Part shown: in pieces, positions 1 through 34,205 of the stretch
Numbering within the stretch: position 1 is the first letter of the stretch
Layout: the number at the start of each line of letters is the position of its first letter
Assembly (NCBI RefSeq): GCF_030382115.1
Contig: NZ_JAUDRJ010000003.1
Location: 5,831,985-5,866,189 of the forward strand
DNA length: 34,205 nucleotides
From: Nostoc sp. GT001
GTDB lineage: Bacteria; Cyanobacteriota; Cyanobacteriia; Cyanobacteriales; Nostocaceae
Direction of reading: 5' to 3'
Notes under the pieces: generated by a model
What the model was told of the DNA's origin: nothing
Database searches by the model: none
What the model saw: the letters and a program-made list of their open reading frames with translations, nothing else
Position numbers and translations under genes: made by a program

Positions 1-238
1 TTATTCCCGCCGCATCACTTTTCTAGAAGCGGCAAGAGTCCAGGGAATCCAATGGTTGAATTGGCTACACCTAAAGGAACAATCAATCTCTCCGAGGGAA
101 CGAATAAAAACGAATTGTGGGTCTAGGGGCGGTCGAACCCCAAAGTAGCCCAGACGAGCGGAGGAATCCCCACAATTCGGGTAGGACAGACCGTAATTGG
201 TCTGAGGTGTTCAGAATACACAAACTCTCGAAGAGAAA

Positions 239-808
239 ATGATTAGACACAGTAGACATACTAGTGAATCTTGGAGAGCTTTACCGTGGAAGAAATTCCG
301 CCGTAACCTTTTCCGCCTTCAAAAGCGCGTGTACAAAGCGGTTCAAGTTGGAGACAAGCGGAAAGCTAGGTCACTCCAAAAGCTTATTCTAAAATCCACC
401 TCGGCTCGATTTCTTGCAATTAGACAAGTATCTCAGCTAAATGCTGGTAAGAAGACGGCTGGTATTGATGGTAAGAAATCCCTTTCATTTGAGGAACGCT
501 TCAATTTAGAAGAACTACTGAAAATGAATAGCGGAAATTGGAAGCATCAAGGATTACGGGAAATCCCCATCCCTAAAAAGGACGGGACAACCAGAATGCT
601 TAAGATACCAACCATCGCGGATAGAGCTTGGCAATGCCTCGCAAAATATGCACTCGAACCAGCGCACGAAGCCACCTTCCACGCTAGGAGCTATGGGTTT
701 AGAACTGGGCGCTCTGCCCATGATGCACAAAAGTACATCTTTAGCAACCTAAGCTCAAACGCTAACGGAATAGAGAAACGAGTTATCGAACTCGATATCG
801 AGAAGTGC
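239..808 (+). CDS. Outer intron-encoded protein, N-terminal exon (RT domains 0-2)
   Basis: This is the 5' part (190 codons) of the outer intron's reverse transcriptase-maturase. It starts at ATG 239 after a purine-rich GAAGAGAAA. It contains the usual N-terminal segment (WRALPWKKFRRNLFRLQ), the TAGIDG motif, the RT-1 block with R-IPIPKKDG-TR-L-IPT, the YGFRTGRSAHDA block of RT-2, and ends in ELDIEKC, the strand that carries the first catalytic Asp of RT domain 3. The reading frame then enters the inner intron and stops a few codons later. The continuation (FDRINHS...) is found at 3211, so this is an exon and not a complete protein. Unless the inner intron is spliced, only a truncated peptide of about 195 residues without catalytic residues would be made. 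Confidence 0.85.
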
Positions 809-826
809 GTGCGCCGTGACAGTTAA

Positions 827-1265
827 CGCGGTATCCCCAATCAAATTGGGAGAGATTAAGAAGAACATCTCTAAGTCAACCAACTTACCTAGAGTCGAAA
901 GACAAAAGGAACAACCGCATGTTGGTAAAGCCGGAAATAGAGAGAAGGCGTTAAAACTAGAGTCCGGCAAGACTTGTGTGACAGGGTGAAGGTTAAACTA
1001 CCTGAAGCCTAATTCTGACGGTATATTCGATTGCCTATTCCTACAACGCCTAACAGGAATAATCGTTTGTGTGTAGTTTTAAACATTTGAACCACACAAC
1101 TTCTTCAAACGGAGTCAGCCAGCGATGAGATGGCTTAACGAATGAATGGGACACCTAAATCACACTACTACGTATCGAGTTAATAAAGCGCGGGATGACT
1201 TACGGGGGGCGACCCCTATGGTTACAGAGTTCTCATAGTAGTCCGAGAGCGGGAAAGCCGCTTAC
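827..1265 (+). ncRNA. 5' ribozyme region of the inner group II intron
   Basis: No gene is supported in this 439-nt stretch. It lies between the inner intron's 5' end and its ORF and should form domains I-III and the start of domain IV of the ribozyme. Short complementary runs such as CCCAATC/AATTGGG near 836-850 and GAGATT/AACATCTC near 850-875 fit domain I stems. The AACTTCTTC segment near 1098-1106 is a plausible EBS1 loop. A minus-strand open frame at 755-970 has no protein-like features and is not called. Confidence 0.6.
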
Positions 1266-3104
1266 ATGGCAAAGGAGAACAGGTATTCTTCACACTTATA
1301 TCGGGAGGTACGCGAGATGCGAAACGCCGAAACGGTTTTAAGTGTAATCCGAGACAGAGGAAATCGTGGTTTACCTCTGGATGATGTCTACAGGCAACTT
1401 TTCAATCCTAACCTGTACCTCTTGGCGTACAGTCGCATTTACAAAAATAATGGGGCAATGACGCAAGGAGTTACATCAGAGACTGTGGATGGGATGTCCA
1501 TCAAAAAGATTGAAAACCTCATAGAAGATATTCGCTATGAACGTTTTCGATGGACACCAGTACGGCGAATTAATATTCCCAAGAAAAATGGGAAAACGCG
1601 ACCACTGGGCATTCCCACTTGGAACGATAAATTGGTTCAGGAAGTAATACGTTTGATATTAGAAGCGTACTACGAACCCCAATTTTCTAACAGCAGTCAT
1701 GGTTTTCGACAAGAGCGTGGATGCCATACTGCATTAACAGTAATAGACCGCACTTGGCAAGGAACCAAATGGTTTATTGAAGGAGATATCCGTGGTTGTT
1801 TTGACAATATAGATCAGAAAATCTTAATGTCAATTCTCCGTGAGAAAATCCAAGATAATCGATTTTTGAGATTGATTGAAACCTTATTAACGGCAGGTTA
1901 CTGTGAGCAATGGAGATACCATTCTACACTGAGTGGAACGCCACAAGGGTCGATTGTCTCACCCATACTCGCAAATATTTACCTTGATAAGCTAGATAAT
2001 TTTGTCGAACAGACAGTCATTCCAGAATATACACGAGGTAAATGTCGGGCAGAAAATCGAGAGTATTCAAGGCTCGTAAAACTTGCTTGGTATTACAGGA
2101 AAAATGGACAATTCGATAAAGCGCGTCAACTGGAGATTAAATACCAGAAAATGCCCTCCAAAGATGTCCGTGACCCAGAATACAGAAGGCTAAATTACGT
2201 CCGCTATGCTGATGATTTTCTACTTGGTTTCATTGGTTCACTTCAAGAAGCAAAAGAAATTAAGGAAAAACTAAAGACATTCCTAGCCGACAATCTTCAG
2301 TTAGAAATGTCAGCAGAAAAGACCTTAATTACTAATGCCAGAAATGAAGCAGCGAACTTCTTAGGTTACGAAATCTTAGTTCAATATTCCGACAATAAGC
2401 ATACCAATGGTAAACGCTCACTTAATGGAATTACTGCACTAAGAATCCCAGCAAGTTTTGTAGAAGGAAAATGCGCTCTTTATATGAGGAATGGCAAACC
2501 CATTCATCGTCCTGAGTTAATAAATGACGATGATTTTACTATCATTAACATTTACCAATCAGAACTCAGAGGCTACGTACAATTCTACAGCCTTGCTCAA
2601 AACATTGCATGGCTCCGTAAACTCCAATGGGTTATGTGGAGTTCGTTAATGAAAACCCTTGCCTGTAAACACAAAACTAGCGTAGCCAAAATCTGCGCCA
2701 AGTACCAGAAGACGGTAAAACTTCCACAAGGAAGGAGAAAGTGTGTTGAAATAACCGTCCCAGTAGAAGGTAAGAAACCCTTGGTAACTCGTTTCGGGGG
2801 CATACAATTAAAACGCAACTTAAAAGCAACCATAGAAGATTTGCCACGAGTGCGAAAACCCGCGTTCAGAAATGAACTGATTAAACGGCTTCTTGCTTCG
2901 GAATGTGAGATTTGCGGGGCAACAGGTGATATTGAAGTTCACCATATTCATGCCCTTAAAGACCTCAAAATTAAAGGCAAGAAAGAAAAACCGCAATGGA
3001 TGCAAATCATGTCCGCACGTAGAAGAAAAACTCTCATGGTTTGCCCTCAATGCCATGATGCAATACACGCTGGTAAACCAATATCTCAACAAGTCTCGCG
3101 ATAA
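1266..3104 (+). CDS. Inner intron-encoded protein: reverse transcriptase-maturase-HNH endonuclease
   Basis: A 612-residue multifunctional protein that should help the inner intron splice and retrohome. RT blocks are in order: TVDGMS near residue 77, the R-INIPKKNGKTRPLGIPT block, SHGFRQERGCHTAL (RT-2), EGDIRGCFDNID (RT-3, first catalytic Asp), SGTPQGSIVSPILANIYLD (RT-4) and YVRYADDFLLGF (RT-5, YADD box). A charged insertion of about 60 residues separates RT-4 from RT-5. A maturase-type region follows, and the C-terminus is an HNH zinc-type nuclease (CEIC...VHHIHALKD...CPQCHDAIH). The start follows AAAGCCGCTTAC without a strong Shine-Dalgarno; ATG at 1266 is the first in the frame and gives a normal N-terminus. 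All catalytic motifs are present, so the element could be active. The sequence is clearly of a different lineage from the outer intron's protein. Confidence 0.93.
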   Translation: MAKENRYSSHLYREVREMRNAETVLSVIRDRGNRGLPLDDVYRQLFNPNLYLLAYSRIYKNNGAMTQGVTSETVDGMSIKKIENLIEDIRYERFRWTPVRRINIPKKNGKTRPLGIPTWNDKLVQEVIRLILEAYYEPQFSNSSHGFRQERGCHTALTVIDRTWQGTKWFIEGDIRGCFDNIDQKILMSILREKIQDNRFLRLIETLLTAGYCEQWRYHSTLSGTPQGSIVSPILANIYLDKLDNFVEQTVIPEYTRGKCRAENREYSRLVKLAWYYRKNGQFDKARQLEIKYQKMPSKDVRDPEYRRLNYVRYADDFLLGFIGSLQEAKEIKEKLKTFLADNLQLEMSAEKTLITNARNEAANFLGYEILVQYSDNKHTNGKRSLNGITALRIPASFVEGKCALYMRNGKPIHRPELINDDDFTIINIYQSELRGYVQFYSLAQNIAWLRKLQWVMWSSLMKTLACKHKTSVAKICAKYQKTVKLPQGRRKCVEITVPVEGKKPLVTRFGGIQLKRNLKATIEDLPRVRKPAFRNELIKRLLASECEICGATGDIEVHHIHALKDLKIKGKKEKPQWMQIMSARRRKTLMVCPQCHDAIHAGKPISQQVSR

Positions 3105-3116
3105 CAGAGTACTGGA

Positions 3117-3150
3117 GAGCCGTGTACCTGGAAACTCGTAAGCACGGTTC
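3117..3150 (+). ncRNA. Domain V of the inner group II intron
   Basis: The 34-nt hairpin begins GAGCCGTG and ends CACGGTTC, with a GAAA-like tetraloop region (TGGAAACT) and a bulge on the 3' side, which is the classic catalytic domain V layout. It lies 13 nt after the stop codon of the inner ORF. Domain VI follows at about 3158-3209, where CTAGTTAG pairs with CTAGCTAG and an unpaired A near 3204 is the likely branch point. Confidence 0.85.
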
Positions 3151-3210
3151 GGAGGGGGCTAGTTAGAAAAGGAGCCAAGGCTTGGAAACCTCGCTAGCTA
3201 GCTACCCACT

Positions 3211-4245
3211 TTCGACAGGATTAACCACTCAGCGATAATGGATGAACTCATCGCTCCCAAAGGCTTAAAACTCGGTATCTACCGATGCCTCAAGACTGGA
3301 GTAAACCCAGAATTCCCCGAACAGGGTACACCTCAAGGGGGAGTAGTTAGCCCATTACTAGCCAATATCGCACTCAACGGGATTGAGAGTATACACAGAT
3401 ACCAAACTGAAGGGTGGGCAAAAGGGACAATGAGCGAACCATCAGTCCGATACGCGGATGACATGGTTATTATACTTCGCCCCCAAGATGATGCGATAGA
3501 AATACTTGAAAGAATCAGCGAGTTCCTCCGCAAACGCGGAATGAATGTAAGCCAAAAGAAAACCAAAGTTACCGCCGCGACAGATGGGTTTGATTTCCTC
3601 GGCTGGCACTTCAAAGTGCAGAGCAACGGAAAGTTCAGAAGTACTCCCTCAGTGGACAACTTCAAAGCATTCCGTAAGAAAGTAAAACACATCGTCAACA
3701 ACTCGAATTATGGTGCTGCCACAAAGGCTGAGAAATTAGCCCCGGTAGTTAGAGGTTGGAGAAATTACCATAAGTTCTGTAAGATGGACGGGGCTAGAGA
3801 CTCGTTATACCACATCGAAACAAGAGCAAAAAAGGTATTTAACAAGGAAACCAAACTAAATCGCTACTCCAGTAAGAAATTACTAGACAAAGCATTCCCA
3901 GCAGTTCCCTACTCCGAACACAAACACGTCCCTGTCAAAGGAACTAAATCCCCCTATGACGGAGATACAGCCTACTGGAGTGAACGTAACAGTAAACTCT
4001 ATGACGGCGAAACCTCTAAAGCTCTTAAGAAGCAAAACCATAGATGTGCTTCCTGCGGTTTAAAATTCATCGATGAGGAACGGGTTCACCTACATCACAT
4101 CGACGGAAATCATGCCAACTGGAAAAAGAATAATCTTGAAGCAATTCATGAGAGTTGCCACGATTACAAGCACATGAGCAAAAGCACAAAGCTAAGAACA
4201 TCGGAAGCTGGGTGCGGTGAAAGTCGCACGCCCAGATTTAACTGA
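3211..4245 (+). CDS. Outer intron-encoded protein, C-terminal exon (RT 3-7, maturase, HNH)
   Basis: This is the 3' exon (344 codons plus stop) of the outer intron's RT. It begins FDRINHSAIMDEL, completing the LDIEKC-FDRI block of the upstream exon at 239-808, so the joined protein is 534 residues. It carries QGTPQGGVVSPLLANI (RT-4), VRYADDMVII (RT-5 with the YADD box), FLGWHF (RT-6/7), a maturase segment (VRGWRNYHKFC) and an HNH nuclease (CASCGLKF...VHLHHIDGNH...HESCHDYKH). An ATG at 3238 could start a shortened product, but that would lack the first catalytic Asp and probably be inactive as an RT. The last residues (SEAGCGESRTPRFN) are read from the domain V sequence, a common feature of annotated intron ORFs. 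Confidence 0.85.
   Translation, partial: FDRINHSAIMDELIAPKGLKLGIYRCLKTGVNPEFPEQGTPQGGVVSPLLANIALNGIESIHRYQTEGWAKGTMSEPSVRYADDMVIILRPQDDAIEILERISEFLRKRGMNVSQKKTKVTAATDGFDFLGWHFKVQSNGKFRSTPSVDNFKAFRKKVKHIVNNSNYGAATKAEKLAPVVRGWRNYHKFCKMDGARDSLYHIETRAKKVFNKETKLNRYSSKKLLDKAFPAVPYSEHKHVPVKGTKSPYDGDTAYWSERNSKLYDGETSKALKKQNHRCASCGLKFIDEERVHLHHIDGNHANWKKNNLEAIHESCHDYKHMSKSTKLRTSEAGCGESRTPRFN
4205..4238 (+). ncRNA. Domain V of the outer group II intron
   Basis: A 34-nt hairpin with a TGGGTGCG arm, GTGAAAGTC loop region and CGCACGCCCA return arm gives the typical AGC-triad-plus-GNAA-loop layout. It overlaps the end of the RT ORF. A domain VI-like stem follows at about 4248-4279, with GGGG pairing to CCCC and a candidate branch A about seven bases from the proposed 3' end. 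Confidence 0.8.
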
Positions 4246-4280
4246 GAGGTGCGGGGAATAATATCCCCCATCGACTCAAC

Positions 4281-4500
4281 CAATGAAATTGACCCCATGC
4301 CAATACTTTTTAAGAGCTTAACAGTTCAGGGAATTTATGTTGGCAGTCGAGAAATGTTTGAGGCGATGAATCAGGCGATGCAACAGCATCAAATCAAACC
4401 AATTATTGATCGAGTTTTCCCCTTTGCTGAAGCACGAGAGGCTTATCATTACCTCAAAAGTGCGGCTCACTTCGGTAAAGTCGTAATTCGTAATTCGTAA
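4281..4500 (+). CDS. Zinc-type alcohol dehydrogenase (MDR family), 3' exon after the intron
   Basis: The first 4281 bases of the window end in an intron, and from here the frame reads NEIDPMPILFKSLTVQGIYV, GSREMFEAMNQAM and IDRVFPFAEAREAYHYLKS, ending GKVVIRNS. This is the conserved C-terminus of NAD(P)-dependent zinc-binding alcohol dehydrogenase/quinone-reductase-like proteins: the end of the nucleotide-binding domain and the last catalytic-domain strand. About 72 residues remain; the other ~250 should lie upstream of the outer intron, outside this window. The exon is uninterrupted and well conserved to the eye, so the host gene may still be expressed by splicing. The final codons (GTAATTCGTAATTCGTAA) come from a simple repeat that runs into the following palindromic repeat. 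Confidence 0.82.
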
Positions 4501-4646
4501 TACTTCGGCTCCCTTCTCTACGAGAGGCTGCACTTCGACTACGCTCTGTTACCACGCCAACGGCTTCTCTACGAGACGCTACGCGTTAGCGGAGCTTTCG
4601 CTTTAGCGATACGCTCAGGGCAAGACGCTCAGTACAAGTTCGTAAT
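4494..4646. repeat. Palindrome-rich cyanobacterial repeat flanked by TTCGTAAT
   Basis: Copies of TTCGTAAT at 4494-4501 and 4639-4646 enclose about 137 bp made of short palindromic words such as CTCTACGAGACGCTACGCG and GCTTTCGCTTTAGCGATACGC. The same words recur at 31430-31572 and in part near 10686. The layout fits a non-autonomous repeat inserted into, or spread with, the simple repeat at the end of the dehydrogenase gene. No protein is encoded. Confidence 0.6.
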
Positions 4647-4662
4647 TTTAAAGAGTTTAATT

Positions 4663-4703
4663 CTATGTTTCAAGTGGGAATTTAAACCCCACTTGAAACA
4701 TAG
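4663..4703. terminator. Perfect 16-bp inverted repeat, bidirectional terminator
   Basis: CTATGTTTCAAGTGGG at 4663-4678 is exactly complementary to CCCACTTGAAACATAG at 4688-4703, with a 9-nt loop. It lies between the rightward dehydrogenase exon and the leftward glutathione S-transferase gene, 13 nt past the stop of the latter. The position and perfect stem suggest a shared terminator or mRNA-stabilising hairpin for convergent genes. Confidence 0.7.
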
Positions 4704-4716
4704 TTATGAATTGCGT

Positions 4717-5388
4717 TTAAACAGCAGCGAGAGTAGGCGCAGCGAATTTAGCATATCGCTCGATGTAGAATTCTTTAGAGTGAGCGATCGCTTTCACAGA
4801 TTCACGCTCTTTCAAAGCATGTTTCCACTGGCGTAGACGGGTAAATTGCTCTGGTATTCCAAAACCACGATATTGCTTCAGTGCAGCCCAGCGCTCAAAC
4901 CAAGGGAAATAGGTGAAATCCACCAAACTGATAAATTCACCAAACCAGTAAGGGCCTTCTCCAGAAAGCTTTGCTAAACCTTCGTTTTCAATGAATTCCA
5001 GATGTTTATATAGTTCCTGTTTAGCTTCTTCTTGTTTTTCGGGATCTGAACTCCGCAGCAGTGTAGAAAAAGCGGGAACGAATCTGGTGTTAGCAAAATC
5101 TATCCAGATACGAGCTTGTGCCCTATCAATGGGGTTGCTAGGTAACAGTGGTGGATTGGGAAATACCTCATCAAGATATTCGTTAATTACCGCTGACTCC
5201 CAAACTCGGTTATCGCCATGAGTTAGTGCAGGAACTTTACCATAGGGGGAAACTTTGGTAAACCCTTCAGGCTTATTCTGCAAATCAATCTCAATCAAAT
5301 CGAAGTCGATGCCTTTCTCTTGGAGTACCAAGCGGGTACGGTGAGCATAAGGACAAACAACTGCACTGTATACTTTAATTTCAGCCAT
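4717..5388 (-). CDS. Glutathione S-transferase family protein (Cys-type active site)
   Basis: A 223-residue cytosolic protein with an N-terminal thioredoxin fold and an all-helical C-terminal domain. The active-site motif is VVCPYAHRTRL near residue 10; the CPY-type motif places it with Omega/Lambda/DHAR-like enzymes, in which Cys forms mixed disulfides with glutathione, rather than with Tyr or Ser GSTs. The glutathione-binding features KVSPYGKVPAL with the cis-Pro and ESAVINEYLDE follow. Likely roles are thiol transfer or dehydroascorbate-type reduction; the substrate is unknown. I start at ATG 5388 (MAEIKVYS) because the fold begins there and AAGG lies about 10 nt upstream. An open frame continues 23 codons further upstream but adds no domain. 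It is transcribed convergently with the dehydrogenase exon. Confidence 0.9.
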   Translation of the reverse strand: MAEIKVYSAVVCPYAHRTRLVLQEKGIDFDLIEIDLQNKPEGFTKVSPYGKVPALTHGDNRVWESAVINEYLDEVFPNPPLLPSNPIDRAQARIWIDFANTRFVPAFSTLLRSSDPEKQEEAKQELYKHLEFIENEGLAKLSGEGPYWFGEFISLVDFTYFPWFERWAALKQYRGFGIPEQFTRLRQWKHALKERESVKAIAHSKEFYIERYAKFAAPTLAAV

Positions 5389-5606
5389 GTTTAAGTACCT
5401 TGGTAAATAAGACTTGTTAATCGGCATTGGGAATTGAATTTTCATCCAAAATCCCAAATCTTAAATTGTTAGTGTCGCAAACTCTTGTTGAAGCGAATGT
5501 AGCGTGAAAAATTATCGACACTAACCAAACTTTGAAACTGGAATAATACTCAAATAATCCAAAATTGTTGGTAAGGATAGGGGGTAGAGAATAGGGAATA
5601 GGGATT

Positions 5607-5743
5607 AATTAACGTGAGTTCGATGAACCTCTCCCTCTCCGAAACGGAAAGAGCAACGAAAAATTCAGCTTTTTGCTCCCCTCTCCGTGTCGGAGAGGGG
5701 TTGGGGGAGAGGTCAAATAAGACTTGTCGAACTCACGTTAATT
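5607..5743. mobile_element. MITE-like element with 17-bp perfect terminal inverted repeats
   Basis: AATTAACGTGAGTTCGA at 5607-5623 is the exact reverse complement of 5727-5743. The 137-bp interior contains further nested palindromes (CCTCTCC.../...GGAGAGG and TCCGTGTCGGA) and no protein-like frame. ATT occurs directly outside both ends and may be a short target duplication. The element lies 29 bp beyond the 3' remnant of the sulfotransferase-like gene. It fits a non-autonomous miniature transposable element; no transposase for it is seen here. Confidence 0.72.
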
Positions 5744-5771
5744 ATTTCCCCCTCTGCTCCCCTGCCTTCCC

Positions 5772-6901
5772 CTACAGCCAGGGCACTTCTTCAGGTGCAT
5801 AACGGAAGGCGCGGAAGACTGTATTTTGCTCTCCAAGAGTTACTCGACGACTTCTCACCTGGAATATTCCTAACTGCAAAGTGGGGATTGATGTATTCCC
5901 AAACAATTTCCCCTGTAACTGTCACCTCAAATATTCGACTCATAAGCACCTTCTGTAATTAAGGTATTGCCATTGGCCAAACGTTGCGCCCCTGATATAT
6001 AAGAACTGAAGAAATTTTGGGGCGGATTGTCGGTGTATTCCCAAACTATTTCTTTGGTTTGACGGTTCACCTCAATCACACGAGAAAAATTGAGAGCAAT
6101 GTTACGGCGATGTGCGCCATTGTCGAAAATCAGGATATTACCGTTAGCTAATTCGTTCGGGAAGTGCTGCTGTGCTAGCACGTCATCGCCCAACGTCCAG
6201 ATGATTTCTCCAGTTTTGCGATCGACGATGACAACTGTGGAGATATTACGAAAGCTGACTATAATGTTGCCATCAGCGAGTTCACCCACAGTATTTCCAT
6301 GAGTCCATTCATGTCGATGATCTTGGGGTGTAATCGTAAATATATCTGGATCGAGGTGTTCGTGGGCGTGCCAAGTCCAAACGATTTCACCTGTTGGAGT
6401 CACCTCATAAAGCACATCCGCATAGATATCACCATCTGGTTCTGTACCTGGTACGCCACCTTTGATCCGGGGAACCAAAGACTGAGGTATCTTTTCAATG
6501 GCGAGTATAATTGTGTTGCCATTAGCTAATCTGCGTCCATCATGATGATGATCTGGATGCTTATATTCCCAGATAATATTTCCCTTGGGATCTGCTTCTA
6601 AAACAACGCCACTTTTGAATGCAGCCCATAAAGCAAAACGTAGTGGTTCTTCTGGCGGAGTCTTACCGTTATAAAAAAGATTGCCATTGGGCAAAAGATA
6701 ACCGTATAACCCTGGTGGATAAGGCAGATTCCACTGGTGTACTACTTCTCCTTCCAAGTTCAGAAGATAGACTTCACCTTGACCTGTCAAAGGTGTGAAA
6801 AGTGTATACCCTTTAAAGGCTTTTTCAGGATTGTAAGCTGTTAAACCAGTACCCCGACGACGAATAGTATTCTGGTCAATTAATGTTGCTGTAAAAGTCA
6901 T
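5772..6901 (-). pseudogene. Arylsulfotransferase-like beta-propeller protein, C-terminus frameshifted
   Basis: The intact frame (6901 down to 5927, 324 residues) matches the arylsulfotransferase/ASST-like superfamily: repeated propeller blades end in LPNGNLFY, LANGNTII, LADGNIIV, LANGNILI and LANGNTLIT, alternating with GEIVWTW- or KEIVWEY-type strands. His-rich stretches (HPDHHHD, HRHEWTHGN) would sit near the active site. No signal peptide is visible. The frame ends at ITEGAYESNI, but the next reading frame continues RIFEVTVTGEIVWEYINPHF, and another frame then gives EQNTVFRAFRYAPEEVPWL and a stop at 5772-5774, which looks like the natural C-terminus. At least two frame changes are therefore needed to read the whole gene. 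It may still make a truncated protein. A MITE lies just downstream. The substrate is unknown. Confidence 0.75.
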
Positions 6902-7004
6902 ATTTTACCTACTAAATATCTATTTGTGAATCTAATAATTAAGACAGAATGCATTGCTTACCTCTACTCATTTCTGAACAATTCGGACTCACTACTCAGC
7001 ACTC

Positions 7005-8042
7005 TTATGGTGCTGGATTTGGCGACTGAGCATGAACTATATCCAACTCTTCCAAAATGTCTTTGTCGAGAACTACATTCACACTTTCTAAATTCTCTTT
7101 AAGTTGTTCCAGTGTAGTAGCACCAATAATTGTGCTAGGCACAAACCAACGACTCCGCACAAATGCTAAGGCTAGATGCGCTGGACTTAGTTGATGGCGC
7201 TTGGCAATTTCTACATAAGCTGATACGGCTTGACTGACTTTTGGTTTGAGATAGCGCTGACCGAAATTTTCAAATAAAGTGACTCTGGCTTTCTCTGGTT
7301 TGCCGTTTAGATATTTGCCAGTTAAGAAGCCAAATGCTAAAGGACTATAAGCTAGTAACCCAATTTCTTCGTGATAAACTGCTTCCGCTAAGGCTCCATC
7401 AAATACTCTATTCAACAAGTTGTAAGCATTTTGAATGGAAACAACTTTAGGTAATCCTAATTGTTTAGCAGCGTTACTAAACTGAGCAACTCCCCAAGGG
7501 GTTTCGTTACTCAAACCGATATAGCGAATTTTCCCCGCTTTAATTACATCGTCAAAAACTGCTAGCTGTTCAGCAATGGGAACCGTTTCTCCCACCTGAT
7601 TCGGATCGAACACCGTTTGCCCAAACCTTGGCACGTAGCGATCTGGCCAGTGGATCTGATACAGATCGATATAGTCTGTCTGTAATCTTTTTAAACTATC
7701 ATCTACAGCTTGTTTGATATTATCACGATCGATTGCTTTGGCTCCTCCACGTACCCATTTAAAGCCTCGACCAGGGCCAGCAATTTTAGTAGCTAAAATA
7801 ACTCGATCTCTTTGTTGACGTTTTAACCATTCCCCAATGTAAGTTTCTGTTAATCCATAAGTTTCGGCACTTGTTGGCACAGGATACATCTCTGCTGCAT
7901 CAATAAAGTTGACTCCTTAGCTAATAGCATAATCTAGTTGTTTATGGGCTTCTTCAATAGTATTTTGCTGTCCATAAGTCATAGTACCTAGACAAATTTC
8001 AGAAACTTTTAAGTCACTTTTGCCAAGTTGGTTATACTTCAT
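7005..8042 (-). pseudogene. Aldo/keto reductase (Tas-like) with one in-frame TAA
   Basis: From ATG 8042 the frame reads MKYNQLGKSDLKVSEICLG, the usual aldo/keto reductase N-terminus, through codon 41. Codon 42 is TAA (7917-7919), and the same frame then continues GVNFIDAAEMYPVPTSAETYG to the normal end at 7005. CAA to TAA is the simplest explanation, since AI-QGVNFIDAAEMY is expected. Downstream sequence is complete: catalytic Asp and Tyr in FIDAAEMY, Lys in ATKIAG, His in QIHWPDRY, and the cofactor segment SRWFVPSTIIGA. Full length would be 345 residues, normal for NADPH-dependent Tas-type reductases. An internal ATG (7889) could start a 294-residue product, but it would lack the first beta strand and the catalytic Asp/Tyr. 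The gene is either a very young pseudogene, a read-through gene or a base error. Confidence 0.85.
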
Positions 8043-9031
8043 CTTTCTACGTTGTTATTCAGTCAATTGAACAGTGATATTTTTGTTTAAAATTTCGTAT
8101 TTTGTCAAGGGCATTATTATTTTTTAAGTAAATTATCTTCACCCAATACTGAATTTTACACTAAGCCAATATAAATTTTTCAGCTAATCTTTGATATAAA
8201 TACTACTTTAAATCGATAGGTGAAATGTAGTTACTAGGCACAGTTGTTTATTATTGCATAGATTAACCAGATAAGTAAGTTATTTTTGGGTAATAAAAAT
8301 TTTAAATATGTAGTATAAAATACTTGTTTTTTTGGGTATTTATAAAATGGACTTTTTAAGGTTAAGTACATAATACACTAAATCGGTAGGTTTATCGTAG
8401 TATATTAAAAATCTTAAGATTCTTCTAGCTAGAATTAAATCTTAATAAATATTTATATTAATATACTTGGTTATATGTAGCTTGTTGTTACGGCAATTAA
8501 AATATACCAAAGTTACCAAGTAACAAGATTTGGTAGCAATGACAAAGATTTAGGGTTTTAATAACTTGCATAACCAGGAGTTTATTGCTGCGATCGCTGA
8601 TAACGATACTCATATCTATAGCAATCTGATTTAAGTAACAAGTAAATAGAATTATATTGAGAACTTAAAATAGTGGCTGAGATTATTACGACACTTTTGA
8701 TACATTCAATTGCAGTTAAAAAGCGGCATATTAATAATTTATCTGGCGTTGCTGAATTTAGATATGAAATGCAAAAATCAGATATTCTCAACTCTTACTC
8801 TCTGTGTCTGTGCGCCTCTGTGTGAAACAAATTCATATTTTTAATCAGCAATGCCCTTTATTTTACATTAAATAATTTAGTTATGTTATGTTTATATATA
8901 GGAGTATAAAAAACTCTTATTACAACTTTTTTTAGGGATTACACCTTTTGGCATTGGAATTATATTGTTGATTTTTTTCCTTATGCCTAAAGTTGCCTTT
9001 TCTAGAGACGGCTACACTCAGGATAATTCCA
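8043..9031. other. AT-rich intergenic region without a supported gene
   Basis: Nearly 1 kb of AT-rich sequence with stop codons in all frames. A 70-codon minus-strand open frame at 8582-8791 has no domain or ribosome-binding site and is not called. The region holds one HIP1 site near 8591 and the imperfect inverted repeat described separately at 8745-8855. It separates the leftward aldo/keto reductase from the rightward Crp-like copies, so promoters for both may lie here, but none is clear. Confidence 0.6.
8745..8855. repeat. Imperfect 24-bp inverted repeat, possible small MITE
   Basis: GGCGTTGCTGAATTTAGATA(TGAA) at 8745-8768 matches the reverse complement of 8832-8855 at 19 of 24 positions. 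The interior carries CTCTGTGTCTGTGCGCCTCTGTGTG-like low-complexity sequence seen widely in cyanobacterial intergenic DNA. A degenerate miniature element is the likely identity. Confidence 0.45.
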
Positions 9032-9747
9032 ATGTCGTTTGACAAAATGCCTTTGAGCAACCAACAAATAAGTTACTTGCTGCTCTGCCAGCCAGTGATT
9101 ATCAGCGTCTTATTCCCCACCTGAAGCTGGTTCCGCTATCAAATCGGCAAGTCCTTGACCAAACAGGCGAACCGATCGCACAGGTCTATTTTCCTAACAA
9201 AGCAGTAGTTTCTATTGTCACCACTATGGAAGATAGCTCGACAGTGGAAGTTGGTTTATTGAGCAATGAAGGCATGGTGGGTATGTCGGTAATTTTAGGA
9301 GACACCACCACAATCACAACAAATGCTGTTGTGCAGATTCCAGACACTGCCATGCAAATCGATGCAGATATACTAATAAGCGAGTTTAAGCGAGGTACAG
9401 TGCTTCAAAGCGTGCTGCTGCCTTATGTTCAAGGTGTATACACTCAAATAGTACAAGAATCTGCCTGCAACCGTTTTCATCAGCTAGAGGAGTGGCTGGA
9501 TCGTTGGCTGCTGACAGTTTCTGACCGTCTGGAATCAAAGGAATTTCCACTTACCTAAGAATTTATTTAACAGATACTAGGTGTACATAGCACTGGTGTC
9601 AGCGAAGCAGCTAGCACCCTGAGGCAAACTGAAATCATCGCCTACCACTGTGGTGAGATTAAGATCCTGAATTGAGAGGCTTTAGAAAAAACCTCCTGTA
9701 AATGTTATCAGATTATAGAAGATGAATTTGCTCATTTATTGGGTAAT
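9032..9747 (+). pseudogene. Dead copy of the Crp/Fnr-family regulator
   Basis: The sequence aligns along its whole length with the intact regulator at 9971-10681: LLAALPASDYQRLIPHLKL, VYFPNKAVVS, EVGLLSNEGMVGMSVILG, ACNRFHQLEEWLDRWLLTVSDRL and the helix-turn-helix LGVHSTGVSEAASTL. It is disabled several times: a frame change near 9045 separates the start ATG (9032) from the rest, and in-frame stops occur at 9556-9558 (CAA to TAA), 9568-9570 and 9673-9675. The longest surviving frame (from ATG 9226) covers only the cyclic-nucleotide-binding-like domain. Several independent lesions show real decay, not a base error. It arose by tandem duplication with the next gene. Confidence 0.88.
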
Positions 9748-9896
9748 AAGCCCAATAACCGAGCAAAAAAATTTTTTTGAGCTATAGCTGTAGTCATATA
9801 GGTTAGGACATAATGACAAGCGTGAATGTCAGGAAGAGTAATGTTTTTAAGTAGGTAAACATAATTACCTCCTGCCTCCTGCCCCCTGCTATATGC

Positions 9897-9914
9897 GTAC
9901 GAAACCGAACAGAC
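9897..9914 (+). promoter_or_regulatory. Palindromic motif upstream of the Crp-like gene (copy 1)
   Basis: GTACGAAACCGAACAGAC lies 56 nt before the GTG start of the Crp-like gene and matches 16 of 18 bases with GTCCGAAACCGGACAGAC at 10742-10759, upstream of the response regulator. The second copy is a perfect palindrome core (TGTCCG-AAAC-CGGACA); this one is degenerate. Each copy also follows a Crp-like gene copy, so it may simply have been duplicated with the 3' flank. An operator role is inference. Confidence 0.4.
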
Positions 9915-9970
9915 TCGCAAAAATAACTTGATTTAAAGTATTTTTGAGCAAATTTATTTTTTAATGTTCA

Positions 9971-10681
9971 GTGAACGAAAACACTTTTAAGCCGCAAGTA
10001 AATAGGTTACTCACGGCTTTGCCAGCGAGTGATTATCAGCGTCTTTTTCCGCACCTGAAGTTAGTTTCGCTTTCAACTCGGCAAGTCATTTATGAACCAG
10101 GAGAACCGATCGCACACGTTTATTTTCCCCAATACGCAGTAGTTTCTTTAGTCAGTAGTATAAAAGATGGCTCAATGATGGAAGTTGGGATAGTGAGCAA
10201 TGAAGGGATGATCGGTATCCCAGTAATTTTAGGAGGCAACACAACAACCACAAAAGCGTTTGTGCAGGTTTCGGGTACTGCTATGCAAATGGATGCAGAT
10301 GTACTTAAAACCGAGTTCAATCAGGGTGGAGCTATTCAAAACCTGCTGCTGCGCTATGTACAAGCTGCATACACTGAATTGGTGCAAGGATGTGCCTGCA
10401 ACCGTTTTCATACCGTAGAGCAGCGGCTGGCTCGTTGGCTACTCACAGTCTCTGACCGCTTGCAATTAGAAGATTTTCCACTCACACAAGAATTTATCGC
10501 CCAGATGCTAGGTGTACGGCGCTCCGGTGTGACAGTAGCGGCTAATACCCTGAGCAAAACCGGAATGATTCGCTACCAGCGTGGTCATATTAGCATCCTC
10601 AACCGAGAGGATTTATCAGCAACTTCCTGCGAGTGTTATGGGGTCATAAGAGGCGAATTTACTCGGTTGCTGGGGAATTAG
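9971..10681 (+). CDS. Crp/Fnr-family transcriptional regulator
   Basis: A 236-residue regulator with an N-terminal cNMP-binding-like beta barrel (about residues 20-140: TRQVIYEPGEPIAHVYFP, EVGIVSNEGMIGIPVILGG) and a C-terminal winged helix (TQEFIAQMLGVRRSGVTVAANTL, with wing GMIRYQRGHISI). The cNMP domain lacks the RxS phosphate-binding cassette of true CRP, so cAMP need not be the ligand; many cyanobacterial members of this type have unknown signals. The start is taken as GTG 9971 because the paralogous frame begins there and no in-frame ATG precedes the domain; an ATG at 9964 is out of frame. There is no good ribosome-binding site. A decayed paralogue lies 220 bp upstream. The target genes are not evident; the following response regulator is not obviously in an operon with it (196-nt gap). 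Confidence 0.87.
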   Translation: MNENTFKPQVNRLLTALPASDYQRLFPHLKLVSLSTRQVIYEPGEPIAHVYFPQYAVVSLVSSIKDGSMMEVGIVSNEGMIGIPVILGGNTTTTKAFVQVSGTAMQMDADVLKTEFNQGGAIQNLLLRYVQAAYTELVQGCACNRFHTVEQRLARWLLTVSDRLQLEDFPLTQEFIAQMLGVRRSGVTVAANTLSKTGMIRYQRGHISILNREDLSATSCECYGVIRGEFTRLLGN

Positions 10682-10741
10682 CCAAGGCGCGTAGGCGTAG
10701 CCCGTCGTAGACATCGCCAAAGAATCATTTTAAATTACTAT

Positions 10742-10759
10742 GTCCGAAACCGGACAGAC
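10742..10759 (+). promoter_or_regulatory. Palindromic motif upstream of the response regulator (copy 2)
   Basis: GTCCGAAACCGGACAGAC contains the perfect inverted repeat TGTCCG-AAAC-CGGACA if the preceding T is included. It lies 119 nt upstream of the response regulator's ATG and 61 nt after the Crp-like gene. A near copy is found at 9897-9914. It could be a protein-binding operator, a small hairpin, or part of the duplicated 3' flank of the Crp-like genes. Confidence 0.4.
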
Positions 10760-10877
10760 ACTTGCTAGGGAGTTCCTTTAAGATTTAGTGAAGTAAGCAA
10801 TCAAATGGTATTTACAAATACGTGCCTTTTAATGTGATTACTACTTTAAGTCTTTGAGCTAGACAGTGGTGAGAATA

Positions 10878-11324
10878 ATGTCTAATCAATCGATGTCTTT
10901 TCAAGGTGTACGATTGCTAGCTGTTGACGGCGATTTTGATACAAGAATATTACTTAATTACCTGTTTGAATTAGGTGGAGCAGAGATTATCACTGCTGCT
11001 TCAGTAGGGGAAGCTATGGCAATAATGTCATTTTTTAAACCAGACATCCTAATTAGTGAGATTTGTTTACCAGATGAAGACGGCTACTCACTACTTTTGA
11101 AGGTCAGAAATCTGGAAGCAAAGCGAGGAAGACATATTCCAGCTATTGCTTTGACGGCATCTGTTTCCGAAGAAGACCATGATTTTGCTTTAGCAGTAGG
11201 TTATGATATATATCGATGTAAGCCTATAGATTTAGACGAATTAGCTTTTATGGTTGTCAGTTTAATCGGAATCGACAATAGGCTTGAGATATTGGGATGC
11301 AACAAGGAAGAAGCCAGTAAGTAA
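10878..11324 (+). CDS. Receiver-only response regulator with altered acidic pocket
   Basis: A 148-residue CheY-like receiver domain with no output domain. The usual VDD pocket reads AVDGDFDTR, so the second acidic residue is Gly. The strand that normally ends in the phospho-accepting Asp reads ILISEICLPDEDGY, with Glu (GAG, 11058-11060) in place of Asp. The conserved Thr (ALTA) and Lys (YRCKP) remain. Family knowledge says Asp-to-Glu often mimics phosphorylation, so this protein may be locked in one state or act without a kinase. I start at ATG 10878 with GGTGAGA just upstream; in-frame GTGs at 10866 and 10869 are alternatives. No kinase gene is adjacent. A terminator hairpin follows. Confidence 0.85.
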   Translation: MSNQSMSFQGVRLLAVDGDFDTRILLNYLFELGGAEIITAASVGEAMAIMSFFKPDILISEICLPDEDGYSLLLKVRNLEAKRGRHIPAIALTASVSEEDHDFALAVGYDIYRCKPIDLDELAFMVVSLIGIDNRLEILGCNKEEASK

Positions 11325-11386
11325 GAAAGCTTTAACTAAATTTTATTTATTCTAAAAATACAATTTCTATGATGGCCTATGCCAAT

Positions 11387-11426
11387 GCCTGGTGATTTTC
11401 TCCTAAATCATCAGGCGATGCTTTTT
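11387..11426 (+). terminator. Rho-independent terminator after the response regulator
   Basis: GCCTGGTGATTT (11387-11398) pairs with AAATCATCAGGC (11405-11416) at 11 of 12 positions around a six-base loop, followed by GATGCTTTTT. It lies about 60 nt past the stop codon of the receiver gene. Confidence 0.7.
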
Positions 11427-11581
11427 CTCAGCAATCTTCTGACTAATTTTATTTTTTATTAATTTCGCTAGTAGTAAAAACCTATTCAAAGGTAGTGATA
11501 TAAAATATACTAAGAATAAATACAGAGAACCACCAAGTAATTCTCTGCGAGTACTCATTTTTTCATATTAAGGAGTGCATT

Positions 11582-12172
11582 ATGGAATATCTTGCTTATT
11601 CCCAGATGTTTATTGCTCAAGAAGAGGCATCTGGAAACACTAAGTACAATCTTCCTCAACCTCAATTCAATTGGAAAAAACTGCTTAAATCTTCGGCTTG
11701 GTTAGCTTTAGCTGGTGTTGGTGTATTGTTTGCTGCTGTAACCCAAATTCAAATGAGTTCGGCTGCCTATGTCAAGACTAACGGCAGTTGTTTACGTGTC
11801 CGTACCGGCCCAAGCAGCAGCTACTCGTATGTGGACTGTGTACCAAATGGCGCAACACTTCCAGCCATTGAAAGATATGAAAATGGTTTTGCCAGACTTT
11901 CTACAGGTAGATACGTTTTTGCGCGATGGATTGGTGATAGACCTAATAATCGTCCTGTGACTAGACCTGGTGGTGTTGGCGGTTCAGTGATTCTTACCCC
12001 TGGTTCTAAAGGTCAGCTCGTCAGAGACTTGCAAACAGCTTTAGGTAATCTTAGAATTGATGGAATTTACGGTCAAGAAACTGTTAGCCGAGTCCGAAGC
12101 TTTCAGCAAAGCAAAGGTCTACTTGTAGATGGTGTTGTAGGCCCCGAAACTCGAGCAGCTCTGGGTATTTAA
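11582..12172 (+). CDS. Exported SH3-like and peptidoglycan-binding protein
   Basis: A 196-residue protein. After a polar N-terminus, residues ~37-60 form a hydrophobic segment (SSAWLALAGVGVLFAAVTQ) that ends near SSAAY, so it is either a signal peptide with a long n-region or an inner-membrane anchor. Residues ~63-115 are a bacterial SH3-like domain (CLRVRTGPSSSYSYVDCVPNG, YVFARWIG). A Gly/Pro/Arg linker leads to a PG_binding_1 domain (~residues 133-196: LTPGSKGQLVRDLQTAL, IDGIYGQETVSRVRSFQQ, VDGVVGPETRAALGI). It should bind cell-wall glycan in the periplasm; no catalytic domain is present. ATG 11582 has an excellent AAGGAG seven bases upstream. It is a monocistronic gene, convergent with the epimerase gene. 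Confidence 0.88.
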   Translation: MEYLAYSQMFIAQEEASGNTKYNLPQPQFNWKKLLKSSAWLALAGVGVLFAAVTQIQMSSAAYVKTNGSCLRVRTGPSSSYSYVDCVPNGATLPAIERYENGFARLSTGRYVFARWIGDRPNNRPVTRPGGVGGSVILTPGSKGQLVRDLQTALGNLRIDGIYGQETVSRVRSFQQSKGLLVDGVVGPETRAALGI

Positions 12173-12236
12173 CCAGAAGCCACCCTTAAAAAACCTCGTG
12201 GTTTGGTAAATATTGTCAAACTAGTTTTGAGGGTTT

Positions 12237-12285
12237 GTAGTAAGCACTTTAGTGCTTGAGAAATAAGGACTAAAGTCCTTACTAC
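12237..12285. terminator. Compound hairpin repeat between convergent genes
   Basis: GTAGTAAG (12237-12244) pairs with CTTACTAC (12278-12285), and inside it sit two further palindromes, GCACTTTAGTGC and GGACTAAAGTCC. The cloverleaf-like repeat lies between the SH3 gene and the leftward epimerase gene, nine bases from the latter's stop, so it probably terminates both transcripts. The same word family is common in cyanobacterial intergenic DNA. Confidence 0.65.
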
Positions 12286-12293
12286 GAACTTTT

Positions 12294-13406
12294 TTACCCA
12301 TAAATGTAATTTTGGACAATCTGCAAAATGCGCTCTGCTGCATGACCATCCCCAAAAGGATTGATTGCGTTTGCCATCGCTTCATAAGCATCTGAGTCAC
12401 TGAGTAACTCAGTAGCGGCTGCAACAATGTTCTCAGTCGTAGTGCCAACAAGTTTGGCTGTACCAGCTACCACAGCCTCCGGTCTTTCGGTAGTGTCTCT
12501 CAAAACTAGTACTGGTTTTCCCAAGCTGGGGGCTTCTTCTTGCAAACCACCAGAGTCAGTGAGCAAAAGATGCGATCGCCTAATTGCTCCCACCAAATCT
12601 CCATAATCTAGAGGATCTGTCAAGAAAATTCGGGGATGATTCCCTAAAAGTTCCTGCAACGGGACTCGCACTGTCGGATTGCGGTGCAATGGTAAGAGCA
12701 AAGCTGTATCAGGAAACTTGTCTAAGATTTGTAAAAAGCCTTGAGCGATCGCTAATAGAGGTTCTCCCCAATTCTCCCGACGATGAACTGTTGCTAACAA
12801 AACCCGATATGATTCCCAGTCTAAGCCTGGGACATCGCAAACTACTTGGGTTGCAGCGACATTTAACAATGCATCAATTACAGTGTTACCTGTCATGTGA
12901 ATTTCACCCAAAACACCAGAACGATGCAAATTTTCCACAGCCCAAGGAGTCGGTGCAAAGTGCAACTGAGTAATTTGAGAAATCAATCGGCGATTAGCTT
13001 CTTCTGGGTAAGGATTGAAGATATCATCAGTTCTTAACCCTGCTTCTACATGACCTATAGGAATTTTTTGATAAAAAGCTGCTAAAGCAGCGGCAAAAGC
13101 AGTGGTAGTATCTCCCTGCACAATTACGAAATCTGGCTTTTCTGCCTTAAATAATGCTTCTAACCCTTGTAAACTTCGGCAAGTAATATCATTTAGAGAT
13201 TGCTGAACCTGCATAATTTCCAAGTTATAATCTGCCTTGATATTAAATAGTTGCATAACTTGCTCAACCATCTCACGATGCTGTCCAGTTAGAATTACTT
13301 GCAACTGAAATTCTGAAGACTTCTGGAAAACCTGAATCACTGGAGCGAGTTTAATCGCTTCCGGGCGAGTACCTAAGATAATGCAAACGCGTTTTTGATT
13401 AGTCAT
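12294..13406 (-). CDS. wecB: UDP-N-acetylglucosamine 2-epimerase (non-hydrolysing)
   Basis: A 370-residue cytosolic enzyme, normal length for the family, that interconverts UDP-GlcNAc and UDP-ManNAc for surface polysaccharide synthesis. Visible signatures are ILGTRPEAIKLAPVI at the N-terminus, VQGDTTTAFAAALAAF, GHVEAGLRTDD, YPEEANRRL, VHRRENWG, LPLHRNP and the UDP-binding block LLTDSGGLQEEAPSLGKPVLVLRDTTERPEAV. The Asp and Glu residues implicated in catalysis in the family are present in these blocks. ATG 13406 begins MTNQKRVCIILGTRPEA, the usual start. No other polysaccharide gene is adjacent, so it is probably monocistronic. wecB/mnaA is the usual name for such proteins. Confidence 0.95.
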   Translation of the reverse strand: MTNQKRVCIILGTRPEAIKLAPVIQVFQKSSEFQLQVILTGQHREMVEQVMQLFNIKADYNLEIMQVQQSLNDITCRSLQGLEALFKAEKPDFVIVQGDTTTAFAAALAAFYQKIPIGHVEAGLRTDDIFNPYPEEANRRLISQITQLHFAPTPWAVENLHRSGVLGEIHMTGNTVIDALLNVAATQVVCDVPGLDWESYRVLLATVHRRENWGEPLLAIAQGFLQILDKFPDTALLLPLHRNPTVRVPLQELLGNHPRIFLTDPLDYGDLVGAIRRSHLLLTDSGGLQEEAPSLGKPVLVLRDTTERPEAVVAGTAKLVGTTTENIVAAATELLSDSDAYEAMANAINPFGDGHAAERILQIVQNYIYG

Positions 13407-13426
13407 TAGTCATCTGTAATTTGCCA

Positions 13427-13468
13427 TCTATAGTCAATCGTCTATAGTCAATGGTCTATAGTCAATCG
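13427..13468. repeat. Three tandem 14-bp repeats (TCTATAGTCAATSG)
   Basis: TCTATAGTCAATCG, TCTATAGTCAATGG and TCTATAGTCAATCG follow each other without spacers just upstream of the epimerase start. The layout matches the short tandemly repeated repetitive sequences known from heterocystous cyanobacteria. It lies where the epimerase promoter is expected and may affect its spacing; no function is shown. Confidence 0.8.
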
Positions 13469-13525
13469 TCGGTGGTTAATCCTTACATAAACCATAAATA
13501 TTAATGGATAAATCACACAAGATAT

Positions 13526-13589
13526 AAAAAAACCAAGCTTAACCGGGCAAATGTATTGTTTGTCTAATTAACCTGTAATAACTATTTAA
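13526..13589. repeat. Second, outer copy of the duplicated terminator segment
   Basis: This segment repeats 13613-13674 with few changes: both contain CTTAACCGGGCA, a TGTTTGTCTAATTAACC core and TGTAATAACTATTTAA. The copy at 13613-13674 includes the stop codon and terminator of the membrane protein gene, so this one is a downstream duplicate. Its hairpin arms (CCAAG/CCGGG) have lost complementarity. Confidence 0.75.
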
Positions 13590-13612
13590 AAGTTCAAATT
13601 ATAAAAACCATG

Positions 13613-13633
13613 AAAAAACCCGGCTTAACCGGG
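13613..13633 (-). terminator. Rho-independent terminator of the small membrane protein gene
   Basis: On the minus strand CCCGG-TTAAG-CCGGG is followed directly by TTTTTT (plus-strand 13613-13618 is A6). It lies about 35 nt past the stop of the gene at 13668-14039. Confidence 0.8.
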
Positions 13634-13667
13634 CAGACGCACTGTTTGTCTAATTAACCTGTAATAA

Positions 13668-14039
13668 CTATTTAATCTCACAAGTTAGAGGGCAAGCAGC
13701 GTAAACAGTAGCCTGCATTTGGTCTGCCTCTCCATGCAGCCAGCTTAACCACTTAACTTCGCTAGGATGAACTCCCTTAACAGTTAGCACACCCGCAGCC
13801 AATACAACTGCCATAACATTAAACATTATTAGAGCGCCTGCTACAAGCAAAACCGCACTAACAGGCATCACAGATTGCAAGATAATCGACAACAGACATC
13901 CGACCGTAGCCATTAAGACAACTAGTGGAAAACCCACAACCAACAAACATACTGCTAATGTAAAAGTCCATATTAAAAAGCTTTTAATCATCAACAAGGA
14001 GTAGGTCTTTCCTTGATTAGAGCTTTCAGCAGAAACCAT
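13668..14039 (-). CDS. Small membrane protein of unknown function
   Basis: A 123-residue protein that I do not recognise. After a polar N-terminus (MVSAESSNQGKTYS), residues ~16-100 hold two to three long hydrophobic segments (IWTFTLAVCLLVVGFPLVVLM, SIILQ...AVLLVAGALIM, MAVVLAAGVL), so it is an integral membrane protein. The tail (VHPSEVKWLSWLHGEADQ) is amphipathic and should face the cytoplasm or periplasm; it ends with Cys-containing AACPLTCEIK. I choose ATG 14039 because GGGAGG lies seven to twelve bases upstream; a frame from 14063 adds eight residues with no ribosome-binding site. It appears monocistronic, with its own terminator. The length and composition resemble other short cyanobacterial membrane hypotheticals; no function is inferred. 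Confidence 0.75.
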   Translation of the reverse strand: MVSAESSNQGKTYSLLMIKSFLIWTFTLAVCLLVVGFPLVVLMATVGCLLSIILQSVMPVSAVLLVAGALIMFNVMAVVLAAGVLTVKGVHPSEVKWLSWLHGEADQMQATVYAACPLTCEIK

Positions 14040-14770
14040 GACTTTTCCTCCCAAAATACACAACAGATTTTAATTTCAGTCATATCTCGCTTTTTGCGAG
14101 TAAACTGAATTGTTCTTCAGTGAAATTCAGTATATAAAAACTAATTGGGAAAATGAGCATTTGTTTACTAAAGTTTACAGTTAATTTTTCGTAATTATGG
14201 ATATAAAGTCAATTTTCTATCTATTAGAAAAACTTGTTTACTGCATCTACCTTCAGGTATAGAACCTAGAATGTATGAGCTTTGAACCTTGATCCCCACG
14301 ATATCATTCCTATTCAACTTAACATTTCTTATAAAAATTAGTAGTCTTTCTCATAATTCCTAGACAGCCTGAATAAATGATCTGCTAGTATTTGTGCTGT
14401 TAATTGCTGGCAATTCGTGCCCATACCTGGGATAAATTTCTCATCTAAGTCATGAGAATATTTACTTTAAATTAAAAGCATTAAAAGTAACTTTTAATTC
14501 CATGTGTATTTACTGAGGTCTTTTAAGTCCTTACATGTGTTAAACCAGTTTAGATAGGTTAAATAATCTATCTAAATATTCTGAGTAATGAAATTTTAGG
14601 AAATAAAAGATACCAACTGAGGTGGATGAAATAGATTGACCGTGGTTCTAGAGTTTCAATCGCCTTCTATCACCGCTAAGGCTTGCAGACAAGCATTCTC
14701 CAAAAGTCATCAAAGCAAGTGACTTTACTTCTCGTTAATTCAACTTTTTAACTGCCAAATGTGAAGATAT
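14040..14770. other. Long intergenic region upstream of the pilT-like gene
   Basis: About 730 nt of AT-rich DNA with no supported gene. A 9-bp perfect hairpin, TTTAGATAG (14549-14557) with CTATCTAAA (14568-14576), lies about 195 nt upstream of the pilT start and may be a leader structure. The region must hold promoters for both divergent genes, but no clear -10/-35 pair was accepted. Confidence 0.55.
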
Positions 14771-16054
14771 ATGACAGAATCACAGTCTCCATTAAATTCT
14801 AACTCTGCTGCCGGACGTAATTTGCCACCAATGCCGCCGCCACCACCGCCAACTCCAACCTTTAGTACCCAGCGGCAGATGACACAAACATTGGATATGT
14901 CAATGGATAGGGGCACAAATCCGCCTGTTGCAGGTCATCGTCCGGGTAGTCCACCGCCAATACCTAATTCAGTTCGCCCTCAAAACAGCAGTCCAGAACT
15001 CACTTTAGAGAAGTTAATCAGAGAAGCTTACGATCAGGGATATTCTGACTTGCACTTGGGTGTAGGTGAACCACCGCGCTTTCGCAGCCGAGGAGAAATT
15101 CAATCAGGAGATTATCCAGAAACAGACAAAGAAACTTTTATGAGTTGGTTGCGGGAGGTGATGAGTGAGGGAGAAATTCAGCGCTTTGAAGAATCCTTAG
15201 AATTTGACGGAGCAACTCAATACGAATTTGCTCGCGTGCGGATTAATGTTTTTGGCTCCCTGAAAGGGCCTGCAATGGTGCTGCGGTTGATTCCGCTAAA
15301 AATCTTAACTATGGAACAGTTGAGATTACCTCCAATTTTTCGGGATATTTGTCATCACCATAAAGGTTTAATTCTAGTAACGGGGCCCACTGGTTCTGGT
15401 AAGTCCACCACAATGGCAGCGATGATTGACTACATCAATAAGGAGATGGCCAAACATATCATCACTATTGAAGACCCGATAGAATTTGTCCATCAAAGCC
15501 GCAAGTCCTTAGTCAAACAGCGGGAAGTGGGAATGCATACCCGAAAATTTGACAACGCTTTGAAAGCAGCTTTGCGGGAAGACCCAGATTTGATTCTGGT
15601 GGGGGAAATGCGGGACAAGGAAACAGTTAACACCGCCCTAAAAGCTGCTCAGACTGGTCACTTAGTCATGGGAACCCTGCACACCAATAGTGCGGTCAAA
15701 ACCATTGAGCGGATTCTCAACCTCTATTCTGGTGATGAACAGGATGCAATGCGGGTGGCGATTTCTGAGTCTTTAGTAGCAGTAATTGCTCAAGGTTTGT
15801 GTCGCACAACTGACGGTAAGCGGGCTGCTTTCCACGATGTGCTGATCAATACTGAGGCGATTAAGGAATGGATCAAAGACGGTAAGTATGATGAAATTGG
15901 CGAGTTGATGAAACAAGCTGGCTTTGATGGCATGATTACGATGAATCAGTCATTGCTCAATCTCTATCAAGACGGACGCATCACTGAAGAAACTGCTTTG
16001 GAAATGTCACCAACTCCTAACGAAATGGCACAGTTTCTCCGAGGTCGAGTTTAG
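14771..16054 (+). CDS. pilT: PilT-type twitching motility ATPase
   Basis: A 427-residue cytoplasmic hexameric ATPase of the type IV pilus retraction family. The first ~75 residues are Pro-rich and low complexity (MPPPPPPTPT), an extension absent from short PilTs. A PAS-like N-terminal domain (~78-185: LEKLIREAYDQGYSDLHL) precedes the RecA-like core: Walker A GPTGSGKST at 205-213, Asp box TIEDPIEFVH near 235, Walker B DPDLILVGEMRD near 272-282 and His box GHLVMGTLHT at 296-305. The C-terminus has AIKEWIKDGKYDEI in the place of the PilT AIRNLI motif and MNQSLLNLYQDGRIT. In cyanobacteria such proteins power pilus retraction for gliding, phototaxis or DNA uptake, and several paralogues exist; which paralogue this is cannot be fixed from sequence alone. 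The KaiB-like gene follows 170 nt downstream. Confidence 0.92.
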   Translation: MTESQSPLNSNSAAGRNLPPMPPPPPPTPTFSTQRQMTQTLDMSMDRGTNPPVAGHRPGSPPPIPNSVRPQNSSPELTLEKLIREAYDQGYSDLHLGVGEPPRFRSRGEIQSGDYPETDKETFMSWLREVMSEGEIQRFEESLEFDGATQYEFARVRINVFGSLKGPAMVLRLIPLKILTMEQLRLPPIFRDICHHHKGLILVTGPTGSGKSTTMAAMIDYINKEMAKHIITIEDPIEFVHQSRKSLVKQREVGMHTRKFDNALKAALREDPDLILVGEMRDKETVNTALKAAQTGHLVMGTLHTNSAVKTIERILNLYSGDEQDAMRVAISESLVAVIAQGLCRTTDGKRAAFHDVLINTEAIKEWIKDGKYDEIGELMKQAGFDGMITMNQSLLNLYQDGRITEETALEMSPTPNEMAQFLRGRV

Positions 16055-16224
16055 GATTGGGGACTGGGGAAGAGGCAGAGGAGCAGGGTGCGGGGGGCAG
16101 AGAAGAAAACTCTTCTCCCTGCTCTCCCAGTACCCAATTCCAAATATCTTTGCGATCCTGGTTGAGGTTATAGCTAAGGTAAAAGGTAAAAGAGAGAATT
16201 TTTACTTTTAGTTCCCTAACCTCT

Positions 16225-16992
16225 GTGAATAACTTGACGACAAATAAACTATCTACGCCCCAGCTGTTTAAAGGCATTGCGCTATTTACGCCTGGAGGAG
16301 ATTTAATTTACTGCATCGACCCTAGCAAGCAAGGTCGATGGCATTTGCATTTGTGCTCGGCTTTGCAAGAAATCCTAGATTTACCAGAGCCACCGCACTT
16401 TTTAGTGCCTTGTTATACTGCAACTATTGATAATTGGTTAGATCCGCGCACTCAACAAGTGCGAACTTTTGCTGAAGCTTATCCAGCTGTAATTAGACAT
16501 CAAGCTTTGCTTAATGCTGTTTTTGGCACGGGAGAATTAGTATGGCAAGCAGCTCCTTGGCAAGAAGGATTGTGCGATCGCATGGTGTTAACAACCTATC
16601 GTTCGTCATTTGGGCAGCTTTGGGAGGATCACGATTTAATTGTCCGTCTAGACCTTTCTGAACCTGTACCAAAATACCACCAACCAGTAATAATACAAAA
16701 AAAAGAAGCCATCACCCAAGGCTATGTTCTCCGCTTGTTTGTTGCCGGACATAGCAGTTCTACTGAACGCATTCTGCAAAATTTACACGAATTGTTAGAG
16801 CGATCGCTCGGACACCCTTATACTCTGAAGGTGATTGATGTTTTAAGTCATCCAGAACAAGCAGAACTAAATCAGGTTTCTGCAACTCCTACCCTTGTCA
16901 AGGTTTGGCCTCACCCAATTCGGCGAATCGTTGGAGAGTTGGATCATGTAGAAAAGATTTTACACATGTTAGCTGCTAAGGAAAAAATTTAA
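16225..16992 (+). CDS. Two-domain protein with C-terminal KaiB-like domain
   Basis: A 255-residue soluble protein. The C-terminal ~85 residues (167-250) read YVLRLFVAGHSSSTERILQN, LGHPYTLKVIDVLSHPEQAEL and VSATPTLVKVWPHPIRRIVGEL, the hallmark of the KaiB/SasA-N thioredoxin-like fold. The first ~150 residues (LFKGIALFTPGGDLIYCIDP, RWHLHLCSALQEIL, EPPHFLVPCYTATIDNW) form a domain that I do not recognise; no kinase domain is present, so it is not SasA. It may bind a clock or signalling partner by its KaiB-like face, but that is inference. It starts at GTG 16225; there is no strong ribosome-binding site and no earlier in-frame ATG. It follows pilT in the same direction and may share its transcript, which would connect a clock-type module with motility. 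Confidence 0.82.
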   Translation: MNNLTTNKLSTPQLFKGIALFTPGGDLIYCIDPSKQGRWHLHLCSALQEILDLPEPPHFLVPCYTATIDNWLDPRTQQVRTFAEAYPAVIRHQALLNAVFGTGELVWQAAPWQEGLCDRMVLTTYRSSFGQLWEDHDLIVRLDLSEPVPKYHQPVIIQKKEAITQGYVLRLFVAGHSSSTERILQNLHELLERSLGHPYTLKVIDVLSHPEQAELNQVSATPTLVKVWPHPIRRIVGELDHVEKILHMLAAKEKI

Positions 16993-17013
16993 GTAATCAG
17001 ACTAGTTTTTTTG

Positions 17014-17237
17014 CTAAGTGCGCGAATGGGTAGGTGTTGGTGAAGGGGGAACTACAAAAATGGTTAGATTGTCGTAGCTGCAAGGATTTGAGACTTTAGC
17101 ATCTTTAAACCATCCGCGCACCTTATATAATCCATTTGTGCAAAACCTCTCTCACTGTCTGTGCAGTCCAATTTAAATGATCCGCGATTTTTTCCACATA
17201 CCAGCCATATGCGTTTAATCTGATGTCGATGAGATTG
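17014..17237 (-). pseudogene. IS630-type transposase remnant (N-terminal helix-turn-helix)
   Basis: Reading leftward from about 17237, one frame gives LIDIRLNAYGWYVEKIADHL then NWTAQTVREVLHKWII followed by a stop, which is the characteristic N-terminal helix-turn-helix of IS630-family transposases. A shifted frame continues RGWFKDAKVSNPCSYD and stops at 17014-17016. The catalytic DDE domain is missing, and no terminal inverted repeats were found. It occupies most of the gap between the KaiB-like gene and the next leftward gene and is a decayed fragment. Confidence 0.6.
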
Positions 17238-17412
17238 TTCACCTGTTATCTACCGATTTAGATATAACTAGCCAGCCTCGATCTCGTTTTTGATACTGAT
17301 TTCACGAAATACTTTGTGGGAGCGCACAGCTAGCTATACACTCCTAAAAACTACTTTAAAAAAGGAAAACATATAACCCTAAGTAAGTAGGATTATATAT
17401 TGGATATATTTA

Positions 17413-18747
17413 CTAACCTCGTTGAAAACCCTTTGCTGGCTTTTGTTGCCCCTTACCCTTGGGCTTAGATTTGTTAACTTCTCCTAAAGCTTCCTGAAAT
17501 AAGTTATGCAAATGTATGGGTACACTGGCTATGTCTGGCAACTCTGGCTCAATAGGTTTGTGGAATTCTTGCAAAAGTGTATCCAAGTCACTTTCAAGCC
17601 TAAACTCTGGACGTTGCAAAAATGATTGCAACACATTTTCTAATTGAGTTGGATACTGTTGCCCTAATCGATGCCAAATAAAAGCATTAATACTTTTATC
17701 TTCGAGGTAATAGCGAACTAGTTTTTCCGCTCCTTGAACACTTTGCCAGTCCTCTGCCGATAAGATTGCTTGTACCTTACTATAAGTTGGTAAAAACATT
17801 TGTCCCCAACGGGGATGAGAAAGAGCCGTTACCTGTTCTGCTTTCTTGAGTTCAGCAGGCAAATCAACCTTTGGCATCACCATTTTGCTCTTGGTGCTTT
17901 TGCTGTTAAACATTTCAGAGACTACGTTGGAATCAGCACCAAATTCTTGTGCTGCGGCTTTTATTTCCTCGTCTCCAATGCCAGCCGCTTCTACCACTTC
18001 AGCCAGAGATTTAGAAGTATCAATTCCTGCGGCTGCAAAAGTTTTTTCAGTAATTACTTCTTGAAATTCCGCGATTTTTTTATTAAGCTGGTATCCAGAT
18101 AGTGTGATTTCATCAGTACCAAAAAAGTCCACAAACTGCTGATGATATTGTTCTACTGACTGCCAAGCTTCTTCTAGCAAGTCTGGAGCATCGCTGTAAA
18201 GATTACTTTTATAGTTTTCTTTGAAATTACCAATTGCTACGGCAAGTTTTGGTTTACCTAATTTACCCATTATTGTGTAGGGGCCAGAAAACATCCAGTA
18301 GCTATCGGTAACGGGAGAAATGCGAGTTAGCAAGATTTCTCCGACTTTTAACCGAGATATTGCCTGTAATGTTTGAGTATTGTTTGGCTTGACAATGTAG
18401 CGTTTATCTGTAAGCCAGTTCGTCAATTCAAAGCCATCAGGCAAAATATTAGTGATGGCAAATAAGCCAATAAAAGTATGATGCCAACTGTTAATCAGGC
18501 TGCGATCGCTTTCTGTTAAATCTGGATGGCTTTCGATAAACAACTCTAATGGAGATTTATCACCGACTTTCCCGGCTGTCAAAAAGCTATCGATGGTTAA
18601 GTCTTGCTGCGTATTATCTCCACTTCCACGACGCAACTGTTCTGCGGCATAAGTTTCCAGTGCTTGTGCCAGTTCGCCTTCAGCATCAAGGACAAAATCA
18701 ACTAAGGCTTGTTTTAATTCGTGCGATCGTTCTAATATGACATCCAC
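17413..18747 (-). CDS. Conserved hypothetical protein, 444 residues
   Basis: I do not recognise a named family. The protein is soluble, acidic in the middle and has no signal peptide or membrane segment. Residues ~1-160 are mixed alpha/beta (SHELKQALVDFVLDAEGELA, INSWHHTFIGLFAI, GFELTNWLTDKRYIVKP), which could bind an extended partner. A central helical stretch (~190-300) contains EAAGIGDEEIKAAAQEFGAD. The C-terminal ~150 residues (SHPRWGQMFLPTYSKVQAIL, YYLEDKSINAFIWHRLGQQYP) end in a Lys/Gly-rich basic tail (KSKPKGKGQQKPAKGFQRG) that may bind nucleic acid or membranes. The start is GTG 18747 with GAGAG upstream; the first in-frame ATG is far inside. It appears monocistronic. It resembles the long uncharacterised proteins common to filamentous cyanobacteria, so a housekeeping role is possible but unproved. 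Confidence 0.75.
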   Translation of the reverse strand: MDVILERSHELKQALVDFVLDAEGELAQALETYAAEQLRRGSGDNTQQDLTIDSFLTAGKVGDKSPLELFIESHPDLTESDRSLINSWHHTFIGLFAITNILPDGFELTNWLTDKRYIVKPNNTQTLQAISRLKVGEILLTRISPVTDSYWMFSGPYTIMGKLGKPKLAVAIGNFKENYKSNLYSDAPDLLEEAWQSVEQYHQQFVDFFGTDEITLSGYQLNKKIAEFQEVITEKTFAAAGIDTSKSLAEVVEAAGIGDEEIKAAAQEFGADSNVVSEMFNSKSTKSKMVMPKVDLPAELKKAEQVTALSHPRWGQMFLPTYSKVQAILSAEDWQSVQGAEKLVRYYLEDKSINAFIWHRLGQQYPTQLENVLQSFLQRPEFRLESDLDTLLQEFHKPIEPELPDIASVPIHLHNLFQEALGEVNKSKPKGKGQQKPAKGFQRG

Positions 18748-19261
18748 AAGTAAATCTCTCGGTGCAACAGATGTAGATTATAGCCTTTGAGAGAATTTCA
18801 GCATCTAGCTATTGCTAGATTTATAGAAATGCACACTTAGCAAAATAGGTTTGATCGTGCAGGCATACTACAGCTAACATCTGTCACAGCCAGGTTATTG
18901 GGATTAAACCCTTGGCGAAATCGGCGGTGTGGTGTTTGGACAGCGATCGCAGTTATGGTATTTTATTTGAGTTACCAGCGATCGCCACCTGTAGGATCTA
19001 GACTCAGACCGCAAGGTGTACTGTGGTGATATCAAAATCGCTATTGGTTGGTTTTAAAGAACAAGCTTACTTCTCCTATTTTAAATCTACTATGCTGCTT
19101 GAGAGTTAAGCTCCTAGCAAGTGATTGGCATCAAAGACGATGGGGTAAATCATCCCAGAACTCGGCATAAAAGGTTTAGCTCGTGGATCTTTGCGTAAAA
19201 CAGGTTGGTTTTACTTTCAGCATGGTGGACAATGACGCTAAATTTAATTGGAGTAATCAAT
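18748..19261. other. Intergenic region with HIP1 sites, no supported gene
   Basis: About 510 nt between divergent genes. Two GCGATCGC octamers lie at about 18943 and 18979. A short open stretch ending at a TGA near 19233 (reading PELGIKGLARGSLRKTGW) may be a fragment of an old gene, but it has no start and no recognised family. No promoter could be fixed. Confidence 0.5.
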
Positions 19262-19945
19262 ATGAGGAATCTATCTAGACTTCTTCAAGATATCAAAGAA
19301 AATCCAGTCATGTATTTAGATAAGCCATCAATTACTTGTCTTGATTCATTTTTAATTGGGTATTTAAGCACTCGAAGTGAGATGGGATTAGATAGAGAAG
19401 GGTCTGGAATTGAGGGGTTTCAAGATTGGATACAAGAAAGAGAAAAAACTAATATTTCACAATCATGGGCTGGTATACTTCTATTTTTTGGTGGGAGTGA
19501 AAGAAGTGCTTTTTCTAATTTTTTTGAACTGTTTGAAATATTTTTGAAACAAAATGAGAGTTCACCAAATAAGGAAAATGGAAAAAGCCTTAACTCTTCT
19601 GGGAATGATTTGAGGTTTTCGGTACGCGCTCTCTATGAGCTTCTGGATAGTATCAAGAAAAGACCTGGAATGTACTTAGGTACTAGCTCAATTACTAAGC
19701 TTGATATGCTTTTGCGGGGATATAGTCTGGCTCAAAGAGAAGTTGGCGTACCCCTAACTGAGCAGGAAAGAGAATTTGAAGGTTTTCAATCATGGGTTCA
19801 AGAAAAATATGGGATTAAGTCAGGTCAGTCATGGTCTAAGATAATCCTTTTCTATTCTGTAGACGAGCATGAGGCACTACAGAAATTTTTTGAATTATTT
19901 GAAGAATACTTGAATAAGAACAAGAGTTTAGAAGTAGACACATAA
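19262..19945 (+). CDS. Tandem-duplicated 'RPGMYLG' domain protein
   Basis: A 227-residue soluble protein made of two copies of one ~90-residue domain joined by a Ser/Asn/Lys-rich linker (~residues 97-115). Copy 1 reads LSRLLQDIKENPVMYLDKPS...LDSFLIGYLSTRSEMG, FQDWIQEREKTN, QSWAGILLFFGG, FFELFEIFLKQN; copy 2 reads LYELLDSIKKRPGMYLGTSS...LDMLLRGYSLAQREVG, FQSWVQEKYGIK, QSWSKIILFYSV, FFELFEEYLNKN. Single-domain proteins of this type are, as I recall, scattered in bacterial accessory loci, sometimes near toxin systems, but no function is established and no toxin is adjacent. Copy 1 has lost the Gly of the RPGMYLG core (NPVMYLD). I start at ATG 19262 with GGAG eight bases upstream; an earlier frame from 19205 adds 19 residues without an RBS. 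A third, decayed DNA copy follows. Confidence 0.78.
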   Translation: MRNLSRLLQDIKENPVMYLDKPSITCLDSFLIGYLSTRSEMGLDREGSGIEGFQDWIQEREKTNISQSWAGILLFFGGSERSAFSNFFELFEIFLKQNESSPNKENGKSLNSSGNDLRFSVRALYELLDSIKKRPGMYLGTSSITKLDMLLRGYSLAQREVGVPLTEQEREFEGFQSWVQEKYGIKSGQSWSKIILFYSVDEHEALQKFFELFEEYLNKNKSLEVDT

Positions 19946-20005
19946 ATAAGCCATCAATTACTTGCCTTAATTTCTTTGTAAAGGGTATTTAAGTCAACTA
20001 AGTGA
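19945..20005 (+). pseudogene. Decayed third copy of the RPGMYLG-type domain (fragment)
   Basis: AATAAGCCATCAATTACTTG (19945-19964) and the following ~40 nt match 19320-19380 inside domain 1 of the preceding gene at roughly 80% of positions by eye. The translation NKPSITCLNFFVKG parallels DKPSITCLDSFLIG, then a frame change is needed to read GYLSQLSDL. The fragment begins exactly at the stop codon of the intact gene, so the ancestral locus had at least one more repeat unit. Confidence 0.6.
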
Positions 20006-20020
20006 TTTAGCATTGATGAG

Positions 20021-22342
20021 TTACTTAGCAGCTTTTTTCAAACCTTGCCATCTCTCTCGCAATCGTTGCAAGTTAGGTGTATGACCGCCATAACGCCAGC
20101 CAACATAAGCTTGACAAATTTCATCTATGACCTCAGCAGTTGCTAGAGCATGATGCTGGTATGAAATTCTGGCATACTCTAAAGGTGTTTGTGCTGGATG
20201 TTTGCCTAAACCTTTTTGGGTTGTCCATTGCAGCATTTGTTGATAAAGGCTTTCCATTGCTGGCAATTTCTTTAACCATCGGCGGTTGCGCCACTCTCGC
20301 CACTGACCCCAACCTAGCCAAGCGAAGAAAGCTGCTGTAGTTGACAAGATTAAGCCAGTTAATACACCAAACCAACCTTGAGAGAATAAAGCTAAAAACC
20401 AAGCGATCGCTTTAATCACCCATTTAAATATTGTCTCAAATACATTATTCAACAAACCTGTCAGCGGAGAAGGTAGCCAGCCAGCAACCCAATGCCACAA
20501 TTGGCGCAACACACTAAAAGTCTGAGTGTCTTCTATTGAAGGTGGTATCAGAGGATGATTGGGAATAGGGTCAAAGGCAAACCAACCATATTTAGGAAAA
20601 TACACTTCCGTCATCGCATAAGCGTCAGTATTACGGACAACATACAGCCCTGTAAATGGATTAAATTCTCCTGCGCTAAACCCTGCTACTAACCGCGCTG
20701 GAATACCAATGGAACGCAACATCACCGTGAGAACTGTAGAGAAGTGATCTGGATATCCTCCCTTTTGCTTAAACAAAAAAGTTTCTACCAAGTCTTCTTT
20801 TTCACTTAAATAAGGTAGTTCTAAGGGATTTTGGGGAACAGAGTAGCGTTGCTTTAAATATTGAGCTAAGTAGAGAGCTTTTTCGTAGGGTGAATCTAAG
20901 CTTTTAGCAGACTTTGCGACTTTTTCTTGATTGTAGTTAGCGAGGATTTCTTCGGTACGTTGCCGCACTTTTTCGGCAATTTCGGGAGGAATTTGCAGAT
21001 AATGCTTTTTAATGTGTTCTGGATATTTAGTAGAAGCTTTACCTAACAAAGTGCGATCGCGGTATGGTACTTCAGAAATTACTGTGTAGGTGAAGCCTTC
21101 TGATAATTCTACAGGCGATCGCAATCCGTCTTCTTTATCAACAGCGATCACTGGTGCTGGAAAGTAAACTTCTTTGGGATAAGTCATCGCTGGAATCAGG
21201 TTAGGCAAATCTGACACCACTGTATAAGTTTGCACTACTTCTTGGGTTTTACCAGTGAGTACAGATGGGGAAAGAAAAATTTGGTAAGACCAAGGCGATC
21301 GCCTAACAGTCGTAACATTTTCATTGCGAGAAACTTCCCATCCCTTACCTGTATAGCGATCGAATCCTAATACTCGCCAAAAACCCTCAGCTTGCGATCG
21401 CACCCGCATGACAACCTTGGGTTTCATCTCGCCCCGCAGGTTTTGATTCATTTGGCTATTAAAACCGTAATAAAAATTATTATCTACTTTACCTGGTTGA
21501 CCAGTTTTATTTTGTCCCGTACCACCGCTACCACTGCCTTGATTCTCACCTTTCCCTTGGCGGACATAACCGGGATTAATGATACTACGACCTGTGAAAT
21601 TATTTTTTACTTGAATAGCAGAACTTACAGGAAAATTGCGTAATTGATAGCCGGGAAATCTGGGTAAAACAGCAAAAATTGCCAACCCCAGACCGACAAT
21701 TAGTAAAAAAGTTAGAATTAAAAATTTAAAATTAAGACTTGAGGAATTCTTCTGATTGAATTTTTCCTTTTGAGTTTTTAATGGCTGCAAACCCAAGCGT
21801 GAGCGGTAGTCTAGTACTAAAGTTGGCAGAGCGATCGCTAAAAATAACAGCAACACAGGTGCAAATGCTAAAGTCTGACTTAGGGTTGCTGCTACACCCA
21901 ATAAAATCAGTCCGATAACAATCGAATAGCCCAAATTTTTCCGGCGGGGTGTATCAAAGCTGTGTAACACTTGGAGTTGAATTAATAACTCTGCCAAACC
22001 CAACCGCGTATCATTCAACTCTCCGACTAATCGCCCAAAGAAAGCACCTAGTGCTACTAACATACCGATGGCGATGCAGAATTTAATTGCAACATTGCGA
22101 TCGCGGCGACGATAATAACTCCAAATTGCACCCACAACACTCAGGGGTAACGCCCAAAAACTGAATGAAGTCTCAGCGGCAATATCCGTCGCCACAATTC
22201 CCAAAATAACCAACGCTAGCACCAGCACCCGCAAAAAAATTGAATCTTCCACTTCAATCAAAGGCGACCCCTGCGGATTTTGCCGCCAGAAATTACCTAC
22301 AGGGAGACGCCAAAACCGATTCATCCTGGATAAGTTAAACAT
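20021..22342 (-). CDS. TgpA-like membrane transglutaminase-fold protein with lost catalytic residues
   Basis: A 773-residue inner-membrane protein with the DUF3488-transglutaminase-DUF4129 layout of TgpA. Residues ~35-240 contain about six membrane segments (FLRVLVLALVILGIVA, VIGLILLGVAATLSQTL, FLILTFLLIVGLGLAIFAV). A large periplasmic part follows, with the transglutaminase core at ~485-600. A further membrane segment at ~645-690 leads to a cytoplasmic C-terminal DUF4129-like region (LYQQMLQWTTQKGLGKHPAQTPLEYA). In the core the usual GYCxHF motif is GGYPDHFSTVL, so the nucleophilic Cys is Pro531 (codon 20750-20752), and the usual SDAHAW motif is TDAYAMTEV, so His is Tyr575. The final Asp (AFDP, ~591) remains. 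The frame is otherwise intact. It is therefore probably a non-catalytic member. It lies downstream of patU (334-nt gap). The start is at 22342 or the internal ATG 22324. Confidence 0.88.
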   Translation of the reverse strand: MFNLSRMNRFWRLPVGNFWRQNPQGSPLIEVEDSIFLRVLVLALVILGIVATDIAAETSFSFWALPLSVVGAIWSYYRRRDRNVAIKFCIAIGMLVALGAFFGRLVGELNDTRLGLAELLIQLQVLHSFDTPRRKNLGYSIVIGLILLGVAATLSQTLAFAPVLLLFLAIALPTLVLDYRSRLGLQPLKTQKEKFNQKNSSSLNFKFLILTFLLIVGLGLAIFAVLPRFPGYQLRNFPVSSAIQVKNNFTGRSIINPGYVRQGKGENQGSGSGGTGQNKTGQPGKVDNNFYYGFNSQMNQNLRGEMKPKVVMRVRSQAEGFWRVLGFDRYTGKGWEVSRNENVTTVRRSPWSYQIFLSPSVLTGKTQEVVQTYTVVSDLPNLIPAMTYPKEVYFPAPVIAVDKEDGLRSPVELSEGFTYTVISEVPYRDRTLLGKASTKYPEHIKKHYLQIPPEIAEKVRQRTEEILANYNQEKVAKSAKSLDSPYEKALYLAQYLKQRYSVPQNPLELPYLSEKEDLVETFLFKQKGGYPDHFSTVLTVMLRSIGIPARLVAGFSAGEFNPFTGLYVVRNTDAYAMTEVYFPKYGWFAFDPIPNHPLIPPSIEDTQTFSVLRQLWHWVAGWLPSPLTGLLNNVFETIFKWVIKAIAWFLALFSQGWFGVLTGLILSTTAAFFAWLGWGQWREWRNRRWLKKLPAMESLYQQMLQWTTQKGLGKHPAQTPLEYARISYQHHALATAEVIDEICQAYVGWRYGGHTPNLQRLRERWQGLKKAAK

Positions 22343-22676
22343 TTGAGTCTAGTAGAAGCAATGATGTAGATGCAACAAACACAATACAGGGGACGTAATT
22401 TGCTACCCTAGCACTGTGTTAAAAAAATGATATCTAAGGGGTAAAGATGGAAATATACGAGAAATGGGTAACGCAGTGAATCGAGAAATAATCAAATACT
22501 TTCTCAATATCCCCATGTCCCCATATTCCCGTGTCCCTGTGTCTTTGTAATAACTGCTTCTCGTAGACACCCTAATGACCGTTTATTGAAAAATAGGATA
22601 AGCTTCAAAACCAGGAAAATCCTCTTAATATATATCGGCGTTGATTGAGATAGTGTGCTAGCGGTGGAAATTTAAC
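22343..22676. other. Intergenic region between patU and the TgpA-like gene
   Basis: No gene is seen. The stretch contains a low-complexity run of CCCATGTCC- and CCCGTGTCC-like words near 22511-22545, and a TTCTCGTAGACACC word that also occurs in cyanobacterial interspersed repeats. Both neighbours run leftward, so the TgpA-like gene probably has its own promoter here. Confidence 0.5.
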
Positions 22677-23654
22677 CTAAATCGAGGGATTAATCACAAA
22701 CAACAACGACTGTTCGTCTATTTCTGGAAATTCAACTTCCAGGGTATAAGTTGGGTTAAGTTGCTCGCAGCCTAACTCTACATTTAAGTATCCCGAAGTT
22801 GAAGATGTTGTCATTGCTAAAGTGCCACTTCCCCGCAGGGTCAAAGTTCCTTTAACAGGTAACTCAGCTTGAACAAGCAACTTCGTAAGTTTGCCTAGAG
22901 ACTGGTATTCTACTCTGATGTTCAAAGCACCAACACTGGTTAGCCATTGTCTTTCTACCACCGGACTGGTTGCTGAAACTGGTAGAGTCAGATTTTCCAG
23001 CAGTTGTTTAGCTGCTAGCAACGACAAAGCCATCTGTTGACGCGGTTGTAAATCTGAGTAATCGCTCTGAATAGCGGGCATTGTCTCCAAAGTACTTGCA
23101 GACCGATAGGTGCTTCTTAGCACCAATCCAGCTATATCATTTAGTGCTTGAGACTCATTGGGAAAAAAGTTCTCCACCACTTGAACTAATTTTGCCCCCA
23201 ATGGCACTGAAGATGTCACTAAAGCCTGACATTGTTCTAGCAATTGCTGGAAAACTCTTTCCGGTAAGCGGGTTGGCAAGGTCAACTTTGACTGTTGTAC
23301 CATCCATCCCCAGCTAGGAACGAGTGTCATGGAAGGCTCATCAACAAAATCAGGATATTCGATTAATTGCGTTTCCCAAGGAAACAACGGTGGGTGTTCT
23401 TGGGCTTGGATTTGTAACCGATTCTTAAGGACAGCTTGAAAACGATCTTGCACAGTAGGAATTTCTCCCAGTTGAAAGGTCTGGGGCGTTCCTCCCAATT
23501 TTGGCTCACTGCTTTTTGAAGCAGTGGCTTCCTTGAGGAGGTTTTTTACCCCGTCATTTTCCTCACATTCTACCGATTGCTCGTTATTTTTGACATTATC
23601 TGTCAACAACCAATCGAGACACTGGTGTTGTAAGGATTCTGAGTCACTATTCAT
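22677..23654 (-). CDS. patU: PatU-like heterocyst patterning protein
   Basis: A 325-residue soluble protein encoded directly behind hetZ. Its N-terminal ~100 residues are low-complexity and polar (HQCLDWLLTDNVKNNEQ) and then contain PTVQDRFQAVLKNRLQIQ and PPLFPWETQLIEYPDFVD. The C-terminal ~200 residues (WGWMVQQSKLTLPTRLPERV, LVQVVENFFPNESQALNDIA, LSLLAAKQLLENLTLP, followed by a beta-rich end) match what I remember of PatU. In Anabaena PCC 7120 this gene is split into patU5 and patU3, whereas Nostoc punctiforme has one patU; here it is one frame. ATG 23654 overlaps the hetZ stop by 8 nt (ATGAATAG), which implies translational coupling. PatU acts with HetZ in heterocyst pattern control. The identity rests on synteny and memory of the family. 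Confidence 0.75.
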   Translation of the reverse strand: MNSDSESLQHQCLDWLLTDNVKNNEQSVECEENDGVKNLLKEATASKSSEPKLGGTPQTFQLGEIPTVQDRFQAVLKNRLQIQAQEHPPLFPWETQLIEYPDFVDEPSMTLVPSWGWMVQQSKLTLPTRLPERVFQQLLEQCQALVTSSVPLGAKLVQVVENFFPNESQALNDIAGLVLRSTYRSASTLETMPAIQSDYSDLQPRQQMALSLLAAKQLLENLTLPVSATSPVVERQWLTSVGALNIRVEYQSLGKLTKLLVQAELPVKGTLTLRGSGTLAMTTSSTSGYLNVELGCEQLNPTYTLEVEFPEIDEQSLLFVINPSI

Positions 23655-24852
23655 GAGTAGATGCACCTGATCCGGAAACTAATGAGTTACGAATTTCCCA
23701 AGCTTGCTCAAGAATCTTAAACCATCGTTTTTGCAGTTGTGCCATTGATAGCCCCAAAGTTTTTGCTATTTTTTCATCAGCTTGTCCTTGTTGCTTCAAC
23801 TCTAATAAAGACCGTTGCTTATTGTCCAGCTGTGCTGTGTATACTTGCCATTGCTGGGGAGTTAAGCCCAAGTTTGTGTGCAAAGAAGCTTCCAGCCACT
23901 CGTGAACTAATTCCCAACGGTGCAACAGGGCGAATCGAATCAAATGATACTTAAAGCGCTGCTGCAAATAATCTCTCTGACGAGGAGTTAAACCTAAAAC
24001 CGATTCAATTTCCTGTGCTGATAAATCTTGGAGGCGGAGAGAAAAATAATCAGCGCAGTCAGATTGTTGTCGTTGTTCGAGATAATTCATTAATTCCGTA
24101 ACCACAACGGAACGCAAGGTGTCTTCTTCGGGTTCGGGTTCGGCTTGTGTTGCCATTGTGGAGCGTAATTGGTGAATTGCTGGTTCTTCCCAAGAACCGT
24201 CACCTTCATTATTGCTACCTTCTGCGGCTTGTTCTATATCTACGCTGGTTTCTGGAGGCTGCTGTTGGGAAAAAGTTTGTGCCCGCAGGATAATTAGCTG
24301 TTGCTGACGACCTGGTAAAGGAATGCGTCGCTTGCCGTAGCGCTCGGTAAATGCCATATACTCGGACAATTCCAAGAGCGTCTGAGGGCGATAAGTAGCA
24401 CCAAGTTGATTTTCTCGCCGGAAAGCATTCAACGCCTCTAGATAAAAACTCTGGAGGAAATCTTCAATTATCGTCAGCCGCCCTTGATAGCTCAATTGCT
24501 TCTGAGGAGGATTAATATATCGATAAATAATTGCACTCAGAGTACTGTGTAATTCGACCCTGCCCCGATTTGAACCCAACTGATAGTACCTGAGACACTG
24601 TTGCAGCCGATGCCGAGCCAGGGTCATCGCCGAGCTTTCTACAGATCCAGAAGCTTGGATACGTTTACTCTCATGACAAATCCGGTAGACTTCGGTGGTA
24701 ATACGTCTTGCTACATCGTGGCAATTCTGTTCCGAAGCTTTAGTTGACTGCTGAAACTCCTTGGACAGGAGTTGAAAGATCGCCTCCACGCCTGTAGAAT
24801 TTTCTCCCAGAATAGTTGCAGATGGAATAGTTGCGGTTGCGGCTGAATTCAT
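23647..24852 (-). CDS. hetZ: HetZ, heterocyst differentiation regulator
   Basis: A 401-residue soluble protein. The conserved N-terminal half contains EAIFQLLSKEFQQSTKASEQ, VYRICHESKRIQASGSVESS, LHSTLSAIIYRYINPP, LTIIEDFLQSFYLEALNAFR and YGKRRIPLPGRQQQLIILRA. An acidic low-complexity linker (EQAAEGSNNEGDGSWEEPA, ~205-240) follows, and then a sigma-region-4-like helical C-terminus (IESVLGLTPRQRDYLQQRFKYH, EKIAKTLGLSMAQLQKRWFKIL) with two helix-turn-helix-like units. HetZ is an early heterocyst differentiation factor acting with HetR in Anabaena. I use ATG 24852; a TTG 15 bases upstream in frame is less likely. It forms an operon with patU, and the upstream 204 nt are shared with a divergent gene. 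No HetR site was confidently identified. Confidence 0.85.
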   Translation of the reverse strand: MNSAATATIPSATILGENSTGVEAIFQLLSKEFQQSTKASEQNCHDVARRITTEVYRICHESKRIQASGSVESSAMTLARHRLQQCLRYYQLGSNRGRVELHSTLSAIIYRYINPPQKQLSYQGRLTIIEDFLQSFYLEALNAFRRENQLGATYRPQTLLELSEYMAFTERYGKRRIPLPGRQQQLIILRAQTFSQQQPPETSVDIEQAAEGSNNEGDGSWEEPAIHQLRSTMATQAEPEPEEDTLRSVVVTELMNYLEQRQQSDCADYFSLRLQDLSAQEIESVLGLTPRQRDYLQQRFKYHLIRFALLHRWELVHEWLEASLHTNLGLTPQQWQVYTAQLDNKQRSLLELKQQGQADEKIAKTLGLSMAQLQKRWFKILEQAWEIRNSLVSGSGASTHE

Positions 24853-25056
24853 AGTCTCGGTTTTCAAAAGACCCTAACTTACTTAAATACAACCTGTACG
24901 ACTGTGGGTATTGGCTGGTTTGGTTTTACGTATAAGCTAAACGCAGACCAATCCTATATTGAGGATATGGCTGATTTTATTATTCCCAATTCTGATGGGA
25001 TTGTTCACACTTGATAGATGTTATTGCCATTACCCAAGAGTCGTATACAAGTCATT

Positions 25057-25530
25057 ATGGATTTAGAAGCACAAATTCAATTGCTGATTGACAATGCACC
25101 CCGCGATGGTATGACACCACATCTTGTTGCAGCAATTGCTCCTGCCCTTAGAGCGATCGCTCAAAAATTACGCTACTCCCAGTACTATATTCTCCAAAAT
25201 TCGGAGGCAAGCTGGGTTTTAACTACGTTGAGCAATCGTGCTAATCCAGGATTGGAAAAGCGTGTGATTTACGCTTTCCCTACCATACAGGATGTCTCTC
25301 TAATTTCCCCTGCTGGGCTTGACCCTCAAATGCTAGCTAAAATTACTCCTGTCACCCATATTTTGTTCCAAATGGTGGCATTAGAACCCGTAGATAGTAT
25401 CGTTTTTTTGGAGACGCCGGGTAAGACCACTCATACCGTCGAAGTTCGGCGCACTGAACTAGAAAAACTTATGCAGAAACAGTTACGACAACAGCGATCG
25501 CCTAAACAAATACCCCCTGATATTGCATAG
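25057..25530 (+). CDS. Conserved cyanobacterial protein of unknown function, divergent from hetZ
   Basis: A 157-residue soluble protein that I know only as a conserved cyanobacterial hypothetical near hetZ. It begins MDLEAQIQLLIDNAPRDGMT and contains HLVAAIAPALRAIAQKLRYS, YYILQNSEASWVLTTLSNR, KRVIYAFPTIQDVS, ITPVTHILFQMVALEPVDSIVFLETPG and a C-terminal basic helix (RRTELEKLMQKQLRQQR). No motif for catalysis or membrane segment is seen. I prefer ATG 25057 because the conserved sequence starts there; an open frame from ATG 25018 adds 13 residues (MLLPLPKSRIQVI). Neither start has a strong ribosome-binding site. It is transcribed away from hetZ, so both promoters must share the 24853-25056 gap. 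A strong terminator follows four bases after its stop. Confidence 0.78.
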   Translation: MDLEAQIQLLIDNAPRDGMTPHLVAAIAPALRAIAQKLRYSQYYILQNSEASWVLTTLSNRANPGLEKRVIYAFPTIQDVSLISPAGLDPQMLAKITPVTHILFQMVALEPVDSIVFLETPGKTTHTVEVRRTELEKLMQKQLRQQRSPKQIPPDIA

Positions 25531-25533
25531 AAA

Positions 25534-25579
25534 AAATTTGGATGTGGGATTTTTTAGATACAATCCCACATCCAAATTT
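25534..25579. terminator. Perfect 18-bp inverted repeat terminator
   Basis: AAATTTGGATGTGGGATT (25534-25551) is exactly complementary to AATCCCACATCCAAATTT (25562-25579) around a 10-nt loop, and a T-rich stretch follows. It lies four bases after the stop of the preceding gene and should be an efficient terminator or mRNA end hairpin. Confidence 0.8.
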
Positions 25580-26086
25580 TTAAATCTCAAATTTCTTTAA
25601 AAAAGTTTTCTAAATCAGTGAAAAAAGAAATTTTTTCCTTCCGTTACACCATACGACTTACTCAACTTTCGGTGAAACCTAAAATTGATTAAAAAATAGT
25701 TATCAGTGAACATTTTTCCGTTTTTAAGTTTTAGTTTCTTGGTGAAGCAGAGTTTTATACTTAAGAACTTTCACATCAAAAAATATCCCATGCTTTATTG
25801 TGAGGTGGCCAGTAACCAAAAGCGGGCAAGTATTTAGAGTGAGCGTTCAGTTGAACACTATCCACCCCAGAAGTAGTAGTAATTTATTTTTTGGAAATCC
25901 CTAAGAACTTCCAAAGAAAAACCCCACTTTCTACCTGCTAAATAAGTGGATTGAGTTACACATAAAACTGCTTTAGTGTGTTAAAGCGTTAGTACAACAC
26001 AATATTTCAGATTTTCGGTGCGTTACGGAAGGCACAACACACCTACATCTAAATCCCCACTTTCTACTTAAGAACTGATAACTGAT
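25580..26086. other. Intergenic region between convergent genes, repeat words only
   Basis: About 500 nt without a supported gene. CCCCACTTTCTAC occurs twice (near 25920 and 26052), and a GGTGCGTTACGGAAGGCACAACACACC-type word near 26018-26044 belongs to a palindromic repeat common in cyanobacteria. The final bases (AACTGATAACTGATTT) are a simple repeat adjoining the sds stop. Confidence 0.5.
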
Positions 26087-27058
26087 TTAATAAAGGCGAC
26101 TCAGTGTGTACTCAGCTATGTTAATCAATGCCTGATGGGATTCTGAAAATGGGAGAACTGTAAGATGTTCAATTGCCAACTTAGCATGGTGAGCAGCTAA
26201 CTCTCGCGCCTGCTGTATACCTTGACTATCTTGAATCAGTGCTAGTGCTTGCTCTAAATCTCCTTCTTGAGCAAACTCTCGTTCAATCAGCACTTCCAAA
26301 GATGGTTTTTCCGCCAAAGCAAATAAAACGGGTGCTGTTAGATTACCACTTTTGAGATCCGACCCTGCTGGTTTACCCAAAGTATCTGTTGTACTGGTGA
26401 AATCTAAAATGTCATCAACAATTTGAAATGCTATACCAAAATGACGACCGTAGCTATACAGATGCTCAACAGTTTCTCGCGAGACTTCACTAAGTAACCC
26501 AGCAGCTTTAGAACTGTTGGCGATTAATGAAGCTGTTTTGTAGTAACTCTTCTCAATGTAAGTTTCAATAGAGATACCAGCATCAAAACGATTTAGTCCC
26601 TGCTGAATCTCCCCAGTAGCCAGATCCATAATGACTTCTGAGAGCAGTTTCACTACCTCTAAATTGTCCAAGTTTGCTAAATACCAGGACGATTGGGCAA
26701 AGAGAAAATCTCCTGCTAAGATGGCAATGCGGTTCCCGAACAAACTATGAACGGTAGGAACGCCTCGCCGCACGTCTGATTCATCTACTACATCATCATG
26801 TACCAAGCTTGCTGTGTGAATCATTTCTGTAATCTCAGCAAGGCGGCGATGACGCGGTGTAATGTCTTGTTCTAACATTGTTGCCCGCGATATTAGCAGG
26901 ACAATTGCTGGTCTGATACGCTTTCCCCCAGCTCCGAATAAATGTTCGGCTGCTGCAAACAGAATGGGGTGGCGATTTCCAACTAGCTGTTTTAGGTTAT
27001 CTGCTAGTAGTCGCAGGTCTGCTTCCACAGGGGTAAACAAGGAGGTGGCTGGGGTCAT
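26087..27058 (-). CDS. sds: Solanesyl diphosphate synthase (plastoquinone side chain)
   Basis: A 323-residue trans-prenyltransferase that extends allylic diphosphates with isopentenyl diphosphate to make the C45 tail of plastoquinone. Visible landmarks are FGAGGKRIRPAIVLL, the first Asp-rich motif LVHDDVVDESDVRRG, GNRIAILAGDFLFAQ, EIQQGLNRFD, YYKTASLIANSSKAAGLL and the second Asp-rich motif FQIVDDILDFTSTTDTLGKPAGSDL. Small residues before the first motif, and none of the bulky residues of short-chain enzymes, fit a long-chain product. The length is normal. ATG 27058 (MTPATSLFTPVEADLRLLA) is the usual start. In my recollection the gene lies between murI and hetZ in Anabaena as here. It is monocistronic, with a 968-nt gap upstream. 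Confidence 0.92.
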   Translation of the reverse strand: MTPATSLFTPVEADLRLLADNLKQLVGNRHPILFAAAEHLFGAGGKRIRPAIVLLISRATMLEQDITPRHRRLAEITEMIHTASLVHDDVVDESDVRRGVPTVHSLFGNRIAILAGDFLFAQSSWYLANLDNLEVVKLLSEVIMDLATGEIQQGLNRFDAGISIETYIEKSYYKTASLIANSSKAAGLLSEVSRETVEHLYSYGRHFGIAFQIVDDILDFTSTTDTLGKPAGSDLKSGNLTAPVLFALAEKPSLEVLIEREFAQEGDLEQALALIQDSQGIQQARELAAHHAKLAIEHLTVLPFSESHQALINIAEYTLSRLY

Positions 27059-28026
27059 GGATGGGCGGACTCTGACTTAGGTTACGAAAGTTTACATATC
27101 CTATACTCATTTTAAGATAACCCTGTGCCAGCGCAAAGTTTTCATAAGGTAATCCCATTTTTATGAGTCTATGGGTGATAATTAAGGTTGCCAAGGTTTT
27201 TGTCAATAAGTAATTATGCTTAATTTGTGGCTATTCAAACTTTAAACTAACTTAAAACATCAATTCTCAGTACACGGGATAAATGCCAAATTAAATTGTG
27301 TTAAGTAGTTTCTCATCTCACCTTTCTTGCCACAGTTCCAAAGATAATTTAAGCAATATTACCTATTGACAAAAATGCAGCGTTTTAAATTCGTCGCCAA
27401 GAGGTAAGGATAAATTTATCCAGATTGAGGTGTAGCTCTTCAAAAAATTTGAAATTTAGCAGCCGAATAAGCTCAAAATTCAGGGTCGTTGTGTTACGCT
27501 AAAATATAGGAATTTTAAATTTTGTAAGATATTCGCACCTCAAAAGTTAAGTTAGCTACTAGTTGATTTTACTGATCTGGTGTTGTGATTCTAAAATAAG
27601 TATTCGTTGGTTAGATTAAGGGAATAAATTCTTTAATTTTTCCTACGATAGGCAAAACTCCTGGTTTGGAGCTGTGTCATATTCCTATGGGAAGCCGCTC
27701 TACGTACTCCGCGCACGTAGAGCGCAAGCATTGCTCTTTTCACAGCAGTTTGAGCAAAAATAAAGCAGATCGGGTAGACCGCTGAGAATCGTAGTTTTAG
27801 ATTGCTAAACGGCAAGCTAACTGCTGTGGGATCTATGGTCTGCAAGAAGTCGCATTAGCTCATAAATTCTTTGTCCGTAGAGGATTTTATCTCTATAGGT
27901 AATTTTACCATAGGAAACTACAGTCATCAAGAATGCACTTGTTTGGCTGAGGTTCTACTAATTTTATGGAATTTTATATTCGTTTAGAAGGGTGCTAGTA
28001 GAACAATGATTTACGGAAGTATACCT
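27059..28026. other. Long intergenic region upstream of sds, no supported gene except a small ORF at its end
   Basis: About 970 nt of mostly AT-rich sequence. A 10-bp perfect hairpin (CGCTCTACGT 27696-27705 with ACGTAGAGCG 27715-27724) sits within a segment of higher GC and compact base-pairing potential (about 27640-27890), which might be a small RNA or a dispersed repeat; I cannot tell which. Two open frames of ~70 codons on the minus strand look spurious. Promoters for sds and the small gene at 28027 should lie at the two ends. Confidence 0.5.
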
Positions 28027-28179
28027 ATGATGATTTTTATTTTAGCCTCTGGATATTTGTTCACAGTCTACCTGTTATTGGCACTGGCGAAGCGAACGGG
28101 TACAAAGACTGTTCCTACAAGTTTCCCTTCATCTACCGAAGGAAAACACAAGCAGGAGATATCGGTTAATAGTCAATAG
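28027..28179 (+). CDS. Small single-pass membrane peptide, 50 residues
   Basis: A short open frame reading MMIFILASGYLFTVYLLLAL, then AKRTGTKTVPTSF and a polar tail to a TAG at 28177-28179. The first ~20 residues form one membrane helix; the positive AKR just after it suggests the tail stays in the cytoplasm. ATG 28027 is favoured because GGAAG lies seven bases upstream; an in-frame ATG at 28006 would add seven residues. A hairpin terminator follows 15 nt later, and the gap to neighbours supports an independent gene. Function is unknown. Its length resembles the small peptides of photosynthetic and cell-division membranes, but no such link is shown. Confidence 0.55.
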   Translation: MMIFILASGYLFTVYLLLALAKRTGTKTVPTSFPSSTEGKHKQEISVNSQ

Positions 28180-28193
28180 TTATTTGTCATTTG

Positions 28194-28242
28194 TCCTTAG
28201 TTCATTCGTCATTTGTTTCGATAAATGACGAATGACTAAGGA
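28194..28242. terminator. Long hairpin between convergent small gene and murI
   Basis: TCCTTAG-TTCATTCGTCATTT (28194-28214) pairs with AAATGACGAATGAC-TAAGGA (28223-28242), one bulged base, 8-nt loop. It lies between the small rightward gene and the leftward murI (18 nt from its stop), so it can end both transcripts. Confidence 0.7.
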
Positions 28243-28259
28243 CTAGGGACTAATTAGTT

Positions 28260-29126
28260 TTATTGGAGTTGGGAAATAGCGATATCAGTGAAGGAAACCT
28301 CTTCAACCATTGGGGTATATCCTAGCCACTGCACTCCTGACTGGGAAAACTGTTGCGGACAACCGCTGACGGCGAAGCGAGTTGGTAATGGTAGATGAGT
28401 ATTTTTTAAGCCTAGTAAGTCTAGTTCTTGCGCACAAGCTGCCACAACATGAACAGCCGGATCGACCAACTGAATTTGAGAGGGGAGGAGCGATCGCAGT
28501 ACTGGTGTAAGGTGGGGATAATGAGTACAGCCGTGAACTAGGGTGTCAATTTCCTGCTCTAATAAAGGCTCTAGGTAGGCTCGTGCTACTTCGGCAGTGT
28601 AAGGATCGTGAATGCGGTTTTGCTCAATCAGTGGTACAAACTCTGGACATCCAACTTGCCAGACTTGGACATCAGGAGCAATTTCAAGAATAGCGTGCTT
28701 ATAAGCATTACTCTTAGCTGTAGCTGGAGTGGCAATTACACCAATTCGCTTTCCTTGCTGCACCGCAGCTTTTGCACCCGGTAGGATTACTCCCAAAATA
28801 GGTATGCTGAATTCTTGACGCACAGTTTCTAGGGCTAAAGCAGAACTGGTGTTGCAAGCCATGATTACCATTTTTACCTGCTGCTGTTGTAGCCAGGTAA
28901 TAATTTCACGTGTAAATCGTAAAATTTCTGCTTGTGAACGAATTCCGTAAGGAAGTCTAGCTGTATCCCCAAAGTAAACAATTGATTCATTGGGGAGTTG
29001 TCGATATATTTGTCGCAGTACTGTCAGCCCACCCACACCACTATCAAAGATGCCAATTGGGGCACGTTGGGGTTCTCGCTCGGAAAAATCGTCAAGATTC
29101 CCTTCAAAAATGGAAGATGAATACAC
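28260..29126 (-). CDS. murI: Glutamate racemase
   Basis: A 288-residue cytosolic enzyme that converts L- to D-glutamate for the peptidoglycan stem peptide. Motifs are IGIFDSGVGGLTVLR (catalytic Asp environment), VYFGDTARLPYG, the first catalytic Cys in VIMACNTSSALALE, and the second in LVHGCTHYPHL. The length is normal. The frame starts at GTG 29126 (MYSSSIFEGNLDDF); an N-terminal extension of about 20 residues precedes the core, as I recall for Nostoc homologues, and there is no in-frame ATG before the core. It lies 129 nt downstream of amiC2 in the same direction; a shared cell-wall operon is likely. A terminator hairpin follows. Confidence 0.94.
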   Translation of the reverse strand: MYSSSIFEGNLDDFSEREPQRAPIGIFDSGVGGLTVLRQIYRQLPNESIVYFGDTARLPYGIRSQAEILRFTREIITWLQQQQVKMVIMACNTSSALALETVRQEFSIPILGVILPGAKAAVQQGKRIGVIATPATAKSNAYKHAILEIAPDVQVWQVGCPEFVPLIEQNRIHDPYTAEVARAYLEPLLEQEIDTLVHGCTHYPHLTPVLRSLLPSQIQLVDPAVHVVAACAQELDLLGLKNTHLPLPTRFAVSGCPQQFSQSGVQWLGYTPMVEEVSFTDIAISQLQ

Positions 29127-29255
29127 AGGCAGATATATATTTAGGTTTTGGGATTTAAAATACAGAATTTAGCAGACAATCTCCAAATTGACCACTAAAT
29201 TCTGCGCGTCAAAGAAGTTTAAATACCACCTCTTTAATTAGTAATTTGTACTATA

Positions 29256-31172
29256 TTACCTCTGCTGTAAGTATTTTAGAATGCCACGAGCGATCGCTTC
29301 TGCCATCCGATTTTGATATTCTGGTGTTCCCAATCTGGGATTATCCTCGTAACCACTCATATAGCCTGTTTCTACCAAAATCGAAGGCATGGAGCTTTTC
29401 CTAAGAACATAGAATCTGGCTTTGCGGGTTCCCCGATCTTTAATAGTACCGATATCCTGGAGAATGGTTTTACGAACGACTTCAGCCAGACCATAACCGC
29501 TCTCGTAATAATAAACTTCTAAGCCATTGACATCAGGGCGATTATCAACGGAATTAGCGTGAATGCTGACAAACAGAGTCGCGTTAACTCGCTTGGCAAT
29601 ATCTACCCGTCCTTGAAGTTCTACAAAAAAGTCGGCATCCCGCGTGAGTACAGCTTGTACACCATTTTGCTCTAAAATTGCTCCTACCCTTTTCCCAATA
29701 GGCAGAATTACATCCTTTTCTAAAAGTCCCCCCAAACCAGGGGCACCTGAGTCTTTTCCACCATGTCCTGGGTCAATAACAACTAGCAATTTCCCTCTGG
29801 GAGTTGAGGGGCGTGGCTGTGACTGGGAGATTGGACGGGGATTATCTATGGGATTTGGTAATTGACCTTGGTCTGGTAATGGCAGGGGAGGTAAAGCAAT
29901 GGGCGGTGTGATGCTGCTACTAGAGCGTCGTAATTCTAAAGCTAAAAGCTGGTCGCCCACCTGATTGAGTTCCCCAATTTGTACTCCGGCTGCTGGTTGA
30001 ACCAAGACGGTGACAGTGTTGGATTCTTGTGGTTGCAGGCGTACCCGTAAAATCGGGCTATTAGGATTAAAAGTCGGGCCTGTGACTTTGGGAGCTAACT
30101 TAGCATTGTTGATAGTGATGCGGAACAGACCAGAGGTTCTATCCCAGCCTCCTGTAGCAGATAAAGTTTGGTCGGCTCGAATCAGCAGTTGTGTACCATT
30201 ATTAGCCAGTTGCACAGACTGAATGTTAGCAGGTGTGTTACTTGGTGCTATAGGACGTGGACTGTTACTTCCAGGCAGTTGGGCAACTCCACGACTGGGC
30301 AGAACCACAAAACCACCAACACTACTAGTGGTTGCTCGCCAATTTGGACTATTTTCATCCACTTGTAAAGTCAGGCGAACAACAGATGGGCTGGTTTGCA
30401 GCTGGGTGAACTGGATACGGCTAACACCATAGCGATTAATCGATAAATCTCGCTGCTCTAAACTTGGTGATAGAGTTGCGCCAGCAATGTCGATGTTAAT
30501 TGCCTTCTGATCGTTGCTACGATTTATCTGAATCTGAGGATTACCACCATTGGTACGGACAAAAAAACCATCACCAGTGACTTGTAAGTTCTCAATTTGA
30601 GTAACTTTGGCGACAACCATTCTGTTGTTCAGTGGTCTGTTGTTCAGTGGATTTACAGAACCGCTTGTCACCACATTGTAAATATTCCTTGGGGAGAATG
30701 TTTGTGTAGATGTTCTGGGTGAAGTATCAGTAGCTATAGCTTGTTCTGGTTGCCCCTCAGTGTTTCTTGTCGGTACATTGTCGGCTTCTGGCGTAGGTAA
30801 TTGCACTGTCCAGCGATCGCCAGTTGTACCCACAAATTGCACTCTCTTGGGGTCTAAACTATAACCAGGAGTCAGTTCAACCACTATGCGCGTTGTTTGT
30901 TCGTCAAACTGCCCAACACGAATAGAACGAATTGCACCGCCCACTTGTTGGGTTAGCTGCGGGCGGCCAAATGTGGTTCCTGGTAAATCAATTACTAGTC
31001 GAGTCGGGTTAAAAATTAATTGTGCTTGGGGTTGAACATCCCCTTGAGTATTAATTTCCAGCTTGTTTTGATTGGCATCAAAACGCCAAGATTCAAGTCT
31101 CGCGGCCATTGCTTGACACGATAGCATGAAGATGGTTCCAATAGTACTGGATAGTAACCAGCGTAATTTCAC
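29256..31172 (-). CDS. amiC2: AmiC-type N-acetylmuramoyl-L-alanine amidase with two AMIN domains
   Basis: A 638-residue periplasmic zinc amidase that cleaves the stem peptide from MurNAc. A signal peptide (MKLRWLLSSTIGTIFMLSCQAMAA) precedes AMIN domain 1 (~24-125: RLVIDLPG, TTRIVVELTPGYSL), a linker, AMIN domain 2 (~190-290) and a third beta-rich segment (IQSVQLANNGTQLLIRADQ). A Pro/Gln-rich linker (~435-460) leads to Amidase_3 at ~463-637, with Zn ligands in VIDPGHGGKDSG, LLEKDVILP and FVSIHANSV, and the catalytic Glu in SILVETGYMSGYEDN. In Anabaena, AmiC enzymes drill septal nanopores for cell-cell exchange. I assign it amiC2 rather than amiC1 by its position downstream of a paralogue. ATG 31172 has a weak AGGAG region upstream. 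Confidence 0.92.
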   Translation of the reverse strand: MKLRWLLSSTIGTIFMLSCQAMAARLESWRFDANQNKLEINTQGDVQPQAQLIFNPTRLVIDLPGTTFGRPQLTQQVGGAIRSIRVGQFDEQTTRIVVELTPGYSLDPKRVQFVGTTGDRWTVQLPTPEADNVPTRNTEGQPEQAIATDTSPRTSTQTFSPRNIYNVVTSGSVNPLNNRPLNNRMVVAKVTQIENLQVTGDGFFVRTNGGNPQIQINRSNDQKAINIDIAGATLSPSLEQRDLSINRYGVSRIQFTQLQTSPSVVRLTLQVDENSPNWRATTSSVGGFVVLPSRGVAQLPGSNSPRPIAPSNTPANIQSVQLANNGTQLLIRADQTLSATGGWDRTSGLFRITINNAKLAPKVTGPTFNPNSPILRVRLQPQESNTVTVLVQPAAGVQIGELNQVGDQLLALELRRSSSSITPPIALPPLPLPDQGQLPNPIDNPRPISQSQPRPSTPRGKLLVVIDPGHGGKDSGAPGLGGLLEKDVILPIGKRVGAILEQNGVQAVLTRDADFFVELQGRVDIAKRVNATLFVSIHANSVDNRPDVNGLEVYYYESGYGLAEVVRKTILQDIGTIKDRGTRKARFYVLRKSSMPSILVETGYMSGYEDNPRLGTPEYQNRMAEAIARGILKYLQQR

Positions 31173-31414
31173 AGTCTTTTCTCCTGATTCACATTTATGG
31201 GAGCCGTCAACATCTCAACATATTGGCAAATCCTCACACCGTCACCGCGCACACTTGAGTTTGGCGCTGTTATTAAGACACAGCTAATGGCGTAAAATAT
31301 AGCACGCTCCTCTGATTTTGCCATGCCATTAGCCTAGATAAATTTGACTGCCAATTTTAGATTTTAGATTCCCGATTTTAGTTTTCTGCCAGACTAGTAC
31401 CGCAAGGCGGAATT

Positions 31415-31587
31415 CAAAATTCAAAATGACGCTCTCTACGAGACGCTAAAAGCGTAGCTTGCTTCCCTGTAAGGGTACGCGGACTCGCTCTAAGCGTTCG
31501 CGCAGCGTGTCGCAGACAAGCCATGCCGTTCGCGTTAGCGTCTCTGAAAGAGAAGGCTTTACGCTGCGCTAACAAAATTCAAAATGA
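31415..31587. repeat. Palindromic repeat flanked by 15-bp direct repeats
   Basis: CAAAATTCAAAATGA occurs at 31415-31429 and again at 31573-31587, enclosing 143 bp rich in words such as CTCTACGAGACGCTA, GCGTAGCTTGCTTCCC and CGCGTTAGCGTCTC. The same interior vocabulary appears at 4502-4638. This resembles a small non-autonomous mobile repeat with a duplicated target, though the flank is also a common simple repeat in these genomes. Confidence 0.6.
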
Positions 31588-31689
31588 ATACAGCGTAAGA
31601 GTTTCGTTGATTTGGAATAGGTGGTTGATTTACGCCGTGTTGTACTAGGGTCTTGCTACACTAACACCTGTTGTAGGTGATACAAATCC

Positions 31690-31770
31690 AAAATCGTTCG
31701 ACTGAGCGTAGCTGTACCCTCCGGGGAAGCAAGCTACGCGTAGCGTTCCGCAGGAAAGTCTAAAATCCAA
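31690..31770. repeat. Inverted copy of the GCGTAGCTTGCTTCCC repeat word
   Basis: Reading leftward, 31713-31738 gives GCGTAGCTTGCTTCCCCGG then AGGGTAC, the counterpart of 31452-31478 on the plus strand. It is flanked by AAATCCAAAAT-like words (31684 and 31762). No gene is present between 31173 and 31924, a 752-nt stretch that also contains the amiC2 leader. Confidence 0.55.
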
Positions 31771-31924
31771 ACTTTGTTGACTTGCAAAGTATCAAATGAC
31801 AATAACAAAGAAGCTACTCTTATCCCGCCGCAAGAATACTTAAATTGTTTTACTACTAAATTGGATAAAAATGGTAAAGATGAGATGTACTTACTCAACA
31901 ATTTAGAAATTTAGACTAAATTAC

Positions 31925-33810
31925 TTATCTTCTCTTTAGATACTGAAGAATGCCACGAGCGATCGCTTCTGCCATTTGATTTTGGTAAGCTGAGTTTCTG
32001 AGTTTAGCGTTATCCTCTCGACCTAGTCAAATAACCTGTTTCTACCAGAATCGAAGGCATAGAACTTTTTCTGAGGACAAAAAATCTGGCTCGCCGCGTT
32101 CCCCTATCTCTGACATTTACACCTTGGAGAATACTGTTATGGACAGTGCGAGCCAAACCCAAACCACTATCGTAATAATACGTTTCTAAGCCACTGACAT
32201 CCGAACGACCTGGGCCGACTGCATTAGCATGAATACTAACAAACACATCAGCATTAGCTCGCTCTGCTAATTGCACTCGTCCTGGAAGGGTAACAAAATA
32301 GTCAGAATCCCTCGTCATAACTACCTGTACGCCATTTTGCTGCAATACCTGAGCTATTCTTTTGCTAATGGGCAAAATAACATCCTTTTCGCGTAGTCCA
32401 CCAAGACCTACAGCTCCAGGGTCTTTACCGCCATGTCCGGGGTCAATAAGGACTACCACTCGCCCATTGGTAACTCGGCGTTGTGGTTGTGTTAGGGGCT
32501 GGGGATTTGGATTGTTTGGGTCTGGGAATGGCTCCGCGGTTTGGCGGTGGTAGCCCAGGTAAAGCAAAGGGTGGTCTTCCGGGGAGGGAGACAATTCGCC
32601 GAGAACCTTGTATTGGTAGAGCCAAAAGCTGGTCGCCAATTTGCTGGGGTTGCCCAAGCTGCACTCCTCCTGCTGGTTGAACTAAAACAACCACTGTATT
32701 GGTGGATGTTTGAGGTTGCAGACGTACCCGAAGAATGGGGCTATTGGGAGCAAAAGTAGGCCCTATAACTCTGGGAGCTAACTTGGCATTATTAATTGTG
32801 ACGCGGAAAATACCTAAGGATCTATCCCAGGTTCCCGTAGCAGATAAAGGTTGGTTGCCTCTAATTAGCAATTGTTTGCCATTATCGGCAAGTTGTACAG
32901 ATTCAATTGTTGCTACCGAGTTATTGGCAGATGGTCTATTGGGTAAGGAAACGGCTTCTGACTGATTGTCCGAATTATTACTTCCAGGCAATGTGACAAC
33001 GCGACTAGGTAGAATTATCAAACCACCATCGTTACTATTACTTGCTCGCCAATCTGGGCTATTTTTATCTACCCGCAAAGTTAGGCGGACACCAGGAGGT
33101 TGGGTTTGCAATGAGGTGAATTCGACGCGGCTAATACCATGTTTGTTAACGGCTATATTATTACTCTGCTGCGTCAGACTTGGTGATAAAGATGCACCAG
33201 AGATATCGACGAAGATGGTAGCGCGATCGCGGCTGCGAATTACCTGAGTCGGAGTATTACCACCACTGGTACGAATGAATAACCCATCACCTGTTACCTG
33301 TAAGCTCTCAATTTGAGTCGCTCCTCGTGTAGTACTGACAACCCTTGAAATACTAGGTTTAGGTTCCGAGTTTGGGGTAACTACGCTGTAAGCATTTCTA
33401 GGAGAAGCAGCTACTTTTTCAACTTCTGGCGTAGGTAATTGCACTGTCCAGCGATCGCCAGTTGTACCAACAAATTTCACTCCTTTGGGGTCTAAACTGT
33501 AACCAGGAGTCAGTTCGACAACTATGCGTGTTGTATCTACATCAAACTGTCCAACACGGATTGAGCGAATTCCACCACCCACCTGTTGGGTTAACTGCGG
33601 ACGACCAAATGTAGTTCCCGGCAAATCAATTACCAGCCGAGTTGGGTTGAAAATTAGTTGTGCTTGGGGTTGAACTGCTCCGACAGTATTAATTTCCAGC
33701 CTGTTTTGATTGGCATCAAAGCGCCAAGATTCAAGTCTCGCGGCCATTGCTGGCGACGATAGCATGAAGATAGTTCCAATAGTGCTGGGTAGTAACCAGT
33801 GTAATTTCAC
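31925..33810 (-). pseudogene. amiC1: AmiC1-like amidase gene with two frameshifts
   Basis: From ATG 33810 the frame gives signal peptide MKLHWLLPSTIGTIFMLSSPAM, AMIN 1, AMIN 2 and the linker, but it stops at 32443, before the catalytic domain (455 residues). A second frame takes over near 32520-32535 (NNPNPQPLTQPQRRVTNGRV) and holds most of Amidase_3: VLIDPGHGGKDPGA, LREKDVILP, VSIHANAV and SILVETGYLT. It ends at 32010, where an extra base near 32024 (ACTAGGTCGAG) breaks TG-REDN. The original frame then returns as DNAKLRNSAYQNQM and AEAIARGILQYLKRR to a stop at 31925-31927. Restoring both gives about 627 residues, the length of its neighbour amiC2. The first ~133 residues differ from amiC2 at only about 15 positions by eye. 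If real, the gene makes only AMIN fragments. Confidence 0.82.
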
Positions 33811-34034
33811 AGTCCTTTCTCCTAATTCACATTCATGGGAGCCGTCAATATCTCAACTCATTGGTAAATCATCATCACACCATCACCACCTAAACTTGAC
33901 CTCTGAATCCCTTGTTTGATTTTTAAGCCGATATTTAGACACACTTAAATCATTTATCGGGTTTCAAATTAAGTTTAAATCCCCATGCGAAACCTTCCAC
34001 CTTTACAGGTGGAGAACTCTGACTCCCAATAAAG
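33811..34034 (-). promoter_or_regulatory. Leader of the amiC1-like gene, duplicated upstream of amiC2
   Basis: The ~90 nt upstream of this gene (CTCCTAATTCACATTCATGG, GGAGCCGTCAATATCTCAAC) match the ~90 nt upstream of amiC2 at 31173-31260, with GGAGCCGTCAA-ATCTCAAC shared. The duplication therefore included the 5' leader, and both genes may be controlled alike. A simple repeat and no gene are seen in the remainder. Confidence 0.55.
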
Positions 34035-34205
34035 CTAGAAAACTGATAATTGATAGCTGTTTACTGATAAGTGTTTGTTCTTTGTTGCCATCGATGCACT
34101 GAGTAAATAATTCCCATTACTGTCAAACGATCTAGCAAGATTTATGGGTGTTACTCCCCGATTATCTGGAAAATATTCAGATAAAGGCTCACAAGCCGAG
34201 GGAGA
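34035..34205 (-). CDS. Possible C-terminal fragment of an unidentified protein at the window edge
   Basis: An open minus-strand frame enters from the right edge and ends at a TAG at 34035-34037. It reads CEPLSEYFPDNRGVTPINLA, RSFDSNGNYLLSASMATKNK and a tail (HLSVNSYQLSVF) taken from the common CTGATAA-type simple repeat. I do not recognise it. With only 56 codons and no start in view it could be chance. Confidence 0.25.
   Translation of the reverse strand, partial: SPSACEPLSEYFPDNRGVTPINLARSFDSNGNYLLSASMATKNKHLSVNSYQLSVF

Follow-up and report, generated by a model that had tools for sequence, protein, structure and literature searches.

The closest described systems are the twintrons of Thermosynechococcus elongatus, in which TeI3 lies within TeI4 and identical inner introns occupy one conserved site in the reverse transcriptase (RT) open reading frame (ORF) of diverged outer introns (PMC2882425). 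According to the same account, the inner intron carries no ORF and is located between two start codons, and the intron-encoded protein (IEP) could be made without splicing (PMC2882425). For the archaeon Methanosarcina acetivorans, site-specific homing of group II introns into group II introns was reported, with nests of up to five; the arrangement is described there for this one archaeon, with flanking exons without coding ORFs (PMC4424553). In Trichodesmium, Tr.e.I7/I8 represents a group II twintron in a protein gene, for which sequential splicing was shown (PMC4649490).

The nested element analysed here is located in Nostoc sp. GT001, at the left end of what we call the window, i.e., the whole analysed stretch of 34,205 nucleotides (G000:C3:5831985-5866189; assembly of 7.9 Mb, 6 contigs). 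As in the cited T. elongatus twintrons, identical inner introns are found in diverged outers at one conserved site of the outer RT ORF; unlike these, the inner intron encodes an IEP of 612 aa and splits the RT-3 catalytic motif, and its lineage, termed RT3 lineage in the following, recurs there across 14 genomes and with two types of outer RT. With the M. acetivorans nests, as reported, it would share site-specific homing into other group II introns, whereas the RT3 lineage spans genera and the element lies in a dehydrogenase gene. Like Tr.e.I7/I8, it is a cyanobacterial group II intron within another one in a protein gene, here read from sequence alone; the Trichodesmium inner intron is described in domain I of the host ribozyme, however, while ours is located in the outer RT gene. 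Homing into other group II introns has thus already been published for Thermosynechococcus and Methanosarcina, and what appears new against these accounts is the specialisation on catalytic motifs of other introns. Our literature search, which was partial and does not establish absence from print, revealed no description of homing into RT-3, YADD, QGG or domain V motifs.

A first-pass annotation of positions 1-4500 had claimed a complete group II intron in the RT gene of another one, inserted in the RT-3 block and lying in turn within a dehydrogenase gene, and the nested intron is confirmed as far as the sequence can tell, with both the RT frame and the dehydrogenase junction in register (Table 1). 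An ORF scan reproduced the break of the outer RT frame at 808, just after LDIEKC, its restart at 3211 with FDRI and the 612-aa RT ORF in between, and both RF00029 matches (Rfam), which exceed the gathering score of 40, lie where the annotation had placed a pair of domains V. The halves of the outer RT form one protein, covering RVT_1 positions 1-78 and then 79-205 (Pfam). Two uninterrupted outer copies of the same genome (L017 and L018, 537-aa frames, 86-88% DNA identity to the window's outer intron) run straight through 808|3211; the two flanks, suspected as a possible pitfall of matching different RTs, therefore belong to the same protein. The L018 outer RT has QGE where the other copies have QGG.

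Table 1. Positions of the nested element and its parts in the window.
Feature	Position	Strand	Basis or remark
Outer group II intron, part within the window	1..4281	+	5' 324 positions (one N) at L009:4677-5000; 7 homologues, RF00029
Outer IEP, 5' half	239..808	+	Pfam RVT_N and first part of RVT_1; aligns to the 537-aa L017/L018 frames
Inner group II intron, 2402 nt	809..3210	+	between Cys and Phe codons of LDIEKC|FDRI; empty/filled comparison
IBS2 candidate ATATCG (-14 to -9)	795..800	+	6 pairs with CGGTAT, one G-U; tentative
IBS1 AAGTGC (-6 to -1), RT-3 codons for Lys and Cys	803..808	+	pairs with EBS1
EBS2 candidate CGGTAT	1019..1024	+	tentative
EBS1 ACATTT	1083..1088	+	5/6 pairs with IBS1; lineage-level covariation at the same aligned position
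Inner IEP, 612 aa: RT (YADD), maturase, HNH	1266..3104	+	RVT_1, Intron_maturas2, AI2M-like_HNH above Pfam cut-off
Inner intron domains V-VI	3115..3210	+	RF00029, 51 bits
Outer IEP, 3' half	3211..4245	+	rest of RVT_1, GIIM; HNH below Pfam cut-off
Outer intron domains V-VI	4203..4281	+	RF00029 52.8 bits at 4203-4280; end at 4281 from homologues
Zinc-type dehydrogenase exon 2	4282..4500	+	ADH_zinc_N_2; 7 intronless homologues

Since the comparison of filled and empty sites leaves a single parse, the borders of the inner intron are exact. It starts with GTGCG, in agreement with GUGYG, its removal rejoins the outer RT in frame, and it lies wholly within the outer intron, as defines a twintron. Group II introns usually end in AY. 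The inner intron ends in ..CACT instead, as do 19/19 insertions with an F-D-coding 3' flank, and because the other tested features agree with a group II intron, this end was not counted as excluding one. Both introns of the window end one base past AC (inner ..CACT at 3205-3210, outer ..CAACC at 4276-4281), the terminal C of the outer being present in 5/5 outer copies compared. The 5' 457 nt of the inner intron did not fold with significantly greater stability than shuffled sequence (z -1.57; 8/100 shuffles equally stable), and no argument here draws on this fold.

The ends of the outer intron were fixed by seven dehydrogenase homologues from relatives in which the gene is intronless (5' AGAGGA|GTGCG, 3' CTCAACC|AATGAA). 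Its 5' end, which the annotation had advised seeking further left, was located at L009:4677, 324 positions outside the window, and its 3' end lies at 4281, so that the proposed extent of 1-4500 holds for the twintron up to this point, the remainder being dehydrogenase exon 2. With a GUGCG start, a domain V and an exact insertion, the outer intron measures 4605 positions, or 2203 without the inner one; the end of its ORF overlaps its domain V.

Dehydrogenase exon 1 (L009:3882-4676, left of the window) reveals the domains ADH_N and ADH_zinc_N, and exon 2 the end of ADH_zinc_N_2 (Pfam). Near L009 3965, exon 1 carries one extra base compared with 7/7 homologues, which may mean that the gene is broken or that a sequencing indel has remained; the latter is suggested by two copies of the element in this genome, called W (in the window) and D, which differ by single-base indels or N with zero substitutions. 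Given this extra base and the dehydrogenase paralogues in the same genome (66% and 57%), dependence of the dehydrogenase on the twintron is unproven. The strict three-layer dependence proposed at first, from dehydrogenase to outer to inner maturase, is further weakened by the uninterrupted outer RTs elsewhere in the genome, and is doubtful since the outer IEP could come in trans from these two copies.

What the first annotation did not contain is that copies of this inner intron occupy one and the same codon boundary in outer introns that differ considerably. Loci found via the inner protein alone provided 21 readable 5' borders of the RT3 lineage, L078 and weaker protein matches being left out of the border counts, and 20 of them are located at this boundary between the Cys and Phe codons, one (copy D) with an extra base just before it. 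A D-I-x-K-C plus GTGYG pattern matched 29 times, in 17 of the 217 family genomes, against 2 matches of the reversed control; 26 of these matches, from 14 genomes, are RT3-lineage introns directly after LDIEKC or DADIAKC, the motifs of the two outer RT types, and three are unrelated. Of these 26, seven came from the pattern alone, which presupposes the site, and all seven lie at the ends of short contigs with the rest of the intron unseen; with the pattern-found loci included, 27/28 borders are at the site. The sole off-site copy, from Brasilonema sp. UFV-L1, resides in a transposase gene (Transposase_20, IS110 type). Among 22 readable 3' borders, 19 resume at F-D, one is the Brasilonema exception, and two (both G118) pick up the outer gene some 121 residues further downstream, which indicates that deletion or recombination also occurs. 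A readable 5' border was not found in three RT3-lineage copies (L050, L056/L150 and L061; L056 has lost the first 13 nt of the intron), nor in the partial relatives L073, L075, L076 and L077.

Two arrangements at RT3-lineage loci were observed apart from these counts. In plasmid3 of Calothrix sp. NIES-4105 (L040 1457-7902), a single outer RT gene seems to have taken up two distinct group II introns, the RT3-lineage one at residue 190 and, near residue 158, a second, complete one. In Microseira wollei (L050), the ORF of the RT3-lineage inner intron is split by a segment that contains a group II RT in antisense orientation.

The uninterrupted D-I-x-K-C-F-D motif, searched as a DNA pattern, occurs in 132/208 family genomes (seven reversed-control matches; the matches are pattern matches only), so the niche looks large and renewable. 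Among 386 genomes sampled across the phylum, with at most three candidates scored per genome, matches at E<=1e-100 were confined to G000, the genome of the window, and G077, and no relative of the inner intron was found in the viral contigs searched. Relatives with 60-75% identity are present in metagenome-assembled genomes named Armatimonadetes, Nitrospirota, Chloroflexi (including Anaerolineae) and Pyrinomonadaceae, with unreadable insertion sites.

The preference for this site appears to be reflected in the intron RNA. After alignment of 15 introns of the RT3 lineage and of two sister lineages described below (YADD and DV), a loop near nt 275-283 reads (G/A)CATT(T/G) in the RT3 lineage, GTCGTC in the YADD lineage, and ACTTTC, GGTTTC, AGTTTC or CCTTTC in the DV lineage, and on average it pairs best with the six upstream bases of its own lineage (AARTGC or AAATGT, GATGAY and GAAANN, respectively). 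Own-target pairs were found at 77/84 positions in 14 of the 15 rows, the ectopic row being left out, against a mean of 53.8 with shuffled partners, and 77 was reached in 0/20,000 shuffles; this test overstates the strength, since the loop was selected on the basis of a pairing scan and the rows of any one lineage are related to one another. Weak rows are DV_L067 and DV_L071 with 4/6 pairs, while the four RT3 rows scored show 5-6 of 6. The window's loop leaves the -1 C unpaired, and GCATTT in L038 and L039 gives 6/6. We take 1083-1088 of the window as EBS1 and 803-808 as IBS1.

In the window's genome, the inner intron is present in four copies on two contigs, each inside an outer intron; these copies and its 5' border in 13 other family genomes argue that the nesting is not due to chance. 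The inner introns of copies W and P are identical at 2401/2401 aligned positions (5 gap columns), whereas their outers agree at 271/300 positions upstream and 527/579 downstream. Scytonema tolypothrichoides VB-61278 harbours four inner copies identical at 2399/2399 positions in four different outers, which are 47-79% identical over about 100 aa upstream. Similarly, the four inner copies of Calothrix sp. NIES-4105 agree at 2404-2405 of 2405 positions, L042 and L044 in matching outers and the remaining two in different ones. Between L038 and L046, the similarity (2431 bp at 99.7%) covers the inner intron and extends a few bases into the flanks, with the outers matching at 46/96 residues. Identical or nearly identical inners in differing outers are what independent homing predicts. 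Some copies are alike as composites: W and a further copy, A, are identical over 4604/4604 positions plus one N with unrelated flanks, so that both probably moved recently, and L042 and L044 share 4.66 kb at 99.7%. Judged by these pairs, composites of outer and inner intron look mobile as one unit as well; alternatively, the outer may have inserted first and the inner intron homed into it in a separate, second event.

That the inner intron acquired the RT-3 site repeatedly, recently and independently, as read from these comparisons, had to be weighed against other histories. A single ancestral insertion, inherited vertically while the outers diverged, would account for nearly all readable insertions being at one codon boundary. 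It has, in our judgement, hardly any chance of being correct, as the Scytonema inners are identical in outers differing by 21-53%, inner and outer histories disagree, and uninterrupted and interrupted outer copies coexist in the window's genome. Homologous recombination or gene conversion between outers, in place of retrohoming, finds its best case in L148 and L149, with displaced 3' flanks and about 6.3 kb shared at 97% identity; conversion needs homology of the flanks, however, of which L038 and L046 have next to none, and together with the exact borders this makes it improbable. That the nesting results from an assembly chimera or chance similarity can practically be dismissed: N and indel noise do occur near the window start and in copy D, but four copies on two contigs and the same junction in other family genomes speak against it.

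An inert twintron, the inner intron of which no longer splices and in which outer intron and dehydrogenase are pseudogenes, deserves more attention. The extra base in dehydrogenase exon 1, the broken inner RT frame of copy D and the loss of the outer 3' end in copy P fit such decay. In copies W and A, however, the inner ORF is open, domain V and EBS1 are present, and their identity suggests recent movement; moreover, the differences between W and D point to sequencing indels, and the same explanation may apply to the dehydrogenase indel. We therefore regard inertness as unlikely, though not far-fetched.

Related introns point in the same direction for other motifs. In a quick tree, the IEPs of the YADD and DV lineages form one clade with the RT3 lineage (SH-aLRT 100), a clade that also takes in the relatives from other phyla with unreadable sites, contains several long branches, and remains unchanged by two mislabelled rows (RT3_L056_1 is an outer RT fragment and out_L040_1 an inner IEP). 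Introns of the YADD lineage are inserted directly after the YADD codons (FADD in one target) in 5/5 cases read (L066, L072, L074, L113 and L115, the last found by a YADD pattern only); removal of the intron restores the RT frame in L066 and L074, and outer RT similarity is present on both sides in L153 and L155. Four of nine YADD pattern matches belong to this lineage and five are unrelated; with seven matches in the reversed control, the pattern alone proves nothing, and the proof is the intron sequence. The YADD-lineage intron of L115 (1513-2157, G061) is only about 645 nt long with at most an IEP remnant, and would need a maturase in trans.

Members of the DV lineage interrupt domain V two bases past its GAAA tetraloop in 7/7 cases read (L067-L071, L148 and L149). 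The domain V split in L069 is that of an RT3-lineage intron, which suggests a nest of three, the host of this RT3-lineage intron lying off the contig. L148 (3737-9938) and L149 (3313-9497), both from G118, display one outer that carries two introns, one of the RT3 lineage in the RT gene and one of the DV lineage in domain V; the segment of this outer RT from RT-3 to past YADD is missing. A more distant QGG lineage is found at GTPQGG(V/I) in 11/14 pattern matches, with three unrelated and one match in the reversed control, and by our reading QGG(V/I)(V/I)SP is rejoined in frame in L081 and L082. One relative of this lineage (L080, from 819) is ectopic, located at CCGCAAGGTGACGTTAG, outside the usual GTPQGG motif.

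Taken together, the inner element is very probably a complete mobile group II intron, the RNA of which recognises the DNA encoding the RT-3 motif of other group II introns' RTs. The sequence basis of this reading comprises an insertion that falls exactly and in frame between the Cys and Phe codons of D-I-x-K-C|F-D, the complementarity of the EBS1 loop to the Lys-Cys codons of the target, and an open frame encoding RT, maturase and HNH domains. The inner ribonucleoprotein would reverse-splice into the RT-3 motif and be copied by target-primed reverse transcription; the inner RNA would then splice out, so that the outer RT could be made, and the outer intron would splice out of the host gene in turn, while composites might also spread as one unit. 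By analogy with established group II intron biology, we infer splicing, retrohoming, the splicing order and the protein dependence. The RT-3 motif may serve as a safe harbour, since an outer RT cannot freely change it without losing its catalytic site, and the inner lineage looks like a parasite specialised on other parasites. On balance, we also lean towards a wider reading, namely a clade specialised on group II introns as hosts, whose sister lineages have reprogrammed EBS1 to RT-3 (K-C|F-D), YADD and the GAAA of domain V, joined by a separate QGG lineage, with hyperparasitism two deep, probably three deep, and with targets that the hosts cannot easily mutate without losing function.

Bacterial twintrons are described genome by genome in the work cited above, whereas one lineage appears to follow a rule across genera here: it sits at catalytic-motif codons in the RT of its own kind, which would make it a testable model of hyperparasitism among retroelements. 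The lineages would also offer a set of naturally reprogrammed EBS1 loops of known target, and the outer element could have its mobility controlled through layered dependence on splicing.
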